Origin: Halothermothrix sp.
GTDB lineage: Bacteria; Bacillota; Halanaerobiia; DY22613
Reading direction: 5' to 3'
DNA length: 64,000 nucleotides
Assembly: GCA_016841825.1 (NCBI GenBank)
Contig: JAENYK010000008.1
Coordinates: forward strand, 1-64,000
Shown here: positions 1 to 64,000 of the stretch, piece by piece
How the letters are laid out: the number at the start of each line of letters is the position of its first letter
Numbering within the stretch: position 1 is the first letter of the stretch
Position numbers and translations under genes: made by a program
The notes under the pieces: model-generated
Told to the model about the DNA's origin: nothing
Database searches by the model: none
Seen by the model: only the letters and a program-made list of their open reading frames with translations

Positions 1-55
1 TATTATATCTTGATTTTAGGTCAGTTTAAATGTGGAAAGTATTTGACGCTTACGT

Positions 56-316
56 TTGGGAGGGTTATTTGGTACAATTGGACAAACAACAAATATAAAT
101 GATGTTGCACCTATCTGTTATATTAATCAGAAGCAAGAATGTTTTTTTGTTGCCAATAGTCTAAATGATTTTATCCGGATGATTAAATTTGACGGTAATT
201 GGAGAAAAAACATGATTCCTAACAGTGATATTGTATTTTATAAATCAAAAGCAGATGCACAAAACTGTCTAGAATTTTTAGAAATACATCCAAAACCCTC
301 AAACGAGAGCGGTTAA
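56..316 (+). pseudogene. Possible SMI1/KNR4 (SUKH)-like immunity protein remnant, 5' end missing
   Basis: An 86-codon open frame ends at 316. It has no ATG, only a TTG at 56 with no ribosome binding site in front, and the same frame has stops at 44-46 and further upstream. The pattern GGLFGTIGQ, then APICYIN, then ECFFVANSLNDFI resembles the end of SMI1/KNR4-type immunity proteins, where a short hydrophobic strand is followed by an acidic 'A-x-S-F-x-x-F-I' helix. A different frame starting with ATG at 30 reads about 22 codons across the same bases, which could be the out-of-frame beginning of the original gene. I read it as a degraded or truncated gene. The family call rests on motif likeness only. 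Confidence 0.35.
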
Positions 317-718
317 ATTCCAATTGGTTCCGCAGCTTATACTCCAGATTTTGATTGAGAAACCCCCAATGTATGATGTAATAAACATTGGCACGAAATT
401 ATGTAACAAAATCAAAATACCCCTTTGTTCTCATAGGCGATATTCGGTGTAATGTAATAGCTCAATTCTATTTTTAGCATCCTTTTTCATTTTTCCTAAT
501 ACATATGGTACGTAAATACCTCCCAGGAAAAAAGCTGTGTAATCCTGATCAGGATTGCACAGCTCTGAGGGGGCTATTAAAGTCCATTACCAGTAAACTA
601 CTAATTTTTTTATGTTAACGACTTTAGAAAGAGATTTGTGCCTTCATTAAAGAGGACACTGTTTAGTCATTTATACTCCCACCTATAGAGACCGGGAGAC
701 TTCTCTTCTGAAATATCA
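317..718. other. Non-coding stretch downstream of the exporter operon
   Basis: No convincing gene is present. The stretch holds a hairpin with a minus-strand T-run near 529-564 and a copy of a dispersed palindromic repeat at 614-723, both listed separately. The rest is AT-rich with no open frame of note. Confidence 0.6.
527..564 (-). terminator. Rho-independent terminator of the GntR-ABC operon
   Basis: A near-perfect 16 bp inverted repeat at 533-564 (one G-U pair, centre CTGATCAG) is followed on the minus strand by six T residues. It lies about 150 bp past the last gene of the minus-strand operon. Confidence 0.7.
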
Positions 719-723
719 TTAAA
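614..723. repeat. Dispersed palindromic repeat, copy 1
   Basis: This 110 bp segment aligns along its whole length with 16721-16827. Both begin with TTAACGACTT, share GATTTGT, TTTAGT and TATACTCCCAC inside, and end with CTGAAAT-TC-TTAA. The two ends are imperfect inverted repeats of each other, so each copy can fold into one long hairpin. This copy overlaps the stop codon of the DUF4097-like gene. No open frame lies inside. It looks like a MITE or an intergenic palindromic element. Confidence 0.6.
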
Positions 724-1858
724 TATTGGAGTTAGTTATATCTTCGTTAATCGCTATATCTGCATAGCTTGTTTTTACTTTCAAAGTATACTCTCCACTG
801 CCAGTTTTACCAGTAAGCTTGCGAATATGTTTTTCTTCAATCAACTTTAAGGAATCATCAGCAGTTACAATCTTGCCCAGATAGGTTTCTGCATCAATCT
901 GATGGTTTAAAGCAGATGTGATAGATATTCCAATTTTTTCACCATCTATATTTACATCGTGTACATCATCTAAGGTAAGTGCGGAAACCTTATATGTACG
1001 TTGATTAATCGCTCGAATTTTAACTAGATCGGTTACAGTATTGATATTAAAATTAGTATCACTACTCTCCACAATCAGCTTTCCTTGAACATCTTCAACT
1101 GTCAGCTGCAAATCGGAATAGTTGCCTCTTATATTTCCCTGAATGTGGCTAAAAATTATCTCGCCATCTCTTCCATAATTGAAGATATCACCTTTGATAT
1201 TTGCAAACTCAACCTTCCCTCCAAGATGACTAACCGTTATCTTGCCTTCAATATCAGTAACCTTGCTAAGCTTATCATTCTGACCACTTAATCCAAGAGT
1301 CAAATCTCCAGTAATCTTTGAAATCTCAGTCAAGCCAAAATTACGTGTTTTTACCTTGTTAGCAAAATTCTCTATTTGCACATAATCTGAACTCTCAATA
1401 TCAAGTTTTAGATTTTTCGGAGCGGTAACTATATAGTCAACTCTCATTCCTTTAATCTCTTTTGGAAAAAATTCAAAATCATCTGTGTCAATCCTGATAC
1501 TATCAAACCCCTTTTTGCTAACCAGCTGAAATTCATCCAAACAGTCTTCAGCTAGATTGACATCTTCAGTATATAGATAAACTCTGGCCTGTATCTTAAT
1601 CTGGTCATCATCATTACCTGTGATAATTACACTTCCTGCAGGATTATACAGAATTAATTTTTCCCTATTACCGGGATCGACAACCATCTCTTTATGGTCA
1701 AAGACCTGGGTCATTATCTCAGTGTTAATCACGAGTCCGCTAAGTCCTGGCTGATCAATATAGTTCTCAAAAAAAGTAAACCCATTATTGAACATATCCA
1801 CTACTGCCACTGGCAGAACTAGCACCAACACAATTATACATATCTGTTTACGTGTCAT
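719..1858 (-). CDS. Membrane-anchored DUF4097-like beta-helix protein
   Basis: The 379-residue protein has one N-terminal hydrophobic segment (about residues 5-22) and then a long region of short alternating strands (for example AGSVIITGND and GKIDGDIFNYG-like turns) typical of DUF4097 'adhesin-like' beta-helix domains. It would sit outside the cytoplasmic membrane, held by the N-terminal segment. It is the last gene of an operon with a GntR regulator, an ABC ATPase and an ABC permease, 17 bp after the permease. DUF4097 proteins often accompany envelope-stress regulators and transporters, but their biochemical role is not known to me. The stop codon lies inside a dispersed repeat, so the 3' end may have been reshaped by that insertion. 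Confidence 0.7.
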   Translation of the reverse strand: MTRKQICIIVLVLVLPVAVVDMFNNGFTFFENYIDQPGLSGLVINTEIMTQVFDHKEMVVDPGNREKLILYNPAGSVIITGNDDDQIKIQARVYLYTEDVNLAEDCLDEFQLVSKKGFDSIRIDTDDFEFFPKEIKGMRVDYIVTAPKNLKLDIESSDYVQIENFANKVKTRNFGLTEISKITGDLTLGLSGQNDKLSKVTDIEGKITVSHLGGKVEFANIKGDIFNYGRDGEIIFSHIQGNIRGNYSDLQLTVEDVQGKLIVESSDTNFNINTVTDLVKIRAINQRTYKVSALTLDDVHDVNIDGEKIGISITSALNHQIDAETYLGKIVTADDSLKLIEEKHIRKLTGKTGSGEYTLKVKTSYADIAINEDITNSNI

Positions 1859-1875
1859 CTATCTCACCTCTTCTC

Positions 1876-2637
1876 TTAAACTTCTAAAACATTTTCTAGA
1901 ACCCAGGATCCCAGAAAAAATATACCGGTTATGACAATTAATATTGCAAAAAAAGGAGCAGTTTCTAGGTAATTATTATGAATATAAAAATATCCATTGA
2001 TATGACCCCAATTTTTCAGCAAAATGTCAGGTGTCCATCTCATGATATTGGTCAACCCTGCTGCCAGTCTAAATAATAACCAGTTACTTAGCAGGAAGAC
2101 AAGACCACTAATTATCCCATTAAATCTTGTGAAAAGTTGACTAAGTAGATAAGAAAATTGAGTCAAAACATAATAAACCAGACTGATAAACCAATACAAT
2201 AAATATACCAGAAAGAACATTTTACCAATTATGCCCAGACCAACACTCTGCGGAAAGGTCATCATTAACGACCAAATATATCTGTACGAAACTATATACA
2301 CTCCTAATCCAGATAGCAGACTTAAAACTGTAAAAATCGACATTGCTGCCGCCAGCTTAGACAGAGAAAAATACCAACCGGGTACTGGCAACGATAAAAC
2401 TGCATAGATTGTCTCATCTTTCCATTCACTCCTAAACGAGATGTAACCTTTAAGGATAAGATAAACTGGGAGTAACCCCAATGGAATAAAGGACAGTCCA
2501 AAAATTAACTCAGTATGCCAATTAAATTTTTGCACACACAAAAACAGAAACCATCCAATTGACAAAACTCCATAAATCGCAGCTATATTAGTCGATTCTC
2601 TCAATTCTTTAATATACAATCTACAAAACTCTCTCAT
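1876..2637 (-). CDS. ABC-2 type exporter permease (YtrC/D-like)
   Basis: This 253-residue protein has about six hydrophobic segments (near residues 20-40, 45-65, 95-120, 140-165, 175-195 and 230-248) and no extracytoplasmic domain. It is the membrane partner of the ATPase encoded just upstream; the two genes overlap by four bases, so they are probably translationally coupled. The set GntR regulator-ATPase-permease-DUF4097 is like B. subtilis ytr-type operons, which respond to cell-wall-active compounds. Substrate is unknown. The permease family is variable, and assignment comes from topology and context more than from sequence motifs. Confidence 0.8.
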   Translation of the reverse strand: MREFCRLYIKELRESTNIAAIYGVLSIGWFLFLCVQKFNWHTELIFGLSFIPLGLLPVYLILKGYISFRSEWKDETIYAVLSLPVPGWYFSLSKLAAAMSIFTVLSLLSGLGVYIVSYRYIWSLMMTFPQSVGLGIIGKMFFLVYLLYWFISLVYYVLTQFSYLLSQLFTRFNGIISGLVFLLSNWLLFRLAAGLTNIMRWTPDILLKNWGHINGYFYIHNNYLETAPFFAILIVITGIFFLGSWVLENVLEV

Positions 2638-3335
2638 TCAAATACCTCCTTAATCAGTTCATTAATCGATGTTCCATACTGAGATCTTAAATCATCTGCT
2701 TCTGCAAAAGTTTTGATCTTACCATACTCTAACAAAATTACATAATCAAATATCTGTTCCGCCTGTAATACATCATGGGTCGAAATGATTAAGGTCTGAT
2801 CTTCAAAATCATACTTAGCAGTTAGAGCATCCATAATCCGTCCTCTAGACTGTGGATCAATTCCAGAGAACGGTTCATCAAGCAAGATAATCGAAGCTTT
2901 ACGGGCCAGACTGATAATTAGCTTAAGTCGTGCTTTCATACCTTTTGAAAGATGTTTCACTTTAGTTTGTGTTTTGAGATTCATAAAACCTACCAATTCA
3001 ATAGCTAATTCCTGATTCCAATCAGAATAGAAATCCCCCCAAAATTTTAAAGTCTCCTGAATGGTCATCCAGTTATATAGATGATTAATCTCAGGCAAAA
3101 AAGAGATCTCTTTTTTAGATTTACGGGTAACTGGTTGACCTAAAACTTCTAAACTTCCACTGGTCGGTCTCACCAAACCTGCAATTAACTTTAAAAATGT
3201 AGATTTGCCACTACCATTAGGACCCAATAATCCAATTATTGATCCTTTTGGCAGTTCTAAACTTATGTTATCTAACGCTTTAACTCCGGGATAAATCTTT
3301 GATAAACCCTGTGCTTTGATCGCAACTTGAATCAT
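2634..3335 (-). CDS. ABC transporter ATP-binding protein (YtrB-like)
   Basis: The 233-residue nucleotide-binding subunit has a Walker A motif (GPNGSGKS, about residues 38-45), an ABC signature LSKGMKAR (129-136), Walker B IILLDEP (149-155) and the switch histidine in IISTHD. LSKGM in place of LSGGQ is common in ABC-2 exporter ATPases. It powers the permease at 1876-2637. The gene overlaps the GntR gene upstream by four bases and the permease downstream by four, so the operon is tightly coupled. Length is normal for the subfamily. Confidence 0.93.
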   Translation of the reverse strand: MIQVAIKAQGLSKIYPGVKALDNISLELPKGSIIGLLGPNGSGKSTFLKLIAGLVRPTSGSLEVLGQPVTRKSKKEISFLPEINHLYNWMTIQETLKFWGDFYSDWNQELAIELVGFMNLKTQTKVKHLSKGMKARLKLIISLARKASIILLDEPFSGIDPQSRGRIMDALTAKYDFEDQTLIISTHDVLQAEQIFDYVILLEYGKIKTFAEADDLRSQYGTSINELIKEVFE

Positions 3336-3718
3336 CTTTGAATCACCTCATTCTCATATTTACTTACTCCATCTTTTACTAATTGAATAATCTCCTGACC
3401 TCCGATACCTAAAGAGATCATCTCACCAATAAATCTATCAATGGTTCCCTGTGCCATCTCCTGACGAATCTTCAAAACAATACTTTGATCATCAGTCAAG
3501 TATGTACCCATTCCCCGAACTGTTTTCACAAATCCCACTCCTTCCATTTCGCGATATGCCCGCTGGATAGTGTTGTGATTCACCTGGAGATCTTTCGCTA
3601 GATCCCGCTGTGAAGGCAGTTTGCTACCTGGCTTTAACTCTCCACGTACCAAAGACCTCTTAATCTCTGCAATTACTTGTTCATAAATTGGCTTTGAGAT
3701 GTCAAAATTAATCTGCAT
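3332..3718 (-). CDS. GntR-family transcriptional regulator, YtrA subfamily
   Basis: This 128-residue regulator has an N-terminal winged helix (LVRGELKPGSKLPSQRDLA, about residues 25-43, then NHNTIQRAYREME) and only a short C-terminal dimerisation helix pair, which is the YtrA layout. It is first in the operon and should repress it until an effector, often a cell-wall-active drug or its consequence, relieves binding. Two copies of a perfect 10 bp palindrome lie over its own transcription start (see 3780-3807), strong evidence for autoregulation. A GGAGG-type RBS precedes the ATG. Confidence 0.92.
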   Translation of the reverse strand: MQINFDISKPIYEQVIAEIKRSLVRGELKPGSKLPSQRDLAKDLQVNHNTIQRAYREMEGVGFVKTVRGMGTYLTDDQSIVLKIRQEMAQGTIDRFIGEMISLGIGGQEIIQLVKDGVSKYENEVIQR

Positions 3719-3779
3719 CGTCCTCCTCCTTTCCTATGCCATTCTTTATCATTTTTGACTTATGCTTATATATATTAGT

Positions 3780-3838
3780 ATAGTGCACTATTAGACTAGT
3801 GCACTATTATTATACTCCACTGTTAAGAGTTTTGTCAA
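3780..3838 (-). promoter_or_regulatory. Promoter and double GntR operator
   Basis: On the minus strand TTGACA (3838-3833) and TATAAT (3814-3809) are separated by 18 bp, a full consensus sigma-A promoter. TAGTGCACTA, itself a perfect palindrome, occurs at 3781-3790 and again at 3797-3806, centres 16 bp apart, covering the expected start point. The position fits repression by the GntR protein encoded next. Promoter is seen directly; the protein-site pairing is inference. Confidence 0.85.
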
Positions 3839-3904
3839 GGAAATATTTTAAAAAAGTAATAGCTCTTTTTAATGAACAAAAATTAGGTAGAGCATGATAG
3901 TTAA

Positions 3905-3943
3905 AAATAGATACAGCGATATCTCTTTGATACCGCTGTATCC
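3905..3943 (-). terminator. Terminator of the second ABC exporter operon
   Basis: GATACAGCG-ATATC pairs with GATACCGCTGTATC (one mismatch) at about 3909-3942, and the minus strand continues into five T residues. It lies 40 bp beyond the stop of the permease gene at 3983. Confidence 0.7.
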
Positions 3944-3982
3944 TTACAAAAGACAACTTATTTTGTTTAGTTTCATTTTATG

Positions 3983-4993
3983 TCAATATGCGTTTTCTCT
4001 ATGTTTGCCAGTAATAAGATACATTAAAAACCATACAATACAATGAGCAAACAAGACAATAATATAGAGTCCAATATTTTGAATGTGACCATTTAGCAAA
4101 TCCATAAATCCATAAAAAGTTATACTTGAAGGAAACACATACGATAAGGTATGCAGTATACTACTCGCAGAAACTGCCAAATAAAATAAAACAGGCGGCG
4201 CAAGGAATAATATCATTATAATTTTGATGTATACAATACCTATCATAAGGCCGCTCGAAAAACGACCAATAAATAGTCCAGCCATAGCCGAAATAAATGC
4301 AGATAGTACAATTAAAATCAGGAATAAAAATATGGCTTTGATTTCTAAGCGTATACAAACACAAGCAGTTAAAATAGTTGATAACACTCCACCGACAAAC
4401 CCTAAAGTAATTTTTTGAATCAAATAGCTTTTCTTCGTCATAGGCAACACTTTATTAATAAGTGCTATACCATCCTCTTTTTCGCTGATTATGCTCATAG
4501 CGTTGAATGTGCACCCCATAAACAAAGCGGTAACCATTGTTATTACTATTAACAGTGACTTCAAAAAATCATTGTTATTTTCTGTTGGGTAAATCGTCAC
4601 TTTGACATTAGAAACCATTTTGTCCTTCATATAGAGTTGTGGGAGCGTATTCCCAATGACTGCATATAATTGCAGTTCGTCGCCAGATAGCACTGTTTTA
4701 ATCCCGTTACTATCATTCAGTACACCAATCAGATGAGTTGCAGGGTTGTTTACAGCAGTTTTCAACATATTCATATCCTTAAATACCAATATTTTTCCAT
4801 AACTTCGCAACCATTCAACATCATTAGCAGAAAGGTTATTTTCAATTATGCCAAAGGATGTTTCACTGATTGATGTAAAACTAGCGTCTGATAACGAACT
4901 AACTGCCAAACCCACAATGATAGGAAGCAAAAAAGAAAGAATACACATTTTATCCCGACGTATATTTTTGAGTTGATATTTTAAGCCTCTCAC
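3983..4993 (-). CDS. ABC-2 type exporter permease, second subunit
   Basis: The protein (336 residues from the GTG at 4993) has one N-terminal hydrophobic segment, an external loop of about 120 residues, and a block of five or six hydrophobic segments, the layout of ABC-2 permeases of the lantibiotic-immunity/Na-efflux kind. I chose GTG at 4993 because an AGGAGG lies six bases upstream and overlaps the stop of the preceding permease; the longer frame would overlap that gene by 44 bases. It forms a heteromeric channel with the 330-residue permease. Substrate not determinable from sequence. Confidence 0.82.
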   Translation of the reverse strand: MRGLKYQLKNIRRDKMCILSFLLPIIVGLAVSSLSDASFTSISETSFGIIENNLSANDVEWLRSYGKILVFKDMNMLKTAVNNPATHLIGVLNDSNGIKTVLSGDELQLYAVIGNTLPQLYMKDKMVSNVKVTIYPTENNNDFLKSLLIVITMVTALFMGCTFNAMSIISEKEDGIALINKVLPMTKKSYLIQKITLGFVGGVLSTILTACVCIRLEIKAIFLFLILIVLSAFISAMAGLFIGRFSSGLMIGIVYIKIIMILFLAPPVLFYLAVSASSILHTLSYVFPSSITFYGFMDLLNGHIQNIGLYIIVLFAHCIVWFLMYLITGKHRENAY

Positions 4994-4994
4994 G

Positions 4995-5987
4995 TTATCC
5001 CTCCTTTGCCATTTCACGGATAAGTGCCCGGTAGACAATCAGGAATAATAGCATTATTGCTACTGCAGATACAATATAATAGACGATTCTAACGGATGGG
5101 GTAGCAAAATATGCATTTTTCATTCCCATAAACAGGTGATACATAGGGTGATAATTTATCCAAACCCAATCAATACCAGTTTGTCCCGCAAGAAAAACAG
5201 GTGTAGAAATGAATATCGCCAGCACAAGATAGAGTAAAGAAAATTGCTTAAAATCTGGCAACCGAACGGCACAGAAAAACCCTACCAATACCATAATCAT
5301 AGACAGTATTCCGGATTGAAGCAAAACATCAGGCAGGACACTTATACCATCAAAAAACCCAAGATTTATAATGGTAATCAAACATGCAAACAACAGATCT
5401 ACTAACAAGAACAATATCAATTTTGATAGAATAAAAGCTGTTTTGCTAATTGGAATTATGCCATGTACGCGAATAACTCCCATCTGCTTTTCCTTGAATA
5501 ACGTGGAAGCCAATCCTAAAAATCCAACAGCTGCTAACTCAAAAAATAAAAATTCACATGTGATTTCTCTACGATTTTTCATTTCTCTGTTGTTTTCACC
5601 AACTATTTCTGCCATACTGCTATCATCAGACGATAATAACATTAAAGCGTAAGCCGCCCGGTATCTGTCTATACTTTCTATTTTAGAGGTAATCATAACA
5701 ATTTCCGGCTCTCCGCCGGAAACGTCAATACCAACAGAATACCCGTCCGCACATACCGTTTGAAGTTCGCTAATACTGCTAACCTGTATTACATCAGAGG
5801 AAACTTCACTTTCCGTTCCCAGAGGGTCATAGAGATAAACGGGATAGATGTCCTGGTCTAAATTGGCATAAAAAAAGTTTATATAACAGGAATATAGAAT
5901 AAGGGAACCAAAGACAAGCAAAAGAAATTTGCTTGACAACATCAATTTGAAATCCTTTCTTAACAGGGAAAGGAACCCGTGTCTCAT
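4995..5987 (-). CDS. ABC-2 type exporter permease, first subunit
   Basis: This 330-residue protein has an N-terminal hydrophobic segment (about residues 17-38), an external region with conserved acidic stretches, and then about five hydrophobic segments in the second half. It is of the same general plan as the neighbouring permease, and the two probably form a heterodimer served by the ATPase at 5987-6832. Start and ATPase stop share base 5987, so translation is coupled. Operons with one ATPase, two such permeases and an adjacent two-component system usually export or defend against peptide antibiotics; that is family-level inference. Confidence 0.82.
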   Translation of the reverse strand: MRHGFLSLLRKDFKLMLSSKFLLLVFGSLILYSCYINFFYANLDQDIYPVYLYDPLGTESEVSSDVIQVSSISELQTVCADGYSVGIDVSGGEPEIVMITSKIESIDRYRAAYALMLLSSDDSSMAEIVGENNREMKNRREITCEFLFFELAAVGFLGLASTLFKEKQMGVIRVHGIIPISKTAFILSKLILFLLVDLLFACLITIINLGFFDGISVLPDVLLQSGILSMIMVLVGFFCAVRLPDFKQFSLLYLVLAIFISTPVFLAGQTGIDWVWINYHPMYHLFMGMKNAYFATPSVRIVYYIVSAVAIMLLFLIVYRALIREMAKEG

Positions 5988-6832
5988 TACGATAACCCCC
6001 TCCCTATATATTGAATAAATATATCTTCTAAAGTCGGTTCTTTAGAATGAATACTTATAATTTCATCATGTGCGAATGGAATACCGGCTTTTAGTTCCTG
6101 CATTTCAAGCGTAATGGTACTGCGTTTTCTCTGATAAAGATAATCTATTTCCACTTCATGGTTACTGTTTTTTTCTTTGAGTTTTTTAGGTGCGTCTACT
6201 GCCTTTATTTCGCCATCTGCAATAAAAGCTACTCTGTCACATAACAAATCAGCATCCATCATATTATGAGTAGTCAAGAAAATAGTAGTACCTTTTTCAC
6301 GCTCTTGACCGATAATATCGCGGAACAACACCGCACCAGTTGGATCAAGCCCACTTGTCGGTTCATCCAAAAATAAAAACTGTGGATTGTTGATAAGCGC
6401 ACGTGCCATGCTAACCCTTTGCCGCATACCTTTAGAATATGAGGAAACGGGTTTTTTAATATAGTCTTTTTTGAATTCCAATACTTCAAGCAGTTCATAA
6501 ACATCACGCCGCTGTTCAGGCGGATAGAATGACGCAAAATAATTTAGGTTATCAAGTGCACTCAAATTGGTATACAGATATGGGAACTCGAACAATACAC
6601 CAATTTTCTCATACAATTCTTTTGATTTATTGTCTAGAACTTGATTAAAGAGATGTACCTCACCACCATAGCCCTGAAGGATACCGGTCAAGATTTTTTG
6701 TGTCGTAGATTTACCGGAACCATTTGGTCCTAAAAAACCGAAAATTTCACCACTAAAAACGGAAAAGGTCAGGCCATGCAAGATCTGTTTGTTTTTCTCA
6801 TAAGAGAACGTCAAGTTGTGTACCTCAATCAC
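5987..6832 (-). CDS. ABC transporter ATP-binding protein (peptide-antibiotic exporter type)
   Basis: The 281-residue ATPase carries Walker A GPNGSGKS (35-42), signature YSKGMRQR (132-139), Walker B FLFLDEP (152-158) and the switch histidine in FLTTHN, plus a C-terminal extension of about 65 residues usual for BcrA-type ATPases. Start is GTG at 6832, overlapping the TGA of a 50-residue small gene (GTGA overlap), so it is translationally coupled to that gene. It energises the two permeases that follow. Likely controlled by the response regulator at 8205-8870 through direct repeats at 7021-7051. Confidence 0.92.
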   Translation of the reverse strand: MIEVHNLTFSYEKNKQILHGLTFSVFSGEIFGFLGPNGSGKSTTQKILTGILQGYGGEVHLFNQVLDNKSKELYEKIGVLFEFPYLYTNLSALDNLNYFASFYPPEQRRDVYELLEVLEFKKDYIKKPVSSYSKGMRQRVSMARALINNPQFLFLDEPTSGLDPTGAVLFRDIIGQEREKGTTIFLTTHNMMDADLLCDRVAFIADGEIKAVDAPKKLKEKNSNHEVEIDYLYQRKRSTITLEMQELKAGIPFAHDEIISIHSKEPTLEDIFIQYIGRGLS

Positions 6833-6981
6833 CTCTCGTCACCCCATTTGTCCTTACTGTTTGCTTTCTTTTCTCGCTGTCTATTCCCCCACCACTTTAG
6901 AAACTTGATTTTGAAAGGAAAAGAAAGAGCCAAGATTACGCCGGCTACCAGCCACCAATACCAAGCTAATCCTAAAAACAT
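6829..6981 (-). CDS. Small single-span membrane protein, 50 residues, first gene of the ABC operon
   Basis: A 50-codon frame begins with ATG at 6981 behind a strong AGGAGG RBS (7 bases) and ends with TGA overlapping the GTG of the ABC ATPase. The protein has a hydrophobic segment at residues 2-21 (MFLGLAWYWW then LVAGVILALS), a basic stretch KIKFLKWWGNRQREKK and a charged tail. It is almost certainly a membrane peptide with its basic tail in the cytoplasm. The RBS, coding overlap and operon position argue it is translated. I know no family for it; it could be a transporter accessory subunit, a sensor for the kinase, or a small protein tuning assembly. Confidence 0.75.
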   Translation of the reverse strand: MFLGLAWYWWLVAGVILALSFPFKIKFLKWWGNRQREKKANSKDKWGDER

Positions 6982-7020
6982 ATCAGTAACCTCCTTTTTT
7001 TATAGATTAAAAAAATGTAT

Positions 7021-7051
7021 TGAAATCGAGGTGTGGTGGCTGTGAAATCGA
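7021..7051 (-). promoter_or_regulatory. Probable response-regulator binding site upstream of the ABC operon
   Basis: TGAAATCGA occurs at 7021-7029 and 7043-7051, start-to-start 22 bp (two helical turns), with a shorter AAGTGAAAT next to the second copy. Phase-matched direct repeats of this size upstream of a weak promoter are the usual target layout of OmpR-family response regulators. The cognate is likely the regulator at 8205-8870. Confidence 0.55.
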
Positions 7052-7056
7052 AGTGA

Positions 7057-7101
7057 AATAAAAACCGCCTTGCTCCAGAGATTCATGAGAAAGGCGGTTT
7101 A
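7057..7101 (-). terminator. Terminator after the histidine kinase gene
   Basis: AAACCGCCTT pairs with AAGGCGGTTT across an 18-base loop at about 7061-7101, followed on the minus strand by a T-rich stretch. It separates the two-component operon from the exporter operon, so the latter needs its own promoter. Confidence 0.8.
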
Positions 7102-7113
7102 TTTAACTTGTAT

Positions 7114-8208
7114 CTACGATATTATGGGAAACTCAAAATAAAACTCCACTCCATTATGCAGATTAAGCACTCCATAGTCAACTTTGTACATCGAGAGGAT
7201 TTGCGCGACGATTGCAAGTCCTAAGCCAGAACTGCTACTACTCTGTGAGTTTTCTCCACGATAAAACTTTGTCCAAATTTTAGAAAAATCCTTTTTAGCT
7301 ATCGGTTCCCCTTGATTAAAAACTGCAAACCGCAGCTTGTTTGTATCATGGACTATTGTTAATCTGAGTTTCCCAGTATCACTAACATGATTCTTAGCAT
7401 TTTCTATTAAATTTTCAAGAACCTGTTCTATGCGGTGCTTATCCGCCAGGATAAATAATTTTTCATCAGGCAATTCATAGTTAAAATAATAATTAGTGTT
7501 TGCTGTATCAATAAGTAAACGACCGGCTACTGTTTCTGCCAATTCAACAATATCAAATCGTTCTGAGGATAGTTTGACAGCTCCCGCTTCCAATGCAGAT
7601 AAATCTAAGAGGGATACAATCAAATTGTTCATACGCCTTGTTGCGAAAATGATTTCAGTAAGATACTGCTGTTTTTTGGTTTCAATCGTTTCATCTTTTA
7701 ATTCCTCTGTATATGCCTGGATAATACCAAGAGGTGTTTTCATTTCATGTGATAAACTATCTATAAGTTCTTTTCTTTGAGTTAGTAATATACGTTCCCG
7801 TGCAACATCTTTTTCAAGCTGTGTATTTGCTATTTCTAAATTTTCAAGCGTTTCTTGAAGATTTGCAAACATTAAATTCAAATTTTTTGAAAGTTTTCCA
7901 AATTCATCACTAGTTTGTAGATCACAATGAGCGGTAAAATCTAGTTTCGCCATTCTTTCCGCCGTATCATTTATATCGTTTAGAGGTTTTGATATGAGAC
8001 GCCCAAGCAAAATATCTACACCAAGTACAACAATCACCATTAACGCAAACCATACCCAAAATGTAATGTTATTCGTAGTAGGTAGTTCAGATGTAAATAC
8101 ATAAAACAAAATAAGGACAACACCGAGTATTTTTGAGAGCAAGAGAACCTTTTTTCTAACTGTGTTAATTCCAAATATCTTAAACATTTCATTCTTCTTC
8201 ATAATCAT
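7114..8208 (-). CDS. Sensor histidine kinase
   Basis: The 364-residue kinase has two membrane segments (about 21-41 and 48-70) with almost no external loop, a HAMP domain (70-122), a dimerisation/phosphoacceptor helix with His154 in SHEMKTPLG, and an ATPase domain with N box NLIENAKNH, DHKRIEQ and G2 box SGLGLAIV. The tiny external loop suggests it does not bind a ligand outside but senses within the membrane or through the adjacent transporter, as kinases paired with peptide-antibiotic ABC systems do. It overlaps the response regulator gene by four bases. Confidence 0.93.
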   Translation of the reverse strand: MIMKKNEMFKIFGINTVRKKVLLLSKILGVVLILFYVFTSELPTTNNITFWVWFALMVIVVLGVDILLGRLISKPLNDINDTAERMAKLDFTAHCDLQTSDEFGKLSKNLNLMFANLQETLENLEIANTQLEKDVARERILLTQRKELIDSLSHEMKTPLGIIQAYTEELKDETIETKKQQYLTEIIFATRRMNNLIVSLLDLSALEAGAVKLSSERFDIVELAETVAGRLLIDTANTNYYFNYELPDEKLFILADKHRIEQVLENLIENAKNHVSDTGKLRLTIVHDTNKLRFAVFNQGEPIAKKDFSKIWTKFYRGENSQSSSSSGLGLAIVAQILSMYKVDYGVLNLHNGVEFYFEFPIIS

Positions 8209-8870
8209 CCCTCAAATTTATAGCCTGAACGGATAAGCGTGACGATATGTCGTCCCTCAACTCCCAACTTCTGGCGTAGTGTTTTTATGTGAGTATCAAC
8301 TGTCCGGGTATTGCCTTCAAAATCATAACCCCAAATACGGTTTAATAGCTGCTCCCTCGAAAAAACTTGAGTTTTATTTTGCATAAAAAACCGAAGCAAT
8401 TCATATTCTTTATGAGTTAGTTCAATGTTATTGCCGCATACGGTTACGGTATGTGAAGATATATTTAAAATAATTTCTCCTACCTTCAGCGTGTTGTGCA
8501 AAGCAGTATCTGCTGTACGACGGAGCAGTACATTTACTTTTGCCAATAACACTTTGGGGCTAAATGGTTTTGTCATGTAATCGTCCGCACCATAATCATA
8601 GCCTTTTAATTTATCATCTTCATCACCTTTAGCTGTAAGAAATACAATGGGAAAATTATACATTTCCCTAGCCAATTTACAAACAGAATAGCCGTCTAGA
8701 TGGGGCATCATAATATCTAAAATTGCTAAATCAACGGGAGTATTCTTTATTATTGTTAACGCGTCAATTCCGTCTTCTGCCGTAACACAAAAATGACCGT
8801 CGCGTTTCATACAATCCACAATAATATCCTGCATACTTTTTTCATCTTCTGCAACTAAGATAACTGACAT
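8205..8870 (-). CDS. OmpR/PhoB-family response regulator
   Basis: The 221-residue protein has a receiver domain with the acidic pair E9/D10 region, phosphoacceptor Asp52 (LAILDIMMP), Thr79 and Lys101 (MTKPFSP), followed by a winged-helix DNA-binding domain with the TVDTHIKTLRQKL recognition helix. Phosphorylation by the kinase encoded next should activate binding to direct repeats, most likely those upstream of the ABC operon. Start ATG has GGGAGG upstream. Length is standard. Confidence 0.95.
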   Translation of the reverse strand: MSVILVAEDEKSMQDIIVDCMKRDGHFCVTAEDGIDALTIIKNTPVDLAILDIMMPHLDGYSVCKLAREMYNFPIVFLTAKGDEDDKLKGYDYGADDYMTKPFSPKVLLAKVNVLLRRTADTALHNTLKVGEIILNISSHTVTVCGNNIELTHKEYELLRFFMQNKTQVFSREQLLNRIWGYDFEGNTRTVDTHIKTLRQKLGVEGRHIVTLIRSGYKFEG

Positions 8871-9116
8871 AAATTACACCTCCCAATTTTACTTATATCG
8901 CCCATCTTTTGGCATCCGTCACCTATGACTAACCACACCAGGAATACAGTTTTCCTCCCAAGGTTTTTATATGCACCGTTTTAAAATATCCCATTTTTTG
9001 TTTCACTTTATATTATATACAGCAGACCGAATAATAGCAAGGATATTTATGCTTTTTATGTATAAGAATTATCTAGTCATATCTAAAAGGAAAGGTAAAC
9101 AGTAAAATATATTAAA

Positions 9117-9260
9117 GTGAAGTGGTCCACAGAAGTATTAACAATAAAGGATTTTATTCAAGTTTATACATCTGGACATTCTGTGAAGAAAATATACAAA
9201 CTACTGTCTTATTATAAAAGTTTATCAGACGTTTTACAAGGTATTCATCAACAAAAATAA
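9117..9260 (+). CDS. Short uncharacterised frame, possibly a gene remnant
   Basis: A 47-codon frame from GTG at 9117 to TAA at 9260 gives a basic, helix-rich peptide (KKIYKLLSYYKSLSDVL in its second half). There is no good RBS, and an in-frame stop lies just upstream. It runs straight into a terminator hairpin. It may be the tail of a lost gene, for example a transposase or regulator; I do not recognise it. Confidence 0.2.
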   Translation: MKWSTEVLTIKDFIQVYTSGHSVKKIYKLLSYYKSLSDVLQGIHQQK

Positions 9261-9291
9261 AACCAGGAAGCTGCTCTTCCCGGTTTTATCT
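9259..9291. terminator. Bidirectional terminator after the amylase gene
   Basis: AAAACC-GGAAG pairs with CTTCC-GGTTTT around a short loop at about 9259-9287. T-rich tails lie on both strands (ATTTTTG on minus). It serves the amylase on minus. Confidence 0.65.
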
Positions 9292-9348
9292 AATATAACT
9301 ATTTATCTTTTTTGCTAACTACTCATCGGTTGAATCTAGTTATCCAGT

Positions 9349-11448
9349 TTAATTTTGCCAGTCCACTGTAATATTACCTGTACCTGATGTTGGTACTGTA
9401 TAAGTATGATTATTACCACCTTCCCAGACAACATTACCATTACTATCAATTTTTAAGAATTTGAATTGAATAGTCTGTCCAGCAGGAACACTGGCCACCG
9501 TATACCATTCTGGATAGTTAGGACACAGGAATGGGCCCCAGATTTGATCTGTATCTGTGCTCCAATTTCCCAACTCCTGAACACTACCAGTCAGATAAAT
9601 ATTCTGTCCCCAACTGGTTGATGCATTTCTTACGGTAAAGACAACCGGGATCTGTTTAGCACTCAACACTTCGTAATCAATAGTATTACTAGTACCAGCT
9701 GAAGTGACAACACTAACAGGAACAACACCACTACTAACAGCCGGAACAGTTAACTTAATTTCATTAGCCGACCAGGAGTTTATTGCTGCCCTGGTTGCAC
9801 CAAAATATACGTTACCACTGGACCCAAAACCTTCTCCAGCCAAAGTTACTTTATTACCTGCCCGTCCAAGAACAGGACCAATATTACCAATATGTGGTGT
9901 ACTGGCAGTAGCTTTATATGACCAGACTGAGACACTATTAGCAGGTAAAGTAAAGTTAGTTACAGCACCATTACTGCTCACAGAGATCGCCAGACCATTC
10001 AACAGACCACCTAATTCGTCACTATATGTACCTTGCGGCAATGCAGTATATAAACCGGTTATTGAGCGATTGGAGCTTTTGTTAATAGCTACTAATACTA
10101 CATTATCGTAGAATTTACGTTCAAAGATATACACATTGCTATTCATCCATCTTTGATACATGTCTCCATATTTCAAAGCGGGGTTGCTCTTACGTAAGTC
10201 ACTCAAATCTTTGATCAGTCGATATGCTGTAGTTGTCTGATCCCAACTGTTCATCATCGGGCGATTCCAGGGATCACCACCACCGTCAGTGTCATCATGT
10301 AAATACTGTTCAGTACCATAGTATACCAACGGGATACCCCTGCACGTTAAAACAAATGCCAGAGCTTGATGTAATCTTGTGTTATTGTTATTAATAGTCA
10401 AAAAACGTGCCATATCATGATTATCGATAAATACAGGTAAATCATTTTTCCATTTATAATCTTGACCGGTTTTAATTACTGCATCATCCAAAACTGAAAA
10501 ATTTGCATTATAACCAAAGACATCCCGAATGGCCTTATTCAAATAAAAATCTAAAGGAGCAATTCCTGTATTGTTAGCAAATTTCACATTATCATCATAT
10601 AGTGGATCAGAATACCCACCCAAATACCATTCACCAGTCATATAAACGTCTTTGGCTCGAAAGATATGGTCTGTCAAACTGAGCTGCCATCCCATAGTCA
10701 TATGCTTGATTGCATCAATTCGAAAACCATCTACTCCATGGTTTACCATGTCACTGGCTGCTTCTTTCATATAAGAATCAATGGTAGCATGTTCTTGAGC
10801 TAAGTCAGCTAAATCAGCCAGATTTTTATACTGGGTCTCATATCTGTCATCCCAATTGGTTATTCCGCCATTATGATGCCAATAACCGTGTGAATCATAA
10901 TAGGCATCATCCCAGAGAGTCCCATTATAATATAATGCTCCTCTCTCTGCAAAATTAGGATCAGTAATATCTACTGGACTGGTATGATTGGGAGCGAAAT
11001 CGATAAGTACTTTGATACCATTATAGTGTGCTGCGGTGATCATCTCATCGAAATCTGTCCAGGTTCCAAAATGTTCATCAATCTTTTTAAAATCTCTCGC
11101 CCAATACCCATGATATCCAGCATTAGCAGTACCATTATAATAAGCAGCCACATCAATATTGTCATGAACAGGGGTAATCCAGAGGACAGTTACTCCCATA
11201 TTCTTCAAATAAGTCATCTTCTGTGTAATTCCATCCAGATCTCCACCCCAATATAGTTTCCAATTTGACTTACTGGAATCATATAATCCTGGAGCTTTGG
11301 CTGGATTGTTATTGCCAGTGTTCCCATCATAGAAACGATCAACCATAATCTGATAGACTACCTCACCCTGTAAATCTAGAGCATAAGCTACAGTTGTTAG
11401 AAGAAACAACATGACCAATGTTAAGATTACACTATACCTCTTTTTCAC
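9349..11448 (-). CDS. Secreted GH13 cyclodextrin glucanotransferase / maltogenic-amylase-type enzyme
   Basis: The 699-residue protein has a signal peptide (cleavage likely after AYA, residue 23), a GH13 barrel with nucleophile Asp245 (GFRIDAIKH), acid/base Glu273 (TGEWYLG) and Asp345 (FIDNHDMARF), then a C domain, an IPT/TIG domain (about 515-595) and a C-terminal CBM20 starch-binding domain (about 600-699). This A-B-C-D-E layout is shared by CGTases and Novamyl-type maltogenic amylases. The central aromatic residue of CGTases (Tyr/Phe in KNLYDLAD) is Ala211 here, and the segment TNWDDRYETQ looks more like the maltogenic enzymes, though their five-residue insertion is absent. It acts on starch outside the cell. 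Product profile cannot be read from sequence. Confidence 0.9.
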   Translation of the reverse strand: MKKRYSVILTLVMLFLLTTVAYALDLQGEVVYQIMVDRFYDGNTGNNNPAKAPGLYDSSKSNWKLYWGGDLDGITQKMTYLKNMGVTVLWITPVHDNIDVAAYYNGTANAGYHGYWARDFKKIDEHFGTWTDFDEMITAAHYNGIKVLIDFAPNHTSPVDITDPNFAERGALYYNGTLWDDAYYDSHGYWHHNGGITNWDDRYETQYKNLADLADLAQEHATIDSYMKEAASDMVNHGVDGFRIDAIKHMTMGWQLSLTDHIFRAKDVYMTGEWYLGGYSDPLYDDNVKFANNTGIAPLDFYLNKAIRDVFGYNANFSVLDDAVIKTGQDYKWKNDLPVFIDNHDMARFLTINNNNTRLHQALAFVLTCRGIPLVYYGTEQYLHDDTDGGGDPWNRPMMNSWDQTTTAYRLIKDLSDLRKSNPALKYGDMYQRWMNSNVYIFERKFYDNVVLVAINKSSNRSITGLYTALPQGTYSDELGGLLNGLAISVSSNGAVTNFTLPANSVSVWSYKATASTPHIGNIGPVLGRAGNKVTLAGEGFGSSGNVYFGATRAAINSWSANEIKLTVPAVSSGVVPVSVVTSAGTSNTIDYEVLSAKQIPVVFTVRNASTSWGQNIYLTGSVQELGNWSTDTDQIWGPFLCPNYPEWYTVASVPAGQTIQFKFLKIDSNGNVVWEGGNNHTYTVPTSGTGNITVDWQN

Positions 11449-11553
11449 TAATATGCACCTCCCAAAATTTTACCTTTACCCAAAGATAACTCTCCAAACA
11501 GATTGGATTGAACATAGATCACCTCCCCTTTTAATTTTTGTATATTATTGTAA

Positions 11554-11610
11554 TTCAAACGTTTGAACAACCACTATAACTATTATAATACTTTTTATAT
11601 AATTTTTCCA
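11554..11610 (-). promoter_or_regulatory. Amylase promoter with LacI/GalR-type operator
   Basis: On the minus strand TGGAAA (11610-11605) and TATAAT (11587-11582) lie 17 bp apart. The perfect 14 bp palindrome TTCAAACGTTTGAA (11554-11567), with the central CG typical of LacI/MalR-family sites, lies just downstream of the expected start. This suggests repression by a sugar-responsive LacI-family regulator, not encoded in this window. Confidence 0.65.
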
Positions 11611-11702
11611 GAGTACTTCAGGACTAAAATTAACTTTTATAATCTATTAGTTACTGCATTTGAAAAGTTTACTACTCTGACAGATTTCTCAGATACTTAA
11701 AA

Positions 11703-11743
11703 TCAAAAAGCAAGAGCCATCCTGAATAGAAAGGATGGCTCTT
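11703..11743 (-). terminator. Terminator of the subtilase gene
   Basis: AGAGCCATCC pairs perfectly with GGATGGCTCT around an 11-base loop; minus strand continues with GCTTTTTG. Confidence 0.8.
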
Positions 11744-11793
11744 TATAGCAAATACTAGTTAATCTTAACTATCATATTGACAGAAGGTAGCAT

Positions 11794-12963
11794 TTAAAAA
11801 CTGAAGGCATAAAAAACATTAATTAGTCCTTCACCTTCAATAAACCTCCTGTAAGTTCCACCGATAAGTTCATAACTGGTTAGTAGTAACTTATTCTTAA
11901 TCTGCTGAGGTACTAAAGTAGGATCACTTTGAATAAGTTGAGCCACAACCCCAGAAACAATAGCTGTAGATGCAGAACTACCAGTTCCGGTAACATAACC
12001 ACCAATTCCACGGGCGGTAATATTAACTCCAGGTGCTACCACGTCAGGTTTAACATAATAGTCAAAAAGTGTTGGACCAAGCTGATTATTAGTAAGTAAT
12101 ATATCATCAAGAACGGTAATTGTTCCACGATCATCAGAAGTAGCAACCGTAATGATATCTCTCAATCTACCGGGGCTGGGGATAGGGTAGGAACTACCGG
12201 CAGCAGCAACAACCACTATTCCTCTATCCCATGCCTCCTGACACATCATGCACATAGGATCATAAGTTGGAGGTTGAGTAACCGTTCCACCTAAAGACAT
12301 ATTAAGTACGTCTGCTCCATTTAAGATCGCCCATTCCATTCCACTTAAGATATCATTTAGACTACCACTTCCATGTCTATCTAATACTTTGGCACCCATT
12401 AGGTATGCTTGATATGCAGGTGCGACCACCGCCCCATTACCAGCTGCACAACCTGCAACATATGTACCATGACCATTATCGTCATATGGGTAAGATGTTC
12501 CGTTAATGTAATCTATCCAACTAACAATTCTTTGTTGAAAATCAGGTTCAGCATTAATACCTGTATCAATAATTGCAATAGTTACACCACTTCCAGTATA
12601 ACCACCAATAGCCCACAGTCTATCAGCTCCAATGGCCGGGACAGCTATATCTAACATAGCCTTGAATTCTTTGTTCCAGGTCAGAGAGATTACATTCTCT
12701 TCTTTATTAGCAAAATCTAGAATCTTTTTGCCAGGCAACTTAGCAAAACATGCATTAATCACCTTGAATCCATCCATAATCTCTCCATCGTAAACTTTGA
12801 GATCAGGAAACGGTTTGTTTGGCAGCATGGTGATAATTACATCATAACTTTTATCTGGATCATTATCAATTCTCGTTAGCAGATCAGGATCAATATTTGC
12901 TGCTGCACTTACCATTCCACTCATCACAAATATTAAGAACAGAATAAACAAAATTTTCTTCAT
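11794..12963 (-). CDS. Secreted subtilisin-like serine protease (S8)
   Basis: A signal peptide (KKILFILFLIFVMSG, cleavage near VSA-AA) is followed by a propeptide-like region (about residues 30-100) and a subtilase domain with Asp133 (IAIIDTGI), His165 (DNGHGTYVAG) and Ser330 (TGSSAST). I chose ATG at 12963: GGGAG lies nine bases ahead, whereas the TTG nine bases further upstream has no spacing from it. The motif usually written AAAGN, whose Asn forms the oxyanion hole, is AAAGSS here (Ser257), and GTSMA is GSSAS. Both departures could lower activity, so it may be a slow or specialised protease. Single-gene transcription unit with its own promoter and terminator. Confidence 0.88.
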   Translation of the reverse strand: MKKILFILFLIFVMSGMVSAAANIDPDLLTRIDNDPDKSYDVIITMLPNKPFPDLKVYDGEIMDGFKVINACFAKLPGKKILDFANKEENVISLTWNKEFKAMLDIAVPAIGADRLWAIGGYTGSGVTIAIIDTGINAEPDFQQRIVSWIDYINGTSYPYDDNGHGTYVAGCAAGNGAVVAPAYQAYLMGAKVLDRHGSGSLNDILSGMEWAILNGADVLNMSLGGTVTQPPTYDPMCMMCQEAWDRGIVVVAAAGSSYPIPSPGRLRDIITVATSDDRGTITVLDDILLTNNQLGPTLFDYYVKPDVVAPGVNITARGIGGYVTGTGSSASTAIVSGVVAQLIQSDPTLVPQQIKNKLLLTSYELIGGTYRRFIEGEGLINVFYAFSF

Positions 12964-13069
12964 ATAACTCAACTCCCTCGTTTATTTCTCCCCATTATCC
13001 TCCTATCTGCCAAAAATAAAAGATCACCGCCTTTCAGTTATTTCTATCATTAATATTAATTTCAGATAT

Positions 13070-13107
13070 TATACTATAATTATAGTATACGGTATTTCAT
13101 TAGTAAA
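13070..13107 (-). promoter_or_regulatory. Subtilase promoter within a palindrome
   Basis: TTTACT (13107-13102) and TATAAT (13084-13079) are 17 bp apart on the minus strand. The -10 box is inside a perfect 20 bp palindrome TATACTATAATTATAGTATA (13070-13089), which may be an operator. Confidence 0.5.
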
Positions 13108-13151
13108 TCCTCCCCATATTGTTCACTACTTTCCGACATTAATTTTGCTTT

Positions 13152-13184
13152 CTCAAAAAATAAGCCCTGACATTAATCAGGGCT
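13152..13184 (-). terminator. Terminator of the FkbH-ACP operon
   Basis: AGCCCTGA and TCAGGGCT form an 8 bp stem at 13163-13184 that overlaps the stop codon of the KAS III-like gene; minus strand continues TTATTTTTTG. Confidence 0.8.
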
Positions 13185-14142
13185 AAACTTTTATCACCAT
13201 CGAACTCCAACAGGCTACTGGACTATTATTCATCAACAGTACATAGTCACCATTCTTAATCTCGCCTTTCTGCAGACCTGTCTGCAAATTCAAAAGAATA
13301 TCGATAGAACCTAGATGTCCATATTTTTTACAGTTATCATAACAGATCTGGGCAAATTTAAGTTTTAAAGCATCTTCATTGAACTTAAAAGCCGAAATAG
13401 AAAGATTTTGCATAATATAGGCGTCTATCCCGACCAGATGATTCTCCTCAATGATTTCCTGATTCATCTGGGAGAAATTATTCCTACTGGCAATTGAAAG
13501 CTCAAACTTATATCTTGGGCTTGTACAGATCTCTTTATACTCATGACCCAACATATGCTTATAATCAATTTTATATAGATCCCAAAACTTTCCATCAGTT
13601 CTAGTCTTAATATCCACTATCTGTAGTCTGTCTGTTCTACCCACAACCACACCCATACCGGCATCACCAATTACCGTAGTCGCTTCCCGATACCGTTCTG
13701 TTCCAAAAGGTTTGCTTCCCGCACAGATAAGAATATTTTCTATTCCATCATTAAGTTTGAGTTGATTACAGGCAATCTGTAGAGCAGTGTTAATATTGGC
13801 ACAACCATTATCTGTGATGGTAAAGGCCAGAGCCTGTTTCGCCCCTAATCTTTCCTGAACTCTGGTGGCTTCAGAACTCATTAGATAGGCCGGGGAACGA
13901 CTTTGCAGAAAGATAATCATCTGAAGATCAAAGGCTTCAATTCCCGCAGTGGTTAGAGCTTTTTCAGAAGCTTCAGCAGCCAGATCAATACTATCAGCAT
14001 CTTCAATTATTGACACTGTATCTAATTCTAAACTGGAGTATATCTGCTCTCCCTGTGGGGAGAGATTTTGCACTTCATCAAGATCTTTTACCAGATAAAG
14101 TTTTTCAGGTAAAATGAATTCCATTGATTTTATCCCAATCAT
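13183..14142 (-). CDS. KAS III-like (FabH-type) condensing or acyltransferase enzyme
   Basis: The 319-residue protein has the thiolase fold of ketoacyl-ACP synthase III with active Cys114 (DNGCANINTA) and the GDAGMGVV glycine region. The usual second residue, His in 'IPHQAN', aligns with Gln246 (YIMQNLS), and the usual Asn of 'GNTS' is His277 (YGHLGS). A Cys-Gln-His set is not that of housekeeping FabH and points to a different reaction, perhaps acyl transfer. The gene overlaps the acyl-CoA dehydrogenase by four bases and is last in an operon with an ACP and an FkbH-like protein, so its donor or acceptor is probably that ACP. Confidence 0.8.
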   Translation of the reverse strand: MIGIKSMEFILPEKLYLVKDLDEVQNLSPQGEQIYSSLELDTVSIIEDADSIDLAAEASEKALTTAGIEAFDLQMIIFLQSRSPAYLMSSEATRVQERLGAKQALAFTITDNGCANINTALQIACNQLKLNDGIENILICAGSKPFGTERYREATTVIGDAGMGVVVGRTDRLQIVDIKTRTDGKFWDLYKIDYKHMLGHEYKEICTSPRYKFELSIASRNNFSQMNQEIIEENHLVGIDAYIMQNLSISAFKFNEDALKLKFAQICYDNCKKYGHLGSIDILLNLQTGLQKGEIKNGDYVLLMNNSPVACWSSMVIKV

Positions 14143-15293
14143 GATTCCCTCCTGGTGTAATATTTTTTGATCCCATATCCTGCAATTATCTCTTGCTGAA
14201 CCTGAGAAGTTCCTTCAATAATCTCCAAGATTTTAGCTTCCCGAAAATAGCGTTCAACTGGATATTTGTTATAACAGCCATTACCTCCGTGTACCTGAAC
14301 TGCATCTATGGTTATATCCATCGCAATTTTTGAAGCATAGTATTTGGCCAGAGAAGTCTCAATAATTGCTTCGGGATCACCATTTTTCCTCAATTCACCT
14401 GCCCTGAGACAAAGGGATCTGGCAGCATGTGTTTTGGTCACAGCATCTGCAATCATTCCCTGAATGAATTGATATGTACGCAATTTTTTACCAAATTGAG
14501 AACGTTGTCGTGAATAACTGACCATAGCCTCTAAAGCCGCCTGGGCAAGACTGACCCCACTCCAGGCAATACTGTATCGTCCATGATCCAATGCTGTATT
14601 AACTACATAAGTAAATCCGGCTCCCAGACGACCAAGAATATTAGCTTCAGGAACAACCACATTATTTAATTCAATCTCTGCAATATGTGATGCTTTGCCT
14701 GCAAGCAATCCCGGAATAGGACTGGTATTCAGTCCTTTACGCTCTCGTTCGACGATAAAAGCAGTTACCTTCCCCTCATTACTGGCGATCAATACAAAAA
14801 AATCAGCAATATCCCCAAAAGAGATCCACTTCTTTCGACCATTAATGATATAGTTAGAACCATCTTTAACATAAGTCGTCTGGACACTTTTGGCATCGGT
14901 ACCCACATCTGGTTCAGTAAGAGCAAAAGCACCAATTTTCTTCCCTTGAACCATCTGGGGAATCCAGTATTCTACCTGTTCTCTTGTTCCCCATTTCAGA
15001 ATACATTCACCAGCTAGTGAGACATGAACTGTAATTAAACCTCTGGTATTGCTATCACCTTTACCAATCTCTTCTGTAAACAGCCCATAAGTGATTGGAT
15101 CCAGTTCTAGACCACCATATTTCTTTGGAAAAGTAGCACCCAGATATCCTCTAGCTGCCATCTTTTGAATTAAATCTTTAGGCAAAGCCTGCTGTTCTTC
15201 AAAATGAGTAGCAAAAGGTCGGACTTCTTCTTCAACAAAGGCTCTGACATCCTGAATAATTTGCTCCTGCTCAACAGTTAATGAGATATTCAT
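14139..15293 (-). CDS. Acyl-CoA dehydrogenase family flavoprotein
   Basis: The 384-residue protein has the full family plan: N-terminal helical domain, FAD-binding signature GAFALTEPDVGTDA (about residues 133-146) with KKWISFG, and the C-terminal helical domain with VHGGNGC and the catalytic-region motif KILEIIEGTSQVQQ. It would oxidise an acyl thioester at alpha-beta carbons, with FAD and an electron-transfer partner. Between ACP and KAS III-like genes it more likely works on an ACP-bound unit than in fatty acid breakdown; homologues do this in hydroxymalonyl- and methoxymalonyl-ACP pathways. No electron-transfer flavoprotein genes are nearby. Confidence 0.9.
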   Translation of the reverse strand: MNISLTVEQEQIIQDVRAFVEEEVRPFATHFEEQQALPKDLIQKMAARGYLGATFPKKYGGLELDPITYGLFTEEIGKGDSNTRGLITVHVSLAGECILKWGTREQVEYWIPQMVQGKKIGAFALTEPDVGTDAKSVQTTYVKDGSNYIINGRKKWISFGDIADFFVLIASNEGKVTAFIVERERKGLNTSPIPGLLAGKASHIAEIELNNVVVPEANILGRLGAGFTYVVNTALDHGRYSIAWSGVSLAQAALEAMVSYSRQRSQFGKKLRTYQFIQGMIADAVTKTHAARSLCLRAGELRKNGDPEAIIETSLAKYYASKIAMDITIDAVQVHGGNGCYNKYPVERYFREAKILEIIEGTSQVQQEIIAGYGIKKYYTRRES

Positions 15294-15309
15294 CTCCTAA
15301 TCCCCCTCA

Positions 15310-15555
15310 TCATGCAACTTTACTATTGATAAAATTAGTAATGTTATCAACAGTACTAAAATTATCTAAAACTAAATCATCATTGGCTACCTGAATGGCA
15401 AACTCTCTCTCAATAAAAGTAACTAACTTTAAAGCAAACATCGAGTCAACAAATCCGAGTTCGAAAATATTGTCATCATCAGCAAAAACCGCCTCATCAT
15501 CGTAAATAGTCATATTCTCCTCAATAAAATTTCTAATTTTACCTTTCAGCTCCAT
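15310..15555 (-). CDS. Acyl carrier protein (pathway-specific)
   Basis: An 81-residue acidic four-helix carrier with the phosphopantetheine site at Ser38 in GFVDSMFAL (housekeeping ACPs have DSLD or DSLE). It lies between FkbH and acyl-CoA dehydrogenase genes. In related pathways FkbH loads a phosphoglycerate-derived C3 unit on such a stand-alone ACP and the dehydrogenase oxidises it. Spacing to both neighbours is short (16 and 31 bp), so it is one operon. Confidence 0.88.
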   Translation of the reverse strand: MELKGKIRNFIEENMTIYDDEAVFADDDNIFELGFVDSMFALKLVTFIEREFAIQVANDDLVLDNFSTVDNITNFINSKVA

Positions 15556-15586
15556 AACATTCCTCTCCTTTTGTTATTAGTTAGTA

Positions 15587-16663
15587 TTAAGAGACTTTGA
15601 TTCTCTCATCTTTTTCAGCTGAGATAATTTTGATATCAATATATTTGGGAAACGGTTGAATTACCGATAGATCATTCTCCATTAAGATACTACCATCTTC
15701 CCTGGTGTCTACTTCTTTAAAATTGGCAAACTTGTATGTAATATACATCATCCGATTCCGGTCTGTAGGAACAAAATCAGCAAAAAAACGTACATTGGCT
15801 GTTTTAGCTTCCTGAAGAAGATGTGTCATCACTACGGTTCCCACACCTCTTGACATTACTCGACAAGACATTAACAATAAATGTAGATGCCAGTGATCGT
15901 CAAATATCTCGTACAGAGCCAATCCAATTTTTCCATAAGAACCATATTTGTCAGTCAACTCACAGACCAACAGTTTGTAACGATCTGACTGACGAAATGT
16001 ATTTAGTTCATCATAACTAAATGTTCTGCCTGTCGCATTTAATTGATTGGTTCTGACGGTCAATTCTTCAGCTCTCTGCAAATCCTCTTCCTGGGCTTCA
16101 GAGATGATAAATTTCATCTCCAGAGTAGCTAAGAACTCCTCTTTCGGACCTTCATAGGACTTTTCTTCAACCTTGCGCTGCAGATCTTCCAGATACATTG
16201 ATCTCCGACGTTGTGAATCTTGAGTTATGTATTTAGGGTTTAGTCTTGAATGGGTTAACAGCTCTTGATAATTCACAGCATCCCAAACCGTAATGTCTTC
16301 ATGAACCGATGATACCTCTTCACGCTCAAATGCCTGATCATCAATGAAGAGAATAGTATCCATTCCAATATTCAAATTCTCTTTAATATTCGCCAATGAT
16401 GAGGATTTGGCATTCCAGTTGATCTCTGGATAGAGAAAATATTCTGCTAATCCATACTCTTCGATCTTTCTCATCGCATCTTCATGATTATTTTTACTGG
16501 CTATAGAATGTAAGATTCCCCGACTATCTAAAGTTTTAATTATCTCAATAACAGCCGGTTTTAAGGTGACCTTTTCAGATTCTAAAAGAACTCCATCCCA
16601 TAAAGTATTGTCCAAATCCCAGACAACGCATTTGATCTCTTTCAATTTTTTGTTTCCTCCCAT
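15587..16663 (-). CDS. FkbH-like HAD-family glyceryl-ACP synthase candidate
   Basis: The 358-residue protein starts with the HAD-IIIC motif VWDLDNTLWDG (Asp16, Asp18) and has a GNAT-like C-terminal half (about 180-340), as in FkbH-type proteins. Known members dephosphorylate 1,3-bisphosphoglycerate and load glycerate on an ACP, giving glyceryl-ACP for methoxymalonyl, hydroxymalonyl or tetronate units. It is the first gene of the operon, start ATG behind GGGGGAG. The following ACP, dehydrogenase and KAS III-like genes fit a modified C3-ACP route. No polyketide synthase, O-methyltransferase or NRPS is nearby, so the product is unclear. Confidence 0.88.
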   Translation of the reverse strand: MGGNKKLKEIKCVVWDLDNTLWDGVLLESEKVTLKPAVIEIIKTLDSRGILHSIASKNNHEDAMRKIEEYGLAEYFLYPEINWNAKSSSLANIKENLNIGMDTILFIDDQAFEREEVSSVHEDITVWDAVNYQELLTHSRLNPKYITQDSQRRRSMYLEDLQRKVEEKSYEGPKEEFLATLEMKFIISEAQEEDLQRAEELTVRTNQLNATGRTFSYDELNTFRQSDRYKLLVCELTDKYGSYGKIGLALYEIFDDHWHLHLLLMSCRVMSRGVGTVVMTHLLQEAKTANVRFFADFVPTDRNRMMYITYKFANFKEVDTREDGSILMENDLSVIQPFPKYIDIKIISAEKDERIKVS

Positions 16664-16720
16664 TGGTCTCCCCCTTTTTTAAGTTAAAGTCACATCAACG
16701 GCAAAATCCTAATCCCTTAA

Positions 16721-16827
16721 GTTTAACGACTTCAGAAGAAGATTTGTACCTCCACTGAAATAAACTATTTAGTTTTTATACTCCCACTATAAGACTGTAA
16801 AACTTCTCCCCTGAAATGTCGTTAAGT
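16721..16827. repeat. Dispersed palindromic repeat, copy 2
   Basis: Aligns over its full length with 614-723 (about three-quarters identity by eye). Ends are inverted: TTTAACGACTTCAG at the left and CTGAAATGTCGTTAAG at the right. It lies between the FkbH gene and its upstream neighbour and could carry or interrupt the operon's promoter. Confidence 0.6.
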
Positions 16828-17065
16828 AATGTATACTTGCTCTCTGGCGAAAAATGATTAAATCACTTATTGCAAAACATCCCCTTCTTATGTGTTAATT
16901 AATAATTTTATACAGAAGTATTAAAAAAATGCTGATAAATTATATATTCTATTTCTGTGATGAATATCCTTTTGCAAATTGGGTATCTGTGGTGCTATTT
17001 TTAGTTTTTTTCTCATGCTTAATTTTTATGGATTTTTAGGCATAAATTGTACTATAGAACTTAAA

Positions 17066-17099
17066 AAAACCTCTACCAATTTTTGGTTGAGGCTTTTAA
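17066..17099 (-). terminator. Terminator of the HAD-like gene
   Basis: GCCTCAACC pairs with GGT-AGAGGT on the minus strand around a 7-base AT loop, followed by six T residues, a few bases past the stop codon at 17105. Confidence 0.75.
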
Positions 17100-17104
17100 A
17101 CTCA

Positions 17105-17572
17105 TTATTGTCGCAAAGTTGCGATCAAACTCTTAGGATTTAATAATAACTCCAGTCCTTCAACAATACCTGGAACGATTAGGTCAGCATTTTGCCAGAC
17201 CTGAGTGGCCAAGCCTTCTGCACCCAACACTCCTATCCCAATCTTTGCTATTCTTAACATCTCCAGATCGTTGCGTCCATTACCGATAGCCACCACATTG
17301 TCAGAACCCAAACTTTTAACCAATTCACCTTTCTCAGCAGTATGATTATCACTCTGGAGACAATGAAGTATGACCGGTAGGTCAGCACACTGTCTTTCCG
17401 CTGTACCAAAGGTATCAGCAGTCAGAACATAAATATTAATTATTTTACCTAAATTCACTAACAATGGTTTGATTTCTGAAATGATCTGTCCATTGGAGGC
17501 AATTGTTCCATTAAAATCCAAAACCAAATACTTGATGATTAGCACACCTCCTGGCATATCAATCCTTAACAT
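17105..17572 (-). CDS. HAD-superfamily protein, soluble P-type-ATPase-like phosphatase
   Basis: The 155-residue protein has motif I LVLDFNGTIA with a single Asp nucleophile and Asn where most HAD phosphatases have a second Asp, and motif IV GNGRNDLEMLR near residue 110. This pairing (D-x-N-G-T and GNGxND) is seen in the small soluble proteins related to the P domain of P-type ATPases. No membrane segments or cap domain. The first ATG (17572) has AGGGGG six bases ahead; a second AGGAGG inside the frame is seven bases before an ATC codon, so start choice is not fully certain. Substrate unknown. Confidence 0.75.
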   Translation of the reverse strand: MLRIDMPGGVLIIKYLVLDFNGTIASNGQIISEIKPLLVNLGKIINIYVLTADTFGTAERQCADLPVILHCLQSDNHTAEKGELVKSLGSDNVVAIGNGRNDLEMLRIAKIGIGVLGAEGLATQVWQNADLIVPGIVEGLELLLNPKSLIATLRQ

Positions 17573-17598
17573 GACCAGCCCCCCTATTTATATTTGAG

Positions 17599-17636
17599 TC
17601 TAAAAAAGAGAGGTCATTCATCCTCTCTTTTTAGAC
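17599..17636 (-). terminator. Terminator of the heat-shock operon
   Basis: GTCTAAAAAAGAGAGG and CCTCTCTTTTTAGAC form a long stem overlapping the dnaJ stop codon; the minus strand has a T-rich 3' arm. Confidence 0.75.
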
Positions 17637-18752
17637 TCCGAAGACTTCCTTAACTTTATCAAAGAAAGACTTTTGCTCAGGATTAATCTCTTCACCACTT
17701 ATCTCAGCAAATTTGATTAATAATTTCTTCTGTTCAATATTTAATTTCTTCGGAATTACAACTTTAATCTTCACATGTTGATCTCCCCGACCATATCCAT
17801 TCAAATGTTGAATTCCTTTTCCTTTTAAGCGGAAACTGGTACCGGGTTGGGTTCCTGATGGAATATTAAATTTAGCTTTACCTTCTAACGTAGGAACTTC
17901 AATTTCATCACCCAAAGTTGCCTGAACAATGGAAATGGGAACTTCACAGATTACATCATCCGCACGACGAGTGAAAATCTTATGCGGTTTCACTGTAATC
18001 CGAACGTAAAGATCTCCTGGGGAGCCTCCCCGTTCTCCAGCTTCACCTTCACCTGACATTCTCAATTTACTGCCAGTATCTACACCCGCAGGAATGTTAA
18101 CGGCAATTGATCTTTCACGACGCACCTGACCACGACCTCGACACTCAGGGCATGGAGTATCAATAATCTTTCCATTACCTCCACACTGATCACAGGTCTT
18201 GGTCTGAACAAAACTTCCCAATGGAGTTCTCTGGGCAAATTGAATAGTCCCTTTACCGTTACATTTTGAGCATGTTTTGGCTCTAGTTCCAGGTTTGGCA
18301 CCAGATCCATCACAGGTAGGACAGGTCTCTGTTCGCGGAATATGCAGGTCTTTTTTAGCTCCAAAAGCTGCTTCTTCAAAGGTAACCTCTAAGTTATACT
18401 GTAAATCAGCACCCCGGGCTGGACCCTGACGTCGCCGACCGCCACCGCCAAAGAACATGTCAAAGATATCGTCAAAACCACCAAAATCGCCAAATCCACC
18501 TCCACCAAAACCTTCAAAACCATTATCATCAACCCCGGCATGACCATACTGATCATAACGGGTACGTTTTTGTTCATCACTCAAAATCTCATAAGCTTCC
18601 CGAACTTCTTTAAATTTCTGTTCAGCTTCTGGATTATCTTTGTTCAAATCAGGATGATATTTTTTCGCTAAATTCCGATAGGCTTTCTTTATCTCATCAG
18701 GTTGGGCTTTGCGATCTATTCCTAAAATCTCATAATAATCCCTTTTACTCAC
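17631..18752 (-). CDS. dnaJ: Chaperone DnaJ
   Basis: The 373-residue co-chaperone has an N-terminal J domain with HPD (KKYHPDLN, about residues 31-38), a Gly/Phe-rich linker (about 75-110), four CxxCxGxG zinc-binding repeats ([32 protein letters not shown]) and the C-terminal substrate-binding domains. It delivers unfolded proteins to DnaK and stimulates its ATPase. It is the last gene of hrcA-grpE-dnaK-dnaJ, separated from dnaK by 185 bp that carry a strong hairpin. Regulation is by HrcA at the CIRCE site. Confidence 0.99.
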
Positions 18753-18843
18753 AAGTGCACCTCCTTCCAGGTATCCAGATCATAACACTTACTTGCTTCA
18801 TTCATATAGTCACTATATTATTGTAACATCTTACATATCAGAA

Positions 18844-18880
18844 AACAAGTCAAAGCCAAAAACTATGGCTTTGACTTGTT
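18844..18880 (-). terminator. dnaK-dnaJ intercistronic hairpin
   Basis: A perfect 15 bp stem (AACAAGTCAAAGCCA / TGGCTTTGACTTGTT) with a 7-base loop lies past the dnaK stop; the minus strand continues with only four T residues. It may be a partial terminator or an mRNA stabiliser that lowers dnaJ relative to dnaK. Confidence 0.6.
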
Positions 18881-18937
18881 AGCAGCAATTTAGCTCAGAA
18901 CTATTTCGCAGATTATCTGGAACATAATCTATGCTGC

Positions 18938-21452
<2,515 letters not shown>

Positions 21453-21484
21453 GATTAACACCTACTTTGCTAAATTTATGGTAT

Positions 21485-22525
21485 TCACTCATCTTGTTCT
21501 GAGAGAATCTTAGACAAAATATTGGCTACAAACTGAACTAGAGAGATTACTTTACCATACTCCATTCTGGTTGGGCCCAATATTCCAATCCGCCCCATTG
21601 GTCTACCTTTAACAGAATAGGTTGCAGAAACTATACTGCAATTCTGCATCTCTTTTTGAGAGTTCTCCTGACCAATAGTAATCTGCATATCCTGATCATT
21701 CTGGTTCAAAATATTATACAATAATTCCCTTTGTTCTAAAGCACTCATAACGGTCTTGAGTTTATTGATATCAGCGAACTCAGGTTGATCCATCATATAA
21801 GATGTTCCATCTAAAAAAACCTGCTGTAATTTCCGACTAACGTCACCTAACAGATCTGTATACAACATTCTAAAAATATCAGATAAAGTGTTATATCTGC
21901 TGATCAGGTCTGCTTCCAGTTCTCTCATTAGATTAGAATCAATCTCCTGCATGGTTTTACCCTGTAATTTCTCATTCAAAAATTCCGATATCTGACCGAG
22001 TTCTTTGCGATCCATAGTTACAGGTGTTGTTAAAATCTGATTATGGACAATTCCACTATCAGTAACCAGAATGGCTACAACCTGTTTACTGGAGAGAGGA
22101 ATCAATTGTAAATGTTGAAAGATAGTCTGTTGAATATCAGGAGACATACTGATTGATGTATAATGAGAATATTTAGATAACATCTTGGTAGTCTCTTCCA
22201 GAAGACCATGAATCTGATTAGTCTTACTTGTATATATACTGGTAACCTCTTGTGTTATAGTTGTAAAATCGTTCAACTTTCTCCCCGATTCCAGCAGTGA
22301 ATTAACAAAAGTTCGATATCCCTTATCAGAGGGAATCCTTCCTGCAGAAGTATGGGGTTGCTCTAAGAAACCCAGATCTTCTAAATCTGACATCTCATTG
22401 CGAATAGTTGCAGCACTAACACCAAAATCATAACGTCGAGACAAGGTACGGGAACCAACTGGCTCTGCAGTTAATATATATTCCCTGACAATCGCCTCTA
22501 ATATCATCCATTTACGGTCATCCAT
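21485..22525 (-). CDS. hrcA: Heat-inducible transcription repressor HrcA
   Basis: A 346-residue repressor with an N-terminal winged helix (GSRTLSRRYDFGVSAATIRN, about residues 24-43; SAGRIPSDKGYR follows) and the HrcA effector domain. It binds CIRCE to repress the operon until misfolded protein titrates GroEL. The start at ATG 22525 is set by GGAGG eight bases upstream; the longer frame would run through the CIRCE element and the promoter, so it cannot be the true protein. Operon leader gene. Confidence 0.97.
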   Translation of the reverse strand: MDDRKWMILEAIVREYILTAEPVGSRTLSRRYDFGVSAATIRNEMSDLEDLGFLEQPHTSAGRIPSDKGYRTFVNSLLESGRKLNDFTTITQEVTSIYTSKTNQIHGLLEETTKMLSKYSHYTSISMSPDIQQTIFQHLQLIPLSSKQVVAILVTDSGIVHNQILTTPVTMDRKELGQISEFLNEKLQGKTMQEIDSNLMRELEADLISRYNTLSDIFRMLYTDLLGDVSRKLQQVFLDGTSYMMDQPEFADINKLKTVMSALEQRELLYNILNQNDQDMQITIGQENSQKEMQNCSIVSATYSVKGRPMGRIGILGPTRMEYGKVISLVQFVANILSKILSEQDE

Positions 22526-22563
22526 TATGGTTCCCTCCTTTTTCTGGTAGTTAATCTCTTCTG

Positions 22564-22633
22564 TTAGCACTCGCTGTTGTTGAGTGCTAACAATCGCTAA
22601 CATTAAAATACCACTCTCAAAAGGGAATGTCAA
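22564..22633 (-). promoter_or_regulatory. CIRCE operator and heat-shock promoter
   Basis: TTAGCACTC (22564-22572), nine bases, GAGTGCTAA (22582-22590) is a perfect CIRCE inverted repeat. Upstream on the minus strand TTGACA (22633-22628) and TATTTT (22610-22605) are 17 bp apart. CIRCE lies about 8-34 bases after the start point, the classical position for HrcA repression. Confidence 0.97.
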
Positions 22634-22704
22634 ATCTTCCTAATAGCGATTATCCGAAATTATATCCCTATATCGCAGTTTTTCTCCATTTTTCTCCACA
22701 AGTT

Positions 22705-23841
22705 TTAGAGCAAGAACTCTACAAATACCTCATTACCTAGATATAACCCTTGTTCTGTAAGTAATATTCGTCCATCCTGCAACGCAATCAAGCCTAAATC
22801 CAAAAGTTTCTGTACCTGAGAAGAATATATCTCCATAAGAGAACTCCCAAATCTGTATTCAAAATCTTCCAGGTCAATCCCCCGCAGTAGTCGAAGTCCC
22901 ATAAACATATATTCTTCAAGCAAATCTTTTCTGGCGAGATCTAGTATCCCCTTCCATGGTAAGTATCCTCGTTCTAACAGGTTAATATATTGGCCCAAGT
23001 TTGAAGCATTCTCATAACGCTTACTGCCATCAAATCCATGGGCTCCCGGTCCCAAAGCAAGAAAAGGCTGGTAATGCCAATAACCCAGATTGTGCTTAGA
23101 AGCATAACCTGGTCTAGCAAAGTTAGAGATCTCATAGTGTTCATAACCAGACATTTGCAAACTCCTGATTGCTTGCTGATACATCCATAGATCTGTTTCA
23201 TCATCCACCGGATCTAATCTGCCCGCCACATATTGGTTATACAAAGGTGTTCCTTCCTCAATTTTTAAATTATAGAGACTTAAATGCTCCGGCTTGAGCT
23301 CCAGGGCTAATTTCAAAGAATACCGCCAATCTTCCCGACTCTGACGGGGAATGGCAAAAATCAGATCTAGATTGATATTAGCAAAACCTACCTCCCGCGC
23401 AGCATGATAGGTTTCATAAACCTGTTCCACGCTGTGTATTCTACCCAGGAATTCTAATGTCTCCGGAATAAAAGATTGAACTCCCATGCTTAGACGATTA
23501 ATGCCCCCATTAAACATCATCTCCAAATCTGTCTGATAACCAGTTGCTGGATTAAGTTCACAGGTAATCTCAGCTCCCTGCCGAATAGGAAAATATTGAG
23601 CAACCTGATGCAATATTTCTACCAAAACTTTTCCCGCTAGACATGTAGGTGTACCTCCTCCCAGATAGATAGTCTCCAAAATAGGATGGTCATACTCCTC
23701 TGCCAGGAGTTCTATCTCAGAAAAAAGAGCTAGCAAGAAATCATCTGCTAACTCTGCTTTATATGTGAAAGATACAAAATCACAATAATTACATTTTCGC
23801 AAGCAAAAAGGTATATGGATATACAATCCGCAAGATTTCAT
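22705..23841 (-). CDS. hemW: Radical SAM protein HemW (heme chaperone)
   Basis: The protein (378 residues from ATG 23841) begins KSCGLYIHIPFCLRKCNYCDF, with the CX3CX2C cluster ligands at residues 13, 17 and 20, an SAM-binding GGGTPT and the HemW C-terminal domain. HemW proteins bind heme and pass it to targets; older annotations call them oxygen-independent coproporphyrinogen oxidase, but the extra HemN N-terminal arm is absent. GGAGG lies seven bases before the chosen ATG. Gene order hrcA-hemW-(x)-lepA is conserved in Firmicutes. Confidence 0.95.
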   Translation of the reverse strand: MKSCGLYIHIPFCLRKCNYCDFVSFTYKAELADDFLLALFSEIELLAEEYDHPILETIYLGGGTPTCLAGKVLVEILHQVAQYFPIRQGAEITCELNPATGYQTDLEMMFNGGINRLSMGVQSFIPETLEFLGRIHSVEQVYETYHAAREVGFANINLDLIFAIPRQSREDWRYSLKLALELKPEHLSLYNLKIEEGTPLYNQYVAGRLDPVDDETDLWMYQQAIRSLQMSGYEHYEISNFARPGYASKHNLGYWHYQPFLALGPGAHGFDGSKRYENASNLGQYINLLERGYLPWKGILDLARKDLLEEYMFMGLRLLRGIDLEDFEYRFGSSLMEIYSSQVQKLLDLGLIALQDGRILLTEQGLYLGNEVFVEFLL

Positions 23842-23860
23842 TTCTACTCCTCCCATACGA

Positions 23861-24322
23861 TTAATCCCGTTTTCGATCTTTGCCGATTAACCATAAACCG
23901 ATAAGAATTATAATCACTGCTATAATTATCTCTCTAAGAGATGACAAAAAAGGAAAGGTTCGTAACACAGTATGTTCGATGCTGCGAAAGAAATTTCGCA
24001 GATAGTATATCGAAAAACCAAAAGTATTTCGCAATAAATAATATGCCCCACCTACTACCAAAATAATACCAAAAATCCGCATATTACGTCCTGATTCTGA
24101 AACCGCCTCTTCCCGGTCATTATTAATATCACAATCTGGCCCAGGCACCACAATCATCATAAGAAAATATAGTGGAACTAAAAAATGAAAATCTAAAAGA
24201 AAAAAGGCAACCAGAGCACCTATCCTGATATAGTCTGGGTTAACTTCAAAATAATCACCAACACCACCAATCACACCATTAATCCATTTATTTCGACTCT
24301 TTGTTAGACGACCTCTTTTCAT
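23861..24322 (-). CDS. PspC-domain membrane protein
   Basis: The 153-residue protein has an N-terminal PspC domain (KSRNKWINGVIGGVGDYF, about residues 8-25, then two hydrophobic helices about 33-58) and further hydrophobic segments (80-98 and 128-146). PspC domains occur in envelope-stress regulators such as phage-shock proteins. The gene sits between hemW and lepA and is probably cotranscribed with hemW (19 bp gap). A PspA-like partner is not in the window. Role is inferred only at family level. Confidence 0.8.
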   Translation of the reverse strand: MKRGRLTKSRNKWINGVIGGVGDYFEVNPDYIRIGALVAFFLLDFHFLVPLYFLMMIVVPGPDCDINNDREEAVSESGRNMRIFGIILVVGGAYYLLRNTFGFSIYYLRNFFRSIEHTVLRTFPFLSSLREIIIAVIIILIGLWLIGKDRKRD

Positions 24323-24436
24323 GCTTATTTATCCTCCTCTTTTCTAATCTGCTTAATCTCTTTCGCTGTCGATCACAAATCTCCTGCAACTAAAAAAGAA
24401 TTATAACATATTCATCTGTTTATCGACACAAAAAAA

Positions 24437-24530
24437 CCCCACCCCAGTCTGTGATATGCTCCCCTTATAGTGGACAGTTAAAATAGTATAACTGTTTAGT
24501 AGGAGGGGAGCATATCATCTCTAAGGTGGG
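24437..24530 (-). terminator. Long hairpin with IS-end-like sequence, terminator of lepA
   Basis: GATATGCTCCCC (24453-24464) and GGGGAGCATATC (24505-24516) form the core of a stem that continues outward (CCACC / GGTGG) and inward (ACAGTT / AACTGT). On the minus strand it ends GGGGTGGGG then seven T residues, so it can terminate transcription after lepA. The TAGTGGACAGTT and AACTGT parts resemble ends of IS3-like elements, so it may be a derived insertion-sequence remnant. Confidence 0.55.
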
Positions 24531-24575
24531 TAAAATTATAAACTTAATACATTAACAGTTTGTATGAATGCGGCT

Positions 24576-26390
24576 TTAATCCTCATCATCCAATCGCAAA
24601 ACAGCCATAAAAGCTTCTTGAGGAATCTCTACACTACCGATAGATTTCATCCGCTTCTTCCCTTCCTTCTGCTTTTCCAAAAGTTTCTTCTTACGAGTTA
24701 TGTCACCACCATAACACTTGGCTAGAACATTCTTCCTTCTAGCTTTGATATTCACTCTAGCAATAACCTTGGTTCCAATAGCCGCCTGGATAGGCACTTC
24801 AAACATTTGCATCGGAATATATTCTTTAAGTTTACGACAGAGAGCCTGTCCTTTATTATAGGAAGAAGCCTCGTGGACAATCACCGACAGTGCATCCACA
24901 GGTTTACCATGGATTAGAACATCCAATTTGACCAGATTACTCTCCTGATATCCAATAATCTCGTAATCCAGAGTAGCATAACCTTTAGAACGAGATTTTA
25001 ATTGATCAAAGAAGTCAACAATTACCTCGCTTAAAGGTATATGATAGATTAGTTTTACCCGATCTGTATCCACATACTGCATATCTTTAAAAATCCCACG
25101 ACGTTCCTGACTCAGCTCCATGATCGGTCCAACATAATTCTCAGGCAACATAATGGTAGTTTTTACATAGGGTTCTTCAATTTTCGCGATCTCATTTCTT
25201 TCAGGAAAAAGAGCAGGATTGCTGATCTCATGCATGTCACCATCTTCTAAATAAATCCGATAGATTACAGAAGGTGCTGTCATAACCAAATCCAGATTAT
25301 ACTCTCTTTCCAACCTTTCCTGAATAACATCCATATGCAGCAATCCCAGAAAACCACATCGAAAACCAAATCCCAGAGCATCAGATACCTCTGGTTCAAA
25401 AACGAATGACGCATCATTTAACTGTAATTTCTCTAAAGCATCTCTTAACTCCTCATAATCAGCACTCTCAACAGGATAAAGGCCACTAAAGACCATAGGT
25501 TTAACCTGTTGATAACCCGGTAACGGTTCAGCGGTAGGTTTGTCCGCATCAGTAATAGTATCACCTACACGACAATTTTTCACATCTTTGATACTACCCG
25601 TCACATATCCAACTTCACCTGCTGCTAATTGAGCTACTGGAGTCATGGTTGGTGAAAAGATCCCAACCGTGTCCACTTCATAAGATTTCTTCGATGCCAT
25701 CAAAAACATGCTCATCTTGGGTTTAATCAACCCTTCCATAACCCGCAGGTAAGCTACAACACCCATATATGGATCATACATAGTGTCAAATACTAAAGCT
25801 TTTAAAGGCTTATCAATTGTGCCAGAAGGAACGGGAATCCGCTCCACAACAGCTTCTAGTACTGCGGGGATACCTTCCCCTGTTTTAGCACTACATAAAA
25901 TCGCCTCATCGGGATCAATCCCCAGGTCAGCCAATTCTAACTTAACATGTTCCGGTTGAGCAGCAGGTAAGTCGATCTTATTAATGACAGGAATGATCTC
26001 CAGGTCGTGTTCCAGGGCCAGATATACATTAGCTAACGTCTGAGCTTCTACTCCTTGAGTGGCATCAACTACCAAAAGTGCCCCTTCACAAGCGGCTAAA
26101 CTTCTGGATACCTCGTAAGTAAAATCTACATGGCCAGGAGTATCAATCAGATTCAACTCATAGATCTGACCATCCTTAGCTGTATAGTTCAATCTAACAG
26201 CCTGAGCCTTAATCGTGATACCTCTTTCCCGTTCAATATCCATACTATCCAAAACCTGGTCAACCATCTCACGCTCAGATAATGCACCAGTATATTCTAA
26301 CAGGCGATCAGCAAGAGTCGATTTGCCGTGGTCGATATGGGCAATGATACAAAAATTACGAATATTATTACTGCCCTGTTCTTTACTCAT
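24576..26390 (-). CDS. lepA: Elongation factor 4 (LepA), back-translocating GTPase
   Basis: A 604-residue translational GTPase with G1 AHIDHGKST (about 18-26), [12 protein letters not shown] and the LepA C-terminal domain with the Lys/Arg-rich stretch [18 protein letters not shown]. It binds ribosomes and helps under ionic stress or slow translation. ATG 26390 follows GGAGG by eight bases; a longer frame has no RBS. Followed by a long terminator hairpin. Confidence 0.98.
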
Positions 26391-26452
26391 TCCAAGTTCC
26401 TCCTTTGCACAACGCCAATTTAAGACAATCATTTTACATTATATCATTCATT

Positions 26453-27751
26453 TCACCTTTTATCAAGAAGGAAGACTGGTTGTTCTTGTAAAAGCTGATC
26501 GATTACGTTTGCTAATAATTCAGCCGTATATACAGCATCTTCAGTAGTATTTCGTTGAAAACCGATCTCAATTAAAAGCGCGTGCGGGTGAAGATCTAAA
26601 TTATACCGTCTACCTGAACGGAGTTCTGTTTTTCTTAAAAGTCCTGGATACATTCTCTGAGTTACCGCAGCTAAAGCTTCGCAAATCTCTTTATTGGGAT
26701 CCCATTTTGTGTCCGAATACTCCAGATTACCTTCAGTATACAGATATAACAATGTCGCAGCATTTTTGCCATTTATGGTTGTCGAAAAATCTTCCCGCGT
26801 ATATCCAAAAGAATCATTTACTCCATCACGATGGATATCTATAACGAGATCAAAGTTCTGTTTTTTAAAGATTTCTACCAACGCTGTCCGCGAATTACTA
26901 TAACAGTCTCCAAAAACTTTACCAACAAAATCCGTAGTTATATGGGTGGCTTCACACCCCTTCTCTCGCAGTTTGTCAGCCAATGCTTTTCCCGCATCTA
27001 TTATGTTACCAATATGCGGATACAAAGTATGATACATATTATCTTGAGGTAATGTATCATCAATATATGTCTCTGTAGTATGAGTATGATAGATTAAAAC
27101 CCGGGGCTTTCTTTTAGTAATCTCGATCTGTGAACCATTTTTAGGAAGCAAATCATTTTGTTCAAAGACCTGTGGTGGTTCCTCTGGGTGAGGTTCAATA
27201 GGAGGCTCTGATCGTGTATAATTTAATAATTCCTCTCGCGGTACATTAAGATAAATTGAACCTTTCTCTCCTTTAATTACCTGTGTTGTGCGTAAGGTTT
27301 TAGAATCTTCTATATGCTTTTCTTCCATTTGTTGGGTCATCACCGTTTGTGCCTGATTATATCTTTCTAAATGAGGAATTCCAGACTTCAGATAGGTATC
27401 AGGTTGTTTCATATCTATGTCCAGTGCCCAATTTATGATCTTTTTAAGCCAATTTATTGGTTCAGTAATCTCTCCAATTAAACCATCACTCCCTTGTCCT
27501 TTCTCTAAAGTAGGAATACTCTCGGCAATAATAGATCTTGAGCGTTCTACGTCCATCTCCATCCAGTCATAGATATGATTAATCATCTTTTCTGTTGTAA
27601 TTGTTTCTTCCTGATTCAAATCAAAAGAGACCGCTGTTGCTACCATCTGATTCTCGCGAGCTGTAAATTTATTAATAATTAGTCCAATGATAAAAAAAAG
27701 AACTACTATATAAAAAATAATGATAAAGTGAAATATTTTTTTCCTGGACAT
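26453..27751 (-). CDS. spoIIP: Stage II sporulation protein P (SpoIIP), peptidoglycan amidase/endopeptidase
   Basis: The protein (about 432 residues) has an N-terminal membrane segment (about residues 6-28) and a C-terminal SpoIIP domain with the zinc ligand motif YHTHTTETY, VIDIHRDG and ALLIEIGF. SpoIIP works with SpoIID and SpoIIM to thin septal peptidoglycan so the mother cell can engulf the forespore. ATG 27751 is preferred because AAGGTGGTGAT precedes it; an upstream ATG at 27778 would add nine residues. That RBS lies in one arm of a strong inverted repeat (27757-27806). Lies behind gpr, as in Bacillus. Confidence 0.95.
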   Translation of the reverse strand: MSRKKIFHFIIIFYIVVLFFIIGLIINKFTARENQMVATAVSFDLNQEETITTEKMINHIYDWMEMDVERSRSIIAESIPTLEKGQGSDGLIGEITEPINWLKKIINWALDIDMKQPDTYLKSGIPHLERYNQAQTVMTQQMEEKHIEDSKTLRTTQVIKGEKGSIYLNVPREELLNYTRSEPPIEPHPEEPPQVFEQNDLLPKNGSQIEITKRKPRVLIYHTHTTETYIDDTLPQDNMYHTLYPHIGNIIDAGKALADKLREKGCEATHITTDFVGKVFGDCYSNSRTALVEIFKKQNFDLVIDIHRDGVNDSFGYTREDFSTTINGKNAATLLYLYTEGNLEYSDTKWDPNKEICEALAAVTQRMYPGLLRKTELRSGRRYNLDLHPHALLIEIGFQRNTTEDAVYTAELLANVIDQLLQEQPVFLLDKR

Positions 27752-27756
27752 GAGAC

Positions 27757-27806
27757 AATCACCACCTTTTCCCTTCATAAAAATATATGAGGGATAGGTG
27801 GTGATT
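27757..27806 (-). promoter_or_regulatory. gpr-spoIIP intergenic inverted repeat that covers the spoIIP RBS
   Basis: AATCACCACCT plus TTCCCTTCATA pairs with TATGAGGGA plus AGGTGGTGATT. The 3' arm contains the AAGGTGGTGAT ribosome binding site for spoIIP. No T-run follows, so it is not a standard terminator. In a gpr-spoIIP transcript it could hide the RBS. Confidence 0.5.
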
Positions 27807-27833
27807 ATTCCATGTTCGACATTGGGCTTTAAG

Positions 27834-28823
27834 TCAGGCTAAATACAGTGAAATATTGTCTACGGTAATCTCTGGGTGAAGAGCAATATTTATTCCACCA
27901 GCTACACATCTGGACATATCTTGAATCAATTCATCAATTCCCTTAGGAGTTACAACCAAACTTCCCAGAAAAGGTCGAAGAATTTCATTAATTATCCGAT
28001 TCTTGAATTTTCCATCTATCTTTTGATACCCTTGCACAGCCGTCCCACCAAATTCTGGTGAAGAGAATAATTTATCAATGGCATCACTGGCGATTGTAGA
28101 AGCGTGCACAACTGTTGGAATTCCGATGGCAATAACCGGTATTCCCATCATCTCTTCAGTGATTCCAGTACGTTTTTTACCAAGACCTGAGCCTGGATGA
28201 ATTCCAGTATTGCTCATTTGAATTGTTGTACCCAGACGACTAACATTTCTGGCTGCTAGAGCGTCAATAGCGATAATTAGATCTGGATGTACCCGATCTA
28301 CCACCCCACGTATTATCTCTGCGGTCTGTACACCAGTTATCCCCATAACTCCAGGGGCCAGAGCACAAACAGAACGTAAACCTTGCTTTAACTCAGGAGG
28401 TACTTCATCATAGAGATGTCGAGTAATCATCATATAGTGAATCACTTTAGGACCAAGGGCATCTGGTGTAGCGTTCCAGTTTCCCAGTCCGACAACAAAG
28501 ATGGTTGGATCCTTTTTTAACTGGTCAAATTCGATCAGTTGTTCTAACTCTTCAGCAATAATTCCACTTAATTTGTTGTGGATCTCACGATTATTTGTAC
28601 TCATTCCCTGGGCTTCAACAGTAATATACTCACCCACAGGCTTACCTATAGATTTGGCTGCTTCTTCATTTAAAACCTTGATTCGGGTAACCACTGAATA
28701 TTCTTTACGCTCCTCATTGACAGAAACTCCTCTGATCTCACTACCAGTACGCTGAACAGCCATATCTTTTGCTTCAACTGCTAAATCTGTATAGTACTGC
28801 AAATTTTGATCTAGAGGTTCCAT
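27834..28823 (-). CDS. gpr: Germination protease GPR
   Basis: The 329-residue aspartic-type protease degrades SASPs early in germination. The N-terminus has YYTDLAVEAKDMA, like the propeptide processing region, followed by VVTRIKV and the conserved GLGNWNATPDALGP, DALAAR and GTTIQMSNTGIHPG regions. It is made in the forespore as a zymogen. Its substrates are encoded nearby (43007-43518), where the sequence KYEVAQELG gives the expected cut site. Confidence 0.97.
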   Translation of the reverse strand: MEPLDQNLQYYTDLAVEAKDMAVQRTGSEIRGVSVNEERKEYSVVTRIKVLNEEAAKSIGKPVGEYITVEAQGMSTNNREIHNKLSGIIAEELEQLIEFDQLKKDPTIFVVGLGNWNATPDALGPKVIHYMMITRHLYDEVPPELKQGLRSVCALAPGVMGITGVQTAEIIRGVVDRVHPDLIIAIDALAARNVSRLGTTIQMSNTGIHPGSGLGKKRTGITEEMMGIPVIAIGIPTVVHASTIASDAIDKLFSSPEFGGTAVQGYQKIDGKFKNRIINEILRPFLGSLVVTPKGIDELIQDMSRCVAGGINIALHPEITVDNISLYLA

Positions 28824-28840
28824 CCATTCCCCTCCTTAAG

Positions 28841-29176
28841 TTAACGAATTTCTGTGGGTACAAAAGCGTCTACAATACCAATTACTAATGCTGCCAGCAA
28901 TGCACCCAATAGCGATACACTCATCTGTGGAACAATAAACTGAGTAATCCAGATGACTACAGCTGCGGTGACAAAACCAACCAGTCCTCTGCTTTGTGGA
29001 GAAACACCTTCACCAAGTACACTTTCAACAACATAGCCAATTATTGCTATTACAATAGCTGCTAAAAGTGCATTAGTAAATCCAATAATTCTAAAACCTG
29101 GTACAAAAAAGCTAACTGCCAGAAGAACCAGGGCAGACACAATAAAACGAATTATAGCACCAACCCAACGTGTCAT
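28841..29176 (-). CDS. Small 4-TM holin-like membrane protein (phage holin superfamily IV type)
   Basis: This 111-residue protein is nearly all hydrophobic, with about four membrane segments (8-26, 31-50, 60-80, 85-103), and ends in a short charged tail. The PGFRIIGF motif between segments 1 and 2 is typical of the YvlD-like 4-TM family annotated as phage holin superfamily IV. It lies just upstream of gpr with 17 bp between, possibly in the same transcript. YvlD-type proteins are not proven holins; function is unknown. Confidence 0.8.
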   Translation of the reverse strand: MTRWVGAIIRFIVSALVLLAVSFFVPGFRIIGFTNALLAAIVIAIIGYVVESVLGEGVSPQSRGLVGFVTAAVVIWITQFIVPQMSVSLLGALLAALVIGIVDAFVPTEIR

Positions 29177-29552
29177 AATACTATCTCACCTCCTATATAT
29201 CTACTAAGTTAATAATAGCTTTACCCCAGAATTGAAACACTATTCACAGAGAATTTTTGATTATTTTTATCAGAAAAAATAGAGGAAAAAACAGAGAAAT
29301 AGCGAATAATAATTGATGGTGTGTAAAAAATACGTTCGACTAAAACCGTGTCTCAAACAATAGAGGTTTATTTTAACGTATTCTGGTGAAAATAATGGCT
29401 AGACGGAATGCATTTTTTGAGAAATCCCTTGCAATTTTAGAATGCCCGTGGTACAATTTAAATGTTGTGTATAAAATCGTTACATAACGATTTTACTATA
29501 TTTTCACACAGGAATTTCTCGAAGAATTTGTTGAAGGAGGTGACATCTTAGG
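29177..29552. other. Divergent intergenic region with the rpsT promoter and leader
   Basis: Carries the rpsT promoter (29429-29457) and a perfect 10 bp leader hairpin TAAAATCGTT/AACGATTTTA (29472-29495). Upstream of that (29200-29420) nothing clear was found, apart from the presumed promoter of the holin-like gene. Confidence 0.6.
29429..29457 (+). promoter_or_regulatory. rpsT promoter
   Basis: TTGCAA (29429-29434) and TACAAT (29452-29457) are 17 bp apart, about 95 bp ahead of the start codon. The leader carries a 10 bp perfect hairpin at 29472-29495, which may help S20 autoregulation. Confidence 0.75.
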
Positions 29553-29825
29553 ATGCCTATTATCAAGTCTGCAAAGAAAAGAGTTAAGATTACTGAAAAG
29601 AAGACCTTACGGAACCGTATGAATAGATCCGCTCTGCGTACTGCTGTTAAGCGTTTTGAAAAAGCTGTAGCGGCTAATGATGTAGATACTGCCAAGATTG
29701 AATTAGTCAAAGCTACAAGCACTATTGATAAATCTGTTAAGAAGGGTATCATTCATAAGAATAATGCTGCCCGCAAAAAATCCAGACTGACCAAGATGTA
29801 TAATGATCTGGTTGTTAATGCTTAA
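29553..29825 (+). CDS. rpsT: 30S ribosomal protein S20
   Basis: The 90-residue basic helical protein begins PIIKSAKKRVKITEKKTLRN and matches S20 over its length, binding 16S rRNA in the body of the small subunit. It has an AGGAGG upstream, its own promoter and a strong terminator. It is on the plus strand, opposite to its neighbours. Confidence 0.98.
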   Translation: MPIIKSAKKRVKITEKKTLRNRMNRSALRTAVKRFEKAVAANDVDTAKIELVKATSTIDKSVKKGIIHKNNAARKKSRLTKMYNDLVVNA

Positions 29826-29839
29826 TTCATAGCATTTAC

Positions 29840-29870
29840 ACAGGGAGGACATGTTCCTCCCTGTTTTAGT
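29840..29870 (+). terminator. rpsT terminator
   Basis: ACAGGGAGGA and TCCTCCCTGT form a perfect 10 bp stem with a 5-base loop, followed by TTTAGTTT. Confidence 0.9.
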
Positions 29871-30770
29871 TTACCTGAAATAATTGAGAAGTTCACTATA
29901 TTTTTTGATAAATTTTGCTGGAGATAGATAAATTCCTTTCCTGACCTCCTCCATTCCCAATTCAGCTTCAATCCTCCTGACTAGAGTGCACCCTATCCGA
30001 TAAGCTAATCGAAAATAACCAAAAGTTTTTTTCACATCTGGATCCATTGACATATCCTCTTTTTCTTTAATATTTAAAATAAGGGTATCATAAACTCTGA
30101 GGTGCTTAATAATTTCTTTTTTGTCAAATACAATTGGATAATCAGCTAAAATGGGATCGCTGTAATTGCCAAGATGATTGTTAATCATTCTCAGTTTTAG
30201 CGGAGCATAGACTGCATAACCTTCATTGTGCAAAAGATAGTAAAAGACTGACAGTTGATCTCCTGCCGTTTTTATCTTAGTAAATTGCGGGAAAGGATGA
30301 ATGTGTTCATAAACAGCATGAAAACATTCGTGAATAGCTAAATATAGAAATTCAAGTGGATTATTCAGATAAAGTTCTAAATTTATATTCATGCAAACTG
30401 CATTCCGATGCCCTATTCCGGCATCATAGCCAATAATTGGATAGATAGTAATATCGCTATGATTTTCATTAGGCAAAAGTTCCGTAATTGCCTCTTCAAT
30501 AATACTTAACCACTCTGCTTCCTTATCTTCGAGTAATGCTAATAATCTTTTAAGCGATGGTAAATTATATTGAAGATTTTTTAAGCCATAAAAATCAGTT
30601 GGTTTGCCCTGAATAGCTAGTTCCACATCAGCAATCGTTAATTCTGTTCCTGTTTTTCGGGAATGACTAAAAACCGCCTGATACGCTGGACTATCCAAAA
30701 CTTTTACCAATTCCCTTTTCCCCTCTAAATAAGCAAAAAATTGTTTAGCTGCACTATAATCAAATTGCAT
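29871..30770 (-). CDS. Putative zinc metallopeptidase with HExxH motif
   Basis: The 299-residue protein (ATG 30770 behind GAAGG) has HECFHAVYEHIHPF, a gluzincin-type HExxH motif, around residue 154, with no signal peptide or membrane segment. The rest (LNYNL-type helices and a basic C-terminus) is not recognised. A third zinc ligand could be the Glu about 35 residues later (LLHNEGYAVY). It converges on rpsT. It may be an intracellular peptidase; the longer frame extends 32 codons upstream with no RBS. Confidence 0.5.
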   Translation of the reverse strand: MQFDYSAAKQFFAYLEGKRELVKVLDSPAYQAVFSHSRKTGTELTIADVELAIQGKPTDFYGLKNLQYNLPSLKRLLALLEDKEAEWLSIIEEAITELLPNENHSDITIYPIIGYDAGIGHRNAVCMNINLELYLNNPLEFLYLAIHECFHAVYEHIHPFPQFTKIKTAGDQLSVFYYLLHNEGYAVYAPLKLRMINNHLGNYSDPILADYPIVFDKKEIIKHLRVYDTLILNIKEKEDMSMDPDVKKTFGYFRLAYRIGCTLVRRIEAELGMEEVRKGIYLSPAKFIKKYSELLNYFR

Positions 30771-30973
30771 ATAATCACATCCTTCTTTTCTTTCTGGGAA
30801 CTCTCCCAACAAATTAATAAAAAATTTCATTCTTGTTATTTTATTACAATTCATCTTTACGCTCAAGTTTCACTTACTGGTAATTAAATTGAGCTATAAC
30901 TTTCCAACGACAAAATATCTATTATGTGCTATAATACTGATATAAGAGATTATATTAAAGGAGTGATACATCT

Positions 30974-31771
30974 TTGAAGAAAAAAATCAAACAATTCGTC
31001 GTCGTTCTAGTCATGGTTAGTATCTTACTTCCGGTACTGAGTGATTTCTCTAAAGCAGCGGGCACTTACATAGTTCAGCCCGGAGATTCCCTGTGGAAGA
31101 TTGCTAACAAATTTAACACTTCCATCAGTACCCTTAGACAAATGAACAACATTTGGAACAACTATCTAGATGTTGGACAAAGAATTATGGTTCCTGGACA
31201 AGATCAAAATCAGTACTACACAGTAGTCTGGGGAGACTCTCTCTGGAAGATTTCTCAAAAAACCGGAGTTAGTATCACACAGTTGAAAGAGTTTAATAAC
31301 CTATCTTCCAGCTATCTGGAAGTTGGACAAACTCTACATCTCACAAGGTCAACGGGTAATCCTGGTCCAGCACCAACTCCTACACCCACTACTCCAGTTG
31401 TAAAATTATCAGAAACTGAAGTAGATCTATTAGCTCGTCTGATCCATGCTGAATCTTCAGGTGAACCTTATCTTGGAAAAGTTGGGGTAGGTGCAGTTAT
31501 TGTTAATCGACTAAGAAGCCCCCTTTTCCCCAACACTTTAAATGGTGTTTTACACCAAAAATATGCTTTTGAGTCAGTGGAGACTGGTTATATCTGGACT
31601 ATTAATCCAACCAGTTCTGAATATCAAGCTGCCAGAGAAGCTTTATCTGGTGTAGACCCAACTAAAAAAGCTCTTTTTTTCTATAACCCAAATAAGATCA
31701 CCAATCCAAATAACTGGGTTTTCTCAAGACAAGTAACAGTCAAGATTGGTAACCATTTATTTGCACTTTAA
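30974..31771 (+). CDS. LysM-domain cell-wall hydrolase (SleB/CwlJ type)
   Basis: The 265-residue protein has a signal peptide (about residues 1-29), two LysM domains (about 32-76, GTYIVQPGDSLWKIA; and 82-126, YYTVVWGDSLWKIS), a Pro/Thr linker and a hydrolase-2 domain (LARLIHAESSGEPY...GVGAVIVNRLRSP). SleB-type enzymes are spore-cortex lytic transglycosylases used in germination. Start is TTG at 30974 behind AAAGGAGTGAT. TATAAT at 30930-30935 may be the -10 element. It terminates at the bidirectional hairpin at 31833-31877. Confidence 0.9.
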   Translation: MKKKIKQFVVVLVMVSILLPVLSDFSKAAGTYIVQPGDSLWKIANKFNTSISTLRQMNNIWNNYLDVGQRIMVPGQDQNQYYTVVWGDSLWKISQKTGVSITQLKEFNNLSSSYLEVGQTLHLTRSTGNPGPAPTPTPTTPVVKLSETEVDLLARLIHAESSGEPYLGKVGVGAVIVNRLRSPLFPNTLNGVLHQKYAFESVETGYIWTINPTSSEYQAAREALSGVDPTKKALFFYNPNKITNPNNWVFSRQVTVKIGNHLFAL

Positions 31772-31832
31772 GTATCCTTACTTATCAACTTAAAACGAGA
31801 AACTAATATCAGGCCACAGATAGGCTGTTAAC

Positions 31833-31877
31833 AAAACCCCATTGATCTTTTTCTAGACAAAAATTAATGGGGTTTTT
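31833..31877. terminator. Bidirectional terminator
   Basis: AAACCCCATT and AATGGGGTTT form a 10 bp stem with an AT-rich loop between converging genes; plus strand has GGGGTTTTT and minus strand has GGGGTTTTG. Confidence 0.8.
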
Positions 31878-31907
31878 CAAATTGTTTTATCTTTTAAATT
31901 CCATCAA

Positions 31908-32660
31908 TCATGGACGTTTAAACGAGCATGGCATGCCAACAAGACATTTGCCGCAAACACTGGCTTGACCAATTGCTAAGCGATCATTATTCTCTAAACA
32001 CATTTCGTAACATTTGTGTCGATCAAAACCTTCGAGCGTTAGAGAACCATTAACACATCTGTCAGAACACTTTTGACAGATTCCTTTACTTTTGTACAGA
32101 CAATATTCAGCTTCCGATCTGCCAGTTGGTTCAATCTCCAGACTTGTCACTACTGTACCAATTCTACCACAACAACCTTTTTCAGTAATCAACATATTGT
32201 TCAAGCCAAATTTGCCTAAACCAGCAATGTAGGCTACATGGCGATGTGACCAGTCACTGATCAACTTATCTTTATAAAAATTGTGTGTCGCCGGAATAAT
32301 TGTTGCCTGATAACCTAATTTTACTAGTTCTGCTTCCAGACGAGTGTTCAGATCAAATATTAACTGATTAGTGTCAATATATGCTATCCCCCAGATTTTC
32401 GAAGCTTCTCTACCATCAATATTACTGGTAACAATAGATTCTTCAAAAGGCAAAAAATATGCAATCACAGTTTTAGCCTCTGGAAGAAAATCCCCGGGTA
32501 GAGCATGGGTAGGACTAATCAAAGTTTTAAGTTGAGGAAAAAGAACATCTTCTGCAGATGCATAGGCTATCAAAGGTTCTTTCCAAACAGTTTGAACCTC
32601 TTTATTTTGGGGATATTTTTCAACATATTCTTTAATAATCGATTCCACAATCTGTCTCAT
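31908..32660 (-). CDS. QueG-like iron-sulfur protein
   Basis: The 250-residue cytoplasmic protein resembles the N-terminal part of epoxyqueuosine reductase (PGDFLPEAKTVIAYFLPF; AYIAGLGKFGLNN) and has C-terminal ferredoxin-like Cys motifs CQKCSDRC and CGKCLVGMPC. It is shorter than QueG (around 370-400 residues) and lacks the HEAT-like tail, so it may be an uncharacterised corrinoid/Fe-S reductase and not queuosine-related. CCGRIG probably supplies part of a cofactor site. Stand-alone gene. Confidence 0.65.
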   Translation of the reverse strand: MRQIVESIIKEYVEKYPQNKEVQTVWKEPLIAYASAEDVLFPQLKTLISPTHALPGDFLPEAKTVIAYFLPFEESIVTSNIDGREASKIWGIAYIDTNQLIFDLNTRLEAELVKLGYQATIIPATHNFYKDKLISDWSHRHVAYIAGLGKFGLNNMLITEKGCCGRIGTVVTSLEIEPTGRSEAEYCLYKSKGICQKCSDRCVNGSLTLEGFDRHKCYEMCLENNDRLAIGQASVCGKCLVGMPCSFKRP

Positions 32661-32780
32661 CTTAGTACCTCCTACTAAAACTTTTTACTGAATCAGTTGG
32701 CAAATTATAGTTCTCCAGTTGTTTGGGTTAACCTTTCAGATGTCTCAGACAAATTCAAATTTATAAGATAGCAAATAACT

Positions 32781-33557
32781 CTACTCCTTCTCATCCAGAT
32801 CTGATGTAATGTGAAAACCTCGTTTTTCCAATTGAACTAACAGATCTCTAACTGATGGAAACCATTGACCCCATTTTCGAGAAATATGTTCAGTCCAGCC
32901 ATAATCATCAAAGGTAAAAGTCTCTTTTCTCCCATTTTTAAGAGGTATCATATAATTATTTTTTTTATAATAATCTTGACCCATATACCCTTGATCCATC
33001 ATTGCCATAGCTTCTTCGATCATCTCATCTGTCAATTCCGGATATTCATCTTCAAAAAGGGTGAAATCCATTGGATAACGAAGTCTAGGAGGTGCATCCT
33101 CTGCTGGATATCCCATAGCCAGTTGAACCAAGGGAAAAACCTTGAGTGGTAGGTTGTATTCTGCAGCTATTTTGTCAGCTACATACGGAGCATTCCCCAG
33201 ATAAACACTACCTAATCCCAGGCTCTCTGCCGCAATTACCATATTTTCGGCCATCATTGCTGCATCTTGAATTCCGAAGATTAAAAGAGAAAGATCATTG
33301 GTAACCATACTCCAATCTCTCTTACCCATAATCAGTTTCATCTTGTGATAATCAACACAGATAGTAAATAACAGTGGCGCCCCAAAAACATGCTTCTTTT
33401 TTCTGGAAAGAAGAATGCTATATACTTGAGCAGCGAATGGAGCCTGTTGACCAGCTCTTACAATAGTCTCAATTACTTCATCAGAAGGCATTCTGTCTTC
33501 ATATTTACGAATAGATTTACGTTGAAGCATAGATTCTATAACTGGATTATTCATCAT
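32781..33557 (-). CDS. Nitroreductase-family flavoprotein
   Basis: The 258-residue FMN protein starts NPVIESMLQRKSIRKYED, the nitroreductase-type opening, and has AGQQAPFAAQVYS and GLGSVYLGNAP phosphate/FMN regions. It should reduce nitro or quinone compounds with NAD(P)H. The C-terminal 60 residues are extra relative to the family core (about 200). ATG 33557 is set by GGAGTGAAA upstream. Natural substrate unknown. Confidence 0.85.
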   Translation of the reverse strand: MMNNPVIESMLQRKSIRKYEDRMPSDEVIETIVRAGQQAPFAAQVYSILLSRKKKHVFGAPLLFTICVDYHKMKLIMGKRDWSMVTNDLSLLIFGIQDAAMMAENMVIAAESLGLGSVYLGNAPYVADKIAAEYNLPLKVFPLVQLAMGYPAEDAPPRLRYPMDFTLFEDEYPELTDEMIEEAMAMMDQGYMGQDYYKKNNYMIPLKNGRKETFTFDDYGWTEHISRKWGQWFPSVRDLLVQLEKRGFHITSDLDEKE

Positions 33558-33610
33558 TTTCACTCCTTTAAGTTTATTTGAATGCAAACAAATCAAAGAT
33601 ACCTATTTTA

Positions 33611-34081
33611 TTAGTCCTCGTAATTTATGTTATTTTGTTCACACCACTCACGGGCAATATCCCGATAACATCTATTTTTGTAACGAAACCATTGTTCTTG
33701 CAAATCATATTGATAAAGTTTCTCTTTAAAACAACGAATTGAATCTTTTTCATTTACTGCAGCAAATAGATCTTCCCTGACCTCTTCATCTTTTAAGGTA
33801 TAACAAAAATCCTCAATCATATCATATTCATCGATTTCATAATGGGAAGGTAATTCCAGGTAATCATCCTCATACTCCAAAATTTCTAATAACTGTTCAA
33901 AGTTCTCCTGTTTCCACTCCGGTAAGTCTGTTAAATTGTCCGACTCATCCATCTCTTCTGCTTCTTTCAACTCTTCTTCGAGAACAATAATAACCTCACC
34001 AGTTTCCACATTCATAAAGCCTAGATTCTCATCAGTAAGCTGCTCCAGGCCATTAATAATATCACCTAACTTTACAATCAT
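33611..34081 (-). CDS. UPF0158 family protein
   Basis: The 156-residue acidic protein has LEILEYEDDYLELPSHYE-type segments and a C-terminal AREWCEQNNI motif matching UPF0158 (PF03682), a family of unknown function in spore formers. No signal peptide or membrane segment. I chose ATG 34081 behind GGGGTGG; a longer frame adds 25 residues with no RBS. Monocistronic. Confidence 0.8.
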   Translation of the reverse strand: MIVKLGDIINGLEQLTDENLGFMNVETGEVIIVLEEELKEAEEMDESDNLTDLPEWKQENFEQLLEILEYEDDYLELPSHYEIDEYDMIEDFCYTLKDEEVREDLFAAVNEKDSIRCFKEKLYQYDLQEQWFRYKNRCYRDIAREWCEQNNINYED

Positions 34082-34253
34082 AACTGCCACCCCTTTAACA
34101 GAAATAATTAATTCAATTATGATATGCTTATTAATGTTTCCAAACTTAAAACCCACAAAATCTATGTCTGGTTTTCATTTTTCTCCTTTCGTCATCAGCA
34201 GCCTGATTCCTGCTTTTCAGATAAATAAATATTTTGAAAATTGATTGCATCAA

Positions 34254-34283
34254 AAAAGACTTCCTGATGAAGCCTTCTTTAAT
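34254..34283 (-). terminator. Terminator of the flavoprotein gene
   Basis: AAGGCTTC and GAAGTCTT form an 8 bp stem (one G-U pair) on the minus strand, followed by TTTTTTG. Confidence 0.7.
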
Positions 34284-34293
34284 AGATATTAAC

Positions 34294-35649
34294 TTAAACC
34301 TCAAAATCATACCCATCTCCACTTTCCTGGACTGGTTTTTGACGATGGAATACTCTATTGAACAGATCTTTTAAAAATGTTAACACTGAATATTTGGTTA
34401 ACTCCAGAATATGAACATAATCCTCATGTGGAATAATTTTTGCCAAATCTTCAAGATCAAAATTCTTTACAACAACTCTCAACACTTGAACCAACTCATC
34501 TGGCGTTACCTTCAGAGTAAATATTTTCTCACAAATCAATGGATCAATCTCTCTAAACAAATCAATGAACTTGTCTAATTGAGGTGCACTGGCATTTGAC
34601 AAAAAATGGGTAATTAATTGATTTAAAAGAATCTGTGACTTATCATAAGTCTCCATGTCCACCAAATTGTATAAACTATCCATATCAAGTATGTCCTGTT
34701 TGACCAGCTCTATCAAAGATCTGGAATATTGTTTATAATTGTTTAAAATAAAGCCCATACCCCAACCACAAGGCGTTGTCCAACACCCAGCCGAACCGAT
34801 ACAATCTACCCGATTTCTGGCAATCCGTTGGGATAAGCCACCAGATGGATACCAGCCATATTTATATTCCTGTACCTCCATATCATGAAAATTTTTAGTC
34901 GAATCTTCATCCCTCACAATATGTTTAAATTCTTTTTCCATAATAGATAAAGACATCCTCTCTTTTCTAAGGAACAGAATCAAAGAAAAAGAGGTATTCT
35001 CATCTAAGATCTCATACTCAAAAACTGGTCTACCATTACGTAATGATGTATCTTCATTAGCGTTAGTGTCCTTAAAAGTTTGCCAGAGCATGTAATCTCC
35101 GACTTTCATATTTTTTACACCACCTGGGTGTTTGCTAACTGCCCCATACACTGACCACCAATAATAATTTTTTGGATCAATTTCATATTTTTTCAAAATT
35201 AAAGAATCAACCCCCGAAGCATCAATTAATAATTTGCCTTCAAACATACCTTTCAAAGTTTCTACTTTCACCCGGTCGTCCAATACTTCATGATCTTCAA
35301 AAGTACATTCTTCGATTATCTCTGATCCATTGCGTAAAATCATATCTCTCCAATAGATAAGAATATCCCTTTCTTTAATGTAAGGATAGCGATCAAAGAG
35401 TTTGGCATTCCATTGGTAAGGAGAGCCAGAATAGGTATTGGTCAAAAAGCGTGTCACTCCACCATAAGTTTGAGGTATGATATCTTCATTTTTCATCACT
35501 ACATCTTTGGGAACAAACCAACTTTTGCTGGTATATCCCACTTTGTTCTTTTCAATAAGTAAGACATTTAATTCTTTACTCAGCTCTGCCCCCACACTTA
35601 GTCCTGCAGGACCTCCACCAACGATAATCACATCATAGATCGTTTTCAT
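34294..35649 (-). CDS. FAD-dependent oxidoreductase (geranylgeranyl-reductase/lycopene-cyclase-like)
   Basis: The 451-residue flavoprotein starts with the FAD-binding GxGxxG motif IIVGGGPAGLSVG and has LLIEKNKVG, a DGG-like LLIDASG, and an FAD-binding C-terminal motif CIGSAGCWTTPCGWGMG. The plan is that of geranylgeranyl reductase/lycopene cyclase-like proteins, with an extra C-terminal helical part of about 120 residues. ATG 35649 follows GGAGG by six bases. The substrate is not clear, and no terpenoid genes are nearby. Confidence 0.75.
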   Translation of the reverse strand: MKTIYDVIIVGGGPAGLSVGAELSKELNVLLIEKNKVGYTSKSWFVPKDVVMKNEDIIPQTYGGVTRFLTNTYSGSPYQWNAKLFDRYPYIKERDILIYWRDMILRNGSEIIEECTFEDHEVLDDRVKVETLKGMFEGKLLIDASGVDSLILKKYEIDPKNYYWWSVYGAVSKHPGGVKNMKVGDYMLWQTFKDTNANEDTSLRNGRPVFEYEILDENTSFSLILFLRKERMSLSIMEKEFKHIVRDEDSTKNFHDMEVQEYKYGWYPSGGLSQRIARNRVDCIGSAGCWTTPCGWGMGFILNNYKQYSRSLIELVKQDILDMDSLYNLVDMETYDKSQILLNQLITHFLSNASAPQLDKFIDLFREIDPLICEKIFTLKVTPDELVQVLRVVVKNFDLEDLAKIIPHEDYVHILELTKYSVLTFLKDLFNRVFHRQKPVQESGDGYDFEV

Positions 35650-35732
35650 TATAATCCTCCTGACTAGTACCGTCTCCTCAATAGTTGGCAACGGACATTT
35701 TTATGTAATAAACCCATTATCACAACACAACT

Positions 35733-37523
35733 CTACAACTTAAATTGAGAGATGAGTTCATAGAGTTCTTTAGATTCTCTAGCTAATTTTTTCGATGTAC
35801 TATCTGCTGAAGCCGAACTTAATAATTCCAGAGTTCTGACAATTTCTTCGGTAGCTGCCACCTGTTCTTGAACCAGAGCAGAAACATTTAAAGACATTTC
35901 ATTAACTTTATTAACCGACTTCATTATTGACTTACTCTCTGAAGCCTGTCTATCTGTTGCTGCGGCAATCTCTTCAACCATCACTGTAGTACTATCAATA
36001 GCTTGATGAATCTGATTAAAGGCTTGACCGGTATTTTTGACCATCTCAACACCTGATCCTACCTTCTCCATACTGGATTTAGCAATAGCTACGGAATTGA
36101 AAACAACAGATTTAATCTTCTCCACCAGTTTAGTAATCTCACTGGCAGAAATCGTACTCTCTTCTGATAATTTGCCGATAGAATCAGCAACTACGCCAAA
36201 ACCTTTACCCTGCTCTCCTGCCCTTGCAGCTTCAATAGAAGCATTAATAGCTAGCATGTTGGTCTGTCTAGCAACATCACTGATCATTTTGACAATCTTC
36301 TCAATCTGGACAACTGAACTCCCCATCTGTTCAATAGTTTGAGTCATTAACTGCATTTCCTGTTTTATCTGATCCATCTCAGTAATGGTTTTATTAACTA
36401 TCTGCTGACCTTGAAGAGATATTTCTACAGTTTTATTACTCTGTTCACTAGCGTCATGGGAATATTTTACAATATTTACTATTGAAGAGTCAAGACTGCC
36501 CAGAGATGTAATCACTTCTGAAATCGTCTCACAGGTTCCCTCTGAACTAGCGGCTATCTGATTAGCGGCGTGACTCATCTCACCCATAGCTTCAGTTATG
36601 CTATCAATATTATCAACTAACGCCTCAGCCGAAGAATCAACCTGACCTGCACCAAATCTAACCTTACTGACAACATCATGAATTTTATCGACAAAGATGT
36701 TACACCAATATTTTAAAATTCCTATCTCATCTTTTGAAGAATTTTTGATATTCATAGTCAAATCCCCTGTAGAAATAACCCTAAACATATCGGTGGTCTC
36801 TTTGACCGGAACAATAATCTGTCTACTAAGCATTATCAGATTAATCAAAACTATTATCATACAGACAAATCCAATCAACAAATTTTTGCGAATAAGGATT
36901 GAAAGAAGTAAACTGCTATCCAACATACTGGCTTGAGACATAATTACTCCAACGTTTAAAACACTAAGTACCACAGCAACACCAAAAACGTTACATAAAA
37001 TATTAATGTAAAGTTTTGTTTTAACGGTGGGAAATGAATATCTAGCTGATAAGGGAATAGATTGAGTCCATCTTTCAATTAAGATGACTGTATTCACAAA
37101 GAAAGGTAATGCATATACGAAGGTAAAGGCAAATCCCAGACACAATCCTAAAACGCGCTCACTCAATGTAAAAAAATTCTCCACAAGTAGTAAAGAACTG
37201 GCACCAGAAACCGAATAAAGCATTACATTGAAAATAAAATTCCCGGGTAATCTACTGGCTATCTTCTGAGCCTTCTCCAAGTTCTCAGTAGATGGATTTT
37301 GAAGAAATGAATCTAAAAAGTTCAACCTTCTACTGAGAAACAAATTTAACAGCGGAAAATAGATAATGACAAAAAGCATCCATACTCTTGGCGTAGTGAA
37401 AGACAGAATAAGTTCATCCGTGCTGATGAATTCATAATACCAGAGACTAGCGAAATAAAAGATAGTTGGTACTAAAACACCTAGATTATAACCTATCCAG
37501 ATACGTTTCTTTAAATTTCTCAT
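35733..37523 (-). CDS. Methyl-accepting chemotaxis protein with a multi-span N-terminus
   Basis: The 596-residue chemoreceptor has about five or six N-terminal membrane segments (about 10-30, 50-65, 95-115, 125-150, 170-195, 205-230), no large external sensing domain, a HAMP region near 235-290, and a C-terminal signalling domain with DVARQTNMLAINASIEAARAG, the tip contact region for CheA/CheW. The sensing site must be in the membrane. No other chemotaxis genes lie nearby, as is common for receptors. It ends FKL with no receptor-tether pentapeptide. Confidence 0.93.
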   Translation of the reverse strand: MRNLKKRIWIGYNLGVLVPTIFYFASLWYYEFISTDELILSFTTPRVWMLFVIIYFPLLNLFLSRRLNFLDSFLQNPSTENLEKAQKIASRLPGNFIFNVMLYSVSGASSLLLVENFFTLSERVLGLCLGFAFTFVYALPFFVNTVILIERWTQSIPLSARYSFPTVKTKLYINILCNVFGVAVVLSVLNVGVIMSQASMLDSSLLLSILIRKNLLIGFVCMIIVLINLIMLSRQIIVPVKETTDMFRVISTGDLTMNIKNSSKDEIGILKYWCNIFVDKIHDVVSKVRFGAGQVDSSAEALVDNIDSITEAMGEMSHAANQIAASSEGTCETISEVITSLGSLDSSIVNIVKYSHDASEQSNKTVEISLQGQQIVNKTITEMDQIKQEMQLMTQTIEQMGSSVVQIEKIVKMISDVARQTNMLAINASIEAARAGEQGKGFGVVADSIGKLSEESTISASEITKLVEKIKSVVFNSVAIAKSSMEKVGSGVEMVKNTGQAFNQIHQAIDSTTVMVEEIAAATDRQASESKSIMKSVNKVNEMSLNVSALVQEQVAATEEIVRTLELLSSASADSTSKKLARESKELYELISQFKL

Positions 37524-37969
37524 AATTGTTGGCTCCTTCCTAGCGTAAATATCTTTCTATGCACTAAAAAATTTCATTCGCAAATCACAAGAGATATGTG
37601 TAATAAGGACACTATCAAGAAATAATATTAATTATAATGCAATTACTAATTTATATAACTTAAAGATTACATTTTTTTCTTTTGACTGTAATGATTTCTA
37701 TAAAGGAACAGTATTTTCCTTCTTTGCTAATCTATTTATTATACTTTTTTCGCGCATTTTCTACACAAAAAGAAAAAAACTGACCTCAAGGCCAGTTAAT
37801 AGAACATACCATCTATTTCACCAATTTCCGCATCCCATCCAATTTTCACTTCATTCAAAATACAACCAGCAGCTGAACTACCTGCAAAACCTCTTCTCTA
37901 TTAATAGATTTACCTGATGTATCTTTATCATACATCCTCTCTTATGATAAACCTGAACAGTCTTTATCT
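37524..37969. other. Intergenic stretch with a degenerate frame and a terminator
   Basis: From 37524 to 37770 the sequence is AT-rich with no gene. At 37772-37797 lies a minus-strand terminator. At 37800-37940 the minus strand encodes the end of a broken gene: two partial frames that join only with a frameshift (see findings). Confidence 0.55.
37772..37797 (-). terminator. Terminator downstream of holA and its degenerate neighbour
   Basis: ACTGGCC-TTGA-GGTCAGT on the minus strand (partly mismatched stem) followed by TTTTTTTC. Confidence 0.7.
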
Positions 37970-38995
37970 TTAGATACTCTCTTTCAGATCAATCAAAGCT
38001 AACTGTAATGCCAGCTTCTCAGGATAACGTCCTGTGACGATGTCATAATTAGCTTGTAACATCCTCTCTAAAGCCAGTTCCAATTGCTCCATTGTAAAAT
38101 TTCTAGATTGGCTATAGCATTTCTTTATCGGAAAAGGATGTTGTTTCAATCGCTTAGCTGTATCTTCAGGGGGGAAACCTCGGTCATGCATCTCCTTAGA
38201 AAACATAATCAGTCGCATCTGACGAATAAACATCTTTAAAATAAGAAATAATGGTTCTCCATCTCTCTCCATCTCTTCTAAAATCATTAAAGCATCTTTA
38301 GTTCTTCTATTTCCAACTGCATCTACCAGATCAAAGATAATTGTATCCTTTAAAATTGCATCTTTACTGATGATAGCCTGTACATCTTCCAAAGTAACCA
38401 TTTCCACATCACCCACATAGGTGATGATTTTTTCAATCTCTGATCTGAGCTGTTGAAGGTTGTTCAAAAAATTTTCTTCCAGATAACTGATACCTTGACC
38501 GGCAATTTTCTTACCATAACGGGCAAATTGTTCTTTGATCCAATTATTCAAATTATAGTCCCGTAATGGCACAAACTCGATAATCTCTCCAATCTTCTCA
38601 ATAGCTTTTACAGATTTTAATTTTTTTGAAGGTTTGCTTTTTGAAATCAAAATAAGCACCGTACCTATTGGAAAATTATCCACTAGTTTGAGCAAGTTTG
38701 CATCATCGCAATCTTTTGTCAACCCTTCACTGCAATAGGCTACAACTATTCGATTAGGTGAGAACATACTGACTGTATTACAGATTTCGTAAAGTTTATT
38801 TTGGAAATTCTCCTCATCCTCTTCTTTAACGTAGCTTAACATAAAATCCCGAATCTCAGGATCAACAAAGCGGTTTATCATATTTTTCACAAACTCATCT
38901 ATTAAATAGGTTTCTTCTCCAAATAGAAGATAAATCGGTTTTAGATCATCTATCTTTGACTTAAGAATCTGCCTAGTCTGCTCCAATTCAATCAC
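37970..38995 (-). CDS. holA: DNA polymerase III delta subunit
   Basis: The 341-residue protein has the HolA plan: KPIYLLFGEETYLIDEF at the N-terminus, the clamp-loader AAA-like region and the C-terminal collar domain with LILKMFIRQMRLIM. It is the clamp-opening wrench of the clamp loader. The usual firmicute neighbour rpsT is at 29553, not adjacent. Monocistronic here, upstream promoter not identified. Confidence 0.95.
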   Translation of the reverse strand: MIELEQTRQILKSKIDDLKPIYLLFGEETYLIDEFVKNMINRFVDPEIRDFMLSYVKEEDEENFQNKLYEICNTVSMFSPNRIVVAYCSEGLTKDCDDANLLKLVDNFPIGTVLILISKSKPSKKLKSVKAIEKIGEIIEFVPLRDYNLNNWIKEQFARYGKKIAGQGISYLEENFLNNLQQLRSEIEKIITYVGDVEMVTLEDVQAIISKDAILKDTIIFDLVDAVGNRRTKDALMILEEMERDGEPLFLILKMFIRQMRLIMFSKEMHDRGFPPEDTAKRLKQHPFPIKKCYSQSRNFTMEQLELALERMLQANYDIVTGRYPEKLALQLALIDLKESI

Positions 38996-39317
38996 ATCCT
39001 TAATCTGGATTTACCAGGTTATTTAAATTTAAAATGTTATTTGTGTGCAGTCAAATAAAAAACCATTGTAAATAAGTTCTCTATTAATCAGTAAAATCCT
39101 GCGTATATCAACCATGTACAGGATATTCAAGGATTTAAAACGCAGAATACTATCTTGATTGCAACGTTATCTTACTTTGACATCTATAATTGTATGTATC
39201 ATCAAAAAAATTGTCTCAAAATAGCATATTAAAACCAATATTGAGACAATCTCTTCTTCTATTAATTTAATTTGTAAAATCAAAACGAAAAGCCTACCTG
39301 TCTTAGTTGTGGGACTG
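38996..39317. other. Intergenic stretch between holA and the phosphoesterase
   Basis: Contains the phosphoesterase terminator (39203-39250) and the presumed holA promoter region. Otherwise nothing recognised. Confidence 0.6.
39203..39250 (-). terminator. Terminator of the phosphoesterase gene
   Basis: ATTGTCTCAA and TTGAGACAAT form a stem with a 20-base loop; the minus strand continues with eight T residues. Confidence 0.8.
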
Positions 39318-40034
39318 TCAACCAATACCTCTACGGAATAAGTCGGCAAATTCAGAAGGCAAATCCGGTTCAATTTCAATAGCTCTGGCTGTAAGCTCAA
39401 AATCATATTCTATTTCCCGAATCAAAAAGTCTACAGCTCTTTCTGTTATCTGCAAAATCACATAGGTAGCCTGGGGGTTACCATGTTTAGGTTTGCCTGC
39501 ACTCCCTGCATTTACGATATACCGACCGCCCACATTCTTAGTATATGGTTTATGAGTATGACCACAGATTAAGATATCAAAAGAATAATCCTGCAAAATC
39601 TCTAAAATTGCTTCATTATCAACGTACAGATATTCATTATTCATCCGGGGACTTCCGTGAACAAGATAAATATCTTTGCCTTCAATCTTTATTCTCTTCT
39701 CAATAGGCAAGTTTTTTAACCATTCTTTATTCTCCGGAGTTATAATATTTTGAGTCCAGACCAGAGACATCCCAGCCTGTTCCAGTTTTTTAGGATCTTT
39801 ATAGTCACAACCGCAGGCAAACCTATCTTCAGCCACACTCTCATCATAATTCCCCTGAATAGTCAGAATCCCCCGCTTGCGAATTAGCTCAATTACCTCA
39901 TTTGGAAATGTAGCATACCCCACCAGATCACCTACACAAATAATTTGCTCAACCTCCTGTTGATCTATATCTCGCAATACTGCCTGCAATGCATAAATAT
40001 TGGAGTGAATATCAGCAATAACCGCAATTCTCAT
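39318..40034 (-). CDS. Metallophosphoesterase (YfcE/MJ0936-like)
   Basis: The 238-residue phosphoesterase has the calcineurin-type metal motifs ADIHSN (about 7-12), GDLVGY, GNYDESV and GHTHKPY. It probably hydrolyses a phosphodiester in the cytoplasm, metal dependent. Start ATG with GGAG upstream, just three bases after the end of an ArsR-like pseudogene, suggesting cotranscription originally. Confidence 0.9.
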   Translation of the reverse strand: MRIAVIADIHSNIYALQAVLRDIDQQEVEQIICVGDLVGYATFPNEVIELIRKRGILTIQGNYDESVAEDRFACGCDYKDPKKLEQAGMSLVWTQNIITPENKEWLKNLPIEKRIKIEGKDIYLVHGSPRMNNEYLYVDNEAILEILQDYSFDILICGHTHKPYTKNVGGRYIVNAGSAGKPKHGNPQATYVILQITERAVDFLIREIEYDFELTARAIEIEPDLPSEFADLFRRGIG

Positions 40035-40036
40035 CG

Positions 40037-40310
40037 TTAGATCTCCTTTTGAGTAAGATTACACAGCTTACAAGACTTAACCCTAACATGCCTGGTCTGC
40101 AACTCTTCCATTCCCAGACTGGGATAATCTAATATTTTAAGATCATGTAATTGCTGCATATAAGATTGATACACTGAATAGTTAATCTCATAATAAGCCC
40201 ATTGTTCGATCCGCTCTTCGATTACCAGATCCAATTCTTTAAACCGTCGAAGATGTTACGAGATACAGGGTTGAGATTTTTCCAAAGTTAATCCACAGAT
40301 TGCCTAATTT
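40037..40310 (-). pseudogene. Broken ArsR-family regulator gene
   Basis: The minus strand reads, in one frame, ICGLTLEKSQPCIS, then a TAA (40258-40256), then HLRRFKELDLVIEERIEQ and WAYYEIN, which is a winged-helix ArsR domain interrupted at the recognition helix. Upstream of GLTLEK another stop occurs and the N-terminal part is missing. Only a TTG-started 65-codon tail could be translated, and it would lack DNA binding. A terminator lies right upstream, so little transcription is expected. Confidence 0.7.
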
Positions 40311-40354
40311 AAATCTCAAAAAATCACTCCTTGAGAGTGACTTTTTGAGATTAC
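40309..40354 (-). terminator. Terminator of the arsR-permease-thioredoxin operon
   Basis: AATCTCAAAAA-TCACTC pairs with GAGTGA-TTTTTGAGATT, an 18 bp near-perfect stem with a 5-base loop just downstream of the thioredoxin-like gene. Confidence 0.75.
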
Positions 40355-40363
40355 TCATTTAAT

Positions 40364-40606
40364 TTATTCAACATTCTGTAAAAACTCTTTGATTTCCTCA
40401 ACTTTTGGCACTCTACCAGAGACTTTGACCATACCATTTATTACTAAACCTGGGGTTTGCATGACTCCATATGCCATGATCTCTTCAGGATCAGTCACCT
40501 TTTCTAAACTGGCCTGGAGACCTAATTCCACAACCGCCTCTTTAGCGTAATCAGCTAGTTTAACACATTTTGCACAGCCCGTTCCTAAGATTTTGATTTC
40601 AAACAT
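40364..40606 (-). CDS. Thioredoxin-like small redox protein
   Basis: The 80-residue protein (ATG 40606 behind GGAGG) has the redox motif GTGCAKCVKL near its start and a cis-Pro region MQTPGLVING, as in the TM0996/MTH895 small thioredoxin family. It lies six bases past the permease and usually accompanies these permeases in organisms with arsenic or metal resistance. It may reduce or chaperone a thiol-bound metalloid. Confidence 0.9.
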   Translation of the reverse strand: MFEIKILGTGCAKCVKLADYAKEAVVELGLQASLEKVTDPEEIMAYGVMQTPGLVINGMVKVSGRVPKVEEIKEFLQNVE

Positions 40607-40621
40607 CAACGCCACCTCCTA

Positions 40622-41578
40622 CTATAATATTATGTTAAATAGATATCCTGTAAAGATTATGGAAACACCCACAATCCCTACAAAGATTATAACCAATTTG
40701 GGTTTAATCACTTTACGCAAGATAATTATCTCTGGCAAAGATAGTGCTACCACAGCCATCATAAAACTCAAAGCTGTACCAACACCTACTCCTTTACCTA
40801 TTAACGCTTGAATAATCGGAATTACACCCACTGCATTAGAATAAAGGGGAATACCCAAAACTACAGCCACAAAAACTGCAAAAGGATTATCTTCACCAGC
40901 GTATTGGCTTAATACCTCAGCAGGAGCATAACCATGAATCACTGCTCCAATACCAATACCGATGAGAACATAAATCCAGATGCGGTTAACGATATCATGA
41001 ACAGCCTCCCAAGCAAACTCCAACCGCTGTTTCCAATTTAATTTTTCAACATGTATCTCACCCATTTTGATCTGATATACATAGTCTTCTACTTCTCTTT
41101 CCAGTTTTAGATTACCAATAATAATTCCACCTACTACACCAATAATCATCCCACTTATCAAATAAAGAACAGCAATTTTCAAACCGAAAAGAGTGAATAA
41201 CATTACTAACGCTATCTCATTAACAATAGGTGAGGTGATTAAAAATGAAAAAGTCACTCCTAACGGAATCCCCGATTCTATAAAACCAATAAAAATGGGT
41301 ACTGTGGAACAGGAACAAAAAGGTGAAAGCACACCCAAAACTGAAGCCAGAAAGTTTCCCATAAACAACCTTTTACCATTCAATAACTGTTGAGCTTTCT
41401 CTGGTGGGAAAAAGCTGCGCAAAACCGAAATCGCAAAGATCATCACCGATAATAAGATTATTATCTTTACTGAATCATAGATAAAAAAATCTAACGACTC
41501 CCCTAAACGAGTACCTTCTGTGATATTGAACAGCTTATAGACTACTAAATCTGCAAACCATAAAAGTAGTCGATCCAT
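40622..41578 (-). CDS. Permease, ArsP/DUF318 family
   Basis: The 318-residue protein has about eight membrane segments and the CSCSTVP motif (near residue 88-94), typical of ArsP/YraQ-type permeases. ArsP exports trivalent organoarsenicals; other members are less clear. The operon arsR-permease-thioredoxin fits metalloid resistance. GGAGG six bases before ATG. A large cytoplasmic loop (about residues 170-200) carries charged residues. Confidence 0.85.
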   Translation of the reverse strand: MDRLLLWFADLVVYKLFNITEGTRLGESLDFFIYDSVKIIILLSVMIFAISVLRSFFPPEKAQQLLNGKRLFMGNFLASVLGVLSPFCSCSTVPIFIGFIESGIPLGVTFSFLITSPIVNEIALVMLFTLFGLKIAVLYLISGMIIGVVGGIIIGNLKLEREVEDYVYQIKMGEIHVEKLNWKQRLEFAWEAVHDIVNRIWIYVLIGIGIGAVIHGYAPAEVLSQYAGEDNPFAVFVAVVLGIPLYSNAVGVIPIIQALIGKGVGVGTALSFMMAVVALSLPEIIILRKVIKPKLVIIFVGIVGVSIIFTGYLFNIIL

Positions 41579-41716
41579 TACTTACCTCCATTTTATTATA
41601 GAATATCTCAAGATAAATATTACTCCTATTGTCAAAGATTTTTAGCAATATTTTTAATTTATCTTTTAGAATAGGGATAAAATACTTTTTAAAATTTGAC
41701 ATCCATTTAAAAACTA

Positions 41717-42073
41717 TTAGCGTTTTTGACATTTACATTCAGTAACATTCTCATCTTTTAGCAAACTATCCAACTTAATTCTCATCTCGTTCGATATTGA
41801 TGAAGGTGAAACCAATAATTTCAGCTCCCCTAAACATTTTTCGAAAATATTCCATGAAAGTTTGTAATAAATTAACTGACCGTCACGTCTCTTTTCGACC
41901 AGGCCTGAACTATATAAAAGACGCAAATGTTGTGAGATATTGGCCTGGTTCAAACCTGTAAGTGATTCCAATTCGCAAACACACAGTTCCCTTTCTGCCA
42001 AAAGTTGAATCAATTGTAAGCGGGACTCATTAGAAAAGCATTTAGCAAATTCAATGATTCTAACCAGATTCAC
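41717..42073 (-). CDS. ArsR-family transcriptional regulator
   Basis: The 118-residue regulator has a winged helix (CVCELESLTGLNQANISQHLRLL, about residues 30-52) with Cys31 and Cys33 at the start of the helix, the ELCVCE metal(loid) binding motif, and a C-terminal CKC. It represses the operon until arsenite, antimonite or a metal binds. Start is GTG behind AGGGAGG, ten bases. It leads the permease-thioredoxin operon. Confidence 0.92.
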   Translation of the reverse strand: MNLVRIIEFAKCFSNESRLQLIQLLAERELCVCELESLTGLNQANISQHLRLLYSSGLVEKRRDGQLIYYKLSWNIFEKCLGELKLLVSPSSISNEMRIKLDSLLKDENVTECKCQKR

Positions 42074-42126
42074 GGATCATCCACCTCCCTAAAGATAAAA
42101 TTAATATATTACTATATTCGTATATA

Positions 42127-42155
42127 ATTATATTCTTATAATTTAAAAATGTCAA
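42127..42155 (-). promoter_or_regulatory. arsR operon promoter
   Basis: TTGACA (42155-42150) and TATAAT (42132-42127) are 17 bp apart on the minus strand, a full consensus promoter. The surrounding TATTCGTATATAATTATATTC-type AT-rich inverted sequence is a plausible ArsR operator. Confidence 0.8.
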
Positions 42156-42192
42156 TACTTATTAGCGAAAAAACTTCTATAATGGTATAACA

Positions 42193-42636
42193 TCAGTCAG
42201 TCTCCTGTTCATCTTTAAACAAATCTTTAAGTTCCAAATTAGTTAATAGTTCTGTTAAAATATCTTTAAACTGTTCTTGCTTTTCCGCAGATAAAGCATC
42301 CAAAAATTTGTCACAAAAAATCTTATCTTCTTGCAAATAAATCTCGATAACTCTTGTTCCCCATGCGGTCATAAATATTTCTATAGCTTTCCGATCAATC
42401 TTTGACCGCTGTCGTTTAATTAACTTACGAGTGCTCAAGCGATCCAAAATTCCCGTTAATGTTGACAGTGCCAAATGATAGCGCTGAGCAAATTCCACCA
42501 CCTTGATAGTATCCGAATGATACAATTTTTCTAAAACATACAGATCCTGCGGCAACAGTTGCGAGCTCTGTAGGTGAAAATTCTCTTTAAAACGAAAAAC
42601 ATCAATCAACCGATGAAGCAAATCTTTATCCTGCAT
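42193..42636 (-). CDS. MarR-family transcriptional regulator
   Basis: The 147-residue protein has a winged helix (VVEFAQRYHLALSTLTGILDRLS, about 49-71) flanked by helices for dimerisation, the MarR plan. Effector and targets are unknown; no partner gene lies next to it. ATG 42636 is set by AAGGAGG six bases ahead. It faces the SASP genes divergently, with a terminator-free gap between. Confidence 0.85.
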   Translation of the reverse strand: MQDKDLLHRLIDVFRFKENFHLQSSQLLPQDLYVLEKLYHSDTIKVVEFAQRYHLALSTLTGILDRLSTRKLIKRQRSKIDRKAIEIFMTAWGTRVIEIYLQEDKIFCDKFLDALSAEKQEQFKDILTELLTNLELKDLFKDEQETD

Positions 42637-43006
42637 TTTGTTCCTCCTTAAAATCATGCGATAGTCGTCGTACAACACTAGTATATCTGTGTTAAATTAT
42701 TCTGTCAATTTTTTTTGATATTAAATCTTTATTAAAGTATTAATGTCGATAATTATGGAAGAATAGTTTTGTAAGAAAACAATGAGTTAAATTACTCATT
42801 ATTTTTTAAAGAAAAAGTAAAAATTAATTATCAATTTATGGCATAGATTTAAAAAAATCGTGAAAATCACCCTTTTTTCTCTTATAGTTTTCCTCACTTT
42901 TCCCAGCTTGCCAACCCTTTAACAACACTAGTGAAGATTGTCAGAATACAAGACACATATCCATCACATAATATGATTACAACGAAAGGAAAGGAGGTGT
43001 TCATAA
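42637..43006. other. Divergent intergenic region between MarR and SASP genes
   Basis: Contains a sigma-G-like promoter for the SASP pair (42943-42973) and the presumed MarR promoter. No other feature recognised. Confidence 0.6.
42943..42973 (+). promoter_or_regulatory. Sigma-G-like forespore promoter
   Basis: AGAATA (42943-42948) and CATAATA (42967-42973) are 18 bp apart, matching the sigma-G pattern GAATA-17/18-CATnnTA, located about 35 bp ahead of the first SASP start. SASP genes are classical sigma-G targets. Confidence 0.8.
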
Positions 43007-43228
43007 ATGGCAGGAGGACAAAAGTCCAATACTTTAGTTAACCCATTGGCAGCTAGAGCTATGGAGCAATTCAAGTATGAGGTTGCTCAAGAACTGGGTA
43101 TCCAGACTCCTCAGAGTGGTTACTGGGGTGAAATGACTACTCGTGACACCGGTGCAATCGGTGGTCATATGGTTCGTAAGATGGTTGAAGCTTACGAAAA
43201 CAGCTTATCTGGTAGTTCTACTAAATAA
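43007..43228 (+). CDS. Alpha/beta-type small acid-soluble spore protein
   Basis: The 73-residue protein has the alpha/beta SASP core, with the GPR cleavage-type site KYEVAQELGI (residues 25-34) and the DNA-binding motif GAIGGHMVRKMVEAYE. It coats spore DNA, converting it to an A-like form resistant to UV and heat, and is degraded by GPR in germination. AAAGGAGGTG precedes ATG. A second nearly identical copy follows 62 bp later, probably by tandem duplication. Confidence 0.96.
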   Translation: MAGGQKSNTLVNPLAARAMEQFKYEVAQELGIQTPQSGYWGEMTTRDTGAIGGHMVRKMVEAYENSLSGSSTK

Positions 43229-43290
43229 TTAATAAAGAAGATAAAACCAAAATGAAACTACTAAAAAATTATAATAGGGGGCGAAATACA

Positions 43291-43518
43291 ATGGCAGGAG
43301 GACAAAAGTCCAATACTTTAGTTAACCCACTTGCTGCAAAAGCTATGGAGCAATTCAAATATGAGGTTGCTCAAGAACTGGGTATCCAGACTCCTCAGAG
43401 TGGTTACTGGGGTGAAATGACTACTCGTGACACCGGTGCAATCGGTGGTCATATGGTTCGTAAAATGGTTGAAGCTTATGAAAACTCCTTATCTGGAGGA
43501 ACTAATACTAGAGGTTAA
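43291..43518 (+). CDS. Alpha/beta-type small acid-soluble spore protein, second copy
   Basis: The 75-residue protein is nearly identical to the previous one, differing at Lys20 instead of Arg and at the C-terminal SGGTNTRG. I chose the ATG at 43291 behind AGGGGGCG; the longer frame starting 39 bases upstream has no RBS. The tight repeat of the coding sequence suggests recent tandem duplication or gene conversion. Confidence 0.95.
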   Translation: MAGGQKSNTLVNPLAAKAMEQFKYEVAQELGIQTPQSGYWGEMTTRDTGAIGGHMVRKMVEAYENSLSGGTNTRG

Positions 43519-43562
43519 TTTGAGAAACCAGACCAGAGAAACCTTTTCGGCTAAGGTTTCTT

Positions 43563-43591
43563 AAAAAGAGCGGATTTTCCGCTCTTTTTAA
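43563..43591 (+). terminator. Terminator of the SASP pair
   Basis: AAAAAGAGCGG and CCGCTCTTTTT form an 11 bp stem followed by T residues. A further hairpin GAAACC/GGTTTC lies at 43538-43560. Confidence 0.85.
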
Positions 43592-43734
43592 TTTGTCCCG
43601 CCTCACAAAACGCCTAAACCGTTAATATCCTCCAGACTAAGAGTTTATAAGTTTTTACCTTTTCTTAGTATTCTTATCTTAGTGGTTAAATATACAATCA
43701 TTTCGACTTTTTCCTACAAATTTTTCTAGGAAGC

Positions 43735-46197
43735 TTACTTGATTTGTTTGCAGAAGTAATCGACACTGATCTTACCTTGGTTAATGATAACTTTGATCGC
43801 CCCTAATTGATCTGTTCGAACAACCCTACAACCTACCTTCTGTAGCCGCTCTAAAGCTTCCCTGGCAGGATGACCATATCTATTCGAACCCACTGAGATT
43901 AATCCCATCCCAGGATTAACCTCCTTCAAAAACGCCAGAGAAGAGGAATTTTTGCTTCCATGATGACCAACCTTTAGTAAATCTGCTTGAATATTATATC
44001 TGGTGTCCAATAATTCTCCTTCCTCTTCACTACCCAAATCCCCAGTAAATAAAATCTGTCTACCTTGACTGGTTAACCGGAAAACTATAGAACGTCGATT
44101 TTCTTCATCATATGCCACACCAGAAACCGGATGCAATATCTCAATTCTGGTGTAACCTAAAGTGAAAGACTGGCCCTGATATGGGTAACATATGGGTATC
44201 TGTTTAACTTTGGCTATAGTTTGAACCTGTCGAGCATAGTTACTCTGACTTCCTTTGGGAATCCAGATCATCTTAACAGGAAAATCACGTATGATAGGTA
44301 ACAGTCCCTGCACATGATCGGCATCAAAGTGAGATACACAAACCAGATCAATTTTGGTAATTCCTCTACTAAGTAAAAAAGGAGCAATAATTCTCTCTCC
44401 CGTCTGAGCCGGAATACCGGGTCTTCCTCCACCATCAATTAAAACAACATAATCTCCCGGTAAACGTAAGAACATTCCATCACCTTGTCCCACATCTAGA
44501 GCTACCCATTCCAGACTCTGATTATTGACCGGGAAATAATGTAACCCCAACATTATCAATCCAATGATGACTTCACAATAAACCACATTTCTCTTTTCTT
44601 TTTTTCGCCAGAATAATGGCATATCCTGTCTACTCCATAATCGCCATAATAACCAAAATCCCAAATAAAAGACCACTATTGCTAATATTTCTGGTCTCCC
44701 GGGACGCCAAATATGCGTGAATTTAGAAGCAAAATATATGATTAAATCTTGAAATAAACTAACAAGTCGCTCCAGGATAACAAGAATAATTCCACCATTA
44801 GGTAGAATCCAACCAAAACTTAGCGAAAAAAGAAGCGTTGGAAGAATAAATCCGATCAGAGGTACTGCCCACAGATTCATCCAGATACCTTGCAGAGAGA
44901 TTTGATAAAAATGAAAAAGAATTATAGGAAGAGAACCTAAAAAAGCTACCAGAGACAATACTAAAGAACTTTGAATTTTGCTAAACACAAATTTTTGAGG
45001 TAAAATCTGGGTGAACAGATCATTTACAGGAGTGTATCCAAGCATAATCGAAAGATAGACAATAAAGGAAAGTTGGAAACTCAGAAGAAAAACGTTTAAA
45101 GGATTTTTCAATAAGATTAACCAGGCTGTGGCTGCCAGGAGATTCACCCAATTTTCTGGCCTATTCAAAATCTTTCCCATCTGAACCAGACTTAAAAATA
45201 TTCCCACCCGTAAAGATGAAGGCTCCCCTCCAACAAAAACTACACCAAACCATACAGTCAACAACAATATTACTGGTTGGATTTTTGTAGGAACTCTAAT
45301 AATTTTTAGTATTTTAGTGACAAATGTTGCTAAAAGACCTAGATGTAAACCAGATACAGCCAGGAGATGACTTAACCCCAAATTTCTAATCTGTTGTAGA
45401 TTATTTTCATTCAGATAATCATCTTCTCCTGTTAAAAGAGCCATCACTAATGGATAGCTTTTAGGAGATAACCTGGATGAAAAGAATTCTGAAGATTTTT
45501 GTTTCCATCTCTCTATCAATCTGAGCAGACTAAATTCAGGTCGACTAACAAGATACACCTGACCACCATAAAGTTGAGCCAGAAACCCATTATATCTCCG
45601 ATAACGTTGATAATCAAACTCTCCCGGATTAGTAGCCCGGGAGAATGCCTGCAAACATCCTAATACTACAACCTGATCTCCAGGTAGAACATTATTAGTA
45701 CATTGAGATTCACTGACCACTATCTTACTCCTGGCTAAAGGAACCCTGTCTTTTGTTTCAGTCAATCTAACCTCTGTAATAAAAATAACCCAATCCTGCT
45801 CTGTGCCCACACCTTCCATTTTTAGCACTCGACCGTGAATAACTACAGGAGGTGAACTTTCATTTGAAAAATAACTTTTAAAATCAGTTTTGTTCCAATG
45901 ATAATCAACATAGAAATAACCAAAACCCAGAAGAAAAATAAATATAATCAGATAGATTGGCTGATATTTGATAACTCTCCAGAATCTCCAGATTGACTGC
46001 CAGAGAACTCTCACAGAGATTATCAGCAAAACTGATCCCAAAATCAAAGTTTTACTTTTACTATTCCACCAACCCCAGTGTACCTGATGCAATCGCCAAA
46101 AAACTGATCCCATCAAAAAAGAGATCAGTCCTAACAACAGTGGATATCGTCTATAGATTCCCCTGACCTCCAACCAATTTATCCACAGTTCTTCCAC
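43735..46197 (-). CDS. comEC: DNA internalization-related competence protein ComEC/Rec2
   Basis: The 820-residue protein has an N-terminal DUF4131-type region with a membrane segment and an OB-like part, a ten-segment competence channel domain (about 250-560), and a C-terminal metallo-beta-lactamase domain with SHFDADHVQG and GHHGSKNSS. It moves single-stranded DNA across the membrane. It is downstream of comEA as in competent Firmicutes, separated by 23 bp. All domains are full length, so transformation may be possible in this organism, given pilus genes elsewhere. Confidence 0.95.
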   Translation of the reverse strand: MEELWINWLEVRGIYRRYPLLLGLISFLMGSVFWRLHQVHWGWWNSKSKTLILGSVLLIISVRVLWQSIWRFWRVIKYQPIYLIIFIFLLGFGYFYVDYHWNKTDFKSYFSNESSPPVVIHGRVLKMEGVGTEQDWVIFITEVRLTETKDRVPLARSKIVVSESQCTNNVLPGDQVVVLGCLQAFSRATNPGEFDYQRYRRYNGFLAQLYGGQVYLVSRPEFSLLRLIERWKQKSSEFFSSRLSPKSYPLVMALLTGEDDYLNENNLQQIRNLGLSHLLAVSGLHLGLLATFVTKILKIIRVPTKIQPVILLLTVWFGVVFVGGEPSSLRVGIFLSLVQMGKILNRPENWVNLLAATAWLILLKNPLNVFLLSFQLSFIVYLSIMLGYTPVNDLFTQILPQKFVFSKIQSSLVLSLVAFLGSLPIILFHFYQISLQGIWMNLWAVPLIGFILPTLLFSLSFGWILPNGGIILVILERLVSLFQDLIIYFASKFTHIWRPGRPEILAIVVFYLGFWLLWRLWSRQDMPLFWRKKEKRNVVYCEVIIGLIMLGLHYFPVNNQSLEWVALDVGQGDGMFLRLPGDYVVLIDGGGRPGIPAQTGERIIAPFLLSRGITKIDLVCVSHFDADHVQGLLPIIRDFPVKMIWIPKGSQSNYARQVQTIAKVKQIPICYPYQGQSFTLGYTRIEILHPVSGVAYDEENRRSIVFRLTSQGRQILFTGDLGSEEEGELLDTRYNIQADLLKVGHHGSKNSSSLAFLKEVNPGMGLISVGSNRYGHPAREALERLQKVGCRVVRTDQLGAIKVIINQGKISVDYFCKQIK

Positions 46198-46220
46198 TAT
46201 CCCATCATAAACATCCCCCT

Positions 46221-46826
46221 TTAATAGAGAGTTAATTGACTTTTTAGTCGTTCAAAGGTCTTATCCCCAATGCCCTGTACCTTTAGAATATCTTCCAATT
46301 TATGAAATGGTCCATTATCCTCCCGATACTCAATGATCGCAGTCGCTTTACTTGGCCCAATTCCTGAAAGAGTCATCAACTCCTCTTTACTACCATTATT
46401 AAGACTCACCTTACCATCACTAGGACTACTACTTCCAAAACTATGCTCCATATAGTTTCCACTAATCTGAACTACTTTATCAGGAACCACAATTTTCTGA
46501 CCATCAACTAGTGGTGCAGCCAGGTTAATCTGATTCAATTCAGCGTCTTTGCTAACACCACCAGCAGCTTTTAATAAATCCACCACTCTGGCGTCAGACT
46601 TCAAAAAATATACACCAGGTCGCTTAACAGCTCCTGCAGCGTGTACACCAATTTTCTGCCCTGTTCTTCCACTCTCATCCTCTACTTCTACCATCTCTTC
46701 TTCCATTAGTTCCATCCAGTCTCCGCTACTCTCCGGTTGTTGATTTGACCAAAAAAACCAACCGATCACACCGATACCCACAATAACCAAAATCCATTTC
46801 CACACTTCACCTCGCTGATGATACAC
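46221..46826 (-). CDS. comEA: Competence protein ComEA, DNA receptor
   Basis: The 201-residue protein has an N-terminal membrane segment (about residues 9-26), an SLBB-type domain (KIGVHAAGAVKRPGVYF..., about 55-115), and a C-terminal helix-hairpin-helix pair (GIGPSKATAI and QGIGDKTFERL). It binds double-stranded DNA at the cell surface and hands it to ComEC. Start is GTG behind GGGGTG. Confidence 0.93.
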   Translation of the reverse strand: MYHQRGEVWKWILVIVGIGVIGWFFWSNQQPESSGDWMELMEEEMVEVEDESGRTGQKIGVHAAGAVKRPGVYFLKSDARVVDLLKAAGGVSKDAELNQINLAAPLVDGQKIVVPDKVVQISGNYMEHSFGSSSPSDGKVSLNNGSKEELMTLSGIGPSKATAIIEYREDNGPFHKLEDILKVQGIGDKTFERLKSQLTLY

Positions 46827-47095
46827 CTTATCACCCCTTTAGTAATTTCCTAATATACTACTTTGATTTATAAAATTTATACTATTTTACTATCAAATAC
46901 AATTATATATCCTCTATCCACCCATTACAATAGTTTTTGCTCAAAATCAATATATTTTTATAATATTTACCATTGTAAACTTTAATAAATTGACATTTTT
47001 ATTAAAATAATCTATAAATTATTTTCTTGGCCCTTGTCAAATGGAAAACTTACATAAGTAACCCTGGTCATAAGAACCTCTTCTCATAAAATAGT

Positions 47096-47424
47096 TTAAG
47101 GTACACTTCTTCTCACCAATAGATTAGTTATTATATCCCAACCAATCAACAGACCGCCGAAAGCGAAAACTCCACCTCCAACAGTCCGTCCAATCATATA
47201 AGGTTTTATTATCGCCCGTACCCAAACAAAATCTAATCCTAAATATCTCCAAAGATATGCCTGAAAATTCCCGCTACAATTAGTGACCCTCCCATCAAAG
47301 CCAATACAAGGTTTAAAAAATAAAAAGCAATATTCCCTAATAATAAAGGATTCTCCCAGATATACTGAAAGAATCCTTTGCAGTTGCAAATTAAAATCAG
47401 AATAACAGTGTCAATCTCATTAAT
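47096..47424 (-). pseudogene. Frameshifted small membrane protein gene
   Basis: The minus strand holds two partly overlapping frames. The first, from ATT at 47424 behind GGGGG, reads a hydrophobic protein (FYFLNLVLALMGGSLIVAGIF) and stops at 47239. The second continues KPYMIGRTVGGGVFAFGGLLIGWDI to 47096, so a +1/-1 shift near 47240 would join them into one protein of about 105 residues with three hydrophobic segments. Neither frame has an ATG start. It is either a pseudogene or a sequencing-level shift. Family not recognised. Confidence 0.5.
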
Positions 47425-47477
47425 TGTCTATCCCCCATTTAAATTCTAGTAAACAAGGAACACCTGATAGTTTAAGA

Positions 47478-50400
47478 TCATTTTAAAACCCGATACACCT
47501 TTCCAACCACAGTTTGATAAAATCCAGCAGGATTCTCATGACTAAAATCTACCACAATATTTCTAATTTCTTCTTTACTTTCCTGTGGTAAGTAGATTAG
47601 CACTTTCTCTTCCTCCCCTGCATGTTCAAAAACAGCACTTGCATCAGTAATATTCAGTTGATACTTAATACTTTTCTTATCCAATGCTTTCTCCACAGTA
47701 TCCCGTAACTCAGTGAAAAAGTCTTTACCATCTGTCAATCTCAGAACTTTTAACTGATAATTGTCCCCATGGATTCCTGAAGATACTTCAAATGATGTTT
47801 TATACAGACCTAAAACCTCATCTTCTTCCCCCCGGCTACCTGATCCAGCAGCCAGGCTTTCCATCATCTTAGAGTAAGCTGTTAGAAGTAATTCTGTTGC
47901 CTGCGGATAATCACATTCAATAACATTTTCCACTTCATTTTTACTCAAAAATGGAGGCTTTTCCAAATGTAAAAATGGAATTTTATCATCAATATAGAAT
48001 GGGCAATCTTTGCCAGCGAAAGGATAGGAACCATAGATATACAACGTGTTATGCCAGACTCGAATTCCATAAGTGTAACGTACTCCTAAAATTGTAAAAT
48101 GCCCTGCCAACCCAGATTCAGTTATAGCTATATCGCCACCAAATACCCCCATATTTAAGATTGTCAAAGAGATGGCACCACTTAATCTAAACATAGAGGC
48201 AGATATGTTACCAGTTAAATCTCCTTCCAGATTAAATGGTGACCCATCCGGAAGTAGTTTAAAGTGTCCATTTGCTGCAAAACCTGTATCTTCAACCTTC
48301 ACATATCCTCTAACTATTGGATTAGGATTAATCATTTCCAGAATGAATAGACGCAGTTCTCCACTGGTTCCAAATTTTACTGCATTCATGGTAGTATCGA
48401 AAATTATCTCTAATGAGATAAGTCCAGCCAGAGTACTACTTTTCAAATCTACATAGAGTCTATTCCTCAAAGGCGTAATCCTGATATCCATAGAATAATC
48501 AGTCCAGCCCAGAGGTAGTTTACCGGCTATCTGTAGTGTTTCCGAACCTATCATGCCAAACTTTAATGAGGTCTCCCGACCCATAATGGTAAGTGAAGAA
48601 CTAATTCCAGTATTGGAGATGCTGATATTACCGGAGCCAGTAAAGATCAGAAAACCTGCCTCAATGCCACCTGATAGAGCAATCTTTTCATGACTCAATT
48701 CTCCTCCGACATTTTTCGGAGTTCTAAAATAGATCAAATTTTGCACATCTAACAGTGTAAAACTTCCATCAATTGCAAAACGATTCATGTCTGCAGCTAC
48801 AGTAGTCTCACCTGTAAAGAACGTCAATCCTGGAATGAAGAATTGAGTTTTATTCTTCCCATACAATTCAAAAGGAACATCTGGTGGATTTATTTTAACA
48901 GTTGCAATCAGATCAATGTTAAACAGGTTTTGAACACTTCCAGTAAGGTAAAATCCTATATCAAATTTCTTTCCCTGTAACATAATCAAACCAAAAGCTG
49001 CATCCAGATCAGTAAATTTGGTACTCCAGGTTCCCCTTAAGAACACAACCAATCCTTCATCTTCCTCTGTAATCGGTTTTGATTCATCTTGACGAGGTAA
49101 GATCTCCAAAAATTTCTTAGCTTTTATATTGTCTATATTAATATATTTGTAACCATCCTCTTTGATAAACTCCTCAGGTGTACTAATAATCCAATCGGCA
49201 GACATGGACAGACAGACGAAACCAGAAACATACTGTCCAGAACCAAAACGATATTCCACCGGAATCGACTTGATAAACTTGATAATATCAAAAAACTTAA
49301 ATCCATCCAACAAATACGCTACCAGTTGATAAGCAGAGGGCACCTTTACTCCTTCTGCTAACCCCAAAGTCTTGCTTCCTAATAGCTGACCAGTTTTAAG
49401 ATAGTTTGGCCCTATATCGAATTGCAAATTAAAATCTTTATAAACTTTCCTCGGATCAAGGGCAAATTTAGAATCTGTCAAAAACTTGACCAGATCGACC
49501 AACAAACTCCCAATCTCTTTGAGATTAAAACCTGGCTCTTTAAAGCCAAAAGATGATTGTAGGGTATTGTCCCCAATTCCATAGTAATCAATTCCCAATT
49601 TATCAAAAAACAGAGGTATAGGTATCGGGAAACCAGCTTGATAGAAGATAATAGTTAATAACTTATGAATTTGAATATTGTAATGATAGTCCCGCGGATT
49701 ACCAAAATATTTATATAAAGAGTCGTCTACTACTAAGCTCACCAATAATGATTCAATATCAAAGATATCAATATCAGCATCAATCCGTAACTTGAATAAC
49801 TGTCCAGCAAACATCTCACCAAAGGAAAACTGTCGTAGAGTAATCCCGGTAATCATCGGTGCAGGTGGAGTAATCATTAGCATCTTAACTCCTGGATTGG
49901 AAAATAATGAAGCATCAATACCCCCATCTGGGGTGATTACAATTTCAAAGTGGAATTCAGCTGGAACCCGCAAATCCATATAGTCAAGGAAGGTCTTCGG
50001 TAGTTTATTAACAATCGAAGCTATTTTGTTTAAAATCTCCACCACGACAGTTGGTAGTTGATTACCAAAGAATTCATTAATTTTGACGACGTTTAAAGTA
50101 CCATTTTCAATGAAATGTGGTGGATTACTCAAAGGTATCGAAAGTACGTCAGGCAATAGTTTTGCGAAATCAGTAAGTTGTGCGTTTTCAAGCAATTGTT
50201 TTAGAATATCTAATGGAATTCCCGGATCGTTATCAATGATAAAACCACCTTTTGCCGAGAAGCCTCCTTTTTGCAGATCTAGTCCTAAAGTTGGCTTTTC
50301 AATCTGGATAGAACCATATTTGCCATCTTTGCCGAGACAGATTGCCCAATACTTTTCTTTATCTTCAATAACAGCTATTGGAATTTTGGAGATGCTAATG

Positions 50401-52928
50401 GTAGCATCAGATTTGTCACCAATTTCACCTGCAAATTTCATTGCCAGGCACTCACTGGCTTTTGGTTTATCAGGTTGATATGTATTGAAAAGTACTATCT
50501 TAGGTTTATGATCCTCATCCTCACCAAAGAGATAGTTTAGTCTTGATGGTAGATAGAAATCGACTTCGATTTCGATGGTTACCGATTTTTTCTTTAACTT
50601 AAGTGCCAGATTACTGACCGCAACTTTGGCTGTACCCAGATCGAAAGCCTGTAATTCGCCAACTGCAGGTGTTTTCATGTCTGGGATGACAACTTCAAAA
50701 ATACTATCTTTTAAACTTAGAGAAACCTCTTCGGTTCCATCAATTTTTAAGCCTACATGCAGTCCTTCCCCGGGTAGAATACTGCCAATAAACTCTGGAA
50801 TCTTTGTCAATTTTAATTGAAAGTCTGATTCAAAATGCCATTTTTCTTTCTTTTCCAGACTAAGTTTCTCAATTCTAAACAACATCTCAGACCATTCCAC
50901 TGTATCACTATCAATCTGATATGGGATTGGAAGAGGTATATTTTTGATGACACCACTTCCTTCATCGGCCTCAAAACTGATACTAAATTGCTCTTTTTCA
51001 CCTGTTATCTTTAAAGTTCCCCCAATATCAATCAAATAAGATTTCTCTTCCTGAGAATCACTGGTCTCTATTAATTTAATCGCTCCTTTGGAACTAATCG
51101 ACCATTTATAGCTTTTGTTCTCCTGTTCTGCAAAATATAGTTTAAACGAAGAACTTTCCAGTCTCCCCAGATTCGCAAAATCAATATATGAATCAGTGTC
51201 CAGCTCAATCTCTAAAGACTTCTCTTCAGTATCAACGGTAACTTGACCTTTTTTCACTCCAATACCAACAAATTCATCTGGAAGCTGAATCTCTGGTGGC
51301 AAGAAGTCGTTGAGGGTTAATGACGTATCATCTGATGTCTCAAACGAACCAGCAAACTTCCATCCTTTAGCTTTTAACTCAGCGACCAGAGTTACATCCA
51401 CCTTATTATAAATAGATAATTTACCCGATAAACGTATCGCTTCTAGTGCATTGATATTTACTCCATCATGATTACCATATTTAAAATACAATCCCAGCTC
51501 CTTCATCTCCAGATTTAAAATAGGCAGAGTAATGTCACTGCGCAAAGCTGAATTCAAAGTAAATCCTACAGGTGATGTCTGCCCATTGAGATAAAAGAGT
51601 GAACAATCAACTTCAGGTAAATATAATGGCTGTCCCAATAAATTCTCTAGCATCTTAGTTAAATTAATCTTACTACCATGACTCAATTCAACGGTAAACT
51701 CTATATTTGGGAGAGCAGAAACCTGTACCAGAAGATCTCCTTTAACCGCTGTACCTGTAAGGCAAGCTCTTCCTTTAAGATCTGCTTTAACCTGGAGCGA
51801 ATCTTCTGCAGATGGAAGCATAACTGCAAAGTTGATATCAATCTCATTTATTTGCAATAAATCTGGGATTAGTTGATAATTGGTGTATTTATCATTCAAA
51901 GAGAAGGTACTATATATCTCAAGCAGACGGGCATTGGAAAGAGATACTTTAAGCCCAAGGTTGGCCAAAACAACTGCATCTAAACCCGGAAAATCTTTAG
52001 GAATCCATTCCGTCAAAGCAATATTACCCATTAATTTGGAGAACTTATCTAACGCTAATTCTGATAAATCTTTAGTGTCTGCCTCTAAAATGACCAGATC
52101 AGGACTAGTGCCATAAAAATCAGAATACAGAGGAAGAGTCAACTGACCATCTCCATAATTGTACTGAACGTCAGCCCGAAAACGATATAATGTAGTTGGT
52201 AAAACTTGATAATTCTGCTCACCTTCAAGAATCTGAAACAGACTCACTATCTGTAGATACAATGGTACACTCAACTCACCTAACTCAATAGCTTTAAACT
52301 CTCCAGTTTTTAAAGAGAAGCGAGGAACCCCCTTAAGAATATCTATAGCCCCTGTTACTGTAAAATTTCCTTCATTCAAAAAGACTTTTAACCACTGAAG
52401 TAATTCTGGCAACCTGATCTGTCCAGTAAATAATAGACCGTTAATTACCTCAGATTCGTACTTTGCATCATAAAAATAACCAGAATATTGTTTCTGAAGT
52501 TGAATATTCGAAGCTTCCAGCTCCGAAGGGAGCGAATTCAGAATAAATACAGCATTGTCATACTCAAAATAATCCACTGATTCTTCTTTAATCTCTGGAA
52601 AAGCTTCTGATAACTTAAAACCTGATTTGGCAATAACTAAATTAACTCGACACTGCGGAAAAGATTGCTCATCAATCCAGAATTCACCTGAAACTTGTAA
52701 ATCATTAAGCTTATAGAATTGATTAACTACTCCCCGGATAATTTTAATTTTTTCATTTTCCAATAGTGGTTTCGTCGTTTTCTGCAGTAATATACTGCCA
52801 TCCGCAAAATGGTTATTTATCAGTTTGCCGACAGGTGTGTCCAAAAAGTCTTTCCCGGTTATCGTCAATGACTGTTCCTGCTCATCCCACCCGTCGCATA
52901 GAATTTGATAAAGTTTTTGTAAATCCAT
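47478..52928 (-). CDS. Giant repetitive beta-rich protein of unknown function, 1816 residues
   Basis: The protein has no signal peptide or membrane helix and consists of short strand-rich modules, many of the type 'helix with L..LL, then P...LP, then three strands' (near residues 175, 433, 543 and 718). Later modules are Gly-rich strands such as SISNTGISSSLTIMG and GGDIAITESGLAGHF. It ends in a globular region (about 1650-1816). The plan resembles large uncharacterised proteins annotated with DUF6603-like repeats, but I cannot confirm membership. It lies 22 bp after a ComEC-like metallo-beta-lactamase protein, with which it should form an operon. Role unknown; it might be a cytosolic scaffold or a secreted shell by an unseen route. 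Confidence 0.85.
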   Translation of the reverse strand: MDLQKLYQILCDGWDEQEQSLTITGKDFLDTPVGKLINNHFADGSILLQKTTKPLLENEKIKIIRGVVNQFYKLNDLQVSGEFWIDEQSFPQCRVNLVIAKSGFKLSEAFPEIKEESVDYFEYDNAVFILNSLPSELEASNIQLQKQYSGYFYDAKYESEVINGLLFTGQIRLPELLQWLKVFLNEGNFTVTGAIDILKGVPRFSLKTGEFKAIELGELSVPLYLQIVSLFQILEGEQNYQVLPTTLYRFRADVQYNYGDGQLTLPLYSDFYGTSPDLVILEADTKDLSELALDKFSKLMGNIALTEWIPKDFPGLDAVVLANLGLKVSLSNARLLEIYSTFSLNDKYTNYQLIPDLLQINEIDINFAVMLPSAEDSLQVKADLKGRACLTGTAVKGDLLVQVSALPNIEFTVELSHGSKINLTKMLENLLGQPLYLPEVDCSLFYLNGQTSPVGFTLNSALRSDITLPILNLEMKELGLYFKYGNHDGVNINALEAIRLSGKLSIYNKVDVTLVAELKAKGWKFAGSFETSDDTSLTLNDFLPPEIQLPDEFVGIGVKKGQVTVDTEEKSLEIELDTDSYIDFANLGRLESSSFKLYFAEQENKSYKWSISSKGAIKLIETSDSQEEKSYLIDIGGTLKITGEKEQFSISFEADEGSGVIKNIPLPIPYQIDSDTVEWSEMLFRIEKLSLEKKEKWHFESDFQLKLTKIPEFIGSILPGEGLHVGLKIDGTEEVSLSLKDSIFEVVIPDMKTPAVGELQAFDLGTAKVAVSNLALKLKKKSVTIEIEVDFYLPSRLNYLFGEDEDHKPKIVLFNTYQPDKPKASECLAMKFAGEIGDKSDATISISKIPIAVIEDKEKYWAICLGKDGKYGSIQIEKPTLGLDLQKGGFSAKGGFIIDNDPGIPLDILKQLLENAQLTDFAKLLPDVLSIPLSNPPHFIENGTLNVVKINEFFGNQLPTVVVEILNKIASIVNKLPKTFLDYMDLRVPAEFHFEIVITPDGGIDASLFSNPGVKMLMITPPAPMITGITLRQFSFGEMFAGQLFKLRIDADIDIFDIESLLVSLVVDDSLYKYFGNPRDYHYNIQIHKLLTIIFYQAGFPIPIPLFFDKLGIDYYGIGDNTLQSSFGFKEPGFNLKEIGSLLVDLVKFLTDSKFALDPRKVYKDFNLQFDIGPNYLKTGQLLGSKTLGLAEGVKVPSAYQLVAYLLDGFKFFDIIKFIKSIPVEYRFGSGQYVSGFVCLSMSADWIISTPEEFIKEDGYKYINIDNIKAKKFLEILPRQDESKPITEEDEGLVVFLRGTWSTKFTDLDAAFGLIMLQGKKFDIGFYLTGSVQNLFNIDLIATVKINPPDVPFELYGKNKTQFFIPGLTFFTGETTVAADMNRFAIDGSFTLLDVQNLIYFRTPKNVGGELSHEKIALSGGIEAGFLIFTGSGNISISNTGISSSLTIMGRETSLKFGMIGSETLQIAGKLPLGWTDYSMDIRITPLRNRLYVDLKSSTLAGLISLEIIFDTTMNAVKFGTSGELRLFILEMINPNPIVRGYVKVEDTGFAANGHFKLLPDGSPFNLEGDLTGNISASMFRLSGAISLTILNMGVFGGDIAITESGLAGHFTILGVRYTYGIRVWHNTLYIYGSYPFAGKDCPFYIDDKIPFLHLEKPPFLSKNEVENVIECDYPQATELLLTAYSKMMESLAAGSGSRGEEDEVLGLYKTSFEVSSGIHGDNYQLKVLRLTDGKDFFTELRDTVEKALDKKSIKYQLNITDASAVFEHAGEEEKVLIYLPQESKEEIRNIVVDFSHENPAGFYQTVVGKVYRVLK

Positions 52929-52950
52929 AGGATAGTCCTCCTTTCTTATT

Positions 52951-53901
52951 TTAATAATCTATCAGGCCACCCGGATATTTCTTAGCTTTTTTCCGGTCAC
53001 CTCTAATTCGATACCCACCCGTAGAATCTACTTCGACTTTCAGATAGGTTCCCAGGTTAAATCTTCCACTACCATACCACTTATCTTGAAATCCGGTAAT
53101 ATTCAGGGAAACGAAGTCAGTATTTATTTCTCCCAACAGTGCATAAACACTCACCCCATTGGTAATCAAGTAATTAATTGTTTCAGTAATATATGAACCT
53201 CCTAAACCACTAATTATACAAATAGGCTTCTTATCAACAATATAATTAATTAAATTCAAATTGTTATATATATTTTTTTTGCTACCATGATGGGGTAATT
53301 TAATAACTGTAAAATTATTCTTTTGCTGAACTAATTTCTTCGGAAAAGTCTCTTTCGTAATATCTGCTAGACCTAGATAAACAAAAGTTCCACAACATAT
53401 TACTGGCATTAATGAGTAGTGATTTTCATCATCTGTGTAATGTTTATTAATAACAGGATGATAAATATACATCTTTAAACTCTGGGAATTTAAAATGCAA
53501 CGTGAATTTGTAATAAATGAATCCGAGTTTTGGATAGTCACAATATTTTTTACTGCTTCTACTGTAGCTTCCCTGGTCGACTTTTTAGCATTTTTAGTTA
53601 ACCCGAAGACCAGCTTGAATTTCTTATCCCCCAACGAACCCCCATAATGATCGTCGTGCCAATGGGTATATAAAATAAAATCCAGTTTATCCTTTACTTC
53701 TTTGAAAAATTCGTTAAACTGCTGCTTGTCATATTTCGTATCACTTCCACAATCAATAAAAAATGATTTAGCTGTATTGTTTACATTCATCTCACCCAGG
53801 CATAGATCACCATATCCATTATTCAAATTACAGCCCAGGTGATTTAATGACACTACCTGTTTTCCTGAATCAAAATTAACATTTTTAAATACATGTTCCA
53901 T
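52951..53901 (-). CDS. Free-standing ComEC-like metallo-beta-lactamase protein
   Basis: The 316-residue protein has the metal motif HWHDDH (His80, His82, Asp84, His85 in YTHWHDDHYGG), Asp180 (YLGLADI, in place of the TGD of ComEC) and KLPHHGSKK (His204, His205), all in the order of the ComEC C-terminal hydrolase domain. No signal peptide or membrane segment. It is the first gene of a two-gene operon with the 1816-residue protein. The likely chemistry is hydrolysis of a phosphodiester or other ester; the substrate might be a nucleic acid end or a modified group on the giant protein. Confidence 0.85.
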   Translation of the reverse strand: MEHVFKNVNFDSGKQVVSLNHLGCNLNNGYGDLCLGEMNVNNTAKSFFIDCGSDTKYDKQQFNEFFKEVKDKLDFILYTHWHDDHYGGSLGDKKFKLVFGLTKNAKKSTREATVEAVKNIVTIQNSDSFITNSRCILNSQSLKMYIYHPVINKHYTDDENHYSLMPVICCGTFVYLGLADITKETFPKKLVQQKNNFTVIKLPHHGSKKNIYNNLNLINYIVDKKPICIISGLGGSYITETINYLITNGVSVYALLGEINTDFVSLNITGFQDKWYGSGRFNLGTYLKVEVDSTGGYRIRGDRKKAKKYPGGLIDY

Positions 53902-54107
53902 AGCCCTATTCCCCCTTTCATTTAATTTGGCCTGATTATGACAATCTTCACCTCCGTTCCCATCTGTATTTCATATTCAACAGAATTGTCGCCGATTAAC
54001 AATAGTTCTAACCACTCTCAGATTACTTCCTAATCCTTAAATTAATCTAAATATTATAAGCTTAACTCCTTTGATTATTCCGATTATAGAAAAAATGTTA
54101 ATTCTTT

Positions 54108-54145
54108 TTAAAAAAAAATAACCGTTCTCACACTGAACGGTTATT
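54108..54145 (-). terminator. Terminator of the nadD-yqeK-LCP-rsfS operon
   Basis: AATAACCGTTC and GAACGGTTATT form a perfect 11 bp stem with a 7-base loop; minus strand ends in nine T residues. Confidence 0.9.
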
Positions 54146-54178
54146 TTGATAGTTCTATATTATTTCGAATTGGTTTAC

Positions 54179-54529
54179 TTATATCATCACGACTTGCCTG
54201 GCATCAGCCCAGAGACGTTCAAGATTATAATATTCCCTTTCCTCTTGCCTGAAAACATGAACAATAAAATCACTATAGTCAAGAAGAATCCAGACTCCCT
54301 CATTTTTACCTTCAATCCGTCGAGGAGTAATACCTGATTTCTGCAATCTATCTTCCACCTCATTAGCAATGGCTTTCACCTGAACATCTGTCCGGCCACT
54401 ACAGATAACAAAATAATCAGCAACTAGGGAAACATTGGTAATGTCCAGAGTTGTGATATCGATTGCTTTTTTATTATCTGCAGCCTGACATGCCACCTGA
54501 ACCAATTCCTTGATTTCTTTGCTTGACAA
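54179..54529 (-). CDS. rsfS: Ribosomal silencing factor RsfS
   Basis: The 116-residue Iojap protein has VADYFVICSGRTDVQVKAIA and DYSDFIVHVFRQEEREYY signatures. It binds ribosomal protein uL14 and stops subunit joining in starvation. Start is TTG behind AGGAGGGG, five bases. Last of nadD-yqeK-LCP-rsfS. Confidence 0.97.
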   Translation of the reverse strand: MSSKEIKELVQVACQAADNKKAIDITTLDITNVSLVADYFVICSGRTDVQVKAIANEVEDRLQKSGITPRRIEGKNEGVWILLDYSDFIVHVFRQEEREYYNLERLWADARQVVMI

Positions 54530-54618
54530 AGAATCCCCTCCTGTACATTTAGTTTGTATTTGCTATACTATATTATATTATATTATATTATCACAAAATT
54601 GGCAATATCCTAACTTGA

Positions 54619-55905
54619 TTAACCTGTATAATCCTTGCCAATAATCACCATAGCATCGAATTGAGTTAACAGAGACTCATTTGTACCATAGTCAGATTCA
54701 GTAAAAGGCTTCGCTTCTCCATCAAAAATCTGTGCTAAATCTTCGATCTCCTTCGTTAATTCAGCAGTGTAAAATACCTGAGTCTTTTCGTAATTATATC
54801 TGTTAGCATTGGCAATTTTGACTATATTATAGCCATGAAGTTTTAGCATATCCCGCACACTACCTGCCATTCCAAAGGTACCATTCCCATTATACACACC
54901 TATCCGAATTTTGCTATTTGCCACATATTCTTTACTGGCGATCAGATCATGCACTAATTTTTCAGTACCTTCAGGATCATGCAGGAAATAAGAAACTCCA
55001 TGAAGATAATCAGTAGTTCCAGGAATAGTAGCTGTTTTGATGTTAGAACGATCTATATCTTTAACCAATTTAGCCAGATTAGCCAGATCCTTCACTGACA
55101 TATCTGTTTTTACGCTACTTTGAAATTGTCCGATCAAAGTAGGGAATTTAATTAATAGTTCAGGTGATAGGAACTGGTTAATCGCCTGGTTGATAAATTC
55201 TTGTTGACGATTAATTCGTCCCAGGTCAGCAGTAATATCATCCCGATAACGAACAAATCCAATAGCTTCCTGACCATTCAATACCTGTTCACCCTTTTTA
55301 AGATTAATATTCAATCCTCCAGCAACATCCTGATAATTCATGTCTTCCTTAACGTTCACTCTCACACCACCAAGGGTATCAATCATTTGAGCAAAGCCAT
55401 CAAAATCTGTAGCTATATAATAGTGAATAGGGATGTCCAAAAATGCACTTATAGTTTCTACAGCTTTAGCTGATCCACCTTCAGCAAAAGCACTATTAAC
55501 TTTTGAGTGAAGTTCGTGACCAGGCACCAACACCCTTGTATCCCGGGGAATACTTACAATACCGACAGCTTTTTCTTCAATATCAAAACTTGCTAACATC
55601 AGTGTGTCAGAACGCGGACGTCCATTTACCTCTGAATCATAACCGATAATTAAAATATTAAGCTTAGTAAAAGGTAATGCATCTTTTTTATTATTTTTTA
55701 GGCCACTAATTAACCTTAACTTTTCAAATTGTGGAGTTCCATCATTAAAAAAGAAATCATATAAGAAAAATGCAAACAAACCCGTGAATATCACTAATAC
55801 CAGGGCAGTAATTAATACTACCTTCTTCCAGGTTGATTTACCGCCAGGCTGATTCTGTCTTCGTTTCATCCTAGTTCCAATAGTTTTATAATCTTTCCTT
55901 GTCAT
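54619..55905 (-). CDS. LytR-CpsA-Psr family protein with LytR C-terminal domain
   Basis: The 428-residue protein has a Lys/Arg-rich N-terminus, a membrane segment (about residues 28-50), an LCP domain (about 75-270, with NILIIGYDSEVNGRPRSDTLML and SIPRDTRV) and a LytR_C domain (about 335-428, IRIGVYNGNGTFGMAGSVRDML). LCP enzymes ligate anionic polymers to peptidoglycan. It overlaps the yqeK gene by 20 bases. LCP between yqeK and rsfS is a common firmicute order. Confidence 0.93.
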   Translation of the reverse strand: MTRKDYKTIGTRMKRRQNQPGGKSTWKKVVLITALVLVIFTGLFAFFLYDFFFNDGTPQFEKLRLISGLKNNKKDALPFTKLNILIIGYDSEVNGRPRSDTLMLASFDIEEKAVGIVSIPRDTRVLVPGHELHSKVNSAFAEGGSAKAVETISAFLDIPIHYYIATDFDGFAQMIDTLGGVRVNVKEDMNYQDVAGGLNINLKKGEQVLNGQEAIGFVRYRDDITADLGRINRQQEFINQAINQFLSPELLIKFPTLIGQFQSSVKTDMSVKDLANLAKLVKDIDRSNIKTATIPGTTDYLHGVSYFLHDPEGTEKLVHDLIASKEYVANSKIRIGVYNGNGTFGMAGSVRDMLKLHGYNIVKIANANRYNYEKTQVFYTAELTKEIEDLAQIFDGEAKPFTESDYGTNESLLTQFDAMVIIGKDYTG

Positions 55906-56491
55906 TTCGTTTCACCCTTTCTAGCAGAGCATTTCTCATTTGTACAGTCCGTAAATGAATTGGATTATGTCTGTTAATTTCATAAATAATAGTTCGCCCA
56001 GCCGCAAGAATAATCGCCTGATCTAAATCGATAAAAGCCATCTGCCTGACCTCATCAATCCCCGGGCATTGCCGATTAGGTTCAATATAATCCGCAATAA
56101 AAATAATCTTATCCAATAAAGTCATCTCAACCGAACCTGTGGTGTGATAGCGAATAGCCCGCAAAATCTCGTCATCTATAATCCCAAACTCTTCACGAGC
56201 AATAATGGCTCCCACTGGGCCATGCATTAATGGTTCGAGTGACAATTCTACATCATCTACCACTATATCAGAACCTTTCAGTCTTCGCAAGAGGTGATAT
56301 TTGGATAAACCTTTTGCACAATCATGGAGTAATGCCGCAATCTTTGCCTTTTCCACTGACACCCGATAGTGTTCTGCTAATCTAAGAGCAGTATCGATTA
56401 CTCCCAATGTATGTTGATAGCGCTGCAGGTCGATCATTTCCTTAAGTCGCTTACACATCTGATCAAAACTCTTCAATTGGCTTCCCCCCAC
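55886..56491 (-). CDS. yqeK: YqeK-type HD-domain phosphohydrolase
   Basis: The 201-residue HD protein has HTLGVID-, LLHDCAKG- and YHTTG-type metal ligands and TIIYEINRHNPIHLRTVQMRN at its end. Family members split diadenosine tetraphosphate (Ap4A) symmetrically. It lies between nadD (15 bp) and the LCP gene (20-base overlap), the conserved order. Confidence 0.93.
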   Translation of the reverse strand: MGGSQLKSFDQMCKRLKEMIDLQRYQHTLGVIDTALRLAEHYRVSVEKAKIAALLHDCAKGLSKYHLLRRLKGSDIVVDDVELSLEPLMHGPVGAIIAREEFGIIDDEILRAIRYHTTGSVEMTLLDKIIFIADYIEPNRQCPGIDEVRQMAFIDLDQAIILAAGRTIIYEINRHNPIHLRTVQMRNALLERVKRNDKERL

Positions 56492-56505
56492 ATTTCAACT
56501 TAACT

Positions 56506-57108
56506 CTAGCGATACAATTGATGTTTAGAAATATATGCTTCTACCAACGGGTGTAAGTAATATTTAATACTCTTTCCCATTTTCACACGACGCCGAATAC
56601 CTGTTGAACTAATGGCCAGTTCAGGGACTTCTAATATAGCTATCTTATCTTTATATCTCTGGTAAAATTCATTTTGCAAACCAGAGAATGAATACCCTGG
56701 TCTGGCAGCAGTAATAAAATACGTCATCGCAAATAACTCTTCTGGTGCCTTCCAGCTAACAATTTCTACGATAGTGTCTGCACCGGTAATGAAGTAAATT
56801 CGATAATCGGGGAATTCACTTTGAAAATATTTGATCGTATCAACCGTATAAGACATACCATTTCGTTCTAACTCTACTCGCGATACAGAAAACCAGGGGT
56901 TATCCATAGTTGCTAAAAGTGTCATCTCATATCTCATCTCTGGAGATGTGATCTGTTGATTCATCTTATGTGGTGGAATCCTTGAAGGAACAAAAAATAC
57001 CTTCTCCAGACCAAATGCCTCAACCGCACAGGATGCCACCATTAGATGTCCGTAATGTATGGGATCAAAGGTTCCTCCCATGATACCAATTGATTTAATT
57101 TTTTCCAT
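56506..57108 (-). CDS. nadD: Nicotinate-nucleotide adenylyltransferase NadD
   Basis: The 200-residue nucleotidyltransferase has the GGTFDPIHYGHL signature (with the HxGH-type pair) and the ISSTGIRRR motif near the C-terminus. It makes deamido-NAD from nicotinate mononucleotide and ATP. First gene of this operon. Confidence 0.97.
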   Translation of the reverse strand: MEKIKSIGIMGGTFDPIHYGHLMVASCAVEAFGLEKVFFVPSRIPPHKMNQQITSPEMRYEMTLLATMDNPWFSVSRVELERNGMSYTVDTIKYFQSEFPDYRIYFITGADTIVEIVSWKAPEELFAMTYFITAARPGYSFSGLQNEFYQRYKDKIAILEVPELAISSTGIRRRVKMGKSIKYYLHPLVEAYISKHQLYR

Positions 57109-57268
57109 TTTCCATCCTCCTGGCTGACTAAACCATGTTAATATAACTTATTTTCTACAAATTCGTTCTATTTGCTATATAACATTATACAACAAATTAT
57201 TGCATTTCGCAAAAGGAAAAAAGGTTATTTTCAACATTCTGGTCAACACCAGGTTTATAGAATCGGAA

Positions 57269-58210
57269 TTAATACTGCTTACGGGTCACATCTAACAGTT
57301 CATTTCTCAACAGATTCAAAGCCCGAGTAATCTTCTGTTTCTCCTTCAAAACAGGTTTAAACAGATCGCCAACCTCCTCAATTCTTTTACCAATTGTCTG
57401 CAAATTATACATGTCCGGCTTCAGAGATGAATTTACTTCATCCCACAGTACAGGTGTTGATATTGGTGCTTTAGGTTGAGGACGAACACTATATACCCCA
57501 GTAATAGTCTTACCTTTAATATTCTGCAGATAATCCACATATACCTTTCCGGCTCTATCCTTAACTTTGCGATCATAAATGGTAGCTTTATCTGGAATCA
57601 CCTGAACGACAATCCATCCAACCAACTCTACAAACTCCTGAAGCTCTTCATAGCTGTAGATCGGTTCCACAGGAACATAGATATGTAAACCAGTAGCCCC
57701 AGATGTCTTGGGATAATGTTTTACCTTTAAATCTGTTAAAACTTTGTGAATTAATTGAGCCACCATAATTGTATCCTCAAATGTCGCTCCTTCAGCAGGG
57801 TCTAAGTCAAAGATCGCCCAATCTGGATGATCCAATGTCTGAACTCTCGAAAACCAGGGATGCAGCTCGATGGCTCCTAAATTGACCATAAAAACCAGTG
57901 TTTCTATTCCAGAACCAATAATATAATTAATATCATCCTCCCTCTCTTTAGAGTAGATTCTCTGGGTCTTAATATAAGGGGGAGTCTGGTTTTCAGCTAG
58001 ATGTTTATGATAAAACATCTCCCCAGTTATCCCTTCCGGATAACGACTCATCACCAAAGGTCGATCCTGGATATAGGGTAGAATCAGACTACTCATCTCA
58101 ATATAATACTTAAGTAAATCACCTTTTCGAAATCCATCCCCGGGCCAGTAGATCTTTTCAAGATTGCTAACCCTCACCTGATTACCATTGATTTGCAAAA
58201 ATTGGTCCAC
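57269..58210 (-). CDS. LigD polymerase-domain protein (non-homologous end joining)
   Basis: The 313-residue protein is a stand-alone LigD primase-polymerase domain with the metal pair FDLDPAEG (Asp, Asp) and the YDRKVKDRAG-type motif. It fills gaps and adds ribonucleotides at ends. The bacterial LigD domains are separate here: ligase at 58289, polymerase here, and no visible phosphoesterase domain. The gene is last of the SASP-Ku-ligase-polymerase set, and a G-U-rich hairpin (58244-58277) lies between ligase and polymerase. Confidence 0.93.
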   Translation of the reverse strand: MDQFLQINGNQVRVSNLEKIYWPGDGFRKGDLLKYYIEMSSLILPYIQDRPLVMSRYPEGITGEMFYHKHLAENQTPPYIKTQRIYSKEREDDINYIIGSGIETLVFMVNLGAIELHPWFSRVQTLDHPDWAIFDLDPAEGATFEDTIMVAQLIHKVLTDLKVKHYPKTSGATGLHIYVPVEPIYSYEELQEFVELVGWIVVQVIPDKATIYDRKVKDRAGKVYVDYLQNIKGKTITGVYSVRPQPKAPISTPVLWDEVNSSLKPDMYNLQTIGKRIEEVGDLFKPVLKEKQKITRALNLLRNELLDVTRKQY

Positions 58211-58243
58211 TTTCGCTACCTCCCATAACTATCTCTACCTGTA

Positions 58244-58277
58244 AGAAGAACCCATCTTGATAATCAAGTGAGTTCTT
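58244..58277 (-). terminator. Intercistronic hairpin between ligase and polymerase genes
   Basis: AAGAACTCACTTGA pairs with TCAAGATGGGTTCTT (G-U pairs) on the minus strand, no T-run. It may reduce but not stop transcription. Confidence 0.4.
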
Positions 58278-58288
58278 AATAACTAAAA

Positions 58289-59227
58289 TTAACTCAATAT
58301 ACATTCTTGTGGATTATCCCTGGTAAAACCTCTAATGACTGGGGCTCTCATTTGAAAATCATTGGACCACTCCATAAACTCTACTTTCACTGTCAACAAA
58401 GGCTGAATCCAATGAGTGGTTACCCCATATAATCTGGGAGGATTAATAAAAGGTGCAGCCTTTATCTCAAACTCCAGTAAATGAATCGAAAGAAGTTTTA
58501 AATTTTCAGAAGTCAAACCTGTAGCGGCATTACCAATATAGTGAAAATCACCATCTAGATAAGCTCCCATTAGCAGAGAACTTAGACGCCTTTCTTTTAT
58601 GGTGTACCCACCCACCACAGCAATCAGATCTTTACTGGTCTTAATCTTAAGCCAATGGTCTGTCTTTTGTCCGATAAGGTATGGACTATCTTTTTTCTTG
58701 GCTACAATCCCTTCCATCTCCTGTTCCTCAATCGCCCGAAACAGGGCAATTCCACTGGGAAAATCATCAATAATCTGAAAATAATCATGAGGGATAGCTA
58801 TCTCTCGTAATAATTCCAGACGCTGAGTCAGAGGTTTAGTTGTCAAATCTTGCCCATTAAGCGAGATAAGGTCAAAAACTACATATGTAGCTGGGATCTT
58901 CTCCGCCGCTACTTTGATTGCTAATTCGTCTGTTTTCAAATCCCGCTTAAGAATCCCTGAGAAACTGGGTTTACCATCCTTCAGTACGACCATCTCTCCA
59001 TCTAAAATAGCTTCCTTACTGTCAATGTAATCTGACAAATTTTCAAAATCAGGATATACATGAGATCTGGCTCGAAGTTTACGATTCTGTAAACGAACCT
59101 GTTTCTGATCGATAAATGCCACAATTCTTACCCCGTCCCACTTTACCTGATACAGATAATCTTCCGAATCAAAGGGATTACTGGCAGAACGGGGTTCCAT
59201 AGGTTTTAAATGGCCATATTCTATCAT
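58289..59227 (-). CDS. ATP-dependent DNA ligase (LigD ligase-domain protein)
   Basis: The 312-residue ligase has the nucleotidyl motif YQVKWDGVR (catalytic Lys about residue 29), ILDGEMVV, and KIKTSKDL, plus the OB domain. It seals breaks held by Ku. Length is the ligase domain of LigD only. It is five bases downstream of the Ku gene. Confidence 0.93.
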   Translation of the reverse strand: MIEYGHLKPMEPRSASNPFDSEDYLYQVKWDGVRIVAFIDQKQVRLQNRKLRARSHVYPDFENLSDYIDSKEAILDGEMVVLKDGKPSFSGILKRDLKTDELAIKVAAEKIPATYVVFDLISLNGQDLTTKPLTQRLELLREIAIPHDYFQIIDDFPSGIALFRAIEEQEMEGIVAKKKDSPYLIGQKTDHWLKIKTSKDLIAVVGGYTIKERRLSSLLMGAYLDGDFHYIGNAATGLTSENLKLLSIHLLEFEIKAAPFINPPRLYGVTTHWIQPLLTVKVEFMEWSNDFQMRAPVIRGFTRDNPQECILS

Positions 59228-59232
59228 TTAAC

Positions 59233-60069
59233 TTATGTAGCCACCTTTTCAGATTCTTTCTCCTCAATCTTTGCCTGTTCTTTATCTCTTTCCTTTTGAG
59301 CTGCCTCCAGACTAGCTTTGAGTGCATCCATCAGATCCACAACCTTACCAGAAACCATCCGTTCCGGAATTTTCACTTCCTGACCTTCTATCTTCTGCCT
59401 GATGATCTTCAATAACTCTTCCCGATATTCATCAGTATATTTCTCTGGAGCAAAATCAGTAGATAGATTAGAGATTAACTCTTTAGCCATGTTTAGTTCA
59501 TTTTCCGAAACCTTTATCTTATTTACCAGATCTCCGATTTTCAAATCGGCACTATCTCGCACTTCTGCCGGAAAGAACATTGTCTCCAGACAGATAGTTC
59601 CATTATCCAGGACTCGGATACAGGCCAGACTTTCTTTATTGCGAATAGTAATCTTTGCCACCGCAACCTTACTGGTCTCTTTCATCGCCTGACTTAACAG
59701 AATATACGCTTTCTCGCCACCCTCATTTGGAGAAAGAAAATAACTCTTACTATAATAGATGGGATCTATATCTTCTAAATTCACAAAATCCACAATATCT
59801 ATCGTTCGGGTAGAAGCTACAGGAATATTGTCAAAATCCTCATCTTTAAGAATCACATATTTTCCCTTCTCATACTCATAACCACTGATAATGTTGTCAC
59901 TGTCTACCACCTGATCACATTTGGGACAATACTTCTGATAAGTAATCGGTGTATGACAGGCGTCATGTAGTTGGCGAAAATGCAAACTCTCCTTTGCTGT
60001 AGCTGTGTACATCTTAATAGGAACATTGACCAAACCAAAACTAATCGAACCTTTCCATAGGGTTCTCAT
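59233..60069 (-). CDS. Ku protein, DNA end-binding
   Basis: The 278-residue Ku homologue begins RTLWKGSISFGLVNVPIKMY and has a core beta-barrel and a lysine/glutamate-rich tail (SEKVAT end) that is the usual LigD-contacting tail in bacteria. A CPKC-like pair is present in YCPKCDQVV. It recruits the ligase and polymerase encoded downstream. A 34 bp gap separates it from a SASP gene. Confidence 0.95.
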   Translation of the reverse strand: MRTLWKGSISFGLVNVPIKMYTATAKESLHFRQLHDACHTPITYQKYCPKCDQVVDSDNIISGYEYEKGKYVILKDEDFDNIPVASTRTIDIVDFVNLEDIDPIYYSKSYFLSPNEGGEKAYILLSQAMKETSKVAVAKITIRNKESLACIRVLDNGTICLETMFFPAEVRDSADLKIGDLVNKIKVSENELNMAKELISNLSTDFAPEKYTDEYREELLKIIRQKIEGQEVKIPERMVSGKVVDLMDALKASLEAAQKERDKEQAKIEEKESEKVAT

Positions 60070-60103
60070 TCTCCCACCTCACCCTCAACATTAATCAAAA
60101 ATC

Positions 60104-60316
60104 TCAAGCTTCTTTTTTCTGAGCCTCAGACTCTTCAGTTTTTTTCATTTTTCTAATCCGTTGAGTAATTAAACCCCCAAGACGACCCGTTTCCTTGGCG
60201 CTCAGACCTCCCCAACCATATTTACGAATCTTTTCAGCCAGTCCCATCTCATAAGCTACTTCTAATTTGATCTCCATTAATGTTAAATCATCAACAGTGG
60301 CTTTATCTCTGGTCAA
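60104..60316 (-). CDS. Divergent alpha/beta-type SASP, co-located with end joining
   Basis: The 70-residue protein (TTG at 60316 behind GGAGG, eight bases) has LEVAYEMGLAEKI, GGLSAKETGRLGGLITQRIRK, a SASP core with a GPR-like site, and a charged tail. The longer frame upstream has no RBS. Placed before Ku, ligase and polymerase, it probably binds spore DNA; coexpression with the repair set is inference. Confidence 0.75.
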   Translation of the reverse strand: MTRDKATVDDLTLMEIKLEVAYEMGLAEKIRKYGWGGLSAKETGRLGGLITQRIRKMKKTEESEAQKKEA

Positions 60317-60410
60317 AACCCCCACCTCCTTCGTTTTATTGCTATTCTGTGCAAAGGTGATGGAGAATATTCTTAATCTATTACTTAAAAAACTTTTGAT
60401 CATAGTGCAC

Positions 60411-60446
60411 CAAAAAAGGGCTGTCTCAAAATGAGACAACCCCCAT
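60411..60446 (-). terminator. Terminator of the M18 peptidase gene
   Basis: GGGTTGTCTC and GAGACAGCCC form the stem around ATTTT; the minus strand continues TTTTTTG. Confidence 0.85.
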
Positions 60447-60456
60447 AAAACTATAT

Positions 60457-61755
60457 TTAATCTCCAAAGTATACTTTCAGTGCTTTAAGTAGATACCATT
60501 GATCCATAACTCCTCCCAATTCCCTAATAGAATGCATTGCCAACATCGGATTACCAATATCTAATGAACGAATATCTAATTGACCTGAGGAGATTGGTCC
60601 TATCGTCGAACCACCTCTAGCATCAGAACGATTAACAAATTTTTGCACAGGTACATCAGCTTTTTGGCAGATCAGTTCAAAAACAGTATCAGAATCACTG
60701 TCTGTAGTATATGCCTGATTCGCATTAATCTTAATCACAGGCCCCTGATTAATCCGCGGTTTGATAACCGGATCATGTTTCTCTGGTAAATTAGGATGAA
60801 CCGCATGGGCCATATCGGCAGAAATCATAAAAGATGAATAAATTGCTCTAAAGAAATCTTCTTTCTCTTTACCCAATCCGTAAACAATCCTCTCCAAAAC
60901 TGTCCGTAACATAGGTGAACCAGCACCTTGCTTAGTCTGACTACCCACTTCCTCATTATCAAAACAGACCATCACATTGGTTGATTGATTAACTGGAGTC
61001 TGAATTAATCCCTGAATTCCAGTGTAAACCATAGCCAGGTCATCCAATTTTCCACAAGAGATAAATTCATTATTAAGTCCAATAATATCCCCTCTCTCAT
61101 ACTCATAGAGGTATAAGTCAAAATCCACAATCTTCTCAGGATTCACGGATAATTCTCTTGCCAATAATTTTAATAGGAAATCATTCTTCTCGAACTGCTC
61201 ATCAATCAGAGTAACCATTGGCAACATATCTTTCTGTTTATTCAATTCGATCCCTTCATTAACTTTTCGATTCATATGTATAGCCAAATTTGGGATAATC
61301 ATTATTGGTCGATTAATGTTAACCAACCGACTTTCTGGATAAAAGATATCATCACTCTTTAAAGTAACCCGACCGGCCAGTCCCAATGGACGATCCAACC
61401 AGGTATTGAGAATTGGTCCACCATATACTTCAGTATTTAGCTTAAGATAGCCATTCTCAACCATCTCAGGAGCCGGTTTAATCCTGAAAGTAGGTGCATC
61501 TGTATGACCACCCACCAATCTAAAACCATCCTTCTCTACCTGACCTTGACCCACAACGAAGGCAATAAGTGCCGTCCCATTCCTGGTGACAAAGTATCTA
61601 CCATCCTTTTTTATCTGCCACCCTTCCCTCAGATCTAATTCGTCAAAACCCTGACTTACTAAAGTCTTTCTCAGATTCTGCACAACATGAAATGGACTCG
61701 GACTTTGATAAATAAAATCTATCAAATCCTGGGCAAATTTAGTCTCTTTATTCAT
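60457..61755 (-). CDS. M18-family aminopeptidase
   Basis: The 432-residue peptidase has VGGHTDAPTF (zinc His), CFDNEEVGSQTKQGAGS (catalytic and zinc acidic residues), ISADMAHAVHPN and GNPMLAMHSIREL, the M18 motifs. It removes N-terminal residues from peptides, with a preference often for acidic ones, in the cytoplasm. Stand-alone gene with its own terminator. Confidence 0.95.
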   Translation of the reverse strand: MNKETKFAQDLIDFIYQSPSPFHVVQNLRKTLVSQGFDELDLREGWQIKKDGRYFVTRNGTALIAFVVGQGQVEKDGFRLVGGHTDAPTFRIKPAPEMVENGYLKLNTEVYGGPILNTWLDRPLGLAGRVTLKSDDIFYPESRLVNINRPIMIIPNLAIHMNRKVNEGIELNKQKDMLPMVTLIDEQFEKNDFLLKLLARELSVNPEKIVDFDLYLYEYERGDIIGLNNEFISCGKLDDLAMVYTGIQGLIQTPVNQSTNVMVCFDNEEVGSQTKQGAGSPMLRTVLERIVYGLGKEKEDFFRAIYSSFMISADMAHAVHPNLPEKHDPVIKPRINQGPVIKINANQAYTTDSDSDTVFELICQKADVPVQKFVNRSDARGGSTIGPISSGQLDIRSLDIGNPMLAMHSIRELGGVMDQWYLLKALKVYFGD

Positions 61756-61803
61756 TAATTTCCCTCCTTAAAATAGTTATAAAACATTTTTTTACATTTA
61801 AAA

Positions 61804-61852
61804 TTTAGAGACTTCAGTAGGAGACTTATTCTCCCGCTGAAGTATCAGAGTA
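61804..61852. repeat. Short hairpin related to the dispersed palindromic repeat
   Basis: TTTAGAGACTTCAG and CTGAAGTATCAGAGTA flank the hairpin ACTTCAGTAGGAGA/TCTCCCGCTGAAGT. The termini resemble those of the repeats at 614 and 16721, but the centre is missing, so it may be a shrunken copy. It may also terminate the DUF1292 gene upstream. Confidence 0.35.
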
Positions 61853-61895
61853 TTTATCACACCGTATTCCTCCTATTGAGCTACAGAAATTCTCT

Positions 61896-62219
61896 TTAGG
61901 AGTTATCTTTAAATGCCTGGGCTATCTTCTCCAGGATCTCTTCATCATCAACAGTAAGCAGTTCAAGACCATCATCATTTTGAATGTATTGATAAACTAA
62001 CAGTTCATCATCATCTTTTTGCATAAGTACCATGTAGTCCTTATCCTCAACATCAAAAACCCCCAAAACATAGCATTCTATCTCACTACCATCTTCCATG
62101 GTTAAAAGTAATACATCTACTGTCTCGTCTCCATGATGCCCACCACATCCACAGTCCTCAGTACAATTGTGATGTTCAGTATGTTCTCCACAACTACAAC
62201 TTTTCTGTTCTTTACTCAA
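61896..62219 (-). CDS. DUF1292 family protein with Cys/His-rich N-terminus
   Basis: The 107-residue protein has an N-terminal CSCGEHTEHHNCTEDCGCGG segment, likely a metal-binding motif, and a DUF1292 (YrzB-type) domain ending in acidic helices. DUF1292 alone is usual in spore formers; the Cys/His extension is unusual. TTG start behind GGAGG, eight bases. Function unknown. Confidence 0.85.
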   Translation of the reverse strand: MSKEQKSCSCGEHTEHHNCTEDCGCGGHHGDETVDVLLLTMEDGSEIECYVLGVFDVEDKDYMVLMQKDDDELLVYQYIQNDDGLELLTVDDEEILEKIAQAFKDNS

Positions 62220-62549
62220 AATATTCTCCTCCTTTAAAATAACTTCATAAATATCCTGATTTAATAACTCCTGATGTAAATAAATCTTCTTGCTAAAATA
62301 CTATTTTCTCTCAAATTACATGCTTAACCTGATAAAAGACAACTCTCCCAGCTCAAATATTAACAAAATATTTTGCTTCTTTATTATAAACTTAGTTTAA
62401 CACAATTAACTTGATTCCTTCCCCATTTTGTAAAATAAATTTTTATCTCTCGAAAAAAATCTTTCTATAACCAATATAAAATCAACCTACAAAATAACAA
62501 AAGAAAAGTCTCCTACTAGGAAGAATTGATTATTTTCAACTTTCAAGAT
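62220..62549. other. AT-rich intergenic stretch
   Basis: No gene or clear promoter found; AT-rich. A short GTCTCCTACT (62507-62516) is the reverse complement of part of the hairpin at 61816-61825, possibly chance. Confidence 0.5.
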
Positions 62550-63041
62550 TTAACCTTCTGACTGAATTAATCGCAAAGCATAAGCATAACGCTTTTGAAA
62601 ATCTGCGATAAAAACTCGATCAGGTGGATTAAGCTCCTCTATATCTGGTAGATTATTTATTTCAAAAAAACTCAAATCAAGACTTTCATCTCTATCCAGA
62701 GCGAGCTGACCATGATAGTCATCAGACACATAAACCACACTAACAATATACACTTCATCACCATTGGGATATTTGTGATGCAGCTCCTGACCAGAATAAG
62801 TTCCAAAGAAATGTAAGCTATCTACTGTCAGACCTGTTTCTTCCAATACTTCCCTGCTGGCAGTTTGTTCCAAAGTCTCTCCAGGTTCTAATGCTCCTCC
62901 AGGAATCCCCCATTTTCCATTATCAGTTCTTTGCTGTAAGAGAATTCTCCCCTGATAGTCAATAATAATAATTCCTGCCGCACACATAACCAGCGGTCTA
63001 TGACCCACTATCTTCCGCAAATCCATAACATAGTTAGACAT
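62550..63041 (-). CDS. Nudix hydrolase
   Basis: The 163-residue protein has the Nudix box GALEPGETLEQTASREVLEETGL (about residues 48-70). N-terminal MCAAGIIIIDYQGRILLQQR is the usual NUDIX strand. It hydrolyses a nucleoside-diphosphate-linked compound. The gene is isolated; substrate unknown. Confidence 0.92.
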   Translation of the reverse strand: MSNYVMDLRKIVGHRPLVMCAAGIIIIDYQGRILLQQRTDNGKWGIPGGALEPGETLEQTASREVLEETGLTVDSLHFFGTYSGQELHHKYPNGDEVYIVSVVYVSDDYHGQLALDRDESLDLSFFEINNLPDIEELNPPDRVFIADFQKRYAYALRLIQSEG

Positions 63042-63279
63042 CTACTACACTCCCTCTCGCGATATTCTTCAGATACCACAATCTATGATAATCTATTAGT
63101 ATTGTTTATAGTAGTTCGCGACAATCAGTTTCTCTCCTGCCATTCAATCAGTATTTATTTTCTGGCTAAATTTTATTTAATCTGAAAGAAGATTTAGCAG
63201 GAGATATTAGGATTAACTCGAAGTAAGATGTATATGGTCATATTTTACTGAAAATATCACTCTTCAAAGGAGGATAAAG

Positions 63280-63747
63280 ATGAAAAAGATTAGATATATC
63301 GTGCTATTCGCCAGTTTGCTTTTGATTTTTGTTATAACCACAACTGGTAAAACCACCTCTTCAGTAGATGCTGATGACTCACATACCAGTGTCACCATAT
63401 CAAAACTAACCGATCCCAGAACTTTAAAGGTCTACCAACCATTTACCTGGTCGAATAAAGTCTATATTGATCTGACTGAGGAACTATCAGAAGGTAGTAC
63501 GATCAATTCAATCCAACTCCAGAGTGCTAAAATCTTTTCAAACTGCGGCCAATATCGAGATATTTACCTATATATCTGGGATGAGGAGGGTAACTATACC
63601 CGTCTTGAGTCTGGCTTACTTAACAAAGAATTTGTCGATAAATCTGCAGCACAAAAATTTTATCTCAGGTTTTACACCAACTATATGGAGCACAAAGGTA
63701 ACCCTCTAATTGTCGGACGACCCATGTTAACATTTGACGTTCAGTAA
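63280..63747 (+). CDS. Small secreted protein of unknown function
   Basis: The 155-residue protein has a signal peptide (about residues 1-25, LFASLLLIFVITTTG) and a strand-rich body with no recognised domain. Start ATG behind AAAGGAGG. It is monocistronic with a strong terminator. It could be an extracellular beta-sandwich; I do not know a family. Confidence 0.7.
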   Translation: MKKIRYIVLFASLLLIFVITTTGKTTSSVDADDSHTSVTISKLTDPRTLKVYQPFTWSNKVYIDLTEELSEGSTINSIQLQSAKIFSNCGQYRDIYLYIWDEEGNYTRLESGLLNKEFVDKSAAQKFYLRFYTNYMEHKGNPLIVGRPMLTFDVQ

Positions 63748-63780
63748 TCAACCTTAATTGTCAAGGTTGATTTTTTTTAT
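63748..63780 (+). terminator. Terminator of the secreted-protein gene
   Basis: TCAACCTT and AAGGTTGA form an 8 bp stem, then eight T residues. Confidence 0.9.
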
Positions 63781-63902
63781 AATCCCCAGATAACTATTTT
63801 CCTTATACTAAAAGTAACTACCATTTAACATGTTTTTGACATTTATCTGATATAATTAAAATAGTAAGCAAATAGTCTGAAAAATATTTAAGGGGGAGTT
63901 AT

Positions 63903-64000
63903 ATGCGAGTTGCTATATTTACTGACACTTATCTTCCACAGATTAATGGCGTCTCAAAGACTCTTTACAAATTAAAACAGTATCTTGACAAAGAAGAGAT
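63903..64000 (+). CDS. Glycosyltransferase family 4, N-terminal part only
   Basis: The frame starts with ATG at 63903 behind GGGGGAG and runs off the window. RVAIFTDTYLPQINGVS is the opening of GT4 glycosyltransferases of the GtfA/MgtA-like diglucosyl-diacylglycerol or phosphatidyl-inositol mannosyl type. Only about 32 residues are visible. Confidence 0.85.
   Translation, partial: MRVAIFTDTYLPQINGVSKTLYKLKQYLDKEE

What the first reader, a model, noticed from the sequence alone, without database searches (positions are those of the whole stretch)
47478..53901. Two-gene operon: a 1816-residue repetitive beta protein with a ComEC-like metallo-beta-lactamase
A free-standing hydrolase with the ComEC metal motifs (HWHDDH, LGLAD, LPHHGS) is followed 22 bp later by a giant protein made of repeated helix-plus-strand units with no export signal. 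The window also has comEC itself 1.3 kb past the far end of this operon, so the free hydrolase may be a paralogue adapted to a new partner. I do not know a described system with this pairing.
Basis: partly seen in the sequence, partly recalled or inferred. Interest (0 to 1): 0.75.

Follow-up and report, generated by a model that had tools for sequence, protein, structure and literature searches.

The report
Hydrolase gene paired with giant protein
A small metal-dependent hydrolase gene sits directly in front of a gene for a giant protein, and the giant proves to be a distant relative of the uncharacterised DUF6603 giants, whose genes in other bacteria and archaea follow one of many interchangeable enzymes, sometimes the same kind of hydrolase.

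Summary
In detail: a 316-aa ComEC-type metallo-beta-lactamase (MBL) gene (52951-53901, -) is followed 22 bp later by a 1816-aa gene (47478-52928, -). The giant has no significant Pfam, NCBIfam, PADLOC or PDB hit, and its own sequence found no homologue in its class (59 genomes), a 398-genome phylum sample, plasmids or phages. Residues 279-655 are nevertheless clearly homologous to the N-terminal half of long DUF6603 proteins (74.9 bits, controls at most 7.5; HHalign E 1e-12). The DUF6603 core itself was not detected. Of 11 long DUF6603 giants with readable upstream DNA, four (Bacteroidota, Streptomyces, Embleya) have a ComEC-type MBL gene directly upstream on the same strand, as here. Across 46 DUF6603 loci the upstream gene is highly variable (subtilase, trypsin-like, PhoD, lipase, M23, DUF4135, MBL), while the downstream gene is one family in 45 of 47. 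The pair therefore looks like a reduced, diverged member of an apparently undescribed "interchangeable enzyme plus giant scaffold" operon type. Function is inferred only: the giant probably holds or controls the hydrolase, perhaps in a conflict role. The nearby comEC reflects conserved gene order; the hydrolase is not its close paralogue.

The parts
52951..53901 (-). P0002, 316-aa ComEC-type MBL-fold hydrolase, first gene of the pair
53647..53664 (-). HWHDDH metal motif (residues 80-85)
53362..53376 (-). LGLAD motif (residues 176-180), place of the bridging Asp
53281..53298 (-). LPHHGS motif (residues 202-207)
52937..52944 (-). AAAGGAGG ribosome-binding site of the giant gene, inside the 22-bp gap
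   Evidence: read
47478..52928 (-). P0001, 1816-aa giant protein
50964..52094 (-). Giant residues 279-655: homologous to the N-terminal region of long DUF6603 proteins
   Evidence: HMMER 74.9 bits, HHalign E 1.3e-12
48096..48416 (-). Giant residues 1505-1611: weak, not significant, but collinear match to part of the DUF6603 core; uncertain
   Evidence: HHalign E 0.08-0.3
48498..48779 (-). Internal repeat copy 1 (residues 1384-1477)
48006..48281 (-). Internal repeat copy 2 (residues 1550-1641)
54115..54147 (-). Terminator-like hairpin after rsfS, separating the pair from the upstream housekeeping operon
   Evidence: 13 pairs plus T run

Best explanation
The two genes form one operon encoding a hydrolase and its giant scaffold. 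The giant is a diverged relative of long DUF6603 proteins. In DUF6603 operons the gene directly upstream is an exchangeable enzyme; here, as in four long DUF6603 operons, that enzyme is a ComEC-type MBL hydrolase, most likely a metal-dependent phosphodiesterase or nuclease. Proposed mechanism: the giant binds, shields or positions the hydrolase and lets it act under some condition, probably in a conflict with phage, plasmid or competitor; the giant is the constant part and the enzyme the variable part. Shown: gene order, homology of the giant over about 375 residues, intact metal motifs, recurrence of MBL plus long giant in other phyla, variability of the upstream gene. Inferred: co-transcription, physical interaction, nuclease activity, conflict role.
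For: Giant homologous to long DUF6603 proteins: 74.9 bits against at most 7.5 for reversed P0001 and other window ORFs; HHalign E 1.3e-10 with 7 and 1.3e-12 with 12 relatives. ComEC-type MBL directly upstream of long DUF6603 giants in L057, L059, L072, L073, far above expectation. Upstream slot in more than 20 unrelated clusters, 28 of 46 within 60 bp, downstream gene one family in 45 of 47; enzymes identified. Similar giants with different enzymes. Subtilase and trypsin types share a C-terminal domain. P0002 nearest to defence-associated MBL profiles.
Against: The DUF6603 core is not detected in the giant and the conserved downstream partners are absent from the window. P0002 does not group with the four DUF6603-linked MBLs, though its branch is extremely long, and lacks the docking domain seen in other slot enzymes. 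The exact pair is known from one genome. No structure, expression or activity data.
Confidence: 0.55

Rival explanations
1. Intracellular anti-phage defence of the gated-nuclease kind: the MBL is a latent DNase and the giant is its sensor or inhibitor, replacing the protease partner seen in Hachiman, Avs, Lamassu and DRT systems.
For: Best profile matches of P0002 are LmuA, RT-associated MBL and Avs1a; MBL upstream of its partner is the order reported for nuclease-protease pairs (PMC12799240); no export signals.
Against: No ATPase, protease or sensor domain recognisable in the giant; P0002 is a compact MBL and whether it has gating insertions was not tested; slot enzymes of DUF6603 operons include lipase and M23 types that are atypical of such systems.
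Confidence: 0.25
2. Effector-delivery or polymorphic-toxin-like system: the giant is a carrier or cage and the hydrolase its cargo, acting outside the producing cell.
For: Exchangeable hydrolases (protease, lipase, phosphatase, M23, MBL) before a constant giant; a few loci lie near baseplate, tail-collar-like or S74 proteins.
Against: No delivery machinery, immunity gene or secretion signal in the window locus; giants match no PHROG or PDB family.
Confidence: 0.2
3. Lipid-related: the giant is a bridge-like, groove-forming lipid carrier and the MBL acts on lipid phosphodiesters.
For: Large beta-rich repetitive look of the sequence; some MBL-fold enzymes act on lipids (own knowledge).
Against: No sequence match to any such family; structure prediction failed; P0002 is of ComEC/nuclease type.
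Confidence: 0.08
4. The two genes are chance neighbours, or the hydrolase is a comEC paralogue serving DNA uptake.
For: comEA and comEC lie 0.65 and 1.3 kb beyond the pair; the exact pair is seen in one genome only.
Against: The arrangement recurs in four long DUF6603 loci; comEC is near rsfS in class relatives without the pair; P0002 does not group with ComEC.
Confidence: 0.08

Closest known systems
DUF6603 (PF20248) giant proteins, long type with N-terminal extension
   Same: About 375 residues of the giant are homologous to the extension; similar size; no export signal; enzyme gene directly upstream, MBL in 4 of 11 assessable long loci.
   Different: The DUF6603 core is not detectable and the conserved downstream genes are missing from the window.
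ComEC/Rec2 MBL domain and free-standing ComEC-like hydrolases
   Same: HxHxDH, D and HHGS motifs in the same order.
   Different: No membrane part, GHP motif missing, very long branch.
Nuclease-protease pairs of Hachiman, AVAST, Lamassu and DRT (PMC12799240)
   Same: Small MBL encoded directly upstream of a larger partner; P0002's best profile matches are LmuA and RT-associated MBL.
   Different: The partner is a DUF6603-related giant, with no protease fusion or defence core gene recognised.

Membership tests
DUF6603 (PF20248) | Match to the Pfam core model | tested here: not met
   No match in the genome at E up to 10; hmmscan none; own 13-sequence core profile not significant
DUF6603 (PF20248) | Homology to the N-terminal region of long DUF6603 proteins | tested here: met
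   74.9 bits, controls at most 7.5; HHalign E 1.3e-12
DUF6603 operons | Enzyme gene directly upstream on the same strand | tested here: met
   MBL, 22 bp; same slot in L057, L059, L072, L073
DUF6603 operons | Conserved downstream gene family | tested here: not met
   No match among window ORFs or in the giant; 45 of 47 DUF6603 loci have it
MBL-fold ComEC-type hydrolases | HxHxDH, Asp and HHGS motifs | tested here: met
MBL-fold ComEC-type hydrolases | Nuclease activity | not testable with these tools
   needs purified protein
Nuclease-protease defence pairs | Protease domain in the partner | tested here: not met
   No Pfam, NCBIfam or PADLOC domain in the giant
Phage tail or S-layer proteins | Match to a known tail or surface-layer family | tested here: not met

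The most novel reading that the evidence does not exclude
DUF6603-type giants are the constant scaffolds of an undescribed conflict system that spans bacterial and archaeal phyla and has an exchangeable enzyme slot; the window holds a minimal two-gene version in which an MBL hydrolase and a giant without a recognisable core are sufficient.
Probability: 0.35. Interest if true: 0.85.

Novelty: new variant of a known kind. Interest (0 to 1): 0.6.

Why it matters
DUF6603 is known only as a domain of unknown function and no paper in the searched library names it. That its operons keep a constant giant and a constant downstream neighbour while swapping the enzyme in front gives a first testable idea of what these giants do. 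The window's pair is the smallest version to test, and shows that the giant family reaches beyond what the Pfam core model sees.

Tried and rejected
Pattern scans of genome contigs and viral contigs with P0001, a piece of it, and P0002 found no close relatives. Alignment A2 used artificially varied copies of P0002 only to generate search patterns; no evidence rests on it. tblastn in plasmids and phages found nothing for either protein. AlphaFold2 without an alignment gave unusable models, so no fold search was made. Fusion of the conserved downstream DUF6603 partners into the giant's C-terminal part was tested and rejected. A weak hit in G235 (E 0.004 over 51 positions) was taken as chance. 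Phage-tail, S-layer and comEC-paralogue readings were rejected. A first comparison with a cruder alignment gave only E 0.002, and single giants alone do not detect P0001: the homology needs the profile.

Full report
Observation. A strong terminator-like hairpin follows rsfS upstream, so the pair is likely its own transcription unit. P0002 has HWHDDH, LGLAD and LPHHGS in MBL order and aligns with ComEC-like hydrolases, but lacks their GHP motif. Its best profile matches are defence-associated MBLs (LmuA 2.4e-12, RT-associated MBL 1.3e-9, Avs1a 2e-6 to 5e-5).

The giant alone. P0001 has no match in Pfam, NCBIfam or PADLOC, and only chance-level ones in PHROGs and PDB. HMMER-scored whole-genome searches found no homologue in 398 genomes of the phylum or 59 of the class. 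Plasmids and phages gave none by tblastn. Viral contigs and 84,980 species genomes gave none either, but by exact short-peptide patterns, which are insensitive. Internal repetition is present but weak.

DUF6603. The Pfam core model does not match this genome or 299 genomes sampled from the phylum. Sampling Bacteroidota and plasmids gave about 50 DUF6603 loci. Twelve are 'long' giants (1359-1841 aa) with a large region N-terminal of the core. P0001 aligns with that region. With seven long giants HHalign gave score 98.9, E 1.3e-10; with twelve, score 116, E 1.3e-12. HMMER with the twelve-member profile, built without P0001, gave 74.9 bits over P0001 279-653; reversed P0001 and all other window ORFs gave at most 7.5 bits. 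In HHalign about 75 unrelated ORFs of at least 600 aa scored at most 28.9, and reversed or shuffled P0001 at most about 33. Single giants do not detect P0001, so the homology rests on the profile. A weak match of the core around P0001 1505-1611 recurs collinearly but is not significant, so membership in PF20248 itself is not claimed.

The pairing elsewhere. In four long DUF6603 loci the gene directly upstream on the same strand is a ComEC-type MBL: L057 (gap 10 bp), L059 (overlap 11), L072 from Streptomyces clavuligerus pSCL4 (gap 28) and L073 from an Embleya plasmid (overlap 43). That is 4 of 11 long loci with readable upstream DNA and none of about 35 others (Fisher p 0.002). Taking the 19 MBL genes of this genome among roughly 4,800 genes (my estimate), 0.04 would be expected in 11 loci (p about 1e-7), and over all 46 loci p is 4e-5. 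The long/short split was made after seeing the data. The four MBLs group together, three of them with strong support, across Bacteroidota and Actinomycetota. P0002 does not join them, but it is an extremely long branch and its place is unsure.

A variable enzyme slot. Over the DUF6603 loci the downstream neighbour is one family in 45 of 47, while the upstream neighbours fall into more than 20 unrelated clusters, 28 of 46 within 60 bp. Identified ones are subtilases, trypsin-like peptidases, PhoD-like phosphatases, a class 3 lipase, an M23 peptidase, DUF4135 proteins and the MBLs. Fairly similar giants have different enzymes (L141 and L142, L055 and L057, L061 and L123). The subtilase and trypsin types, unrelated folds, share a C-terminal domain of about 130 aa, which suggests a common docking part; P0002 and the other MBLs lack it. 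Loosely spaced upstream genes are probably not part of the operon.

comEC. In two class relatives (L149, L151) rsfS, leuS and comEA-comEC lie together without the pair (leuS named from its N-terminal sequence). The proximity of comEC here is therefore inherited gene order, and P0002 is not close to the window's ComEC in the tree.

Mechanism. The most economical reading is that the giant is a scaffold or carrier that controls the adjacent enzyme, here a metal-dependent phosphodiesterase or nuclease. The exchange of hydrolases in front of a constant giant resembles conflict systems in which effectors are swapped, and MBL nucleases are known effectors held inactive until a partner activates them (PMC12799240). 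Neither activity, interaction nor a conflict role is shown. The DUF6603 core and the conserved downstream genes are missing from this locus, so it may be reduced, or the missing parts may lie elsewhere in the genome, which I could not search further.

Verdict. Real, recurrent in architecture, and an unusual outlier of an uncharacterised giant-protein family; function unproven.

Noticed in passing
L061, L063, L126 (subtilase type) and L112, L120, L121, L130 (trypsin type): C-terminal ~130 aa of the gene upstream of DUF6603: Two unrelated protease folds share a homologous C-terminal domain with no Pfam match; it may dock different enzymes to the DUF6603 system.
   Followed up: partly
L055, L140: gene directly upstream of a DUF6603 giant: A DUF4135 protein (a domain of unknown function in Pfam) occupies the enzyme slot.
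   Followed up: no
L068 4802-10789 (G555): A 1995-aa ORF matches the DUF6603 core only weakly (E 6.5e-4) and does not align with the long giants; nature unknown.
   Followed up: no
L037 6455-10972: A ComEC-type MBL follows a 265-aa ORF in a series of same-strand genes of unclear function, possibly another defence-like locus.
   Followed up: no
window 57269-60069: Ku-like and LigD-like polymerase and ligase ORFs side by side, an apparent bacterial non-homologous end-joining set (by inspection only).
   Followed up: no
window 46830-47477: About 650 bp between the giant and comEA hold no ORF of 100 aa or more; not analysed further.
   Followed up: no
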